Position numbers and translations under genes: made by a program. This document shows positions 1 to 64,000 of a stretch of 64,000 bases of DNA, in pieces (positions within the stretch are counted from its first letter, which is position 1; each line of letters opens with the position of its first letter). Origin of the DNA: Anadara kagoshimensis. Taxonomy: Eukaryota; Mollusca; Bivalvia; Arcoida; Arcidae. Under the pieces are notes generated by a model. That model searched no databases and was not told the DNA's origin. It saw nothing but the letters and a program-made list of their open reading frames with translations. Where the stretch lies: the NCBI GenBank assembly GCA_021292105.1, contig CM037861.1:26963110-27027109 (forward strand), written 5' to 3'.

Positions 1-1180
1 TGGTTACATCTTACTATGAGCCAGATAAATATCATAGAAGAGAATTTTAAAGTTGGTCATAGTTTATAGACACAGTTTTCATATATGAACATAACTGAAA
101 AAAGATACAGACAAGGATTCTGTAACATCATGAATCAATATATAGCCGTGCTGCATTTAAAGATCAGAAGCATGGTGTTATTTTTGAGGAAATGAATTGT
201 ACAACATAAGAGGTCGGAGATAACAGAATAAAGTGAAAACATTGGAGCATTTGTGAAAATTTTTCTGATAAGTCATCATAAGAATCTTGTTCCTTTTTTT
301 GAAAAATGACCAACACAAATGGGATTACTTTTCAGAAGAAATTGGAGCATTTGAAGATTATTCTGAAAAGAATCTTTTGAAAATGACCATTACAACAGGA
401 TTACTTTTCATGCTTTCAGATGAAAGATATTTCTGTCAAATTTTGTTAAGTATGGAATTGAATATTTTAAGAAGTTGCTACTTCTCTTTAGTAGTTATAT
501 GTATGTGTCCATTTTAAATGTTGTCTTGCTGAAAAGTAAAGAAAAAAGAAATAATTCATAAATCAATTTGAGTGCCAATAATGTGAAAAATCATTGTTAT
601 CACCACATCATGTACATTATTAACATTCATGCCATTTTAAATAAAACTGAAAATTACAGTTTATAGATTTGCTATCTTATCAGCATGCATGTCATCATAT
701 TTTAAGGTAACAATGAATTTCAAATAACAATTGTCATGTGAATAAAAAGTCATTTTAAATTGCAGATTTATGTAAGAGTTTAATTTAGAGAAGCAATATC
801 AGCAGTCTTCTAATATACTAAAAGGCCATTTGTCCCACTATAACATTAAGCAGCAGTTTGTTAAATTTTACCAGAGTGAATATTTACTTATCATTGGTGT
901 ACAAGGCACATTTTAAGAGTTACTTAGCATCTCTCACTATCTAGGTTCCACATGGACAGATCTTAGTGCAAGAAATTCAGTTTGCTTACCAAAGCATCAT
1001 GGTTTTCTTTGAGCACTCCAGGTTCCTCTATCATCCAATCAGGTTATCCTTATATAAGTAAAAAGGCTTAACAGGTGTAAAACACCATTGTTCATTCTAC
1101 TCACAAATTACCAGAAATGTGTGATGTCAACAAAAAAAGTAATTGTAGTGCACATTGCTGTACCTATGATAGGTTCTCAA
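1..1180. other. No gene seen
   Basis: AT-rich sequence with no exon having both splice sites and a recognisable product. A 13-base C-run follows at about 1183. Confidence 0.5.
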
Positions 1181-1189
1181 ACCCCCCCC

Positions 1190-1535
1190 CCCCCCCACCT
1201 TTTGAAGAAAGAGGGATGATACTTATATTTAATTCAAGTTTCCATTCATCCTTCCTTCCATCTTTTTGAAGTTCTTGTCTGCACAAATTCTCCGAAACTA
1301 TGAAGCACTTCAATATTTCATTAAACTTGGTACAAAGCATTAACATTGATAGGAGATGTGCATATCGTTAACCCAAGTTGGTTTGCTCATGGGGTTTCCT
1401 GGGAGTTATTGCCCTTTGAACATAAGTGCAAATCACAAAGAACCTGTTGGCGGGGGGTCCCAATTCACTGAATTTACTGTTTTCAATGTCATGGCAACCT
1501 TCATTATTCTGTATAACATTGGGGAAAACTAGCTT
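1190..1535 (+). repeat. Interspersed repeat (family C)
   Basis: It matches 33718-33990 in order: GAAGAAAG.GGGATGATA, ATCCTTCC, TCTGCACAAATTCTC-like, GAAGCACTTC, AACTTGGTACAAAGCAT, AACATTGATAGG, ATTCACTGAATTTAC. Confidence 0.7.
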
Positions 1536-1737
1536 GAACAAGAGACCCAATAAGGCCTGTAATGCTCACCTGGCACTTTATTTTATTTCATTAATAACAG
1601 CAATGTCATGTTGAATGACCCAATGATTCGCAGAAGCAGATCAGAGACTTTTGAAGATTCAAATAAAAAACTTCATCTTATATCCCCGCTTTGAAGAAAA
1701 GAATACTGTTTTTTACCTCTGTCCTAAAGAAACATTT

Positions 1738-1960
1738 TCATAACAGTTTTCTCAGCAAGTACTAATCACAGCCACTTGAAATTTTGTATGCAAGTTCAGT
1801 ATGAGGTCCCATACTGCAAGTACCAATTTAAGTCTGCCGTACATCTACTTTCTGTTTACTGACTTGGTTTATTTTCATCATATATGGTCGCAAGTTTTCT
1901 CAGCAACTACTAATCACAGCCACTTGAAATTTTGTATGCAAGTTCAGTATGAAAACCCAT
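1738..1960 (+). repeat. Direct repeat, 148-bp period, two copies
   Basis: GTTTTCTCAGCAAGTACTAA and the following AGCCACTTGAAATTTTGTAT recur at 1746 and 1894, nearly identical over ~60 bp, next to the left end of an AACAAGAGACCC-type element at 1536. Confidence 0.8.
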
Positions 1961-2711
1961 GAGGCAAGTACTGCTTTCAAGTGTGACAGACATCTTCTTA
2001 ACATTTTCTTTGTATTTTTACTTGTGTTAAAAGAGGCGTATATTAAGTGAGCAGCAACTCACAGATTTCTTATTTGTAGTATTGATGTCATGGCCATCTC
2101 AAATGTTTGGAGGTGTCTCCACATATATTACAAAGTTTAGTCTAGCCCATTTATGGACCTTCCCCATCGAATTGGGATCCAATGGGACGTGTTTTCAGAG
2201 AAGTTTATGCACAGATGCACACTTTTCTATGCCATTAGCTCAGTAAAAATTAAACCAAGTATTATATCTGGAAGACGAGTGCAATTCAAACCTTCATATC
2301 TGATGTTACTGGTACAGTATTTAAGATGTTTATCTAGTCAGTATATGCAAACATGCGTAGAGATTGGTAGACTTAAACTCAATTCAACAACAGGACCCAA
2401 CTACATTTAGCACCTGGCCTCACTTCCCTGAAGGGAGTTCACATGTTTATCTTAATTTGCCAGCTTTAAAGTTTTTACTTTGGTTTGGGATTGTGGTTTG
2501 GACATGGATTGGTATTTTTGTTTTTGGTTAAATAAATTGATGATCAACGCAAATTAATTTCAAAATAAAGCCAATGTATCCTTGTTAAATCTGCAGTTTC
2601 TTTGAAACAGTAAGGTTCAGTTTCATTCACTAACAGTATTTTCATTTTCATGCAGAGGAATTGAAATGGAGATCTACAATGATAATTTCATTTGTAGACC
2701 TTCAGTATATG

Positions 2712-3060
2712 ACCACTGTGGTAGCTAAGTTGGTAGAGATCTTGCTCTGTGGGAGGTTGTGGGTTTGAACCCTGACCAGGTCTGACCAAAGACTTGAAAG
2801 TGGGTAGTGACTGTTCTTTTGCCAAGTACTCGGTATTATAAAATCGAAGTCACAGTTCTTTCAGATGGGAACTTAAAATAAAAAGATACCATGTTACGGT
2901 AGGCATGGCACGATAAAAGAACCCTGCTGTATAATGCCATCAATCAGCACAACACATGGGCAAAATTTCTAAACCTTTGCCTATAGCTGGCAACATCTCA
3001 ATATAAGTGAAATATTCTTGACTGGAATGTTAAATCACCATTACTCAATTCTACTCAACT
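2712..3060 (+). mobile_element. SINE, tRNA-derived (family A), complete-looking
   Basis: It begins with a tRNA-like pol III promoter: box A-like TAGCTAAGTTGGTAGAG and box B GGGTTTGAACCC. A shared body follows (GACTTGAAAGTGGGTAGTGA, AAGAACCCTGCTGTATAATG, TATAAGTGAAATATTCTTGA) with a tail near CCATTACTCAA. Other copies are at 14862-15208 (-), 25076-25405 (+) and 47842-48147 (+). Confidence 0.85.
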
Positions 3061-4612
3061 TCTTCAGTATATGCTTACAAATACACATACATAACTATAT
3101 TTTGGTATGTTTAACTGTTTAAACAGTTATTTAATAATATTTATATACAAAAGCACTGGATTAAATTTTTACTATAACAATTTTCCATACATGTTACCAC
3201 TATAGTTCTTGTACATCATGAAAAAGGTGGAAGACGATAAGTTTACAAAGTAAAGATGTTTAACTACATCATTTCCATGTTTTGAGGGTACAGTTAATGA
3301 AAGTCAATTACAGGTACATAAAAATTAAAAAAAAACTCTGCAACCTGTCAATACATCAAGTTCTTCACCCCAAAATACATTTAGATAAGTTTGAATATGA
3401 AATACAGAATTTTTGTTTCATAATAAAAAATACTTACGAAAATGCCTTACCAATAGACACATTTTAATTGTCTGTGTCATTTTGAATTAAAAAGAAGGCA
3501 TCACAAGTGATACTAATCTCCTCACAATGATGTATTGTTTTAAAAAAAGGGCAATAACTCAGGGTCGCCAGTTATGAAACACAAACTTGTCCAAGATATC
3601 ATCTTGATAAACTCTTGTATCAAATTTAAATAGAAATGAAGTTTTTAGAGTGCTGACAAGGAAAGCATAACATAGGTATGTACAGGACAAATCCTTTATC
3701 CCTCCAAACTTCATTTGTGAGGGGATAATAAAGTGAAAGCCAAATGCCTCTGGTACAATCCTGAGAGCAGTTACCAGACACTAGCTCCTCAAAATTATGA
3801 CTGCAATGGCAGTCATAATTTATTATGCAAAGGTAGTTTAACAATCTATTTACTGGCATCTTCAATTACAGTTGCTATGGAAATGAAGGTATATACAATA
3901 CATGAATACTTAGTTTTAATGAAGAGTACATTGACCTGCAATTACAACCTTGGGTTCTGAAAAAGAAAATTTCACAATGAAGAACCGGTAAGTGGTACTT
4001 TCCAAATCTAGTGTTCCTGTTAATATTACCACTAAACTACAGAACTAAAGATTAATGCTACATGTATTTAATTTGATTAAATGCAGATACTAAAAATTAC
4101 TCTTAAATCCAATACCTGTACATTACAGACCTATCAAAAGTTTAACACTAAGCTAACAAATTGGCAGCCCATCTCCAACCGTTGTCACTAATGTATATCT
4201 CAACAGCTTTTTAGCAGCAGCTATTTAGGTAATTAGCTATCTATATTTTGGCCACTTGATAACCTTACTTCGACTTTTCATTTTAAAATTTTGACAGGTC
4301 AGTACTGTAAGTTATTTATGTATATATATATGCATGTTTATCTACATGTTACAATGTATTACTAAACTGTTTCAAGTTTACAGCACTAGATGGCCTATTC
4401 TGAATAAAAATCCTCATCAATAGCGCTTTAACCAAAATTGTGGAAATCCATATATTCTAACTCTAAATATGAAAGGAATGTATGAAAAATTTAGAATACC
4501 AGAAGACCACTAATCTACCATATTAACCCATTATAATGCCATAATATAAATAATAATATTTATCAAATCTGATGACAATCCTTGAGAAAAGCCTGGAAAA
4601 CATGGGCCATGA
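3061..4612. other. No gene seen
   Basis: AT-rich, non-coding on both strands. The small frames near 3282 and 3733 show no domain. Confidence 0.5.
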
Positions 4613-4702
4613 TGACCACTGCAGTAGTTCAGTCGATAGAGTGAAAACCAGAAATGGGAAGACTGTGTGTTTGATTCAGGCTAGATCTAACCAAAACTTA
4701 AA
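4613..4702 (+). mobile_element. SINE family A, 5' fragment
   Basis: It matches only the tRNA-like head (CCACTGCAGTAGTTCAGTCG and a decayed box B), then diverges. Confidence 0.6.
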
Positions 4703-5190
4703 AATTTGATTAAATTATATAAAATAAAATCAAAGGTCATTTTAGTGAAAACCTTTATAATCAAAGCACCTTGTCAACAAAATTTGAAAACAATAAAAAA
4801 CAAAAAAAATTGAGTTTTATTAATTCTTTCTAAAATAGGGTGTATAAAATTTATTGTCAGATCGTTGTTACAGGGACAAAAATCTTATAAAATATACCAA
4901 ATCAAAGTAAAAACATTGACGATTTCATATTTTTAAACTTTATTGATATCCTGATTACTTTTTGAAAAACAATAATTTCAAAATTAACAAATTTGGTTAA
5001 AATAGATAGATAAATGATATAGATTGCCTAACAAAATGGCTACCACATTACTGAAAAATTTGTCTGCTAGGGGTCCATCGGAACTATCTATATTCATGCA
5101 TTCATTTGTTGATATGATTTGCATTGGCCCTATTTATGTTATATAGATTTACCCATGCTTATAAACACTGCCAAAATATCGCTGACTGAC

Positions 5191-5425
5191 TATAGGTAAA
5201 CAACACTGACCTGTCCATTTGACCTTTGATTTAAATATCCATTATGGACTAGTAAAATTTAAGTAATAGGGATCATGCGCGTATATTTTGTCTCTATGAT
5301 GTGAAAACTAATCATGGGCGTTGTATTAACTGCTAATCCTAACGCTACCCATGCATTGGGTGGACCCTCCTATATGAATATTACTAATGAAAGGTCAAAT
5401 GGACAGGTCAATGTTGTTTGATTAT
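5191..5425. mobile_element. MITE with ~40-bp ends containing TGACCTGTCCATTTGACCTT
   Basis: The left TATAGGTAAACAACACTGAC and the right end (GGTCAAATGGACAGGTCAAT, GTTGTTTGATTATA) are inverted copies. Its interior CTACCCATGCATTGGGTGGA is shared with the 7284 copy. Confidence 0.75.
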
Positions 5426-5937
5426 ATTTTATTTTTCTTTATATACACTTGGACATAAACAAAGAATAGCTTGAATGTATGTTATACGTTTTTATAAGTT
5501 AAAATAATGTTGTTTATAGGTAGTTATCTTTAGATAAGAAGAAATCTACCTGCAAAGTATGGGTCCATGGATTTAATCAAAAGCAATTTTGTTGCTTTGG
5601 AAATTGCAAATCTGAATGCAATGATTTTAAAAATAAAGTGATCCTTATCTTATGGTAAGGTGTATATAAATAAGTATGGCACATAAAATCCCATTCATTC
5701 AATCAGCCAATCAAGTCAGATTTATAACACAAACTGTTTGTGAAGCGGGTTACATGATATACATAATATAAATGCAGATAAATACAAGATGTACGGTATA
5801 AGAAGAAACATTAGAGGTAGGAAACTCTCACGGTTTTGACCTTCTTAACTTTTTCACAGTAAGTAAGAAATTTTCATGGTTTCCAATTTTTGGAAAATGT
5901 ATGAGGGGACATTAGAAAGTTTACCTTAGAAGATATA

Positions 5938-6124
5938 CAGTAAAACCTCGTTATAATGCCCCTCGATAACTTTGCCACCTCGCTTATCGCAACACTATTT
6001 TGAAGTCCCAAAATCCGTTTTGTTTATGTTTTTCTTTATGAGCCTCCCTCAATTTATCACCAAACCCCTTTATAACGCCAAAATATGACTGAACAAATGA
6101 TGGCGATGAATCGAGGTTTTACTG
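5938..6124. mobile_element. 187-bp pogo/Tigger-like MITE
   Basis: Ends CAGTAAAACCTCG and CGAGGTTTTACTG, flanked by TA on both sides (5936-5937, 6125-6126). There is no coding content. Confidence 0.82.
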
Positions 6125-6604
6125 TATATGCAATACAAGAGTTATGGTGAAATTTGCGAATATTTTTTTCACTCGAATGTTTATTCTTATACTGTATTTA
6201 AACACAGTTTTTCGTTAAACACAGCATTTCATCACCGATTAAACTGTACAACTAATTTATTCTACAATAAATATATTCTGTATTCCATCCAATTCATATG
6301 CTAATCTTTGGTCGATCAACAAAAAATGAATAATAATCACCGACTCATCCACATGAGACCTAAAGTCTGGACAATATCCTACTGAATAAGACTAATAAGA
6401 GAGTAGGGCACAAATGATGCTTACATCATCTGACAATATCCCACTGAATAAAACAAGAGAGTAGAGCACAAATAATGCTTACATCAGCACAAATAATGCT
6501 TACATCATCATACATACAACAGAGACTTATAAATATCACAGTATTATAATAATGTCATCATGTACAACAAGTTTAAATATGTCTTTGGAATTTCATGGAC
6601 TTTA

Positions 6605-6885
6605 AAAAATAATAAAAAACTAGAACTGTCTCTTGGAACCCAAATACCCACTGTCCCCAACATCTACAAGGGTTTAATGTTTTCCTGCGACCTTGACATT
6701 TCTGATATGACCTTGGTTCAAGGTCATATATATTTTTGGACCATGAAGATTGTTCATGTAAGGTTTTATGATGGTCATCCAAAGAAATCATGAGATATGA
6801 CCCGAAGACGATTTTACAGATGGACAGACAGGCGGACAGGACAGACAGACATTGTGATTCCTATAAAACTCCCTCAAAGGGGTAC
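6605..6885 (+). repeat. Interspersed repeat with GGACAGACAGGCGGACAGG tract
   Basis: It shares ACTAGAACTGTCTCTTG, ATATGACCTTGGTTCAAGG, and the gacagacag tract with the minus-oriented copy at 30335-30580. Confidence 0.7.
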
Positions 6886-7283
6886 AAAAACTTTACAATA
6901 ATATCTAATAATATAAGTACCAGTAATCAATGCATCAAATATAAACCATTCAGATTCCAAATAATGTACAGTTTGTCAAGGCTCAAAAAATCTATTTTTT
7001 GAAAAATTTGTCTGATACCATTTTGTACCCATTCTTTACAAAAAAAAATACTCGTTTAGGGCCAGTTTTGTATTTCTCAGAATATAAGCAGCAATTTAAA
7101 GTTATTAATGGTTCATAAGTATGTCCTAGGACAAAATTTTGTAGTCTTAAACTATAATTAATGGATTTTTTAAGCCTTGTCAATTAAATTTACTGTAATA
7201 AATTGTTTATAAATAAATTTATAAAATATATAATAGACAATGTCAACAAAATAAAATGTGATTGTTCATTCTTTAATATCTGG

Positions 7284-7517
7284 TATAGGCAAACAACTTA
7301 GATCTGTCTGCTTGACCTTTCATTTAAATATTTATCACGGAACAAGTACATCTCTGTATAGGGAGCACAGGTGTTTGTTTTGTTTACATCATAGTGTAAC
7401 CTGTGCACTGTGTATGTACTGACTTGGATCTTAACACTACCCATGCATTGGGTGGATCATCCTATATGAATATTCCTAATGAAAGGTCAAGCGGACAGGT
7501 CAATGCTGTTTGACTAT
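7284..7517. mobile_element. Second copy of the 5191 MITE, just past the E2 stop codon
   Basis: Same ends (TATAGGCAAACAACTTAGAT ... GACAGGTCAATGCTGTTTGA) and interior CTACCCATGCATTGGGTGGA. It lies 43 bp downstream of the E2 stop and would fall in the 3' UTR if the transcript extends this far. Confidence 0.75.
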
Positions 7518-7559
7518 ATGTATGTATTATACATGATATTGTGGTGTTGGTACAATAGG

Positions 7560-10500
7560 CTATGTTTGTTGTACAGTTGCATAGCGTTGTGTACATTCTC
7601 TAGCCTTTCTATTAAATTCTTCTTTGTTATTTAAAAACATGCTAGCTATTTTCTCATCTGCTGGCTCTTCTGCATTAGGATGTAACAATAAAGAAGCTAT
7701 TGCCAATAAAACTGAAAATAGAAGAAAAAATTTGTCATGAATCAAAACTGAAAGTTTTATTTCTGCAGAACTGTCAACTGAAATGAGAAAACTGCACACC
7801 ATCATAGAAAACAAGTTTTCTAAATGCATTGTTCAATTGATGCTATCAGCATTTAAATGTATGAGTTCTATGGCAACTATCGGCAACTGTCAAATCTGTC
7901 TTATTACCGTAATAGTAAAAAAAAAATTAAGAGCCTTCTCAAGTAGATGTATTTACACAGATAAATGACATGTATATTGTAGATCAACTAAACTAGACTG
8001 AAGAATAATGCTAAACTTTATAAAACAAGTTATAACTGAAATTGGATGCCATTTCAAAAGCATCCACCTGAGAAATCCATGTTGTTCCAACCATTTGCAT
8101 AATCAAAATATGAACAGCTCATGGCACATCTACTCCACCTACAAATTGTTCCTGTTAATTTTCATAAAGATCTGTTGATATGAATAGTTTTTTAGAAAAG
8201 CAGCAGACAAAATGTTGCAGAAGAAGTGGAGTAAACATTATATGCCCCCCCCCCTACTTCATTTGGTGGACATAATTACCACTTCTAAACATAAGGCAAT
8301 GAAAATGCACAATTTCCAAAAGTGTGTGATTTAAGGTCTCAGTTTTGGTGTGACAATCTACGTGTGGTTGTATCACAAATATATGTATTAGTCCATGGGC
8401 TAGGTGGACCCACCGTGCACCCCCCCCCCAGGATCCTCCGACACCACTTTTTTCTGGTACCTTAGGGTGTCTAGTAATGGAATCGGGATGTTTCCCAGAA
8501 ATAAGTTGGGATGCTCTTCATGAAAAACTTCAATATTTAAGAGTACCTGAAAATTTTCAGTAAATTTCTCTATTAGGGGTAGGGTAACGTTTTTATCTTT
8601 GTTTTCAATATTATTATGCAGATACAGATCATATTTGGTACCATTGTAAAGGGAACATGTTTAGCTTTTATAAAATACAAAGTTGGTTGATGTAGCTGCT
8701 TCTATGTCGTCACTATGATGTCATAAACACAAGTTTTGAGGAAAAACGCTATAAAATCGTGTCAATTTATCCTTTATAAAATTATTTCTGTACAGCATAA
8801 TAAAACACATTAAGACAAAGTATGTTTTCCATTTACTTAATGAATTGTAGTTATAAATGATCATATATTCTCATCTTCGATAAAAGACACCACTCTATTA
8901 GAAAAAATATATTAAAGATAGCCATTTTTAAAAAATGATCGAAACGGGGTAGGGGAACGTTTTTATCTTTGTTGTCGATGATATTATGTAGATATAGATC
9001 ATATTTGGTATCATTGTAAAGGGAACAGCTTCAGCTTTTATAAAGTACAAACTTGATTGGTGTAGCTATTACTGTGACGTTTCTATGACGTCATAAACTC
9101 AATTTTTGAAGAAAAACGCTATAGAATCATTTGAAATTATACTATATGAATTTATTTCTGTACCACCCAATAAAAACATTGAGACACTGTATGCTTTTCA
9201 TTTACTTCATAAATTGTTGTTATAGATGATCATAATTCTCATTTTAAAGAAAAGACGCCACTCTGTTATGAAAAATATATTGATTTAAAGATACCCTTTT
9301 ATTTAAAGTTGATCGAATCTTAAGATTAATAGTTTTCACGATTAAAGTGACCCAGTATGTTTCTTTGTATAAATAATATCATCATCATCATCGTCATCAT
9401 CATCATCATCATCCATCATGACATCATCATCATCATCATCAATTTTTCATACATTCATAACAATACCAATTTACAAAAATGTCCAACATCATCACCCATT
9501 ATTCTATAGCTAACAAAAAGCTTAATTCATAATCTTAGTTTGAGAATGACTTTTAGTTCAAAGTATTACCAATGGTGATTTAGTAGGTGTTTTAATGGTA
9601 GTCATATGCCAAAGGATTGTTATATGCAGCTAGATCTGTGGAAACCTAAAATGTGATTTCTGCCGTTGACTAGTTGTAGCGAATAGGAAACATCAAGAAT
9701 AAATCTTTTACTTTACTGCCAACTGTATATCCTACTAACCCAGGGTGAATTTGTGCTAGATTTCGGAGCAGCTACAGTCCCAGAGATGCAGTTCCATCAT
9801 TTTTCAAACAGTTATGAGCAAAATCATAGAAATTTTCTAAAGATATTATTTATTATCTTTATGCTTTATCACTACAATGAGGTACATTATTTCGACACAA
9901 AGATTGCCATAAAGTAACATCGGTATCACCAGAAAAATTATTGACCATATAACTATAGAACAAATGTAGGAGGAGTCTATTCATTGTCAGGGCAATGCAT
10001 GGAGCAGATGTCATCTCGAACCACCAATTTATCATGACAAAGATAAAAATAAAAGCAGCCAAACAAATCCTGGAAAAAAACAGAACATGAGTTTAATGTT
10101 AGAAAATTGAAACAACTGGAAAAGAAAAAGAATTAAGATTAGTCTGAAGAACAGGTTTTATGCTTTAACAGCTATGGGTGATAATAATGAGAGCTGGGAT
10201 GTCATAAAAAGGGCATACCGGTATATCGACACAGAGAAATGGTTGTCAGAGGAAACACGGACAAAATATCCAAGGAAATACAAGAGAAAATAACAAATAA
10301 CAGAACCAGATTAGCAAAATATTAGTATGAAGGGAGTATGAGGAGGCAAAGGAAGAAATATAAAGGAACACAAACAAGTGATGAACGAAAATATATGGAA
10401 GATGGAAAATATTGTAACCGCACAAGAAATAGTAGCTAATGAAACTTAGAAAATCTATACCTAAAAACAAAGAAACACACAGGTAAACCAGCAAACACAG

Positions 10501-12201
10501 ACAGACCGGTGTAAGGAAAGGATGAAAAAAAGATCACAACAGAGGAAAGATGGGCTGAACATTTTAACTATATACCAAAAGACCACCTCCATAAGAAATA
10601 TTGGACATAACACCACATACCTTTGATAATAAAATAAGGAAGGGGTGCCAACAAAAAAGAAATAAAAAAGTATAAATCAACTTGAAAAAGGAAAAGCTAT
10701 AGGACCTAAATAAATATCTAAATTACTGTGCATCATCTGGATAAGAGAAATTATTCCAACACAATGGGAGATGGACTATCTCATTAAACTACTCAAGAGG
10801 GTAGATAATGGAGATGTAAGAACTGGAGAGGCACCATACTACCCAATGTAGCTGAGAAAATACTGTCAAAGATCATCCTTCATCGACTAAAAGATGGAAT
10901 AGAAGAGGTACTAGGTGCTCTGAACAAAACAAGCTGGTTTTAGGAAAAAAATCTTACACAGACCAAATTGCCATGCCTAGGTATAGAACAGTCAGTAGAA
11001 TAACACTATGCATTATACCTTTATAAATACTAGGTAAGTGTACATTTGTTATAGAGGTCTCAAAAGAGAAAACTATCCCCAAACATTTCATGTGAATACA
11101 CGAGTATGTCAAAGCTGTATACAAACACAAATCATCTTTAATTGCAATAAGTGGAATACACTGGACACTAACACCCGAGATAGAATATATGGGCTTCGCT
11201 GATATACGCTATTGACCCTCACATTAAATCAAATGTAGATAAAGACCACTCTACTAAACGAAACAGTTTTAAAAACTGGACTGAAGATCAACTCACACGA
11301 AACAAAATGTTGAACAACAATACAACAAAAGGTATAAATTAAGATAGTTATAAATTGAAGAGGTAATTGAGCTCTGTTACTTGGGGAGCATGATTGTTGC
11401 TGAAGAAGAAACAGAACGAGGCATCAAGAAAAGAATAAAAATATCCAGAAAAGCATTCAAAATTATAAAGAAACATATGGAAAGCTAGTCTGCCACTAAG
11501 ATAAAAAATCCAATATCCAACTCAAATGTAAAATCGTCCCTCTTATATGGTGTAGAAATGGTACCGGTGGAACTGAATTAGACATACGCTCAGAAAACCA
11601 CCAAAGGGCAAGTGTTAGAGTAGAAGGCCAAAGCTTTTGGTGAGAAATAAAAGAGACAGAACAGAATCGCTTCAATTGAAAAAATACTCTGATGGCCATA
11701 TATTGTTCAAGGAACTATTTGAACTATGTCTTTATAATGCATTGTACTGATAAAGCATATGTTATAAGAATAATGGATGGTAATGTTAAAAAATTCTATG
11801 ATTTTGCTTATGAATGTTTGAAAACATGACGGAACTGCATCTCTGGGACTGTAGCTGCTGGAAAACCTCCCACAAATTCACCTGTACAGTTTCTGAATGT
11901 TGCTAAGAGGAGGCACTGCAAGAGCCTTGATAGTGAGGCAAAAGAAATATTCTATATGTTTCATTTTCGCTACAACTAGTCTACAGAAGAAATCACATAT
12001 ATGTTAGGTTTCCACTGCTCTAGTATAGATGCAAACAACAACCCTGTGGCATATCTCCACCATTAAAACAACTATGGCAATGATAAGAACTAAAGTCATT
12101 CTCAAACTAAGATTATTAATTAAGCTTTTTGTTAGCTATAGAATAATGGGTGATGATGTTGGACATTTTTGTAAATTGTATTGTCATGAATGTATAAAAA
12201 T

Positions 12202-12264
<63 letters not shown>

Positions 12265-12265
12265 C

Positions 12266-12301
<36 letters not shown>

Positions 12302-15300
12302 ATTATTTATACAAAGAAACATACTGGGTCACTTTAGTCGTGAAAACTATTAATCTTAAGATTCGATCAACTTCAAATAAAAGGGTATCTTTAAATCAAT
12401 ATATTTTTCATAACAGAGTGGCGTCTTTTCTTTAAAATGAGAATTATGATCATCTATAACAACAATTTATGAAGTAAATGAAAAGCATACAGTGTCTCAA
12501 TGTGTTTTATTGGGTGGTACAGAAATAAATTCATATAGTATAATTTCAAATGATTCTATAGCGTTTTTCTTCAAAAATTGAGTTTATGACGTCATAGAAA
12601 CGTCACAGTAATAGCTACACCAATCAAGTTTGTACTTTATAAAAGCTGAAGCTGTTCCCTTTACAATGATACCAAATATGATCTATATCTACATAATATC
12701 ATCGACAACAAAGATAAAAACGTTCCCCTACCCCGTTTCGATCATTTTTTAAAAATGGCTATCTTTAATATATTTTTTCTAATAAGTGGTGTCTTTTATC
12801 GAAGATGAGAATATATGATCATTTATAACTACAATTCATTAAGTAAATGGAAAACATACTTTGTCTTAATGTGTTTTATTATGCTGTACAGAAATAATTT
12901 TATAAAGGATAAATTGACACGATTTTATAGCGTTTTTCCTCAAAACTTGTGTTTATGACGTCATGGTGACGACATAGAAGCAGCTACATCAACCAACTTT
13001 GTATTTTATAAAAGCTGAACATGTTCCCTTTACAATGGTACCAAATATGATCTGTATCTGCATAATAATATTGAAAACAAAGATAAAAACGTTCCCCTAC
13101 CCCTAATAGAGAAATTTACTGAAAACTTTCAGGTACTCTTAAATATTGAAGTTTTTCATGAAGAGCATCCCAACTTATTTCTGGGAAACATCCCGATTCC
13201 ATTACTAGACACCCTAAGGTACCAGAAAAAAGTGGTGTCGGAGGATCCTGGGGGGGGGGGGGGGTGCACGGTGGGTCCACCTAGCCCACGGACTATATGT
13301 ATATATGTCAAAATGCCTTTATAAAAAAAAAAAAAAAAAAAGAGTTGTCTGACAGCACATTATTCTTGCCTGCACTGAAAACTTAAACAATTCATAGGAC
13401 ACTGCTGAGGTAAAACATATGACCATATGTAATTATTTCAGGAATATGGACAACAATAGTGTAACAGTACTATTTATAGCTGTATCAATAAAAAAACTAA
13501 CATACTAATCCATGTCTGAATCACAATCCAGAAGCACAAGTAAAAACTTTGAAACTGAGGCTCTTGATGAGTCAATTTTGGGACCGATGTTCTGCCCGAT
13601 TCACAATTCAAAATCTTATGGTTTTTTTCACAATCATTTTGCTAACTTTCTCAATTTTGGAAATTTCAGCTTTAAAACCAGTATATCTGGAGTTTTTTTT
13701 TTCCCACAATTTTGGCCATTATGATGCTTTTTTCACAATTGCAAGGGCCCCAGCCCCATTCACATAAGAGTGAGAGAGAGCCCTGAACTTCCATAAGGGA
13801 AGTGAGGCTAGGTGCTCCGAAAGAGTATTATCTTACCATATCCTATTGTATATGAGGGTTTCCAACCACTGTGTAAAAAATCTGTACATATTTCACCATC
13901 ATCTTCAACATTTGGATGGAATATCTTCGTCTGAAATTTGATCTGAAATTAATTAAAATTAAGTTTGTTATAACATTACCAAATACATGTATACATGTAT
14001 TTCATAATAGGGTAACACACAAATAAAAAAAAATTAAATAAGAATTTCCAATACTATTAGTTCTATCTTTGCGAAATCTGTTACAATTCACTGATTTTAA
14101 AGTACATATACCGGTATACACAATTTGAAAAATTATAGTTTTTTTTATTACTGAAAACACAAATTGATAGGCAAAATTTATTTAAAAAATGATTGGGGAA
14201 AAAAATAAAACAGAAAAAGTAAATACTATAACAACATGAACAATGATGGTCCAATACAAATCGAAGCGTTAACTTATAATCCATGCACATCAATAACTCC
14301 AAAATTTTTTCCCAAAATTTTATATATTAAGTCCAAAATATTGTATAATAGATCAACTTTTCAGATACTTCAAGTTGTTAGTCTAAATGGGTAGAGCAAA
14401 CTATTGCAAACTATTGCACGTACATACAGATTATAGGAGACTAAAAAGCATATTTTATCATATCTGAAAAGAGAATTCATCAACAAATGTTATCAACGGC
14501 AACAAAGTTACTGATACATATAAAGTTACCAGGAAATATATAGATTTGCTGACAAATTAAGTTTATTCTTTGTGCAACCTGTTCAGGATCAGCAAATGCA
14601 AGATCACCATACAGATAAAACAACACCGCTTTAGATGGTTAGGCCATGTGATGAGAACGCCTAATGAGAGAATACCAAAAACAGCATTGAATTGGACACA
14701 AACTGGAAAAAGAAAACCTGGTAGACCTGGGAGAACCATTCAAATAGAACTGCAGGAACTGGGATACACCTGGGGGCAAGCCCAACAGAGACAAATGGAG
14801 GACACTTGTTGGTGTCTTATGTTCCAGTGGGAATGAAGAGGATAAGTAAGTTGTGCAAATATGAGTTGAGTTGAGTAATGGTGTTTAATGTCCAAGTCAA
14901 GAATATTTCACTTATATCGAGATGTCCCCAGCTATAGGCAAAGGTGCAGAAATTTTGCCTGTGTGTTGCGCTGATGGCATTATACAGCAGGGTTCTTTAG
15001 CATGCCAAGACCACCGTGATACAGGACCTCATTTATTTTAAGTTCCCATCTGAAAGAACCGTGATTTTCATTTCGTAATGCCGAGTGCTTAGCGAAAGAA
15101 CAGTCACTACCCACTTTCAAGTCTTGGGTCAGACCCGGCCGGGGATCGAACCCATAACCGCCCACTTACGGAGCAAGCACTCTACCAACTGAGCTACTGC
15201 AGTGGTTTGTGCATATATGACATCTGTACCAAATATGTTTACCGGTATGCACATTTGACATCCCATAATTTTATCTAATTTATGCCAAGTTTTTTGCAGT

Positions 15301-18300
15301 TTTCACTTTCTGTACAGTAGATTACTTTTCTATTGTGAGATATTTACCCATATTAAAGATAATTTCGTGAGAACCCTCGGCCAAGAATTCATATATCACA
15401 CGAATACTCCCAGAATCTCGAAAATTAAAAAAAAATTAAAAACTTAGACTCTAAAAGTTATATATAAATGACAAGACTACTAAGAAAAAGGAGATAATTG
15501 CCTATTGATCGCCAAGTTTAATATTAACAAAGAATGTAGTCGCAAATTTACATATTCACCAAATGACGCTTAGGTGTCGACACACAAAATGTGATACTCG
15601 TGAATTCAAAGTAATCTACAGTATTGGTGGTAACAAAAAATTGAGTAAATTTTATTATAACATCCGTCAACTATCATTGCTTGAAAATAAAATGTGAAAA
15701 TGTACATCATGTAACTATAGTACATTTAATCCAAATACATTGACAGTTAAGTAACACATTATTTATTTTTAATTAGGATTAAATATGATACCTTAGGTGC
15801 TTTGAAAGGATAGTCATGTGAAAAGTCAATTCTTAATAAGAAGTTCCCTCCATGGTATGGACTGTCTTCCTGTTAAAACAAAAGAGAAATTGTTTAATAA
15901 ACTTCAATCAATTATAATATAGTGTGTGTTGTATGACATTAAACACTGTATATACGGTAAAGATCATCCAAAAGAACCTAGAAAACTGAACAGATGACAC
16001 TTATAAATTGGAAGATGTTCAGTTACATACTGTATTATAACATGACATCAATGTCATTTTATGATGCAGTGATTTTGTTTTGCAGTCATCATGCATCTTT
16101 ATATTGTGACATAATTTTCATTTATAAAAATATAATTTAGTTGGTGTTTACTAGGTTAAAGGAACAGCAGATTGACATGTCACAAACAACTACATGTATA
16201 AATTTATAAATTTATCATTCGTTACTCCAAAGAAAGAGTTAGATAAACTGATTTTAAATGAATTGTTTAATCATGTTATGATTGAAATAATCAAAAATTT
16301 TATATATGATTAATTGTCCAATAATGCAAGGGACCAGAGAGCACATGAAGCAGACTAAATCACAAGGTGATAAAGATCCCCAAGTGATTTATTATGTCAC
16401 ATTATACATGACTGAATGAAAACATGAAAAGGCGATGGATGGATGGATGGATGGAGATGTATGTATGGATGGATGGATGGAAGGATGGATGGATGGATGG
16501 ATGGATGGATGGAGATGGATGGATGGATGGATGGATGGATGATGGGAGGGATTGGATGGATGGATGGATGGATGGATGAATGGATGGATGGATGGGAGGG
16601 ATTTGATGGATGGATGGATGGATTGGAGGGATGGGATGGGATGGATGGATGGATGTGGATGGATGGATGGGTGGATGGGTGGATGGATGGATAATAGCTT
16701 CTATGTAAAGCTTACATACCTACATATGAATATGACAAAGTATAAACATGACTATATAGTGTACTTACAGGTCCAGGGAGCTGTGCTTGCCAGTGCATCA
16801 CTGTAATTAACAATATCAAAATATCAGTAATAATAAATGTAATAATTAAACCAAAATATAAAGCTTGAGATATTCAGTTACAAAATACTGGTTTACATCA
16901 TTTACCTTTTTTTACACAATTATTGGTAGGTTTGGCGGTGGGTGGTTCCAACATCCGGCGGGTTGTATATTAGCTGGTCTCTGACTATTGAGTAGATGGA
17001 TCCTTGTGGATACCGGTGCAGTGGTAGTACAATTGGTGAAGTAAGAAGATAAACACCAACATCTAAACAATAGCAGTTTATTATAAGTAATGATACTGGT
17101 CTAGCTTTCGGTTTGGGGTAGCCTTTATCAGGACCAATGTTGGTGTTTATCTTCTTACTTCAACAATTATTGGTAAATACAGACTGTGATGTAGGGCGAA
17201 ATCCATATTGATGGATCATTTTACATTTTGGTTTTTTGTACCATACTAAAGCTATGATTTTCTGTTTCATATGATTTGTGAAATTATGAAAAACACACAA
17301 TATATTACAAGTTAACTGCCTTAACACAAAAACATGAGATTACATGCACGGTGCATGTGCAAACGTTTTGATTTTAAAGGAAAAGTTTAAATGATATGTC
17401 TCCTTTTTGAGAAACTAATCAGGGTTATTAGCCATTATTTGGTAAATTAACATTTATAAACTGAAACTTGACTACTAGTAATTTGAACAAAATTTGTACA
17501 CCAGAGGGCATTCAGTTTAGACAGGTTCTACTTTAATGGAACAAAGTTAGCACCAATAAAAATTGTCCTCGATAGACAAGTATAAATGTATCTATAATCA
17601 AAAACAAACATAACAATCTATGTTCAAATACCAATCCAAAATTGGGGCAAAAACAACAAAGTAAAAACTTTTGAAAAGTTTATTTAAACATCTGAACTTA
17701 AACCAGGGAAGTGAGACTGGGTGTCTTTTCAGTATGTACAAAACTTACATGTACTATCTTCTTCTAAAGGACCTGCCTTTAACCCGTACTCTTCTGGAAT
17801 CTCATTAGCAAGATTCATAAGTTGCTGAAAGTAACAATTCAATAATACATGTAGTACACATGAAATTATAATAGTGTATTATATGTGTATACCTGCTCAT
17901 TAACAAAAATGTTTAGTTTACTTGGGCAAAGAAGCAGGTATTCTGACTCTGGTATTGAACAACTGGATGCAATGCTGATCATCCAGTTTATTTTCTCCAA
18001 TCCGCACTTTTGGAGAAGAAGATTTATCAGGATTTTTGCACCCATTGATAACCCCGACCCAGCTTTCATAACAATGGCAATACCACAAACAAATCTTAAT
18101 TGCAACCACTTGCATCTGCATCTGACCAAGTTTTTATTCAAATCTGTTCAGTAATTTCAGAGGGGAAGTTGAAAATGTAAACGTTTACAATACAAACTAT
18201 GACAAACTTTGATCAGAATAGCTCACTTAAGCTTTGTGTATGATGTCATTTCTATGCACTTGTAGTGGTCTGGGTAGCTCAGTCAGTTAGTGGTAGAGCA

Positions 18301-19248
18301 CTCACCTATAGTGTGGGAGGTCCCAGGTTCCATCCCCAGTCCAACCCTGCATTTTTTCTCCTTCTTATTACAGTTTGTTGGCAAGTTTGGCCCTCAGAAG
18401 TGGTGGTCTGGCAATGTGGTGGCCATATATAAAGTCCATCCGAGGGAACTTAGGCAAGATTTAAAACTTGGGACCATGGCAAATTAAAAAAGTAACAGGG
18501 GAAGGGTGTAGTGGTCTGGGTAGCTTGGTGGTAGAGCACTCGCCAATAGTGTCAGAGGTCCCGGGTTTCATCCCTGGTCGGCCCCTGCATATTTTCTCCT
18601 TCCTGTTACACACTGATGTTACTGTAACGTGTAAGGGTGTCATACCCAGGTTATTTCCTGGGATTCAATAAGATAATACAATAAAAGGGTTTCTTTATAA
18701 TTGAAATAAACCAAGAGCTATAATTAATGTTAATCAACCTGCTATTTGTGAACAGCTCACAAGTAATCTAAGCTTTAATTTAAAATAAAGTGCACAAGCA
18801 AATATATACAGATAAATGTGCGAATTAACAAAGAAAACATTAACTATTCAGAATCAATTACACAATTGAAACATTTGAATTCATTTATTACATTAAATCG
18901 AACACTTTCTGTTCACTGAAATTATGAAGTACATCATGTATTACATGTATTTGCAAGCCATAGCCTAGGAAATGCCAACAAATTACCACATTAGTTTTGG
19001 TAACTTAACCATAGGCTGTTAAAAGTCTAGAACATAATTTGGTAATTTCTTTTGTTCATTATCACTATAAAGTACCCACTATATTGATATAAAGTTAACC
19101 TTCTCTTTGTTCTCCTGAGTTAACCTGTTAAAGCAGTCTAGAACATCAAGTAAATTAAAATGTTTTCTTATTATTTCTATAGTATGGCTGATTTAAGTAA
19201 CATACAGTATTTCGTTATAATTACCTTAGTAATAAGTTTTGTTGCCAT
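7560..19248 (-). CDS. Ubiquitin-conjugating enzyme (E2/UBC fold), six coding exons, 155 aa
   Basis: Exons in transcript order: 19248-19225, 17824-17749, 16800-16769, 15869-15792, 13942-13837, 7711-7560 (TAG at 7562-7560). Every junction is GT-AG and phases agree, giving an uninterrupted 155-residue frame starting MATKLITK. The product is a whole UBC domain with almost no extension, so class I. Visible landmarks are the PYHGGNF strand (48-54), the YPFKAPK turn (64-70), the HPN triad (79-81), catalytic Cys89 in GEICTDFL, the conserved Trp in SGWKPSYT, and the C-terminal helices with PNAEEP. Known for the family: Cys89 takes ubiquitin or a ubiquitin-like protein from an E1 as a thioester and passes it on with an E3, in cytosol or nucleus. 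HPN and Cys are present, so an active enzyme rather than a UEV is expected. I cannot assign it to a human subfamily; the Thr-Asp after the Cys and the AEEP segment differ from UBE2D. Intron 5 (about 6.1 kb) carries a giant inverted repeat. Confidence 0.9.
8577..9316 (+). repeat. Two tandem ~370-bp units inside the left arm
   Basis: Each unit starts GGGGTAGGG.AACGTTTTTA (8577 and 8947) and continues with GATCATATTTGGTA, AAAGGGAACA, the CATAAAC motif and AAAAACGCTATA. The units are related but diverged. The right arm repeats the same arrangement inverted (about 12370-13105), so the duplication predates the arm pair. Confidence 0.8.
9377..9441 (+). repeat. (ATC)n microsatellite, interrupted
   Basis: Runs of ATC with a few interruptions, at the matching point of the right-arm (GAT)n tract. 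Confidence 0.95.
10160..11700 (+). pseudogene. Decayed RTE-like LINE reverse transcriptase remnant
   Basis: Plus-strand translation in shifting frames gives a recognisable endonuclease-RT linker and RT. Seen are [12 protein letters not shown] near 10530, a GKAIGP(D) block near 10690, [20 protein letters not shown] near 10735, an [19 protein letters not shown]-like stretch near 10850, TKQAGF near 10930, and the later [11 protein letters not shown], a LGSMI-type block with [15 protein letters not shown] near 11410, and LLYGVE near 11545. Many stops and frameshifts show it is dead. It fills the spacer between the two arms of the giant inverted repeat in E2 intron 5. Confidence 0.75.
11715..13308 (-). 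repeat. Right arm of giant inverted repeat (E2 intron 5)
   Basis: Reverse complement of the left arm, ending at GTCCACCTAGCCCACGGAC near 13275-13293. It carries the matching (GAT)n tract at 12202-12301, much longer than its partner, and the matching G-run near 13252. Confidence 0.9.
12202..12301 (+). repeat. (GAT)n microsatellite, ~33 units
   Basis: Nearly pure GAT repeat with one GAC. It produces false poly-Asp and poly-Ile reading frames. Confidence 0.97.
14566..14836 (+). pseudogene. C-terminal fragment of a LINE reverse transcriptase
   Basis: The frame carries the typical LINE tail: [46 protein letters not shown]. This is the extreme C-terminus of RTE/jockey-like reverse transcriptases with nothing upstream, so it is a 5'-truncated insertion. 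It sits in intron 4 of the E2 gene, directly before a minus-strand SINE. Confidence 0.8.
14862..15208 (-). mobile_element. SINE family A, complete-looking, in E2 intron 4
   Basis: Minus strand, with well-kept boxes: TAGCTCAGTTGGTAGAG (box A) and GGTTCGATCCC (box B). The tail ends TTGAGTAATGG in plus orientation. It lies about 25 bp after the LINE C-terminal fragment. Confidence 0.85.
15355..15625 (+). repeat. Interspersed repeat shared with 36085-36365
   Basis: Both contain GAGATAATTGCCTATTGATC, TTTAATATTAACA, AATTTACATATT and GTAATCTACAGT/TTATTTACAGT ends. This copy lies in E2 intron 4; the other is downstream of DAPP1. Confidence 0.65.
16434..16694 (+). repeat. (GGAT)n microsatellite in E2 intron 3
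   Basis: About 260 bp of GGAT units with GGAG and other interruptions. It lies 75 bp downstream, in transcript direction, of the exon 3 donor. Apparent Met-Asp-Gly-Trp frames are translation of the repeat. Confidence 0.96.
17037..17162 (-). mobile_element. 126-bp unit with perfect 26-bp inverted ends and a hammerhead-like core
   Basis: Positions 17037-17062 are exactly repeated in reverse complement at 17137-17162. On the minus strand the interior reads GGTC, CTGATAA, a short GG/CC-flanked loop, GAAA, GCTA, GACC. The order (CTGANRA, loop, GAAA between pairing GGTC and GACC) resembles the minimal hammerhead ribozymes of Penelope-like elements, whose consensus is CUGANGA. The G-to-A change in the core argues for a degenerate or inactive copy. 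It lies in E2 intron 2. Confidence 0.5.
18261..18506 (+). mobile_element. tRNA-like SINE (family D), copy 1, in E2 intron 1
   Basis: Starts TGTAGTGGTCTGGGTAGCTC, with box A-like GGTAGAGCAC and box B-like GGTTCCATCCC, then CTGCATTTTTTCTCC. A second copy follows directly. Confidence 0.7.
18507..18665 (+). mobile_element. tRNA-like SINE (family D), copy 2
   Basis: Same head and box B region as copy 1 (GTGGTCTGGGTAGCTTGGTG, CCGGGTTTCATCCC) and the shared TTTTCTCCTTC after it. The two copies are head-to-tail, either by nested insertion or by tandem duplication. Confidence 0.68.
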
Positions 19249-20361
19249 ATTTTAAATCTTTCTATAAACCATCTGCGAAAATTATTGCTTAGTCAACTAC
19301 CAGTATTTTCCAGTTTGTTTGTTTCACTTGTCAACATGTTACAACGAACCCCTTCATAAATCTGACCTATCAAATTTAACCCCTTTTTGCTAACACGTGT
19401 TTATTGAATTCAAGTTGATTCTTTTGAATCAAATCCTCAAATCCGTTAATATACACGAAATTTCTAATTGAAATAATTAATTATAAGAATAAGATATTAT
19501 AAATACTATAAACACTTATTAGCTTTGCCAAACAAAAATTCAGACAAATTTACCATGCTACACATTTTAGCATTCCTCATTAGTGTGTGAATAGTGAATG
19601 GGAACCAGTTAAAGTACCTGCTCCACATCCGGGGAATTCCCCTTCTTGCATCCCGAAGAACAATGCAAAAACAACAACAACCTTTTGTCTTCAAATAAGG
19701 GAAAGGATAGATACTTATGCCAGTAGACATCTGTTTGTTATTTTGGAATCGTGATTCTAAATATTTTCATTGTGACTAGAAGGCCTGTCAGACATTTTTG
19801 AATGGTAAATTTTTAATTTTATTCATATTCTGAAAATGATGAATTGTTTTTAGGAAGGACCCAGCCCTAGCTGAGATTGAGAAAAAATAACAACCTTGAT
19901 CAATGACCATATCAGTGGTCATACATGACTACAGTATTTTATTTCAGTCTTAAGGTCATAATTGTTTATACCTGAGAGGGACACCAGATTTAATTTTATT
20001 TCGACCAGCCTGTTGTTAGAAAGTCAAGACCAGGAGGACATAGGAAACTCATATATCTACTGCCACATTCCATTTAAACCCCTTCCCCCCCCCCCCCCCC
20101 CAAAAAAAAAAAAAGAAACCAGGACACAATCGATAGTACCCCGATACGATTTAACAGAGTTTTTCACACAGTATGGACTCCCTTCCAATCTAAACTTGTT
20201 TCTTCTCAACACTTCTACTTCTATACTATTGATCTGCAAAGGGAATCCCATATCGCAGATACTGCAAACGTGAACATGAGTGCAGGTTAAAAAGTTGAAT
20301 AACAGAGGGTAAAATGGCAAATTCAGTGCTGATTAAAAACTGGGTAAAATCTGGATTTCCT
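19249..20361. other. E2 upstream region; promoter not resolved
   Basis: About 1.1 kb between the E2 start codon and the LINE stop codon. No clear TATA box for the minus strand. Holds a C-run/A-run at 20085-20114. Confidence 0.4.
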
Positions 20362-21963
20362 TTACATGTGGTATGTTGCTCTCACTGCCTCCCGGAAACT
20401 GTCTGCTGATGTTGCTTGCAGCACATCTGGTGGGAGTCTGTTCCAGTCAGCTATGGTTCTTGGTATGAAGCTGTTCTGGTAGGCATCAGTGGAGGTGCTG
20501 AGTCGTAGGAATCGTTGTTGATGGAATTGGCGAGTTTGTATGGTTAGTCTTGGTACATATGCTGGCATGTTTACTGCTGCCTCTCCATTTAAGGTCTTAA
20601 ACAAGAGAACGAGCCGGGCTATTCTTCTGCGTGTTTCGAGGTTTTGCCAACCAAGAGTCTGTAAGATGTTGGTCACAGTTCCTGGTTCCCGGGAGTAGCT
20701 GGATGTAACAAACTGGGCAGCTCTGCGCTGTACCATTTCAATTCCATGGATGTGTTTCTTTCTGTATGGATCCCAAGCCGACGACGCATACTCGAGATGT
20801 GGCCGTACCAGTGCTTTGTATGCCTGTTCTTTGACGTCTTTGGGGCATTTGTAGATGTTCCTGCGGAGAAAACCTAGGACTCTATTTGCCTTTGATGTAA
20901 TTTTGCTGATGTGTGGTTCCCATCCTAGGTCTTCAGAGATTTCCACGCCAAGATATGGATAATGTTGGACTGTATCCAGAATCTGTCCCATCATGTGGTA
21001 TTTATATTTGATGGGGTTTCTTTTCTTGGTGACCCGCAGTATGTAGCATTTGGCAGGATGGAATGTCATTTGCCACTTCTGTGCCCAGTCAACAAGGTCG
21101 TCGAGATCTTTCTGAAGGGTTTCAGCATCTTGTTCATCAGATATTGTTCTGAATAGTAAGGAATCATCTGCAAATAGGCGTAGTGAAGAAGTAATGTCGC
21201 TGCCCATATCATTGATGTATATCAGGAAGCACAGAGGGCCCAGAACAGTTCCTTGAGGCACTCCCGATCTGACTGGTTTGTTGGGACTTGATTCTCCATC
21301 TACACATACTCTTTGCTGTCGCTGCGTGAGCCATGAGTCTACCCATCTATGCGTATTTCCTCGAATTCCATAATGAGACATTTTATACAGGAGTCGGTGG
21401 TGTGGCACGGTGTCAAATGCCTTGGAAAAGTCTAGAACTAGCATATCTGTTTGTTCTTTTTTATCCAGTGATCTTGCTATTACTTCAATTGTGTTCACTA
21501 ACTGTGTCTCGCATGATCGACGCTTTCTAAAACCATGTTGGTGTTCGCTTAGGATCTTATGTGTTTCAAGGTGTTTCATCACATGGTGGTAAACGATATG
21601 TTCCATTGTTTTGCAGCATATGGATGTTAAAGACACAGGCCTGTAGTTAACTGCTTGACTCCTATCTCCTTGTTTATAGATGGCTGTAATGTTAGCCTGC
21701 CTCCAGTCCTCTGGTATTTCACTGGTGTTGTGTGACTGTTGGAATATTAGCCGCAGATAAGGTGATATTTCGTTACAAGCTATCTTCAGTATTCTAGTTG
21801 GTATCTGATCTGGTCCATTGGCTTTACTCGGATCCAGCTTCTCCAAGAGGCGACATACTCCTTCAGTTGTTATGTGTAGAGACTCGATGTCTGGTGTGTT
21901 GGTTGTTCCCAGGTTTGGCATGTGTGTTAAATCTTCGTCTGAAAACACTGTCATATTGTTCAT
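20362..21963 (-). CDS. LINE reverse transcriptase part of the broken pol frame
   Basis: Reverse transcriptase with all core blocks in order and the catalytic FADD in place of the commoner YADD. The first residues up to TVF are the out-of-frame side of the join; genuine sequence starts at SDEDLTHMP. The C-terminal part (RRAAQFVTSSYSR, LGWQNLETRR, FIPRTIADWNRLP) is the usual CR1/jockey-like tail. No stop interrupts 533 codons, so the insertion is fairly young. Confidence 0.9.
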   Translation of the reverse strand: MNNMTVFSDEDLTHMPNLGTTNTPDIESLHITTEGVCRLLEKLDPSKANGPDQIPTRILKIACNEISPYLRLIFQQSHNTSEIPEDWRQANITAIYKQGDRSQAVNYRPVSLTSICCKTMEHIVYHHVMKHLETHKILSEHQHGFRKRRSCETQLVNTIEVIARSLDKKEQTDMLVLDFSKAFDTVPHHRLLYKMSHYGIRGNTHRWVDSWLTQRQQRVCVDGESSPNKPVRSGVPQGTVLGPLCFLIYINDMGSDITSSLRLFADDSLLFRTISDEQDAETLQKDLDDLVDWAQKWQMTFHPAKCYILRVTKKRNPIKYKYHMMGQILDTVQHYPYLGVEISEDLGWEPHISKITSKANRVLGFLRRNIYKCPKDVKEQAYKALVRPHLEYASSAWDPYRKKHIHGIEMVQRRAAQFVTSSYSREPGTVTNILQTLGWQNLETRRRIARLVLLFKTLNGEAAVNMPAYVPRLTIQTRQFHQQRFLRLSTSTDAYQNSFIPRTIADWNRLPPDVLQATSADSFREAVRATYHM

Positions 21964-23344
21964 TTAAGATTTCGGCCTTTTCCTTCCCACTTATTGCTTG
22001 TCCTCCGGTCTTGGTTTGTAGTGGGGATATTCCCATGTTGTCTTTCTTCCTGGACTTGATGTATTTCCAGAATTTTTTGCCTAGGGCTTGTTGCTTGTTG
22101 GTCTCTTCATCTTGATTAAGAATTTGCCTGACATATTCATCATGTGCTGTGTTCATTTCTTTCTTCACTTGATCCCTCAATTCTTTGAATTTCTTCCAGT
22201 TTTTAGGGGTGTTATACTTTTGTGCGGCATTGTATCTGCGTTGTCTCCGTCTTATTAATCTCTTTATTCTGGTGTTAATCCAAGGGACATGTTGTTTGCT
22301 TCCTACGGTTTTGGTTGGTATGAATTTGTCTACTGCTGTTTGTATTGTGTTTTTAAATACAGTCCACATTTCTTCAACTGTCATTCTTTTTGTATTGGCA
22401 ATATGGAGTTCTTCTTTGAACTTATTATCTAGGTGTTTCCGGAGTCCATCCATGTCTCCTTTTTTATAGAGTAGTACTTTTCTTGGTGTTTTCTTTAATG
22501 TTTTGGCTTTGAGGTTGATATTTGCGATGACTATCGAGTGGTCGCTCATTCCAGGATGGACCTCATGATTTACAATCAGGTCTGGGTTTGTTGTTAGTAG
22601 TATGTCTAGGATATTTTTGCCTCTTGTCGGTTCTGCTATTATTTGACTAAAATTGTTGTTACTTGTGATGTCTATTAATTTATTGTTGATTGTATATCCA
22701 TACTGTGGGTTTGGTCTTACTGAGTTTGTTGACCAGTCAATGTCGGGTAGGTTGAAATCTCCTCCAAGGATGACATTTGGAAGACGTCCATCCATTGTGG
22801 TCAGTAATTGGTAAATTGACCCCTCTAATTCTTCCATCATGTCTACACTGCTGCTTGGTTGTCGGTAGAACGATCCTATAAGCAGTGGTTGGCTACCACG
22901 GATATTGATTTGGCACCACACTACTTCACATTTGTTTTTGGGGCTGACTTCTGTGCTAATGTAGTCATCTTTTACTGCAATAAATACACCACCTTGGCCA
23001 TATGCCCGGTCTTTCCTATGAGGTGGACTATAAAATGATGGGAAGATTTCACTGCTGGCAACAGTACCATCTAGATGTGACTCGCAGCCAAGTATGATAT
23101 CGGGATCGTGTGTTTCTATTAAGTCATGAAAATCTACTTTCTTTTTGTCACTTAGTAGACTCCTGCAGTTTACAATCATTACTTTAATGGTGTTTCTTGA
23201 GTTTTGTTTACTGTCTGTTTTATCATGCAAATCGGCTGTCAGATTGTCTGACACATCATCAGTTGAAGTATCTATCTCTGATAAGGCTTCAAAGGAGTAC
23301 ATACTAGTGCATGTACATGTAATTCTTTTTCGTTTTATGACCAA
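21863..23344 (-). CDS. LINE endonuclease part of the broken pol frame
   Basis: Exonuclease-endonuclease-phosphatase fold with the catalytic GDFN and SDH motifs intact. After the endonuclease comes a basic linker (TRIKRLIRRRQRRYN) typical of LINE connector regions. The last about 27 codons (FRRRFNTHAK to the stop) are out-of-frame translation past the frameshift and are not genuine protein. Confidence 0.85.
   Translation of the reverse strand: MVIKRKRITCTCTSMYSFEALSEIDTSTDDVSDNLTADLHDKTDSKQNSRNTIKVMIVNCRSLLSDKKKVDFHDLIETHDPDIILGCESHLDGTVASSEIFPSFYSPPHRKDRAYGQGGVFIAVKDDYISTEVSPKNKCEVVWCQINIRGSQPLLIGSFYRQPSSSVDMMEELEGSIYQLLTTMDGRLPNVILGGDFNLPDIDWSTNSVRPNPQYGYTINNKLIDITSNNNFSQIIAEPTRGKNILDILLTTNPDLIVNHEVHPGMSDHSIVIANINLKAKTLKKTPRKVLLYKKGDMDGLRKHLDNKFKEELHIANTKRMTVEEMWTVFKNTIQTAVDKFIPTKTVGSKQHVPWINTRIKRLIRRRQRRYNAAQKYNTPKNWKKFKELRDQVKKEMNTAHDEYVRQILNQDEETNKQQALGKKFWKYIKSRKKDNMGISPLQTKTGGQAISGKEKAEILNEQYDSVFRRRFNTHAKPGNNQHTRHRVSTHNN
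21941..21946 (-). pseudogene. One-base frameshift in the LINE pol frame
   Basis: On the minus strand the upstream frame reads EQYDSVF and the downstream frame reads TVFSDEDL across the same bases, at a run of four T. One missing T explains the break. Confidence 0.75.
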
Positions 23345-23411
23345 ATTGATTTAAAAAAAACTTCTTTATTAAACAATATTTTGGCCAAATTGTCATACCT
23401 GTTGAACATGG

Positions 23412-23765
23412 ATCTGTCATGAGTGCAATTCAAACCGCTGTGAGTTTGAGTCCCACTCAGACCACTTGTGGGAAAGTGAATTTTCCTTGACGTTGGCCCT
23501 TACTAGTTCCACTGGTGTCAGTATAATGTGACTGTGGGAATATAGGCTTGTCTGTGGTGTACTGACTCAGTGAGCTAGCACTTTAAAGTCGCCTGGAGTG
23601 CATAGTGCATGCTGGTACAAGACAGACCATTAAACACACTTGCACTTCACATGCATACACAGACTTGTTCATAGATTAATCCATAGAGATTAATAAAGTG
23701 GTTCTCATCGAGAATAGCTGAAAAATTGCTGATGCGACGTTAAGCAACATTCAACCAACCAACCA
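23412..23765 (+). mobile_element. SINE (family V), 5'-truncated
   Basis: It aligns through its length with 46998-47372: box B-like GAGTTTGAGTCCCACTC, GTGAGCTAGCAC, CAGACCAT, TCACATGCATACAC, and the end GAATAGCTGAAAAATTGCTG with GTTAAGCAACATTCAACC. It lies next to the 5' end of the LINE. Confidence 0.75.
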
Positions 23766-24264
23766 CACAGACCTAAATTTGGCCAAAGTTATTGGAGTGA
23801 TTAACTTCAAACTATGTGGACCTGTTCGTAGGATTTAGCTGTATGTATAGCGTTTCAGTGATGAATGTTACAATTGGAGTTATTCATCTTTGATATTGAA
23901 ACTGTATTAGATATATATGTTACTTTGTATCCACCACTGCTCTAAAATATTGATGGCATGGACTTCAACTTTTGTAGAACATAATTCATTGGATGGTATA
24001 GTTATGCATGTTTAATGTTGGTTGTGAAATGAGCTTTCCAGGAGTTCTTCATGTTTAGGGCTGGGGCAATAAAGACATTCCACAAAACTCTCCCAGACAT
24101 CCAACTTCAAGTTTGAAGGCACAATGTCTGTTACTCTATCAGATGTGGTCATATTGTTGTTGCCCGTCACATTTTTATCACCTCTGGTGTATAGTCACTG
24201 CCACCAATTGCAATTGACCTCAAACTATATGCAACAGTACATGGGAATATAGATGCACATACAT

Positions 24265-24718
24265 CAGGGGTAGCATTTAATTTTTCTCCCCACTGGCAAA
24301 CTTTTGCCAGTATAAAATTTTTCTACTGGCATTCTTAGTTTTCAACTGGCATTTTTTTTTTCACGCTTAAACTTTTCTATAGTTAATATATATATCAACA
24401 ACAAGACCATGATGATCGGACATGAAATAAAAAAGTAATGTAGAAATTTGTTGGAGCTCCTAAAATTGAAAAAATCTTATTCGTTGTTCCCCACTTAAAT
24501 CTTTTTTATATACTTATGTTTCATACCTTGCACAGTAACAACATGTATACTTGTTGACATCAGCTAGGATGCTTTGGAATTTGAAATTCAAAGAAATATT
24601 TTTTAGATAACAAGATGTATTTTTTCATGCTTCTTTTGCTTGTAAGTAGATTTTCAACTCGCACTTTGTGAAAACCACTGACATTTTGCCAGTATGCCAT
24701 TGCCAAATTCGAACCCTG
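24265..24718. mobile_element. hAT-like nonautonomous element (454 bp)
   Basis: Ends CAGGGGTAGCATTT and AAATTCGAACCCTG, flanked on both sides by ATACAT. Repeated CTGGCA/TGCCAG motifs lie near both ends. CAGGG ends suggest hAT, though a 6-bp flank is shorter than the usual 8. Confidence 0.6.
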
Positions 24719-25075
24719 ATACATGTTTGTGTTATTCACCACTGTTTGTTGTTATTTAATGTTATTATTTGAATGTGTGCTGTTTATTGCTTGTTTTATC
24801 CATGGTCCACCTGTGGACAACTGAAGCTCTAGTTGCTACAAGGTTGCATTGTAATTTCATATATCAATCTAACAACTTTTGCATGTTTTGTTTCAAAAGA
24901 TTTCAATTTTAGTTTAGACTTAAAACTGTTGTACATATGTAAAATACTGTATATCTGTAACTGTGATAAAACACCAAATTCTTTTGTAAAACAAAATTCA
25001 ACAATGTGACTTCAACAATGCAGAGAACCGGTATAAATGTACTTTAATGGTCCACCTAAAATTCTTGACTTATAT

Positions 25076-25405
25076 AACCACTTTGGTGGCTCAGTTGTTA
25101 GAGTGCTTGTTCTGTAAGTGGGAAGTTGTGGTTTTGAACCTTGACTATGGCTTAACCAAGACTTGAAAGTGGGTAGTGACTGTTCTTTTACTAAGCATTT
25201 GACATAACGAAATGAAAGGTCATGGTTCTTTCAGATGGAAACTTAAAATAAACAAATTTCCATGTCATGGTAGTCATGGCATGATAAAGAACCCTGCTGT
25301 ATAATGCAATCAGCCCAACACACAGGTAAAAATTTCTGCACCTTCATCTATAGCTGGTGACATCTTGATATAAGTGAAATATTTTTGGTTAAACGCCATT
25401 ACTCA
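25076..25405 (+). mobile_element. SINE family A
   Basis: Box A-like GGCTCAGTTGTTAGAG, box B-like GGTTTTGAACC, then the shared body (ACTTGAAAGTGGGTAGTGAC, AAGAACCCTGCTGTATAATG) and tail. Confidence 0.82.
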
Positions 25406-25452
25406 GGTCATCTTAACTCTTGGCTTAAATAATTTATTTTAGTAATGGGTGA

Positions 25453-25685
25453 AGTGGAGTAATGGAGTTTTATACCCAAGTCAAGATTCTTTTATTTATA
25501 ATGAGGCGGTCAAGTTTGGGTCAGTGGAGGAAACTGAAGTACCTGGAGAAAACCACCAACCTTTTACAAGCAAACTGATAATTTTCTCGCCTTAGGATCT
25601 ACCTGGAGTGGGATTTGAACCTAGACAGTGAGAGGCACTTTATCCATAGGCATACACTTTAGACCATTCTGCCATCAAGACCCCA
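25453..25685 (-). mobile_element. tRNA-like SINE, different head, shared tail
   Basis: On the minus strand: TGATGGCAGAATGGTCTAAA (box A region of a Leu/Ser-like tRNA), then GGTTCAAATCCCACTCC (box B) and a tail ending in CCATTACTCCAC. The tail resembles family A. This suggests a shared 3' module with swapped tRNA heads. Confidence 0.7.
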
Positions 25686-26221
25686 TCTAGTATAATGATG
25701 TTTTTTTTGTTCCATATATTTTTGAGTTTTTTGAACCAGTTCCTTGCTTAAGATGTTCTATCATTCCTTCTTCTGTTACCACTGTACCCATTTGAACAAA
25801 CAACTTATCATTTTCTGTTCTTCCTTGTTTACTGTATTATCATTAGTGGCTTTGTGTTTTTCAGCCAGTTTCTTTTTCCTTCTACAAGGTTGTTAGTTTT
25901 TGTTGAGGAGGATGTCAGAATTATATTTAGTATGCAAAAAAAATTACAATTTCATTTACGGTCAACTTTCCATTTCTAATTGGTTTAGCCTATTGATTAA
26001 AGCAGGTGCTAGAAAAGTGATACCGGGTATACTGATACATTGGCGTACATTGATGTGCTTTTAGGGCCCCAATCACCCCACATCAAAAGTCCCTTAACAT
26101 GCACAATTGAAAATAAGCCTTATTTACCAAAAAAACGAACAACATCCTGACAGTATATGGTTTGAAATGTCATTTACTGGTAACTAATACCAGTATTTAT
26201 TTCTAGCATAAAATAATCTCT

Positions 26222-26300
26222 CTCATGTCTCAATATACCGGTAAGTGAAAATTCTTAACTGGGACGTAAAACCCCATTTAAACAATTAATTCTCTCTCTT

Positions 26301-26348
<48 letters not shown>

Positions 26349-26645
26349 GAATTTCTTAATTGGGATTTAAAACCCCATTCAAACAATCAATCAATCTCTC
26401 ATCTCTCTCTCTCTTATGTCACGATATAAATGAAATTTCTTACCAGGGACATACAACCCTATTCAATCAATCAATCAATCTCTCTCTCTCTCTCTCTCTT
26501 ATGTCACGATATAAATGAAATTTCTTACCAGGGACATACAACCCCATTCAATCAATCAATCAATCAATCTCTCTCTCTCTCTCTTATGTCTCATTATAAG
26601 TGAAATTTCTTAACTGGAATGTATAACCCCATTCAAAAAATTAAT
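26222..26645 (+). repeat. Tandem array of SINE-tail units separated by (TC)n and AATC tracts
   Basis: About five units of the form GTCTCAATATAAGTGAAATT-like, TTCTTAACTGGGA, ACCCCATTCAA, (AATC)n, (TC)n. Units at about 26413 and 26498 are nearly identical (85 bp apart). The unit core matches the 3' tail of SINE family A. Confidence 0.75.
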
Positions 26646-27371
26646 AAATCCCCCTTTCTCTCTCTATCAAACACACACATACACATACGTACACACTCGC
26701 GTCTGATATTTTTATTAATTTATAAGTAATGATATTTTGATGACTTGAACCTGTACATGTACATTTTGTAATTTATTTCACTCAGCTGATTATTTATGTC
26801 ATTTCCTGATCATTATTATGAAGTATATATACTGTCATCTTTATAAGTATGTGTTACTTATCACTTAATTAAAACCATATTACGGTACTATTTAGTAAAT
26901 ATTAGACTCGTGCTACATATTTTAATAACTTTTTCAAGTACCAGTACATAGAAGCACTTCCTGCCTCTCGCTCTCTCTCTCTCTGCCATTAAGCCTAAAC
27001 TTTTTTACCTATTAATTATAAATTGGTTTTTGAGTTGGTAATGTTTTACTTAAAACAGATACTAGTAGTAGTTTACATATAAACATGATGGTATGTATTT
27101 AACATTTTGAAAAATATCATGAATTTTAATCAAAATCTCATAATTTGTTTATTGGAATCTCATAAAATATTAAGTTCAGTGTACAAAAATCTCATGAATA
27201 TTAACTATGATTTTATTAGAATCTCATGATAATATATTTCTCATGAATTTTAACTTAATCTCACAATTTTTCGTTGGAATCTCATATAATACATTTTATC
27301 TAACATTAGACTAGTTTTTCTATCTGATTTGACGAAATACAAGTTTTATCGAACACGTATGATACAGAATC

Positions 27372-27397
27372 TTGTATCACCACGTGTGGTGATACAA
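27372..27397. repeat. 26-bp perfect palindrome
   Basis: TTGTATCACCACG followed by its exact reverse complement, with CACGTG at the centre. Confidence 0.9.
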
Positions 27398-27568
27398 CAT
27401 TGGCGGTAAAGCGCACGTGCACTTTCTCATTGTTACGTCATCAGGGAGTCTTGGATTTGTCGGTCATAACATAGTTCGGTGGTTTTCTGTGGTAAAATGT
27501 AATTTTTTCACATATAGTATTGTTTTTTTCATTATTTTAAATAACCTAATTGGAAATGTTAGATAAAA

Positions 27569-27734
27569 ATATTATATACACAGTGTGTATGTACAACCCT
27601 TCGTATCAGGTTTCGTCCTTTTTTCGTAGCTGTATCACTACTCGTCGCGCAAGCGCGACTCGTAGTGATACGGCTACGAAAAAAGGACTCGACCTGATAC
27701 TGAGTGTTGTACATACACACTGTGTATATAATAT
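27569..27734. repeat. 166-bp near-perfect palindrome
   Basis: Arms of about 82 bp meet at GCGCAAGCGC near 27651. Outer ends: ATATTATATACACAGTGTGT and its complement. Only a few mismatches were seen. It lies about 0.5 kb upstream of the DAPP1 TATA candidate. Confidence 0.92.
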
Positions 27735-28111
27735 GTATGTATTAAGTTGAGTGTGTACAAAAAATCTCATGAAAATTAACCTTGCCGGTAAATAATTTCA
27801 TTGTAATCTCATGGTGATATATTATTAAGTTCAATATTGACATGCATTTGTACAACAAAATCTCATGATTTGTTTTGAGTGACTGAAGTTCACTGTTAAT
27901 ATGTACCGGTCTGGGTATAATATTTTTTTGTTAAGTTTCATAGAAATACTATGAGACAAATTTCAAATACATGTACTAGTATATATAAAGTACCATTGAA
28001 AGTAATTATAGTAACAATACTACAGTTACTTTAAATAATACAGTAAAACATGTTTAAAATGAAGCCATATGGACTCTATTTTTGACTTCGTTATAGTGTT
28101 ATTCATAGACT

Positions 28112-28121
28112 TATATAAAAG
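28112..28121 (+). promoter_or_regulatory. TATA box candidate for DAPP1
   Basis: TATATAAAAG matches the core TATA consensus and lies 176 bp upstream of the DAPP1 start codon, which would put transcription start near 28140-28150. Short upstream ATGs lie between it and the start codon. A TTTTTTACAG acceptor-like site at 28196-28205 means a spliced 5' leader starting further upstream is equally possible. Confidence 0.4.
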
Positions 28122-28296
28122 AGTGGTGGGCTTCGTACTATCCACGTATTTGTTGTGTGTTCTCTATGTTCATGTTTTAGTTTATATTTTTCTTCTTTTT
28201 TACAGGTTTGTCTCTTACTGTAAAGTGCATTTGACATGAAACCATAAAGTATTTTATATAGATGATGACAATGCTGGACAATTAAAATATACTAAA

Positions 28297-31200
28297 ATGA
28301 GTGTTGAGCTTGAAAGATTGGGGTAAGAATACAGTAACATACAGTATTACATGTACCTTGTTTTATCACCATCAATGATCATTTGTTACACATATTTTGT
28401 AATTACATGTTAAGCCATATAAAATTAATTCCTAGATTTTCATCTCTGCCTGCCCCACTTTTTTTTTGCCCGCCCCAGAATTTTTTATTTGTTTATTTTT
28501 GTTATGTTCTTTAATGAAGTTTTTTTTCAGGCAGTTTCTGTTGTCATTACTGTTATTTCTTTTGAATCTGAAAATAAAAAATAATGAAAAATAAAATTTG
28601 CGCCCCTGGTCCCAATCATGAAAAAAATTTGATGAAAATCTAGGAATTAATTTTATATGGCCTTATCTGTATATAAAAGAATCATGGCAGAAGATATGGG
28701 AATAATAACATAGCAGAAATGGACTTTGGGACTGTGGCAATAGATAATATAGTAAAGGTTATAGTATAAGGGCATTGTAATAATGATTTACTATATTGTC
28801 AGCAAATTTTCACATCTATTAATTTTCTTGCAAATTTTAAGAAACTGTTGTCTTTATAATGGTAAATGAAATACCAGTTGTTATTTCACCGGCGCCAAGT
28901 ACTTGTACAAAAGATATCATGCTGTATTTCACAAAAAAAAAAAAAAAAAAAAAAAAAACCAGCTACCAATATTGCCCAAGTGAGCAGTACAGATGATGAC
29001 ACCCTAATGATTTACCTACATGTATATTTATTCTATTACAGCTGGTTTCACCCAAACACAGATCGTCACACAGCAGAAAGTTTGTTACTACAAAATGGTG
29101 TAGATGGCACATACTTACTGAGACAGAGTTCTAAATCTGGAGAATATGCACTCTCTGTGAGGTAAGATTAATACCAGTTACAAGGTCTGTTCTTGTTTAA
29201 ACATGTCTTTAGACTGCACACACAAACAAATTTCTTACTATTGGCCCTGCATAAATGATCAAGACGTCTTGTCAACAGTGCACTAATCAAACACAAAACT
29301 GTCTTTTTAACAATATAAATATCTATAATTTTATATTATTTGAAATAAACACATAGAATGTGTTCAAGTCTGACTTTATTCAGATCTTATAGATAATGTA
29401 ATGAACTCAACCAGAAAGTCAAAATATGTCTTTGGAAACTTCATTGGTGTATAACCATATTGTACGATCAGATGTTCAAAATTTTGTTTTGTAATGGAAG
29501 GTCCAGGACCTTTTGCCTTTTTCGGCAGGTCCCACAATAAGGTTTGAAATACCAATTTAATCATTGAAAGGTCCATGTGCCATTATGATATTATACAGAA
29601 AAAAGTAGAATTATTCTGAAAAAAATGCAGGTCCATTGAACTTTTACAGTTTAAATATCAAGGGTTCCAATTTAAAATCAAAAGGTCCCAGATCTTCCAA
29701 TTGGACCTGGGGAATTTGAAACCCTGTATGATATGATATACATACGTTTGTATGTTTTTATTTCTGGCAGCCAAAATCACCATTGACTACTAATATCTGA
29801 GATATCTTTTCAGAAACTAACCAATTTTAGCAAACTATAAAAAGTAGTACTAGTATATATTCACAAATTTTAGAAATTAGGTCTACTGGTATTTTTAAAT
29901 TGTGGAAACCTAGTTAGCAATAAAGATGATTTCACTTAATTTATGTTTTACTTTTCGCCATGTTTCAGGTGTGATAAATCTGTAAAACATTTCAACATTA
30001 CGTGGACAGGAAGTGTATTTAAATTTGGACATGGAGAATTCCAGTCAATTGATGAACTTATCCAACATTTTGCAAATAAACCACTTATTGGTGCAGAGTC
30101 AGGTAAATAATCTACATATGGTTCATAGTGCTAATGGTCATATGGTAGGTAATGAATTTATTTCTTGATCATTCATAGGCTTTGCTTATAAATCAGCTGC
30201 TAAGCTATGCTGTGATTAGCTGTGGCATCTGGATGATTACATCTTTTAGATTCTTTTCTTTCTGTTTGGCACCTGAGTTTGTAATCACAGTTTGTAACAG
30301 TGGAAAGATGTACTTGTATTAATTTATTATATCCCCGCAATCTAGTTTGAAGGGGGTATATAGAAATCACCATGTCTGTCTGTCCGTGTAAAATCATGTC
30401 CGGGCCATATCTGATCAATATTTTGGATGACTGTCATAAAACTTCACATGAATAATCTTCAGTGTCCCAAGGTGTGTCATGACCTTGAACCAAGGTCATA
30501 TCAGAAAGGTCAAGATTGTGGGAAAACTCATATTAAATGTATGGGGTGGGGGGTACTTGTCTTAAGAGACAGTTCTAGTTAAAATGACTATGATCAATGA
30601 TTCTTGTGATAAATCACCATAATGGTGTACCATCATATGATAAATTGCTGTCAGATATACTTTGTTAATGAAAGTACTGAAATCATACACAGGTTAATTT
30701 TCTGAAATTGAACAGGTGGAAGAAATTGACTTCAATTTTGCAGGAGTAAATTCTAATTAAAATATGATTCAGGACCAAAACGGTCATCAACATTTGAAAT
30801 AACAAAGTTCAAATGATAGGATTTTTTGGAAAATTAAGAATTATAATACTGGTACATTATATTTGGCACCAGATGGGAATTTGAGTAACGTAAGGGATTT
30901 AAAAAATTGAGGATCCATTTAGCAAAGTTAGATTGTATCTGCACCTTAATGCATGTTAATAAATGGTAAATTATATTATTTCAGGACAATTAACACTGTT
31001 AAATTTCCCCTATCCACGAGCCATTGATGAACCAAATATGTATGACACTATACGAGTTCATGCTGAATTCAGTACTGCTGATGACTTTTCAAGGGGACCG
31101 GAGTTCTCTGTAAGTATAATATATACTGGATATGACACTATATGAGTCTATGATGAATTCAGTACTGCTGATTTCATTTCAAGAGGTCCAGAGTTTTCTG

Positions 31201-34200
31201 TAAGTATCAGTATAATATATATGACATTACAGTAACACTTCGTTTAAATGCCTCTGAGGACAAAGTGCTCAAGTGAGTTATTGTGATAATTCTTTTTCGC
31301 CATTGGCCATGCGAACATTTGATTGATGTGCTGTGCATTAACATTTGATTGTTAATATACAGTCGACTCTCGTTAATTCGAAATCGGTTGAATCGAAATT
31401 TCGCTTAAATCGAAATGATACAGATGGTCCCGTCAGATCGCTATGTATTTCTATGTAAATTTGTTTGTTTAATTCGAAATACCGAAATTTGAAATTTTGC
31501 TTAATTCGAAGTGAATTTTCAGTCCAAATTACGAAATATAACGAAAATTCCAACGTTAAAATCGAAATCCATTTTCAGACCAATCTAATACGAAATATAA
31601 TGAAAATCTAAAGTTTTAATCGAAATATACTTTCCTTGTTTATACTTTTGAATGTTTATACAACAAGCGGCAAAATAAAAAAAATACACATAAATATTCT
31701 ATCTTAAACTTGAACAATACCTGAAATAATTACTCCATCTCTTATTTAAAATGTGTTTACAGTAACAGAATAGATTACAGAATGATAGCTTACTCGGAAG
31801 ATTTATTTCCGACTAAAAATACCCATAAAAAGAAAGTCGGCATCTCGTGCTATTTTCACGATTTTCAATTTGTACTCGACATACCGGTCATTAGTAAAAT
31901 GTCAGTCAGTAAGAGGAGAAATTTCATTGGTTTAAACTTAAAGAGTGGGCGGTCTTCAATTCCACAGAATACCCAAAGCTAATCGACACGCCGAAACTTC
32001 TTTGATCTATCAAGGCCAATTGTTTACACCATTCAGCTACTGTCTGGAAGGTGTTAATTACAGGTGTGTGACATGACAAACTGTGATTTTAAAAATCACC
32101 AAAGTCAGACGCTTAGGATTACGGATGAAGAAATTATGCTTATGAACAAAATTTAATGAATTTTGACAGGAGTTACTAGTATAGCTAGATCTAGACCGGT
32201 AGTAGGGGAAAAGGTGTAAATTGTTAAAAAATCTTGATAAAACAATTCTTCAATTAAGAATCGCTAGCGCTGGGGAAACTTCAATGGAACCTTGTAAGTT
32301 ACGGTGAAGTTTTTTCAAGACTTTTTTGGCCTCGCCATAATCCGTGTTTAACGGAAAATCTCAATGGAATATTGTAAGTTACGGTACATTTTCCGACTTA
32401 CTTATTTATTGCTTACAGAACGTGGTCAAACTTTAGTTTGTTAGGCTTTACATTAACATAGAAAAATTCAAAATGCTTTACTATTAGAGTTATCTCCCGT
32501 TATCATCGTTCTGAAGTGTCCATCAGCGATCAAAACGGTTAATTCGAATTTCGGATAAATCGAATTTTTTCACCCGATCCCTTCAATTTCGAATTAACGA
32601 GAGTCGACTGTATGTGTACTCTAGAGGCAACAATTTGTACCCAATCTGTATCAAGCATGCTCAAAGTGGTCTTCTTGGCAAAAGCTATGTCAAGTTCACT
32701 TATGGGGGAAGATGGGTCAGTAAGTAGGTCATTGGGTCAAATTATATAAAAACCCTGTAACACTTTTCTTGATGCCTAAAATATAGTTTAATCTTCATCA
32801 AGCTTGCTAAGAATGATCTTCTTGATACAAGCTAGGTCAACATTATATATGGTATATGTTGGGTCAATAATTAGGTCACTAGGCTAAATTTTAAAAATTC
32901 TTATTAAGATATTAGACGCCATAGTTTTAGTTCAAAATTTTTGAAATTGCTCGGAATTTTTTCTTAAAGAAAGCTATGTTAAGTTCATATATAGCTCATG
33001 TTAGGTCTGTTTGCAAATCAATAGGTTTTTAAATACGTGTTTAATTTATTCTTCTTCAGAGGCAGAGTATATTACGGTATTTTGCATCAGGGTGAGGTGA
33101 TGGAATGCATATGTACATGTATGTAATGCATATGTAACAATGTGTATTGATTATTGTAGAATCTCAGAAAATAAATGAATAAAATGTTCTTTATCAATGG
33201 ATTAGTCATAGTCATAAAACTATGTTGAGTTGCGGTGTCTATGTTTATAATTTACTAGTATTATGTTGCATTTTGTTTTCAGATAAACTCTAAAGAGGGA
33301 TTTTTAACAAAGCTTGGAGCTCATTTTAAGGTACCAGTAATTTTCTGAAAGTTTATCTAAGTACATTTATCAAGCTTAGCAATAAACTTAAATAAAATAC
33401 CAATTTCATCACAATATTACCGGTATACAGAGATACCATTGAAACCAAACACATCTAAGTCCAAAGTTTTGATTAGATATGTTCTTTGTTTTATTCAGGG
33501 TATTTTGATCAAGACTATTAATGATACATGTATGTTCTAAAAATAAGTTTGGTTTTCTTTAGGCTCGGTTTCTCATTTTCCGCTTTAATAAAATAGTTTG
33601 TTCATATATTACTACAGGTATTATGAATTTGAAATATTTAATGTAAATACATCTTATAGTCATAAAGAAATCATATGGGACCCTTGAATATAATGTAAGG
33701 CATGTTTATTTTAAGTTAAATATTTTGAAGAAAGGGGTGATATTAAATTCAAACTGCCATCCTTCCGTCTGTCCAGACACTTCTTGTGCGGAGTAATTCT
33801 CTGGAACTTTGAAGCACTATTTTACGAAACTTGGTGCAAAGCATCAACATTGATAGGCAATGTGCATATCATTAACCTGAGTTGACTTGCTCATTTTCCT
33901 ATGAGTTATGACTATTTGAACATAAATGCAAATTCACAAAATGTACTTGCTGGCAGGAGATCCTAATTCATTGAACTTGCTTGCTTTATTTCTAGACATG
34001 GAGGACGAGATGGTTTGTCTTACAGAAAAATACCATAGCATATTATAAAAATAAATTAGACACTAATTATATCAGATGTCTTGATCTAAATGACTGCCAG
34101 GAATGTGTACGGGATTATTCCAAGAAGGGAAAATTTAATGTTTTCAGGTAAGTCTTTTATCATAGATAATATTTTGTATTTACTGGAATGTTTTTGATTT

Positions 34201-35428
34201 TTGATATATGAGGATCATTTGGTAGTAAGGTTTTAAACTTTTTCAGGCACATACAGAAGAAACGGAATTATTCTAGATAGGGACTGTTTTCCAGTCACAG
34301 AAAAAAATGCAACCACTTAAAATATGAGAAAAATATTCTTTGATTACCAGCAACATTTAATAGGGTTTGCCACTTTACAACAAAATACCCTCTATTGTTT
34401 GTGCTGAAAAATTGTTTCCATTCGATATGGAATTATATTAGTTCATGTTTTCTTGTAAAAACAATGTTATTGTGTGCGGGACATTTATTTCCATTGGATA
34501 TGGAATCATATAATTGAACATTATTCTGGGAATTCATGACATAAACATTTTTTAGGTGTCCAGCACAAACTTCAATACATGTAGCTATTGACCACACGGT
34601 TCAGTGGCGAACCCCATTACAAGTATACATACTTCAAGAATGTACAAGACAATTTAGTGATATAGGTCATGTGATATAACAAACCATCAACAGGCGGGAT
34701 CTATCAACTGTATTTATCCTAAACCTTTCGAAAAAAGAGGGGGATATTAAATTAGAGTTTCTGTCCTCCCTCCATCTGTCCGATGAAATGAAATAATTGT
34801 GAATAAAAATTCATTGTTTTCTCCAATTTGATACTACAACTATTTTAATTAAATTAATGCTTTGTTTTAATTCAGAATGGTGTTTAAGTGGAGGACATTT
34901 TACCTGTATGCTACAACAGAACAAGAGTGTGAAGATTGGGTCAGACTGATCAATTGGAGACTTGTAAGTAAACATTATATACCTTAAGTACATAACAAGA
35001 CTGAGAAGGTAACATTAAAAATATTCACCTTTTTCAAATCTAAAAATCTTTAACTGAGTTGAAGTACTGATAGCATACATATGTTAATATTTTGAGATTC
35101 TTTTCCTCAATGGAAGCCTGCCGTATAGGTGTTGTAGAAATTTTGGTTGCCAATATAAACTTTTCTCTGTTGTAATGACGCTTGATGCATGAACTTGGGT
35201 GTTAATATATAAATAATACATTTTTGACCAGGTGATGATACATATTGTCACTCTGAGAAGCATTGTTTGCCAAGGGGATAGTTGAGGATGACAATGCTTT
35301 AAAGTCAGTTTGAAAGTCAGTTACAGATATTTTAGTTTTTTACTGCAAGCTAGAAATAATCCCAGTATGTACACTTGTTCATTTTTATTCTCATATTTCA
35401 GAAAAATAGAATTACTGGTAGAAAGTGA
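28297..35428 (+). CDS. DAPP1: DAPP1/Bam32-like adaptor (SH2 + PH), eight coding exons, 239 aa
   Basis: Exons: 28297-28322, 29042-29161, 29969-30102, 30985-31109, 33283-33330, 33996-34147, 34876-34963, 35402-35428 (TGA 35426-35428). All junctions are GT-AG with matching phase. SH2 domain about residues 9-100: the WFHPN start, the phosphotyrosine-binding Arg36 in GTYLLRQS, then VKHFNITW and [10 protein letters not shown] linker follows with Tyr113 in [11 protein letters not shown], which aligns with the Src-family-phosphorylated Tyr139 of human DAPP1. PH domain about 138-231: [17 protein letters not shown] (basic residues placed as in PIP3-binding PH domains), RTFYLYA and [11 protein letters not shown]. 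Known role: DAPP1 is recruited to the plasma membrane by PI3K lipid products and links receptor tyrosine signalling to downstream effectors, in vertebrate B cells among others. This copy is shorter than the 280-residue human protein at both ends. The last exon codes only eight residues in the phase set by exon 7; an alternative C-terminus is possible. Orthology is inferred from unbroken collinear similarity. Confidence 0.93.
28411..28665. mobile_element. ~255-bp MITE with ~34-bp ends in DAPP1 intron 1
   Basis: The left end ATAAAATTAATTCCTAGATT (from about 28419) and the right end AATCTAGGAATTAATTTTAT are inverted copies, differing by one missing base. The interior is T-rich. Confidence 0.8.
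29465..29745 (+). repeat. Interspersed repeat (family E) in DAPP1 intron 2
   Basis: Contains TTTTGTAATGGAAGG, GGCAGGTC, AATATCAAGGGT and GAATTTGAAACCCT, matched in order by 53685-53920. Confidence 0.68.
30335..30580 (-). repeat. Second copy of the 6605 repeat, inverted, in DAPP1 intron 3
   Basis: Complementary landmarks: CATGTCTGTCTGTCCGTG, TGACCTTGAACCAAGGTCAT, AAGAGACAGTTCTAGTT. Confidence 0.7.
31041..31220 (+). repeat. 90-bp tandem duplication across the DAPP1 exon 4 donor
   Basis: 31041-31130 and 31131-31220 align closely: TATGACACTATA, GAATTCAGTACTGCTGAT and TTCTGTAAGTAT occur in both, 90 bp apart. The second copy repeats the 3' part of the exon and its splice donor but has an in-frame TGA. 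Confidence 0.88.
31370..32610. mobile_element. 1.24 kb pogo-like nonautonomous element in DAPP1 intron 4
   Basis: Perfect ~25-bp inverted ends starting CAGTCGACTCTCGTTAATTC, with flanking TA at 31368-31369 and 32611-32612. TTCGAA/AATCGAAAT motifs recur near both ends. No transposase frame is seen. Confidence 0.88.
33718..33990 (+). repeat. Family C repeat in DAPP1 intron 5, abutting exon 6
   Basis: Same order of landmarks as the 1190 copy (AACTTGGTGCAAAGCATCAACATTGATAGGCAATGTGC in part). It ends within about 10 bp of the exon 6 acceptor. A short third piece is at 34728-34790. Confidence 0.72.
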
Positions 35429-36869
35429 AGAGGTTTATCACAGAAGTAAATTTAGCAGTATTCAGAAAACTGGTCACAACACATTATACAAGTCAGTTAC
35501 AGTGGATATAATGTAGTAGAAAATGAGATAGGGAATATTTCATTGGTTACATGTGTGTTTTTTTTCAAATAAGGTGTGCAAAAACAGCAAGTTCTTCGTT
35601 TAAGTAATTGAAAAAAAAATTCATTGTTAAAATACCCAAAAAGATGCTTCTTACTGATTCACCCTTTTTGAAAAAAAAAATAATAAAACCCAACAAATTG
35701 AACAAATAAATAAATAAAAACATGAGTCCTATGAAGTTATGGCAGCCAGGATTTCATCATTGAGTGTAAATAAAATATTTTTTAAATTTATTTCTTAATT
35801 ATTGATTCTTGAAAGAAACACGATAAAATAATTTTATTTTTTCCACAGAGGTGGTTGTAATGTAAAGACTTTGGTTTTTGGTTCAGTATTCTTAAATAAC
35901 AGTTTTATTTTTTTTTATGCCTCGGATGTCTTGTTTATATGAAGGTTACTGACATCAGGGCCAATCTCATGGATTACCTATTCTTGCAGTGTTCCTTATT
36001 TCAGACAAGTATCATTTCACATACTCATGTGTTTTGCTGAAGAAAAACAACTGAATTAAGCCGCAGAAACTACTTTATATAATTTTTTTTGTGAGAGACA
36101 CAAATTCATGTATCACAAATCACAAAAATTAAAAAACCAAATTGCAAAACATGCTGCCAATCGTTTATGGTAATGGAAGTTGTATATAAAACCACAAAAC
36201 ATCTTGAGAAAGGGAGATAATTGCCTATTGATCATGAATTTTAATATTAACATGGAATGTGGTCGTGAATTTACATATTTGTGAAATGGCCCTTAAGGGT
36301 AGGTCGGCACAGGAAATGTAATACTTGCAAAATCAAGTTATTTACAGTTTAATTATCGGTAGTTTTGACAAATTACAACAAACATCTGAGATGAGTGATG
36401 AGAATGGGTAGATGACGGTTGGTCCTATGGCAGTATACCGGGTAGTTGTTATTTTAAAATCTGTCCTTTTTTGAACATTTTTATGTTTGGCTCAATTATC
36501 ATCAGTTTTAGTATCATATATAATTGTTTATTTTTTAAATTAGAGTTATTTATTACAAAAAAGATAATTTTTTTGTTTGAACATTATTTTATGTTTTAAT
36601 TTTTGTTCATGAAATTACAGTATGTCACAAATTTTGTTGTTTCTTTTGAGAACGTTTATTTCTTAAGATTGATTAGTGTAATCTTAAAATCGAATCTTAA
36701 AAGGGTATCATACACTCTAGCATTGGTGTTAGACAGATTTTTCCATCTTGTGCAATAGGTGGTGATTTATTCTTTTTTTCCTCTTTTCATTGATATATCG
36801 TATTGTATTTCATATAAACCAAGATCAGCATTTAAGATACCGGGGTAAATGTTACATTGTTTATGAATA
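35429..36869. other. DAPP1 3' flank, probably partly 3' UTR
   Basis: Non-coding after the DAPP1 stop. Several AATAAA-type signals occur (e.g. near 35703 and 35769), so the cleavage site cannot be fixed. Confidence 0.45.
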
Positions 36870-37075
36870 CTGTAAACCAACTTTTATTCGTGGATATTAA
36901 TTTTTGCGATTCTCTTACCAAAACCATTTCACGAATATTAACTTTCATGATATAGACTATAGCTGAATATTTGGTATAAATGAAACAATTTTCGGAAACA
37001 AGTTCATGAAGTTTTTTTTTTTTCTCGGAGAAACAAGCAAAATTTAATTGCACTCGAATAAAAGTTGGTTTACAG
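36870..37075. mobile_element. 206-bp MITE with 21-bp ends CTGTAAACCAACTTTTATTCG
   Basis: Perfect inverted ends. The interior shares CCAAAACCATTTC and ATATTTGGTATAAAT with the copy at 40999-41304. It lies downstream of DAPP1. Confidence 0.8.
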
Positions 37076-37550
37076 GAAGTACATGTGCTCAATGTAGCAA
37101 AGTACAATCTGTGACTCTGTGTATTGTGTAGATTTTATATCACTAGATTTGTCCTAAAATGCTTGTTTTTTGTGATCTCAAAGATACGGTACTTGGTGTA
37201 GTATTAAGTCATATGAAGGAATTGATCATTGAGAATTTGGAGATGTTCCACTAATATTTTAATTTTTATTGAAAATGACTGAAATTTTTTGAAAATGTCT
37301 GGAGAAATAAAATATTTTAAAAAAAATTACATAATAAAACTTAGGGTCCATAATCATATATATGAAGTTTCATGAATAGATATTTGTTGTAGCATTAGGT
37401 CACATTGAATAATTGATTATTGAGAATTTTAAGATTTTTCTTTGATATTCAAGACAAACCTGTTTGAATTGCTGGTTTTATATATGCAATATTTGTCTCA
37501 CCCACACTGCCAAAGATTTACAAATCAGGTAACATAAATTATTTTTTGTA

Positions 37551-37910
37551 GAGAAAAAAGAGACAAAGATTTCACAAATATGACCTCTCATAATTCATGT
37601 AGAGAAATGCATACAAACATTTCACTAATATTTTATCAAATTTAGATGTATAACCTCTCATAATTCATGTAGAAAAATGGAGACAAACATTTCAATAATA
37701 TTTTATTGAATTTAGATGAATAACCTCTCATAATTCATGTAGAGAAATGCATACAAACATTTCACTAATATTTTATTTAATTTAGATTAATGACCTCTCA
37801 TAATTCATGTAGAAAAATGGAGACAAACATTTCACTAATATTTTATTAAATTTAGATGAATGACCTCTCATAATTCATGTAGAGAAATGGAGACAAACAT
37901 ATACATAAAT
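37551..37910 (+). repeat. 70-bp satellite, five copies, downstream of DAPP1
   Basis: ACCTCTCATAATTCATGTAG recurs every 70 bp, with unit starts at 37581, 37651, 37721, 37791 and 37861. Two variants alternate. Confidence 0.9.
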
Positions 37911-38497
37911 TTCATTTACTTGACCATTTTGTATTTAATCCAATATTACAACTTATATGTAATTACATTTGTTGAGGTTTAGAATTGCATATTAAAAATT
38001 TTTTCTATAATTATCTAACTTTACAGAACTTAAAATCATTTTTATCGATTTTTATCTAGGTTTCCATGCTATTAAAATTATTAGTACCAAGCCAAATTTA
38101 CAAAACTTGTGAAAATATAGTTCTTTTTAAAGTATTTTTTTCAAATTTGCTTAAATAAGTTACTTTTTGAAAAAAAATTATGAAAAATTAGTAGACAGTG
38201 AAGATTTTTGCTACCATAAATGGAAACTTGACTCACTGACTTATTTCCGTTTCTCCATGCGGGGAATCGGGCCATAGAAGAATCGGGCCAAATGGAAACA
38301 TAGCTTTACATAAATTTAAGATAATTTTCCAGATTTTTTAATTGAAAAAGTAACATCTGTGACATGTTATTGAGATGATTAAAGTGTAGATTTTAGTGTG
38401 TAAATTGTATGTTAGTTTATATTATTATTGTTATTTTGATGGTGCCAAAGTGTCTTTTATACATTGTATCTAGATGATATTATTATACTTATCATAA

Positions 38498-38716
38498 CAC
38501 TGTAAACCTATTTATTTTCATGGTGTACTAATTTTCGCTTATTTCGAGGTCGTTTGTTTTGCGTGAAAATTAATACAGAGCAAAAATTAAATTACGCTTA
38601 TTTTGTTATCGTGCATATTTAAAAAAAAAATGCAAAAATTTAACTACGCGGAAATGTCTAAATTACATATACATGTACCTCGAAATAATACACATGAAAT
38701 TAAATATGTTTACAGT
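38498..38716. mobile_element. ~218-bp MITE with imperfect inverted ends
   Basis: Left end ACTGTAAACCTATTTATTTT and right end AAATATGTTTACAGTAA pair with few mismatches. The interior is AT-rich with recurrent AAAATTAA. Confidence 0.6.
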
Positions 38717-39533
38717 AATTGTCTATTACATATATAATGTGATCTTGTGGTTATAAGCTATTTTATATATGCATATGTTTGTCTTTATCAATTTGTTATT
38801 GAGTGATGGAGACAAGTTCACAAATATGTAATCAGTTCAGTTAAATTGCATTATATATACATTTGTATATGATAAGTCTTCTTGCTCAGATATACACTGC
38901 CATCCCTAAATAACTTTACAAACTTATGTATGCCATAGGTTAACATTATAATCATCAAATCAAATTTTGTTCATACAATTGAAATAATGAAGTTTTTCCT
39001 GTATTTGAAAGTGATATCTTAACTTTATGATCTCAATATATATTTTTCTTGGAATTTTCTGAAATTTTTGGGGGAAATATCAAAAAAAAAAAAAAAAAAA
39101 TTGGGAAAACTATATTTTTCAAGAATAGTTTTCAAGATAAAAACACTATTCTAACTGAAAACACACTCAGCTTTAGCATAATAATGTTTTCAACATTTAA
39201 TTTTGTGAAGATTATGAGTCTGTTATAATATCACCTGTTTTAAACATGTATGATAATTTATGGAGGGCAGTGCATATTCTGAAGGTAGTATCAGGTAAAT
39301 TTCAAATAGCTGAGATTGATCACTCTTGCCCATAAATGTATTTCAGTGGTAATGCAAGTCAACTGCACTGAGATGACTGTTCATAAAGTTTGACTAGGGT
39401 AACTTTCTTTACCCCATCTGTTTTATTTATTGCTGATTATGTAGAAAACCTATCGTGCACAAAACAGAATCTTAAATTGCACAGTATAGAATGTAACATT
39501 TAAAAACATTAATGCTATATTTTAGAGCATTTT

Positions 39534-40948
39534 CAGTGCTCATTCTAGGATTTTTCAGATGGGGCCATTTTCAAAAACTTTATTCTAAAACACTGTAACA
39601 TCAACATTTTTTGTTGTACAGCGTGAGCAAAGCGAACCTGTACTTTGTCATCGCTTTCTTCCAAGATATCGAGCTTCTTTGCTATGAAATTATAAGATAT
39701 GAGTACACTTGGAAATAGTGCGCCTGATAAATGACGTGAAAGAAGTATATCTGTTTTTATCGTGAGATATGTATTCTGAGACGGGTAATGCATTTGGTTA
39801 CATATGCACATTTGGAATAAATTTTCGAATACATTTCAGAATCTAGTAAAATATTGCGACGGGATGCATCTAATAATTTCTGCAATTTGGCGAACTGATC
39901 TCATGTTTACAATAAAAAGTAGTTCGAGAAGTTTGCGTCCTACGATGTAAATCATAACTTTTAAGAAATGAACATCAACGGCAGGTTGTTTAATTAATTC
40001 TTCGTGAAATCTACGGAAATTTAAATTATTTTGAAGGTTATGATAACGTATTTTAATGTTAAGGCAATTGTGTCATATTTTAAAATGTTTATCGATTAGA
40101 TTTTACTTTCGTGAAAGGGAGATATTCGTACAGTGTTGTATGCAAATTTTATATACAGTCGTTTTAACCAGTTCCGAACAGGGTTTCATATCCACAAGCA
40201 GAGGAAATAAATTTATGTGGTGTAATAATACAAATATTTACTGATTCCAAATATCGACACCTGTCCTCAAAAACACGTGGTAGTATGTTTTCTTGAAAAA
40301 AGCATTTCCGTGATCACGATTTGTTTACATCGTTAAACTAGGTCACCAACAATCTGTCGTACATTTAGGAAGCGGTTGAAGAAACAGCAAATTGAGAAAG
40401 TTATTTTGCGATTCCTTAATTGAACGGGATTGAAATTTTAGATTATTCGGTAGTAAAAATTCGGAACTGGTAAAACAACTAATGATCCAGTTATGCATAC
40501 AACCGCTAGAATGTACCCCCTCATGCGACGGTAGATCTGCAAAACTCTACTTTCTCTCTATCCGAAATGACAAAACGATCGGGTACAACTTTTTTAAATT
40601 TTAGTTACCGATTGTCTTTTTCATATATTTATGAAATTAATTTTTTCTACATTTAATTCAGCAATACATGGTTTGGTACATAAAAATTTTGTTCTTTTTT
40701 CCAAAAAAAACCCATCCGTCGGATTATGTGCATAGATCAACGACACCCCCCCCCCCCCCCCCCCCCCCCCCGAATTTTCGGTTATATTCTGTCTTGCCAC
40801 AACACAATTTTCCCAACTACGCTGTACAGCAGCACGACAGTGCTATGTTTTACATGTAAATGTTAAAAATGGCCCACAAAGACCTTACCAATGGAGTTAT
40901 TTGGCAAAATTTGGATTAATGACCCCCATCTAGAATGAATACTGCATG
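39534..40948. mobile_element. Possible ~1.4 kb nonautonomous DNA transposon
   Basis: CAGTGCTCATTCTAGG and CTAGAATGAATACTG form imperfect inverted ends, with GGGGCCATTTT / AAAATGGCCC inside them. The body differs in texture from its surroundings and holds a 24-base C-run near 40747. No convincing target duplication was found. Confidence 0.35.
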
Positions 40949-40998
40949 ATTTTGATTACTTTGAGAGATTTTAACCAGCCTTTTTGTGGCAGTATATA

Positions 40999-41304
40999 CT
41001 GTAGTTCAACTTTTATTTGCGGATATAAAATTTCGTGATTCTCTTGCCAAAACCATTTCGCGACTATAAACTTTCACGATATTGACTATGACTAAATATT
41101 TGGTATAAATAATATCATTTTCAAAAACATGTTCAGGTCGATAAAGTTTCACAATTATGTTGTCCTTGTGATACATGTGAAAGGTAATCTTTGGTATAAA
41201 TATATCATTTTCAAAACATAATGCCGTTGATTAACTGTCATAATTTTTTGTCCTCGCGAAACGTGCGTGAAAGTCAATCGTATGTGAATAAAGTTGATTT
41301 ACAT
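40999..41304. mobile_element. Diverged copy of the 36870 MITE
   Basis: Same interior motifs (GATTCTCTTGCCAAAACCAT, ATATTTGGTATAAAT) with decayed ends CTGTAGTTCAACTTTTATT and AATAAAGTTGATTTACA. It contains an extra ~100-bp internal duplication. Confidence 0.65.
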
Positions 41305-41492
41305 TATATGATATATATATTACACTTGCCTTCAGCTTCTTAGGAGTGATTTGTGTATATTATAGTGGTTTGTGATTTTGTGCCTTAGACTTAAGCTTTA
41401 CATAACAATATATCACAGTACTGGTTGTTTGTTCTGCAGAATGTTGCTATACTGTTGATAATTTTGCTGTAAGTGTCTCTTATAACATTTTT

Positions 41493-41925
41493 GTAACATA
41501 TTGCTTAAAGTTTCGCTTAAAATCAGTCTTCTTAAGGAGTTCCTAAGAGTTTGGCTTAACATTTTTTGTAACATATTGCTTAAAGTTTCGCTTAAAATCA
41601 GTCTTCTTAAGGAGTTGTTTAGAGTTTCGCTTAAAACCAGTCTTCTTAAGGAGTTGCTTAGAGTTTTGCTTAAAACCAGTCTTTTTAAGGAGTTGCTTAG
41701 AGTTTCACTTAAAACCAGTCTTTTTAAGGAGTTGCTTAGAGTTTCACTTAAAACCAGTCTTTTTAAGGAGTTGCTTAGAGTTTTGCTTAAAACCACTCTT
41801 CTTAAGGAGTTGCTTAGAGTTTTGCTTAAAACCACTCTTCTTAAGGAGTTCCTAAGAGTTTTGCTTAAAACCAGTCTTCTTAAGGAGTTGCTGAAAGTTT
41901 TGCTTAAACTAGTCTTCTTAAGGAG
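41493..41925 (+). repeat. 39-bp minisatellite, about ten units
   Basis: The unit contains TTAAGGAGTTGCTTAGAGTT and TTGCTTAAAACCAGTCTTC. The first two units form a larger duplicated block with ACATATTGCTTAAAG. Because 39 is a multiple of three, both strands stay open for about 180 codons; these are not genes. Confidence 0.9.
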
Positions 41926-43047
41926 AAATATTTTAACATATAGATTTAGATTTTTTGACATTACATTCTTTAGTTGGCTATCTCATTTTTTAAAACCATT
42001 TACATATATGTCACAAGGAAATGGTTACAAACTCAACACCACAATTATCTGATAAATGCACAGCATTAGTGAAATGAATCTTATTTCAGACAAGGCAAAA
42101 TTGCATTGAAAATCTGTTTCACTGTCCGAAAAAACAAAATCTTCCTTGCTGATGCATAGGTCTTTCTTTCAAAGCACATGTATATCTAGGAATAGGGTAT
42201 GCCAGTGTACCATGTGATACCCCATAGCGTTTCTGGGGAACAATTATTTCCATTGTAGATGGAATCGCTTCAGTTCATGCTTTCCAGTAATAATGATGTT
42301 ACTACGGGAAATTTGAAGTAAACATTTTCCAGAATGTTCCACACAAAGGTGAAGGGGTATTGATCATGTGATACTCTGGTGAACTCCATTGAATACTAAG
42401 GCATTCTACAGAGTAGGAAATACAACAATCATCAAACAAATTGCATAATTTTATTTAAGTGGTCAACTTGTTTTATCATAATTGGTACTGTATAAGAAGA
42501 AACATTCATGTGGAAAAAACATCACCATTTTCACAGTTACTCTTCTACTGCGAATATATCTTCTCTTGAAAAATTTCTATTTCCCTTGGTGCACTTTCCC
42601 TACAGTCACAGCCGTAATAATTTCTTACAGTGAAATAAGTATGAAGATCAAAAACGTGAAAGTTTCCAACTGCTAATGTTTTTTCTTATACAGTATATAT
42701 ACATATACTTAAATACATTTTATTATACCCTTTGTAAATTTCTCAAAATCTGATTGGTTAATAAGCGTTTGGGTAAATTTAATGTCACCCTCGGATTTCA
42801 GAAAATCTGATGTCACAGGGCGACATTACGAAAAATGTCACATGCACAGAAAAACTGTGTATGCGGTTTGATCGCACTCGTCTTCTTAATCAGTAAAACA
42901 CTTTTCTAAAGTAATGTGAAATATGATAGATAAATGCTGCAAGCGTCTCACAAGTTGCTTACGGATGACAGCTGACTGTCATAATTTTCAATCCTGTATA
43001 CTTTGGTTGCATAATATAATTAACATCAACAATCGGTATAATAAAAT

Positions 43048-43187
43048 AAATATTACATTTCTGATAGGGTGACAGCCCATATTGTCACCCCTCGAAATTC
43101 ATTGTCAGCCTCGGCTTCTCCTCGTTTGACAATGAAATTTCTCGGGGTGACAATATGGACTGTCACCCTATCAGAAATGTAATATTT
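43048..43187. repeat. 140-bp hairpin with ~60-bp arms
   Basis: 43048-43107 (AAATATTACATTTCTGATAG on, with GGGTGACAG) pairs with 43128-43187, leaving a 20-base loop. There are few mismatches. Confidence 0.88.
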
Positions 43188-44610
43188 ATATAATGTAGAT
43201 CTGATGGTATTATCTTAATAGTGTTTTAAGGTTTCTCCTTTTGAATTTAATATACAAATACAACTTTTGTACTAGAGTATTTACATGCAATTTAAGAAAT
43301 CATATGTGCATAATACATTGTACTGAGTCCTGATAATGATAGCATAGCTATCGAAACATGTAGACAAAATCATAAATCATACCATTAATGTTTCATCATG
43401 TGTTGAGATCCATTTACTGAGAACAATTATTAAAAAAAAGTTATATAATAACTCTGTTGAATAACATTTAGTATCCACTTTACGTAACAACACCATATTT
43501 GTTACCTTATGGGTGTTGGTTTCCTTTATTACATTCATATTATTACATAATACATGGTTTGTAGGTTTGGAATTTCCTGTTTAAATAAAAATACACAATA
43601 TAGTTGTACGAAAATAAATTTCTATGTCCAGGAAGGAAGGGGGTGCTTAAACTTTATTTTTGTTGTAAATTAAAGGCATATGTGACTGGCCTGCTAAAGG
43701 AGAGATAATATTTCCTAAACCACAAATATTTGAGTTTTTACTGCAAAACAGGTCTATGACATACATGACTTGGTTGTCAGCGGATACAGCAGCTGATAAA
43801 ATGCCTTTATAGAACAATGGATAATTAAATATCTAACATTGTCAGAAACCCATAACTGGTATTCACATGAGTTCAGTTTACGGAGTAAATATCAGTTGTG
43901 GGTTTCTGATGATATTGTATCAGTCATGATTGTTCTTTTATGTCTTATAGCATATAATCAAAGATATAAGACGAGACGTTACACTCCTTAGTGTCAAAAG
44001 ACACATGTATTTACCCTTATACTGTATTTGTTTTGCTCATTTGTTAATCATGTCAATTTTACTAGATTTATAGATATACACATGTGGCGAGATTGGTTCG
44101 TAGAAATCCATTGTATTTTCATTCCTTAGATTTTTGTCGAGTTTTTCATTTTTGCACCCTTGTATTTTCATCATATCATTTATATGTTTTTTGTTTGTGT
44201 TTCAGCTTTACATTTTTAAAATCAAAATACATGTAATGTTTAAATTTGAAAGGTCGTGAATTTATAGACATATATTTATATAATTATGATAATTAATTAA
44301 TAATTACAACTTATTGGAAGGAGGTTGACAGGGGCAAATATTTCATTTAGAAGAAGCCAAAAACTTTATCATCCAACATCTTACATTGTTTTATAAATTG
44401 CATTTCATTTTGTACATGTATATGTACATGTATTTTTAAATTTCATATTTTTTTTTAAATTTTACAAGTACATTTGTATTCCATTGTTTTTCTTAATGAA
44501 ATTTATCAGATTAGTTTTAAAATTATTAAATTACTTGTATGTCATTTATCAGTTTCAAAAGGTGTAACAGAGTTATTATAAGAAATATTAAATTAAATCA
44601 TTGTTTTATA

Positions 44611-44775
44611 CAGTCAAACCTGTCTATAAAGGCCACCCAAGGGAGCAGTAAAGGTGGCTTTTATGGGTAGATAACCTATATATAGAAGTACAAATAACAC
44701 AACTAATGAGTAACTGGGAAAACTTTTTACTGGCCTTTAAAAGTAGGTGGCCCTTATATAGAGGTGACAGTACTG
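44611..44775. mobile_element. 165-bp MITE, CAGTCAAACCTG type
   Basis: Starts CAGTCAAACCTGTCTATAAA after TA and ends ACAGTACTG before TA. The interior has inverted GGCCACC/GGTGGCC blocks. A relative is at 57982-58162. Confidence 0.65.
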
Positions 44776-45353
44776 TATATAAATTTGTTTTTGCCAAATA
44801 AATCTACTTTGACCTCATATGAAAATAATAAACCATCTTAGTTGGTAGTAATCCCTCTTTATGGCAATAGCAAAATTTACAATAAACTTTACTTAAATTT
44901 TACTTTAAACCTTGTTGTATGATCGCAAAACCTTTTATTATGGAACTCGATTTTACAACAGAAAACCTGATTTTGCCGTTACAAAACTAGATGATTGCTA
45001 AATTGGGTTACACAAATCATAGTGCAATTTGTGCTGTAAAAAGTTTTTTGATAACATTTATAAACTGCAGTTTAAAACAATAAATAGTTATAAATAAATT
45101 TAAAGAGATAAAATATAAACTTATTTTTCCCATCCTTTTTATACGGAAAACTTTAATTTTAGCTCATCTGCATGAAGTGCAAAAAAGAGCTACAGTATTT
45201 TTCATACCCCTGGAGTCTGCATCATAGTTCAGTCTTGCGTTTAAGGGACAACCTTTGTAAAATAATGTATCTATATAGGTAAGCTACCTAGTTGTATTTG
45301 CTGCCTTCTGGTTTATTCATACAGCAATTTATATTGTATGCAGTACCAATAGG

Positions 45354-46166
45354 TATAGTTTGTCAAGTTTGACCTGACCGTTTGACCTATAATTTGACTA
45401 TTCCATTGGGCTATTAGACTTAGGCTAACACAGCATGTTTTATTACCTATAAACACCTCTTACCATGTACATTTTACTGTCATTTATCCTTACATAGACA
45501 TTTCATATAGTCCCTAAATTACACAACAGTACCGTAACTAGGCCCTTAAATAAACCGAGGCAAGACATACAGAACCAACAGCCTCAATGTGTTTAATCTT
45601 TCAATTGTAAGAGTGTATCAGGAAAGCTCAAAACTAGACCAGCTGTTGTGAAATAAGTGGGATGGTTTTGTGCCATGAAAGCTAGTTTAACCACACCACT
45701 AAAACTCTTAATCCATGTTAGAGGATAGTTTAAAAGTTTAAATTGTATGTGGGCGGGTATCAGACACATTTAGCCTGGATTTTTCAGAATATTTCTGCAT
45801 TTCCATCAGCAAGAACGCTAAATGCCATAATCAGACAACATTGCAATACAACTAGTTACCAAAATGACAAATTAAAATGATAATGCGAACGTTTAACGTG
45901 GCACTCACTTGATTAAATCATTAAAATAGTTTCATATAAACTGTCACTAGTTGAAAGAACGACTCGTTGAAAACTAAAACTCTCTCTCTCTCTCTCTCTC
46001 TCTCGCAATATCACACATCTGTTCGAAAAAGTACTTGGTTAAATTCAGTTTACCGAGGCAACTGCCTCGGTTGCCTCATAGGTAGTTACGGTACTGCACA
46101 ATGGATATGTCTGTTTGAATATTCAAATTAAAGGTCAAACAGCCAGGTCAAACTTGACACACTATA
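45354..46166. mobile_element. 813-bp relative of the 5191 MITE
   Basis: Inverted ends TATAGTTTGTCAAGTTTGAC and GTCAAACTTGACACACTATA, followed inward by TGACC/TTTGACCT blocks similar to the shorter MITEs. It holds a (TC)n tract at 45981-46004. Confidence 0.68.
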
Positions 46167-46650
46167 TGTTTACTCCTGTGAATGTTTAGACTTGTTTGTG
46201 TATTGTATATCTCTCCCCGAGCTGGCAATATACATGTATAATATATTGATGCAGATATTCTCCTCTTCCATGTTTTAACCATTGTATTGCATTGCATTTA
46301 TGATCCAAATATAAAACTCTTGTTTATGACTTGCAATGACTTTTACATGTAAATGTATAATTAAATTATGAAAAAAGCTATGATATTCTGGATTTTGTTT
46401 CTTTGTTAAATCTGTGTAGAATAAATCAAAATATCTAAGTTATTTTGTAAAATTCGTATCAAACCTTATACACATGTCATTTTCCATGTGAAATCAACCT
46501 GAATTTTTCCCACCTGTTCTTCAGTGGATGCCATACCTTGACAACATTTCTCTGAAATCTGGACGAATACAAAAACCGTAAAATTTGTACCCCCCTGTGG
46601 TTTACAGTTAGCTCCCTTAATTTAGCTGTGTATAAATATACTGTAGCCAG

Positions 46651-46851
46651 TATAGTCCGACAGGGATATTGTGGCAGAGTGTTTATAAACACCAATAGGT
46701 ATTAATACCATGTTATCATGTACGCATATTAACGCCCTCATGCGTTTATCTGTTAACCCCACCTTTATAAATCCCTATCTTAGGCTATCTACATTATATA
46801 GACTCTTCCATGTTTATAAACACTCTGCCAAAATATCGCTGATGGACTATA
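46651..46851. mobile_element. 201-bp MITE with ~41-bp inverted ends
   Basis: The left (TATAGTCCGACAGGGATATT, GTGGCAGAGTGTTTATAAAC) and the right (GTTTATAAACACTCTGCCAA, AATATCGCTGATGGACTATA) pair. A single end of the same family abuts the 5191 element at about 5150-5195. Confidence 0.72.
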
Positions 46852-46997
46852 GACATACTCTGACATTCTTATTACTAGTAATAATAAACTTGCAAATATC
46901 CTTGCATTTTGCCCCTAACTGCTGAAAATTAGGATGTTCTCAGTAATAAATGTAATGACTATTGAATTTCTGTATAAGATATGGGACATGCATGTCC

Positions 46998-47372
46998 TCA
47001 GGTGGGAGGCCATGCTGGCCTACTGGATAAGATGTCAGTCTATAAATCAAGGGTCTTTCACCACTGTAAGTTCGAGTCCCGCTCAAACCATATGCAGAAA
47101 AGTAAATTTTCATTGTCGTTGGCTTTTAATGGTTCACCAAGTCTCAGTATAATGGACTGGGGGAGTGGTACGTTTGTCTGCAGCATACTGACTTGGTGAG
47201 CTAGCACCTTAAAGTTGCCCTGAGTGTGCCCTGGTACAAGGCAGACCATAAAACACTGGCACTTCACATGCATACACTAGCTTGTTTATAGATAAATCCA
47301 TAGAGATTAATAAAGTAGTTCTCACCGTGAATAGCTGAAAAATTGCTGATGCTATGTTAAGCAACATTCAAT
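46998..47372 (+). mobile_element. SINE (family V), fuller copy
   Basis: Head GGAGGCCATGCTGGCCTACTGGATAAG, box B GTTCGAGTCCCGCTC, body and tail as in the 23412 copy. Confidence 0.75.
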
Positions 47373-47504
47373 TCCAACAATATGTCCTCAGATGAGCACC
47401 AAGTCCCATTGACATCTTGTTCTGTATTTTTATGCAAAATTGAACACATAAACTATAATTGTTTTAGAAGCACTTTTAAGAAGTTATTAACATCAGATTA
47501 AGAG

Positions 47505-47655
47505 ATGATTGAAGGAATGGAGTTTTACATCCCAGTAAAGAATATTTCACTTATATTGAGATGTCACCAGCTAAGGTGAAGTGGCAGAAATTTTCATATC
47601 TTTATGGTGTACTCAGGACAATGTGCAGGGAGGGTTCTTTAGTATGCAACACCTA
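47505..47655 (-). mobile_element. SINE family A, 3' fragment
   Basis: Carries AAGAATATTTCACTTATATT, GAGATGTCACCAGCT and GGGTTCTTTAGTATGC but no tRNA-like head. Confidence 0.65.
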
Positions 47656-47841
47656 CCTATCAATCTTGAGTATTAATCTGAACACAAATGTTTCTGAACT
47701 GCATTGTTCTAGTGTGCACAAATGTTAGTACACTTGCTAGTACACTCGCCCCAATGTCACAAATAAACATTGCAGACCATGCAGTCCATTACACTGGTAC
47801 TGAGAAAACCAATCTTAACTAGGACATCGAATGCCATGAAA

Positions 47842-48147
47842 ATCACTGCAATAGCTCAGTTTGTGGAGTGCACACTCTGTATGTGGGTTCGATCCCTGGT
47901 TGGGTCAGACCCAAGACTTTAAAATGGGTAGTGACTGTGGCAAAGCATTGTGAAATGAAGGTCACTGTTCTTTTCGATTGGAACTTAAAATAAACGAGGT
48001 CTCATGTCACAGTAGGCATGGCATGACAAAGAACCCTGCTGTATAATGCCATTAAAATGCACAGGCAAATTTTCTGTACTGCTGCCTATAGCTGGCAACA
48101 TTTCGATATACAGGTTAGTGAAATATTCTTGAACTGCATTCAGTAAA
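47842..48147 (+). mobile_element. SINE family A
   Basis: Box A-like AATAGCTCAGTTTGTGGAG and box B GGTTCGATCCC, followed by the family A body and tail. Confidence 0.82.
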
Positions 48148-49958
48148 TCAATTTCTCTTGTGAGATTTTATAAAACCCAAGTCATAAGGTGTTTGCATAA
48201 ATTCAAATAATCTTCACTAGGACATTTATGCTATGAATGGTATGTAATAAATAATGAATGCATTAAAATAAACATATATACAATGTATAGGATATATAAA
48301 CTTTGATTTATTTTAAAAAATAAATTTTATAAAAATGTTTGTAACAACAGTACATCATATTTAAATATTTAAATTATACATATCAATACAAAAACATTCT
48401 GAAATACAAGATAATTCAAAATAGACTGGAATGATAATGTGGACGGAATTAATAAAACAAAGAATTTCAAAACTTCATGGAAGATGGACAACTCAAATTT
48501 TCTTAAACATATACAAATACCGTATATTGCTTTATTATCACTGTGTCAAGATTTCGTGTTTTGATTATGACGTGTATTCCAAGTGTCAAATTTTTGAGGT
48601 GTTTTCAAGCAATATTACTGAATGTCTCAAAATTCTGTATTCTGCAGTGGTTTAATTTTCACGGTAATACACAGGACAGCAAATATTGTGAAAATAAAAC
48701 CACAGCGAAATAAAACCATTATACAGTAGAAAAAGCAAACGTTTCTACTCTAAAGTCAAATGTAAACATTTTTCGCATTAAACCTCTCTACTTAGTAGGC
48801 AGACTTTAAGTATCAACCATTAAATCCTAATACAACTGTATACAAGCATTTAAATATGATATCTTTGAATCACAGATCTTGCCCGATTGAAAAAAAAACT
48901 TATATTTTGCCAATAACTGGAAATGTGTTTGAAAAACATAATGCACCATAAGGCAACAAAGTGTTGCGATTAATGTCTTATCTAATAAGAGAGGGAGAGG
49001 AATACATGTAATATGAAAGCATATTCAAGATTTCATGCCATAAAATCAAACTTCAGATATACATGTATTGTGGAAGTCCTGAATATCAATACAAAAATGG
49101 TGTGCTTTGACAAGCAGAGGAGAAACAAATCAAATCAAATCCTATGACTTCCTTTGTTTTTGTTTACTTTGTTCCATAAAGACTAGAAACTCCCTTTGAA
49201 GATCATATTGCAAAAATGTATATGTAGATGACTTGGTTTAGAGGAATGAAATACATGTAATTTACAGTTTCGTTAAAATACAAGGACCCATGGTTTCCAT
49301 TTAGCAAGCACAAACTAATTTTACGGTTCCTCAAAGAATATATTCAGTGATAAAACATATTTCAGGGCATTGTTCTTATGGGTTTGAGTGCAGTAAAAAA
49401 AAGGAATGTTACAAACTTCAGTAATTCATTGACATTTTCCTTTACATTTCACTGGAAAATTCCACACATATTTTAGCCTGCAAATATGCATCGAAATTGA
49501 GAACAAATTTCATATTCCTAAACTAGTTTTTCTTGAATAAATGCATCGGTCTACAAAATATAAAGTTAATTTTAAACCACATTAAAAGTGGGGGGGGGGT
49601 GTCAAATGAGAGACAGGACCTCAGCAGGTGGAACGGAAGCTGCGTAGCAATATTATAAGAAAAAACATGTCATAAATTGAAAAAATTATTCTGACAGTGA
49701 CCGAACATAATACCATATTTGTTATGCAATTTACAATATCTGCTTATTATCTGACTTAGTGATAATATAGTAGAACTTTGACAACTGAAATTTTCCTTTC
49801 TTCTACATGTACTGGTACCATGGATAACTGCTCCCAATTCTCATCCTTCTAACACCCCTGATAGATCAAAGTTTGTCAAAATCATTGTCATATGCACTTG
49901 AATTTACCTGAATTTTCTATTGAAATCAAGTTCATTGATAACAAATTATTCCTCTGTA
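48148..49958. other. 3' flank of the EF-hand/Death gene
   Basis: Non-coding. The minus-strand transcript probably ends here; an AATAAA on the minus strand lies near 48304-48312. Confidence 0.4.
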
Positions 49959-51280
49959 TCAACCTCGCAGGACTGCAATAGCCTCCTTCATTTGACAATC
50001 TTTTAATGCTCTTTCTAATACTGATGGACTTGCTAGATCTCCTAGACGTTCCTTCCACAAAGCCAGTAACCGATTCACCTAAAAGAATAGTAGTTATAAT
50101 ATGAACATTTACGTCATTTGTGTAATTATCAACAAAAATGTTGATATCCTTACTACCCTTACTACAGTAACTCAGCTGTTGCAATTTACTTAGATAGAGA
50201 AAGGTCAAAGGTTCAATCTCTGTTAATTAGGTTCAAACTAGGTATAACTGATAGTCTTGGGTCCTTTAAAATGGGGATTAAGATTAGCAGGGGTCCAGTA
50301 GCCCATTTCTGCTAAAATTCAGTCTGGGTCCCTAAATGTTTACACATTTTAGCTATCTATTACTGTTAAAACTTCTTTTCTGAAATGAGATGGGCCCCCA
50401 ACTCAAAATAGTTAAGTGTCATCCCTTTAAAACATGCCCTGTGTCATGTTATGCCATGGAGTATACCGGTAATGATGTTTGTCTATTTGTTGTCCATTCT
50501 ACAACAGACTTTGTTTCCATCTCAATTCTTTCATAAAATGATGAAGAACACAAATAAGGGAAAATAATATAACTTAAATAATTCTGACTTGGATGTGAAT
50601 TTCACCTCAATTAAACAATTGATTAGTGGTTATTGTCTGTTATGGTTCAGTTACTTCAGTAATGGTCAATATGATAACTGTGCTTGCAATATTTTAGCCA
50701 TCTACAATTAAATAAAGCTAAGTGAATGCTATCTTGATATATATCTATCATGATCCATGTATTGAGGTACTTGTATGTATCATATCATAGTCATGTTACC
50801 ATTTGCCACACCCATTCAATCAAAACACAACTTTATGTTGTTTGTAATTCTGTGCCAAATTCTTGATTTCTTGGTACTAAATTTAAACCCGAAAAATGAA
50901 AAACAGATCATTTATTTTATGGCCCCAATACTCTAATACACGATGTATATTTACTTGTTTCAGACTGTCTCCGGGGTTATCTTCTTTGATTTCCTCGACA
51001 TCTTCTGTTGTAAAGCCCAGTTTATTGGCCAGCTTAACCCAATCTTTTTTCATTATTTTTGGTGCCATCTCTTTGAGTTTTTTGTTTGACACAGGTTGTT
51101 GTGTTGTAGGCCGGCTGGCTCCAGGCGTTGGCCCTCTGCTAGAAAACTAGAATATAACATAAAATTCAAAAACAATAAGCTACAGTGAAACTGTAAAGTG
51201 GCAGATCTACAAGTAAAGTTCATTTTAAGGAGTATCTTTAGAATATCTCAATACAGACTTTCTGAAACTCTCTCTCTCTT

Positions 51281-51333
<53 letters not shown>

Positions 51334-54300
51334 ATAATTCATTTGTATTATAAATCAGTCAATAATACAAAAGTTTTAAATTAGTTTATGACACAGAAAA
51401 CTTAACAAACTGCAAACACTTGAGAAATTAACCAATCAGCAATGATCAAATGAGACTACAGCATAATGTTAAATATTAATCAAGCAAAAAAAAAAACATT
51501 ACAGTAGAACTTCGATAACTCAAAGTGCACGGGACTTAGATGATGACTTCGAGTTATCGCGGTGTTCGAGTTTTCGAAGTCGAAGAATGACGTCACAATG
51601 TAACTTTCATTTCTTTGAGAGAAATGTTGGATGGTGTAAAACTGTTTACTGATACACTGGTGTAATATGTACCGGTATTACATAAAATAATAAATGAATT
51701 AAAATCAAATTATTAATTATGTTTTACTAAGGACTGATGGCGACAACAAACGCATACATGAAATACACAAAATGTGTATCACCAATACATGAATGTAATG
51801 CATTCAAAGAACTGAATCAGATAAACATATCTATGTACATTGTATGTTATAATTTACAAAACAAGACGCACATTTTATAGAAATTATAAAACTAGTGTGT
51901 CTACCACGTGTTAGTAATTAAAACCCAGCTTAAATCACCTGAAAATTTGTTGTCGCCAGCGGCCCAAAACTCGGCTTCTACTGAGAGGGTACACGGTTAC
52001 ACTTCATCGCCCATTACGGCACAGAGTACTAATCCTTTAATTGATACTTATTAATACAGTAGCAAAACCTTTGATCTGTGCCACTTCTCCAATCATTAAT
52101 CGGATTGTATGGAAGTATTATAGCTAATTGTCGATTAATTACCGTGTTTTCACTGAAACGTTCTATAAGTCACCCATTGTTAAAAATATTTCGAGTTTTA
52201 GAAGGTTGTTTTTCCTACAATTTTTAATTTTCGAGTTACAGGAGTTTGAGTTATCGAAGTTGTATTTATATAGTTTATATAGAAAACCGGTCGGGACAAA
52301 ATTATTACTTCGAGTTATCCGTGGTATTCGAGATATCGAAGTTCGAGTTATCGAAGTTCTACTGTATATCTTACAAACATGTTCAACTCAAAATGTCAGA
52401 GGTGTATTACATAGATTTAAATGAGGACATAAGACTGCCTGTTGGACTTTAACTATGCTGGCCTGAATTTTGGTGGGATACTTGATTAAGCAGTCTCTGA
52501 AATTAAATGCTAAATCACTAAAATTAGTATACCTTTCACATAAAGTCACACAGTATGTTAAGTATAAAATCCCATTAAGACAGTCTTGCTAGTAAGCAAG
52601 TGGAGAGTAGTTTAAGTCAAGAACTTATGATTCTAGGGTTATGGGTTTTACCCAAAGCTTGGCCTTGTAGTATATCTTTGAACAGGAATATATATTTTTT
52701 TTCAATCTTGTTGACCCTGCTTAAAATGAAAACTTGGGGAGGCTAGTTGTTTACAATGGGGTGCACTTTCAACTTACATGTGTATATATTTTATTTTAGC
52801 CTAGTACTCAAACACTACATATTATTATCATTTATTTTTATTATTGATGAAACTGTTATTATTGTTTTATTACTATCTAAGACTGCAAAATAAAATCATA
52901 AGTCAACAACATATATACAAAAAACACAACAATATTTTATCTATACAAAAGCACAATAATTTCTATGTCTACAATGTTTTACAGGGTATTATTTGATTTC
53001 ACTTCAAATACACAACATAAACCACCAGGGTACTGGTAACCATGACTACCTTGTCTCCTTGTCCTGGAACTGTTAATGTCTCTTTAGGAGTAAAAAACTA
53101 AAAGAAAATGTTGTTGTAATCATAAGCAGGAGTAAAACAACAACACATGAATACCTAACTACATGGACATGTGTGTAATATAAACTGAAATATGAAAAGT
53201 AATATACTGGTAAACAAGTTGTATCTGAAATAGGATACCATTTCAAAAGTGTCCCCAGAAAGAACCCCAACTGGAAATCCTTATTTTCCCAAACAAGTGT
53301 ATGATCAAAATATGAATAGCAATGACATATCTACTACACCCAAAGATTGTTCATGTGAAGTTTCATAAAAATCTGTTAAATAGTTTTTGAAAAGAAAGAC
53401 AGACAAAATGTTGGTGAAAGAAATTGAATAAACACTATATGTCCAAAAAAAATTCAGACATCTTTATATACATACAAGTACCTATTTTAAAACTGGATGT
53501 TGATTTTATAACTGTATCCTATAAGCGACTGTAAAAGCATATTATTTGTGTCCATGATTAAGATAATAGAACCAAATGCTGTTGATGGTGTAACTTTTTA
53601 AAACAATTTGCTTCTTGCAACAAACAGAAATGTACCAGAAAATCAAAAGAGGTAAAGGAGAAAGTTTCCAGATCAGTGGTTTCAAAATTATGTTTTGTAA
53701 TGGAAGGACCTTCTTCCTTATTTGTTGGCAGGTCTCACATAATTTTTTTAAGTTCCAATACCAACAGTGAATGATCCATGCTGAAATATGTTATCATATA
53801 GAAAAGTAGTATTATCCTGGTAAAAATGGCAAGTCCATCTGACTTTCGCAATTTAAACATCAAGGGTAAAATCAATAGTTCCTGGAACTCAGACCTAGGG
53901 ATTTTGAACCCCTGAAGATTTACAGTTATCAAGCATAAACAGTTTTGGTATAAAACAATTTCTAGATTTCCCAAGAAGACAAATACTGATATTACTACCA
54001 TACCTCTGGTAGGTTCTGGTGAAGTCTTTCCTTCATGTAGTTTGGAAGTATCTGGAAATCGATGACTTGTTCTAGAGTTTCTGATGGTACGTTGAACATA
54101 ACACGGGCAAATGATTCTTCATCTATATAACCTGTTAATAAACAAACAACAATAAAAATCAAATAGTTTTACAATAATGTACAAATGTGGATTATTCTAA
54201 CTCCATTTCCTTCCCCCAACATTTCTGATAACTTTTCTCATTTTCATTCACTAAGTTCTAATATAAGAAAAGTCCCATTCAGAACACCTTATTTAAACCT

Positions 54301-57300
54301 ACAATCACATGAACATGTACGCACAGAAGGTCTAACAGTGAGTGATTAATTATATGAGCAACTCTAATAAAACCAGAGTCTGATGGTAATTATTTTAGTT
54401 AACATGATGAATTGCAGTTCTAGTCTATCAAACATTATTTTCAGAGCCTTATTACCTGTATACGAATATTTGAATAATGATAGTTTGTTCACATTAGATG
54501 CAGAGGCTACTTGGTAGGAACGCACTGGGGATTAAACCAAGGGCCTCCAACACTATAGGAGAGTCCTATACATTTCTTACCTTTATTATCTGGATCCATC
54601 ATGTCAAAAAATGTCTGTGAAACTCTGTCTAAATCCTGGAATTGAAGTGCAAAATTAAATAATGATTGGTTATCTTGGTTTTGAAAATAATAGTATTATC
54701 CCTATGGCTAAAATGGATATATTGTTCAAAAAGGGAAACAATTCTTTATATTTTCATCAATAAAGAACTCTCTCTTCTTATATCTTAAGCTTTGTACTTT
54801 GGCAGTTTCAACAAACCTCTGTATCCATAAATCATTCTGAATCCAGAGACCATGCCAACTAACATCTTGAAAGTTTCAATGGTAACATAGGTAAAATGCC
54901 GCTTCTTATTAAATTCATGAAACATGATGGTTTAGTATGAAAATACTACCTAATTACTTTATTAACCGACTTCTTATTTATACATGTAAATGTTAAATAA
55001 ATTTTTGATCAAGCAAAAAGTATTCTTTGTAAAAAAAGTCAACATAGTGAAAAAAGAGACAAACATGAATAAGAACAAGAGACCCATGGGCCTTAACGCT
55101 CACCTGTGACCTTGACCTTTGATCCCATGAGCTTCATTCAAATGTCAAAATGATAATTAGGCCAATATTCTAACATACATGCCTATACAAAAAGTTAATA
55201 GTTTTCAAGATAATTAATCATTTAGGTATTCTTTAGCATCTGTGACCTTGACCTTCGAACCCATGACCTTCATTCATATATCAAAATGATCATTATGATA
55301 ATAGTAACTATTCTAATATACATGCCTATATAAAAAGTTAATAGTTTTTAAGATAATTAACCATTAAGTTTTCTTTCGCATCTGTGACCTTGACCTTTGA
55401 ATCCATGACCTTCATTCATATATCAAAATGATCATTAGGATAATACCTAAATATTTTAATATACATGCCTATATAATAAGTTTATAGTTTTTGAGATAAA
55501 TAATCATTTCAGGACTTGTTTACATCTGTGACCTTGACCTTTGAACTCATGACCTTTATTTATATATCAAAATGACCATTGGGCCATTACCTACAATATT
55601 CTAATATACATGCCTATACAAAAAGTTCATAGTTTTGCAGATAATTAACTATTTTGGTAAACTTGTACATCTGTGACCTTGACCTTTGAACCCATGACCT
55701 TCATTCATATATCAAAATGATCGTTAGGATAATACCTAAAATATTCTTATATACATGCCTATACAAAAAGTTTATAGTTTTTGAGATAAATAATCATTTC
55801 AGTACTTTTTGACATCTGTGACCTTGACCTTTGAACTCATGACCTTTATTCATATATCAAAATTACCCTTGGGCCATTACCTACAATATTCTTATATACA
55901 TGCCTATACAAAAAGTCTATAGTTTTTGAGATAAATAATCATTTCAATACTTGTTTACATCTGTGACCTTGACCTTTGCACTCATGACCTTTATTCATGT
56001 ATCAAAATGACCATTTAGCTATTACCTACAATATTCTAATATACATGCCTATACAAAAAGTTCATAGTTTTGCAGATAATTAACTATTTTGGTAAACTTG
56101 TACATCTGTGACCTTGACCTTTGAACCCATGACCTTAATCAATATATCAAAATGATCGTCATGTCAATACCTACAATTAACAAAAAATACTACGTCATTA
56201 TCACCAGAAATGTTTAAAAAATAGCATTTTTTATCAAAGGTCAAAAACTGGGACATGACCTTGACCTTTGACATCAATCGGAAGAAAATTGCAAGACAAG
56301 ATCAACAGTGAAAACTTCATACAATTATCTTCAGCCATTATGAAGTTATAACAATAAATGTCTCATTTTAAAAATTACATAATTTACGCAAAAAACGCGT
56401 AACCTATTTTTCGTCCAATTTTCATGAAAAACATAATTTAAATGTATCTAGGTATCCTGAATCCAAAAATCTAGGCAAAATTTGCCTGCACCTTTTGGTT
56501 CTAGAGAAGAAGATTTTTTTGTCTTTTGGCTATTTATAGTAACGGCAGCCATATTGTTGGGCGTGGTCAAACTCCGAACACAATTTTGAAAGCCTGTTAC
56601 CCAGGCATAATAATCACCAAGTTTCCTCAAATTTAGTTCAGTAGTTTTGAAGGAGAAGATTAAAATGTAAAGTTTACGCACGACGCACGACACACGACGG
56701 ACGACAAACGACGGACGACGGACGGTGATAGATAGCAATAGCTCATCTGAGCCTTTCAGCTCAGGTGAGCTAAAAACCTACTGTATGTTTAGCCTATTTC
56801 AGAGAAAACAAGAACCCAAACATCTAAAAAAATTTCAATGGGGTGGATACAAATCAGTAAATCATTTACTTGCATTAGCTGAGTCATTGCTAAAAATCCC
56901 GATTTCCAACTAATCCATGCAGTGTAACTCCTTTAATACACCAAGACGTATTTTGGATGGGTGTTTACAATGGTAAAAATTTTGACAAAATAGCTGTGTC
57001 TTTTGTGTGATGTAATGATGATGGAAGAATTTATCATTTACGTACATGTAAGTGCATAAGGGGTACAATGAAGGGTAGCTCAAATGTCCAGTTGAGTTTA
57101 AAAGTTTCAATTTACGTCAAGTTTGAAAATGAAGAAAGGTACTGGGGTACTTCCCTTAATTAGTTTATTTAATCATTTTAGGCCATCCCAGTTATGCCAA
57201 AATCATTTCGTTCTTTAACTGCACCAACCTACATAAATAGTCAACTCAACCGTCACTTAACATAAGATACCCGGCCATTTTGTAAAAACATTTATTATTG

Positions 57301-60300
57301 TAAACATTTATTCAAGTTATATTTTGTTGTACAAAATGTTAGATAAAGCAGAGATAGAACCCAAAACTGGAATTATTAGTAATGACTTCACACATGTACT
57401 GTAAGTAAATGAATTACTGATTTGTATCCGCCCAGTTTAAAATCTATAAGATAATTGGCTTCTCGCTTTTCTTTTAAATAGGCTAAACAAACAGTAGTCT
57501 GAATTTAAATAATCATTTATACAATGTCTAATAGAACCTGTTTTTATCAAGCATCTTCTAGACTAGGATTTATATATATTACAGACCTTTCTGTCTTCAG
57601 GGTTAATATATATTCTCTCTAAAATCTTAACAAACATGGCTCTAGGTACAGGCTGGGCATTGTTCAACAACCGATGGATAGCTACAAATGGCAGATTTAT
57701 AAAATAAGACTAAATTTCAAATAGAATTTAAACTGTAACAGTATTTTGTCCGAAGAAAATTCATAAATTGTCCGAAATAATATTTGTGTACATACAATTT
57801 GGTTCAAACCAATGAAGTGATGGCAAAACTATATTAATTCAACAACAGTACTGTTCATATCTCGTACTACAAAGTAATACTGGTATACAACACAATTTCT
57901 CAAAATACAATCTAGTACCAAACCATTGAAAGTGGCATATCATGGTTCCTGTTTTGAACCATTCTGATGACAAAACACTTACAGTCAAACCTGCCTGTAA
58001 AGGGCACTTAAAGGAACCAGTAAAAAGTGGCCTTTATGGTCAAGTGGCCTTTATATACAGGTTATTATAACAGGAATAAAGAGCAATTGGGATGAAATTT
58101 TACTGGCCTTTAAAGGCAGGTGGCCCTTATATAGAGGTGGCCTTTTTAGGCAGGTTTAACAGCACCAGTAATTTTTGTTTCAGATATGTTAATAAAAATT
58201 ATTACAACTTTTATCAATATAATTTTTAACTTATCAAACGATTATACATTTACCTCTGAGCTTTTTGTCCATGTCTGCTGTTTCTACCCATTTTAAAGTA
58301 CGAATGTAATTTTCAAAAGTAATTTTCTTCTCTCTTCCATATGTTGCCAACATACGTTTCATTATCTAAAATAAAGAAATACCAGCTTTAACTACACATC
58401 TGGCTTTCCAAACACATTCACAGGCAATCAGAAACAGCAAAATCATTGGTCATATAATAAAGGGTTTTATCTTGGTACTGGTCATTACTTGTTAGGGCAG
58501 GGTTTAATAGTGTAAAAGTTTTCTGAATGGTTTTGAAAAAACTTACATATTAACATATTATTGGCAATGACAGCAAGAGTGTGCTGTGATTAAAAATCAA
58601 ATGATGTACTGGTAATCTAGATTTGCAGAAAAGCATTGTTTAAAACTTGCTATTTTCAAAGCATTAGTTTTACACATATGGGGACAGAATACAATTTTAC
58701 TTCTTTCTTTTAGTAATACATTTATTTAAAAATTTCTTTTAGTAATACATGTATTTTTAAATCTTTTTTAGTATTTTTAAATTTCTTTTAGTTATACATG
58801 TATTTCTTTATTTCTTTTAGTAATACATGTATTTTTAAATTTCTTTGTAAAAATTGACTATAAAAATGTTTTGTTTCTACAAAAAAAAAAAAAAAAAAAA
58901 AAAAAAGAAAGAAAAACACCCAAAACAAATCAAAATGCTCTGTGCATGCTATTTCAAATGCCACTTTGAAGAAAATATAACATGCACAAAACAATTTTGT
59001 TTATTTCTGTATTGACAGAAAATGTTTAACAGTCACTTATTTGTGGTTGGTAACATGAGTTTATTACACTGTGGACACAGACGTATCACTGATACATAAC
59101 TATATTTCATATAATTAGATTAAAATTATTGAAAAAATAGTTGAAAACAAAATATACCGGTAATCAGAACTCTTACAAACTCTAAATTTATATTTAGATA
59201 TTCTTCACAATATGTCATATGATAATAAAGTGAAATTATCAAGAAGGGTCTCACTGAAGCAAATTTGGGGCTGAAATTGGGCCCCATTCCAAATGCAATA
59301 AAGTATGTTTTTCCCCAATGGATAATGGTAATATTCACAATTTATTTAAACATTGTGTTTACAAAAATGGTCTGTTTTCCCAATCAATTTCTAAACCTTC
59401 ATCTCTTACAGACACAGCTAGAAAATACTGTAAATAAATTCAGAGGCATGAAAGATGTAGAAATAGAACTCTTATTTGCATTCAGTTATATTTTATGACC
59501 AGTAAAAGTCTGAAAGTATTATTTTGCCTCTTTTTTAATTTTCCCAAAATACGTCAAAATGACACTTATTTTCCCAATTCCAAGGGCCCTGGCTCCATTC
59601 TCAAAAAGGAGTTATAGACTCTGAGAAGGGTCTGAGAGACAGTCAGCCTATATCTGAAAGACGTTAAGATACAGGTAACAGACAACAAGTACCCCTCATA
59701 ACTTCAAATAATCTTGTTGATTTTACTTACATTTCTAGCAAATGCATCACTGTGAATTCTGAGTTGAGCTATGTTAGACTCTGTAACTTCACCATCTGTA
59801 TTACATTTCATTTGACGAAATCTGGCCCAAAGACGTTCAACTTCAGCTATACTCACTGTAAAAGGAATTTTTACATGTTAAATTAACATTACCAATATAG
59901 TGGTCTTCTCTAAACCAAGAGAAACACGAACCTTTTCCGATAACCCCTTTCAAATTTTTTAGTGGAAGATAAAAAAAAATTAATTTGATTAATCAATACA
60001 TGGTACGTAATGTAAACATGGTAAAGGGACATAAAAAAAATTCAAAAATAAATAAAAAACTTTGGTATAAATGCTCAAATAGCCAAACTGAGACAAATAA
60101 AGAATGAATATTTGTTCAGAGTAAGATATTTCTGTCATATTACCAGCGATAATTGGTAAAATATTTGTATATGTTGTTACGACAAATAAATAGTTGTGAA
60201 ATGTTCTGATGATAAGTGCTTTGATAGCCTGGCCAGATATTGAAATATATAAAAATATGCATTCTTATGAAAAGTCTCTGAAAATGTAAAAGCTAATTCT

Positions 60301-60684
60301 CCCACAATTACAACTTTAAATTTACTAGTATTATTTTTTCATATTTTTATTCACTAACATGGGATTAATTGTTGATACACTAAATTTTGTTTCTAATAAT
60401 GTCTCCCGAATGTTCTTTTATTCACTAACACTAACATGGGATTAATTTTTGATAGACTAAATTTTGTTTCTGATAATAATGTCTCCGAGTTGGTGAAAAT
60501 GTGCCAGATTGTTTTGTCTAATGTCCTGGGTTTCCATTTTTGAGTTATGGCATGTATGATTTAGCCAATACTTACATTCTGTTGCTACAGCATGTAGAGT
60601 GATCCAGTTAGGTTGAGAGGGGTGGGTGTGTTTTGATACTGCTTCTCTTTCAGGCACTATAAACTCACTAGTGTAATTACCCAT
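49959..60684 (-). CDS. N-myristoylated EF-hand / Death-domain protein, nine coding exons, 327 aa
   Basis: Exons in transcript order: 60684-60576, 59855-59731, 58365-58254, 57681-57587, 54635-54581, 54131-54004, 53097-53050, 51146-50955, 50078-49959 (TGA 49961-49959). GT-AG and phase are consistent throughout. The start MGNYTSEF fits the N-myristoylation rule (Gly2, Ser6), as in calcineurin B. Residues about 38-205 look like a calcineurin-B/CHP-type EF-hand module: a VERLWARF helix with degenerate loop CNTDGEVTE, the ITFENYIRTL and KKLRAIHRLL helices, then a near-canonical loop DPDNKGYIDEES at 161-172 whose twelfth position is Ser instead of Glu. A Pro/Ser/Thr-rich linker (about 209-245) follows. 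Residues about 245-327 form a Death domain: KKDWVKLANKLGFTTEDVEE, the acidic turn DNPGDS, LLALWKERLG and ERALKDCQMKEAIAVLRG to the stop. Inferred role: a membrane-tethered, calcium-responsive Death adaptor. I recognise no named orthologue. An acceptor at 60711-60710 implies at least one upstream 5' UTR exon. Confidence 0.88.
51282..51327 (+). repeat. (CA)n microsatellite
   Basis: 23 CA units, 136 bp before the Death-domain exon acceptor in transcript direction, within the preceding intron. Confidence 0.95.
51502..52364. mobile_element. 863-bp pogo-like nonautonomous element in the EF-hand/Death gene
   Basis: Perfect 20-bp inverted ends CAGTAGAACTTCGATAACTC, with flanking TA at 51500-51501 and 52365-52366. 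Subterminal CGAGTTATCG-type repeats occur. It lies in the intron between the exons ending 53050 and starting 51146. Confidence 0.88.
53685..53920 (+). repeat. Family E repeat in the EF-hand/Death gene
   Basis: Same order of motifs as the 29465 copy (TTTTGTAATGGAAGGACC, GGCAGGTCTCACA, ACATCAAGGGT, GATTTTGAACCCC). Confidence 0.68.
55071..56772. mobile_element. 1.7 kb composite element with a ~145-bp tandem array, in an EF-hand/Death gene intron
   Basis: The ends are AACAAGAGACCCATGGGCC...GCTCACCTG on the left and CAGGTGAGC on the right, preceded by an ACGACGGACGACG tract. This format is common among bivalve interspersed repeats; another left end is at 1536-1575. It fills part of the intron between exons 57587 and 54635. 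Confidence 0.7.
55105..56270 (+). repeat. ~145-bp tandem repeat, eight copies plus a degenerate ninth
   Basis: Copies start with TGTGACCTTGACCTTTGA at 55105, 55241, 55383, 55527, 55672, 55817, 55962 and 56107, with a looser copy near 56254. Inner landmarks are ATATATCAAAATGA and ATATACATGCCTATA. Spacing settles at 145 bp in the later copies. Confidence 0.88.
57982..58162. mobile_element. ~180-bp MITE, CAGTCAAACCTG type, in an EF-hand/Death gene intron
   Basis: Starts CAGTCAAACCTGCCTGTAAA and ends GGCAGGTTTAACAG, with inner GTGGCCTTTAT and AGGTGGCCCTTATA blocks shared with the 44611 copy. The right end is imperfect. Confidence 0.65.
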
Positions 60685-61126
60685 TTTTGTTATACATAAA
60701 TGTTCAAACCTAAAAGATAAATAGTCAAATAAATAAAGATATGAAGAAATAAATAATGATTACTTAGTTGATCATCTGCTCTAAAACTCAAATGAGACAA
60801 AAACCCCAAGGGGTCTGCGCAGTCACCACTACTTTAAGACACTTATATGTACATCAAGGCCAAACACCTTCACAAAAGTGGAAAGAACTGTATACCCTTA
60901 TGCTGTGCATATTAATACATTGGCATATTTGGTAGAGCTCCAGGATTACAGACGTTTCGTCCCATAGGACTTTTCGTCCCATGCCATTTCGTACCATATT
61001 CAGGACTTTTCGTCCCATATTTGTAAGACGTTTCGTACCATAGGACTTTTCGTCCCAAGACATTTCGTAACATTGTTATATTATCTAAAAGAGATAAATA
61101 AATATTATTTATTCATTTGTTTTTTG

Positions 61127-61130
<4 letters not shown>

Positions 61131-61169
<39 letters not shown>
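61131..61169 (+). repeat. (ATT)n microsatellite
   Basis: 13 ATT units inside the 60943-62861 unit. Confidence 0.95.
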
Positions 61170-61779
61170 TTGTGAATAAAATTTAATTATTTTTATATTA
61201 AGTCAAACACAGCTTGGAGATATTTATTTTATTTTTTTTTTTTAAATAAAATTAATTATATTCATATTAAGTGAAGTTGAATAAACTTTAAAGCCATAAA
61301 CAGATAAACTGATCGGGACTACTGATTATTATTGTTTTTCACGAAAAATGAAAACAAACCATTTTTCCACAAGCTTTTGTTGTTCGGTATGTTTGTTAAG
61401 CAGCGTGGGTTAAGATGCAAAATATTGGGATAGTCATTTCACAGGGAACGTTCTACAAACACGAGGAAGCGCGGGCATCAAAAGAGACATACTTCAAATA
61501 AATCTTATGAAAAGGGTATTGTATATGTAAATAAAGCAATAATAGTTTATTTGCATAAAGTATTAACAACTTGTAGCAACATTACAAAAAATATATAAAG
61601 ATAAAGATAGCGACAGAATACAATTAATCTCAAATACATATATTAGGTACCAGGGTACAGTGTGTTATACTTAATTAAACTGTTGAATATAATTTTGTCT
61701 TAATTTAAATGCATGAAATAAATACTTTGATAATTTTAAAATAAGAGACTCTGAATTACAAATAATAAGATTATAAAGT

Positions 61780-62515
61780 TTATATACTAGGCCAATGATT
61801 ATAATATTTTGGTAAAAACTGTTTCCTTATTTCTTGATATAGTGGACATATGAGTATAGAATGATATTCGTCTTCTAAAAAGTTCATGTTGCAGCATCTA
61901 CAAATTCTCTGTTCTCTCGGAATATTAGGTATCTACTTGATTCTATAGATAATTTTAAAGACCCACATCTAAGTTGTGCTATTAAAGAAGAACGGTCTAT
62001 ACACAATAAGTCTAAATACAATTCAAATTTAAAATTACGTTTAACATTTTGGTATAACAATAACTGTGATTTGGTACTAATAGAATAATGCCAGTGTTGA
62101 ATGTACTGGTCATGTAAACGTTGTATTATTAATTCCACACTAATCAAATTTGGGTTTTGACAATTCCAAAATTCTGGAAATCCGAGACTACATATAAGAT
62201 TTTTTACATTATACACCCAGTTCATTTTACCATTGTTAGCATCAAACAATAATACACTATAAATCTTAAAAATTATACTATCATGGTTTTGTAAAATCTT
62301 AAACTAATATTTAATAATACGTTCTTGTCGTTTAATAAACATAGGATAACGACCCAGTTCGCCAAGCATTGCATCAACAGGTGTTGATTTACTAACATTA
62401 AGAACATTTCTGCAAAATTTATTATGAATAATATCAATATTTTCAGATTTGTGGAAGCCTCAAATTTCTGATGCATAACAAAATATTGAAACACACATAG
62501 AATCGAACAACTCAC
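61780..62515 (-). pseudogene. Decayed LINE reverse transcriptase C-terminal fragment
   Basis: Reading the minus strand across frameshifts gives NVSKSTPVDAMLGELGRYP, KMNWVYNVKNLICSLGF, RLHDQYIQHWHYSIS, FKFELYLDL, LRCGSLKLSIESSRY and NFLEDEYHSILICPLYQEIR. This is the standard C-terminal region of a LINE family widespread in aquatic invertebrates. Several frameshifts are present. It is wholly inside the 60943-62861 transposon-like unit. Confidence 0.78.
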
Positions 62516-63177
62516 ATTTTTGTTTCACGGACATGGGAAAACTATTGAACACTTTAAATAAACTAAATAATGCATCGTCAAATTTCCATTAAAAATCGCA
62601 CAATAACACCAAGATAAACGTTAAAACAAATGTAACGGTACGAAAAACCAAGGACAAGCTACGAAATGTTATGGTTAATCTTAAAATTATGGAACGAAAA
62701 GTCCTGAAAATGTTACGAAATATCATGGGACGAAAAGTCCTATGGTACGAAACGTCTTACGAGTATGGGACGAAAAGTCCTGAATATGGTACGAAATGTC
62801 CTGAATATGGTACGAAATGGCATGGGACGAAAAGTCCTATGGGACGAAACGTCTTGCACCCGAGCTCCAAGTTTTGATGCTTATATGAAGTTACTTCCAG
62901 TTCGATGTCCAGATGCTCTCTCTCCTCACAGTTTACCAGAAGTTTTAAAAATGTTTAAGGTGTTTTCTTGTATATACAATAAAAGAAAGAAATTTGCAAC
63001 AGCAAAACATGTACATGCAACATCAAAAGTCGACCTTAACCATTACAAAGATTTATCCACCAAACAAGACAAGAAAACACAAACTCATTATTATTATCAC
63101 AGATTATAGAAAGCACAACTTTTTCGCAAAGTATTCAAGATAGAAAACATGTGTACATAATTCTTAAATCAATCAAA

Positions 63178-63360
63178 CTACAAAAAGTTCATTAATCCAA
63201 CACAACAATCTGTATACTGGTGAGTTGAAATTATTTTGTTAAATTCACATGAAATATCCTGCAATATGTCACCATTTTGAAATGGGAACAAAACAGGATC
63301 TCGCAAGATATCGAGTTCAATCTTTCTTTTTAGAGATCCTGCTACTGTTTGGCGCACCAC
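63178..63360 (-). CDS. Weak candidate exon, unassigned
   Basis: On the minus strand an AAACAG acceptor-like site is followed by an open frame with LKRKIELDILRDPVLFPF and an ending CCVGLMNFL before TAG. Composition looks protein-like, but I recognise no domain and no partner exon is visible before the window edge. It may be the last exon of a further minus-strand gene, or chance. Confidence 0.2.
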   Translation of the reverse strand: MVRQTVAGSLKRKIELDILRDPVLFPFQNGDILQDISCEFNKIISTHQYTDCCVGLMNFL

Positions 63361-64000
63361 TGTTAATAGTGTAAAAACTGAGTATGCGTATACTGTAACT
63401 AAAATCAAATGATTTTGGGATTTTCCCTAAGAAATATAGAAAAGTAGATAAGAGTTTCGAAAGGTTTGACCTAGTAAATAATCTACATTTGCATTTGACC
63501 TTTACTTAAATTAAAATAAGTAGTTGTCTGCTGCGCTTTCTTAAGGGTCACACCGTCAGTCATATTTTAAATCCAAGACTTTGGATGGGCACTGGAGTAA
63601 ATATCCAAAATTGTGGTTAGTGATTTTAGATTTTTGCAATATCAATTTGTTCAGTTCTGACCCACAGGAATCTGGAATATTTATCACTCGAAAAAAAATC
63701 TCATCACCCTGTGTTTTTCAGTTACCAGTGATGAATTTTTTTACCGATTGATAAATTTCTGAACCTGCATTTGTTTTCCATGGCTCAAGTTGGCTGTATA
63801 TACAATCAGAACTAAATTATGAGCATGTGGAACAAAACTTTAGGCGAGAAACTGGAACATTGTCAACTGCAGTGTGCTCATGTAACAACGTGCCTTCTAT
63901 GAAAAGTTCACCTGGTGAAGTGGTTAAAAATTGTTTACATGTTGCTACACATGTATGTCGCCATTTTTGTTTTCCCGGAATACCTCTAGATCTTATATCG

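Follow-up and report, generated by a model that had tools for sequence, protein, structure and literature searches.

A Death-domain protein with a degenerate EF-hand module, most likely of CHP/calcineurin B descent, in the bivalve Anadara kagoshimensis

In Anadara kagoshimensis, a genuine gene of nine exons on the minus strand (positions 49959-60684 of the window, i.e. of the whole 64,000-nucleotide stretch of DNA that was analysed) encodes 327 amino acids, and it is very probable that an EF-hand module and a Death domain are combined here in a single protein. Gene structure, selection on the coding sequence and the homology of the Death domain are established at the sequence level, and the EF-hand module most likely derives from the CHP/calcineurin B family. 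With a probability of about 0.5, the protein is a calcium-independent, myristoyl-anchored Death adaptor or scaffold that would be docked to the membrane and not act as a calcium switch. In the open literature searched, no report of a calcineurin-B-like module paired with a Death domain was found, and to that extent the layout is undescribed, as a preliminary description of the locus had suspected.

Gene structure and selection

The preliminary description had proposed nine phase-consistent exons for 327 residues, and this was borne out: the spliced minus-strand translation runs from the ATG at 60682-60684 to a stop codon ending at 49959 and gives exactly 327 amino acids, all eight introns are of the GT..AG type, and the phases are consistent throughout. 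Exon 1 (60576..60684) encodes residues 1-37 with the myristoylation-type N-terminus MGNYTS, codon 37 being split in phase 1. It is preceded by a probable 5' UTR of 25 nt (60685..60709, minus strand) that extends to the acceptor TTTATCTTTTAG and has the same sequence in both copies of the gene (see below), and as the frame of exon 1 stays open through it up to the acceptor, the true start codon could be located further upstream. Exon 2 (59731..59855) encodes an EF1-like unit with the helix SIAEVERLWARF and the degenerate loop KCNTDGEVTESN at residues 53-64, and exons 3 (58254..58365, residues 79-116) and 4 (57587..57681, residues 116-147) encode EF2-like and EF3-like units with degenerate and shortened loops. 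The first half of EF4 is found in exon 5 (54581..54635, DLDRVSQTFFDMMDPDNK), the second half together with a tail up to residue 208 in exon 6 (54004..54131), with the EF4 loop straddling the two exons. The linker includes the 48-nt mini-exon 7 (53050..53097, FFTPKETLTVPGQGDK), which is in phase 0 on both sides, and a Pro/Ser/Thr-rich part in exon 8 (50955..51146, residues 225-288), which also encodes the first part of the Death domain; exon 9 (49959..50078, residues 289-327) contains the remaining Death domain and the stop codon. An SH2 exon neighbours the gene.

A second copy of the gene lies 462 kb away on the same contig, and there all nine exon lengths are kept, with GT/AG at every junction in both copies and no indel across the nine exons. 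The coding sequences differ at 14 of 984 nt, 13 of these differences being synonymous and one nonsynonymous, which corresponds to a dN of 0.0013, a dS of 0.066 and a dN/dS of about 0.02 for the whole frame, copy versus copy (P about 1e-7 if neutral). Exons diverge by 1.4%, whereas introns diverge by 6.2% (420/6823) and additionally contain 3669 gap columns. The differences are spread over exons 1 (2/109 nt), 2 (2/125), 3 (1/112), 4 (1/95), 6 (2/128), 7 (5/48) and 9 (1/120, synonymous), with none in exons 5 (0/55) and 8 (0/192), and with only one difference in exons 8 and 9 together, a dN/dS computed for the Death part by itself would have no statistical power. The two copies may represent a recent duplication or two haplotypes that were both retained in the assembly, and the selection argument stands in either case. 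A chance gene model or a pseudogene, which the weak EF-hand scores under the Pfam cut-offs could suggest, is contradicted by the dN/dS of about 0.02, the indel-free exons and the kept splice junctions, and was rejected as having next to no likelihood.

One protein or two

The 5 differences in exon 7 are all synonymous in the frame that links the EF-hand part with the Death part, and the exon contains neither a Met nor a stop codon, which is why both parts very probably belong to one protein; together with the junctions kept in both copies, this agrees with the single linked protein that had been assumed at first. Alternatively, the locus might yield an EF-hand protein encoded by exons 1-6 or 1-7 and, independently of it, a product of exons 8-9 with the Death domain only. 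The frame of exon 6 continues for two codons (VW) into the intron before it meets a stop, an internal Met (251) lies ahead of the Death domain, and intron 7 holds six polyadenylation-like hexamers (AATAAA or ATTAAA), with which a short EF-only transcript is possible, but intron 6 has no such hexamer, every junction has GT/AG in both copies, and exon 7, with neither Met nor stop, is apparently coding-constrained in the frame that links the two parts, so that such an arrangement is regarded as very unlikely. Past the stop codon, the nearest hexamer of this kind within the window is 1.3 kb away.

Origin of the EF-hand module

Profile searches gave a divided picture of the proposed pairing, with a clear Death match (4.4e-13) and a calcineurin B HMM score above that of shuffled sequences on the one side, and Pfam EF-hand matches under the cut-offs on the other. 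Five Pfam EF-hand models match at about residues 154-178, all below their curated cut-offs, the best being EF-hand_7 (2.7e-4, 21.7 bits, cut-off 30) and EF-hand_1 (3.9e-4, 20.2 bits, cut-off 25.4). The calcineurin B HMM, in contrast, recognises a collinear homology to the CHP-calcineurin B family over all four EF-hands, with 16.8 bits for the whole sequence and 13.9 bits from the collinear stretch 41-177. None of 2000 shuffles reached 16.8 bits (1447 were reported at all, at most with 7.6 bits), nor did any of 1060 six-frame chunks (maximum 5.4), and exon 2 was the top match of this HMM (8.5 bits) among the 456 ORFs of the window. The single-sequence match of the module in the PDB is weak (calcineurin B, 0.074), and hhalign gives a probability of 42% against the calcineurin B profile. 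When calmodulin was added to the profile, this probability rose to 70% and the HMM score, previously 16.8, to 24.3 bits (best shuffle 8.9); the score thus points to an EF-hand protein more than to calcineurin B specifically. Calmodulin is nevertheless the less favoured candidate for the nearest source, as a one-sequence calmodulin HMM gave only 6.8 bits, equal to the reversed query and reached by 2 of 2000 shuffles.

Gene structure also connects the module to the CHP family. Two introns, the one 5' of exon 2 and the one 3' of exon 3 (codon 116, phase 1), are identical in position and phase to introns of the CHP1 gene of the same genome in six of six alignments, and in five of six the intron 3' of exon 4 (147, phase 0) is at most one codon away from an intron of CHP1 with equal phase. 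The simulated chance of such sharing is 0.001 for the exact two and 6e-5 with the third, for a comparison with CHP1 alone, because exons of other EF-hand genes filled the matches listed and no calcineurin B gene proper could be made out among them; CHP1 itself was recognised by a p22/CHP1 query (5.9e-32 over exons 1-3). The HMM score above all 2000 shuffles and the introns in common with CHP1 are the reasons why a CHP/calcineurin B derivative is most likely, in line with the region having been called calcineurin-B/CHP-like. The protein shares with CHP1-3 the order of the four EF-hand units and the MG start, but differs in its four degenerate loops, the linker and the Death domain, and only 29-33 of 154-158 residues aligned with CHP1 of this genome are identical, depending on the alignment setting. 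Calcineurin subunit B, to which the collinear match relates it, is not known to carry a Death domain. A scan of viral contigs returned two pattern stretches and no relative of the gene.

Calcium loops

In EF-hand loops, position 12 provides a bidentate calcium ligand. The residues at positions 1 and 12 of the four loops are K53/N64, G88/N97, N122/M131 and D161/S172 (EF1 to EF4, position 1 of EF3 being alignment-dependent), and thus none of the four has Glu or Asp at position 12, where the aligned calcineurin B sequences retain Glu, and none is a canonical 12-residue loop with an acidic position 1 and Glu/Asp at 12. The loops of EF2 and EF3 are moreover shortened. The EF4 loop at 161-172 (DPDNKGYIDEES) had been described as near-canonical, which does not hold, as it has Lys at ligand position 5 and Ser at 12. 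With no acidic position 12 in any loop and two loops shortened, calcium sensing by the EF-hand module appears unlikely, the initially proposed direct coupling of calcium to Death-fold assembly is not supported, and calcium sensing was rejected as the leading mechanism on the basis of these residues.

EF4 may still bind calcium and thereby switch membrane binding or Death assembly, as it is the EF-hand that Pfam detects and retains D161, D163, G166, I168 and D169, and a single active EF-hand is, according to passages of PMC10368425, also what CHP3 functions with. Against such a calcium-sensing Death adaptor speak the Ser and Lys in EF4 itself, the shortened partner loop EF3 with Met at position 12, and the degeneration of EF1 and EF2, and it is considered quite improbable.

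Death domain and known adaptors

The Death domain matches Pfam PF00531 with 4.4e-13 and 49.6 bits (cut-off 22.6) over residues 250-325 and profile positions 6-82 of 86, and the view that a complete Death domain ends at the C-terminus is thereby confirmed. Among solved structures, ankyrin-1 is the best match (6.6e-7 to 3.4e-6), but RIPK1 (8.5e-5) and FADD (4.7e-4) are close behind, so that these matches do not single out one Death class; similarity to the Death domain of CRADD is detectable as well. A Pfam scan of the protein up to E = 10 gave no DED, CARD or TIR, and no ankyrin repeats, ZU5 or UPA domains were listed, which separates the protein from ankyrins.

Death-fold adaptors usually combine the Death domain with DED, CARD, TIR or kinase parts, and FADD and CRADD are adaptor-sized proteins with a C-terminal Death domain. 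The protein described here resembles FADD and CRADD in size and in the position of the Death domain, but in place of the pairings of the FADD, CRADD and MyD88 types it has the EF-hand module at the N-terminus. Calcium regulation and a Death domain occur within one protein in DAPk, as described in parts of PMC3726526, and within one complex where calmodulin binds FADD and TRADD (so stated in sections of PMC4313936). In DAPk, however, the kinase is controlled by a separate calmodulin, and EF-hand and Death domain are on different proteins and not on one chain as here. An EF-hand in a molluscan protein of the innate-immune type is known from the Aplysia ROCO/TIR protein LOC101845043, which differs in its TIR, ROC, COR and leucine-rich-repeat architecture and is called a putative TLR in the relevant part of PMC9334734; the legend of Fig. 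6 there has both EF-hand and Death among the drawn domains, not necessarily in one protein.

Membrane anchoring and proposed mechanism

The start MGNYTSE, with the start codon as predicted, fits by computed match a PROSITE-type myristoylation pattern, which agrees with the N-myristoylation proposed earlier, and we infer that Gly2 is N-myristoylated. Inspection by eye shows neither a cysteine nor a cluster of basic residues close to Gly2, and the lipid anchor alone would therefore be weak. The EF-hand scaffold, presumably having lost calcium binding, could offer a helical partner a fixed cleft to dock into. For CHP3, a calcium-independent target-myristoyl switch is described in passages of PMC10368425, and in a similar way partner binding may free the myristoyl group, which would confine membrane attachment to the engaged state of the protein; other Death-domain proteins could then be brought to the membrane by the Death domain. 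We tentatively suggest, as a possibility somewhat short of even odds, an undescribed adaptor class in which a calcium-stripped calcineurin-B-family module is joined to a Death domain, and in which a partner and not calcium exposes the lipid anchor and thus delivers a Death-fold nucleator to the membrane.

Another role would be that of a CHP-type partner subunit on the membrane skeleton, with the EF-hand module binding a transporter tail and an ankyrin-like Death domain serving as a scaffold instead of in death or immune signalling. The introns in common with CHP1, the interaction of CHPs with NHEs (PMC10368425, in part) and the ankyrin-1 match fit such a role, but as RIPK1 and FADD follow closely behind ankyrin-1, it is rated as unlikely. 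If the adaptor reading is true, a calcineurin-B-family module would be a new route for a Death domain to the membrane, and a cis counterpart of the calmodulin binding to FADD and TRADD described in PMC4313936. With four calcium sites apparently lost and the module strongly constrained, the protein would also be a natural case for testing how the CHP/calcineurin-B scaffold functions in the absence of calcium.

As the two copies of this gene do, at least 10 pairs of Death matches in the genome have equal scores and lie on one contig.

One constrained gene with an EF-hand module and a Death domain

The gene at 49959-60684 of the window, which is G000:C5:26963110-27027109, encodes a product of 327 amino acids from nine minus-strand exons, with GT..AG introns of consistent phase, which reproduces exactly the model of the preliminary description. 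The pairing of an EF-hand module with a Death domain in this gene is genuine and under strong constraint. In a Pfam scan of the product (E up to 10), which reported eight families, the two domains that had been proposed fared differently: the Death domain (residues 250-325, 4.4e-13) exceeds the cut-off, whereas the five EF-hand models that match at about residues 154-178 all stay under it (best 2.7e-4). DUF3723 (0.012) and Death_TNFRSF11B (0.097) were matched as well, and no DED, CARD or TIR was found at this threshold.

When the protein was searched against the whole genome (36 contigs, 1.115 Gb; E up to 10), 45 matches were obtained, comprising the nine exons themselves, the nine exons of a second copy at C5:27475417-27483973 with order and strand unchanged, and 27 others, all of which match the Death part (query residue 242 onwards; best 5.5e-6, 34% identity); beyond the second copy, this search returned no further relatives of the EF region. 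The second copy with its flanks lies 462 kb from the window gene (G000:C5:27465100-27494800, loci L029-L031), and the aligned blocks over the gene have 92-98% identity with large insertions and deletions. In the second copy all exon lengths are retained and every junction has GT/AG, one donor being GTGAGT in place of GTAAGT. The coding sequences differ at 14 of 984 bases, 13 of these differences being synonymous and one a replacement (K112Q; dN 0.0013, dS 0.066), and at most one replacement among 14 is expected with P ~1e-7 for a neutral replacement fraction of 0.76. Exons 1-6 alone have one replacement among eight differences (P 3e-4), and in the introns 420 of 6823 aligned bases differ, in addition to 3669 gap columns. 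The window gene is one gene under constraint. In a separate genome-wide set of Death hits, at least ten pairs score equally on one contig, and such pairs and copies may be either recent duplications or two haplotypes that were both retained in the assembly.

The junction of the two halves is covered by exon 7, which has 48 nt, codes for FFTPKETLTVPGQGDK and contains neither a Met nor a stop. Read in the linking frame, none of the five differences between the copies changes a residue (P 8e-4); the same differences give 4 and 5 residue changes in the other two sense frames and 5, 1 and 4 in the three antisense frames. If this constraint is real, exon 7 is neither the first nor the last coding exon and requires coding exons on both sides, and the EF-hand and Death halves would then belong to one product. 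Exon 8, which carries the remaining linker and where the Death domain begins, is identical in both copies (0 of 192 nt differ). On the opposite side, a short alternative product is possible, because intron 7 contains six AATAAA or ATTAAA hexamers, exon 6 reads through into its own intron for two codons before a stop, and the nearest such hexamer past the stop codon is 1.3 kb away in the window.

Intron 4 contains a 145-bp tandem repeat in 7.0 copies (window 55163-56177), and TGTGACCTTGACCTT has eight occurrences in this intron. In the surrounding 55079-56771, no block longer than 150 bp aligns with the second copy in L029, which suggests that the repeat is an insertion carried by one of the two copies.

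Ancestry of the EF module

Single-sequence searches of the PDB with the EF region gave weak matches, with a calcium-dependent protein kinase at the top (0.014) and calcineurin B at 0.074 over residues 39-181. An HMM built from four calcineurin B sequences scored 16.8 bits, 13.9 of them from one collinear stretch (residues 41-177), a score that was reached by none of 2000 shuffled controls (1447 reported at all; maximum 7.6) and none of 1060 six-frame chunks (maximum 5.4), and its best match across 456 window ORFs was exon 2 of the window gene. These scores establish the region as an EF-hand relative. The choice of family is weakened, because hhalign gave only 42% probability for the single sequence and a profile with calmodulin added scored higher (24.3 bits against a maximum shuffle of 8.9; hhalign 70%). 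The assignment to CHP leans therefore on gene structure.

The comparison was made with the CHP1 gene of this genome (C2:23936500-23946400), the first three exons of which match p22/CHP1 (5.9e-32), CHP2 (1.8e-16) and calcineurin B (1.1e-10). Two phase-1 introns have identical position and phase in all six MAFFT alignments, at window/CHP1 codons 37/23 and 116/113. A third (147/147, phase 0) has the same phase and is one column off in five of six, the near match in the sixth being a different pair (208/174). Otherwise the introns at codons 78, 166 and 208 of the window gene and at codons 47, 74 and 174 of CHP1 are unshared. With five introns each placed uniformly at random, the chance of two exact matches is 0.001, and 6e-5 with the third near, figures that are only rough because real introns are not uniform and CHP1 is the sole EF-hand gene compared. 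In the loop of CHP1 exon 4 (L046:4880-5175) the reading frame is off by one base, through either an assembly error or a variant exon, which is why the phase of the fourth intron was taken from exon 5.

Calcium loops and proposed function

Position 12 of an EF-hand loop is the usual source of the bidentate ligand. Numbered by alignment to calcineurin B, positions 1 and 12 are K53 and N64 in EF1, G88 and N97 in EF2, N122 and M131 in EF3, and D161 and S172 in EF4; the loops of EF2 and EF3 are two residues short, and position 1 of EF3 depends on the alignment. None of the four loops has an acidic residue at position 12 in this alignment, which makes calcium sensing by the product unlikely, and weak calcium binding or magnesium binding by EF4 is conceivable. 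Describing loop 161-172 as near-canonical was an overstatement, given S172 at position 12 and K165 at position 5, and the suggested coupling of calcium to a Death assembly finds no support in any loop.

For CHP3, a "target-myristoyl switch" has been described in which binding of a target peptide exposes the myristoyl group independently of calcium (PMC10368425). The MGNYTS start of the product fits the myristoylation pattern, and a CHP-derived module with this start and dead loops would be compatible with a switch of the CHP3 type. By analogy, binding of a target and not calcium would expose the predicted myristoyl group, and the product may act as a membrane-docked Death adaptor. The main rival is an ankyrin-like scaffold role, as ankyrin-1 is the solved structure nearest to the Death domain (6.6e-7, followed by RIPK1 at 8.5e-5 and FADD at 4.7e-4), but these ranks are noisy, as the presence of designed TIM barrels among the matches, at 2.1e-5 and 6.5e-5, shows.

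Earlier reports and other features

Among the titles and abstract openings listed from 5.39 million open full texts for EF-hand or calcineurin B together with a death domain, none describes this layout, and neither does any of those listed for bivalve death domain-containing proteins; the pairing is possibly undescribed so far, and a protein database such as UniProt or InterPro may well contain an unnamed entry with it. For Aplysia TIR/COR proteins, the legend of Fig. 6 lists EF-hand and Death among the domains, which may lie in one protein or in separate ones (PMC9334734), and the term EF-hand does not occur in the main text of PMC2575513.

Elsewhere in the window, an exon on the plus strand (28866-29162) matches SH2 over the first half of the domain (positions 1-41 of the 77 in the Pfam profile, 1.7e-11) and may resemble DAPP1/Bam32. 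A LINE-type element on the minus strand (20362-23344) has two overlapping ORFs, one with a reverse transcriptase (PF00078, 1.4e-34) and, upstream, one that appears endonuclease-like by eye. Genome searches also returned two dense clusters of Death-domain exons (G000:C11:4760708-4824649 and C19:47771105-48431466), which are presumably expanded gene families.
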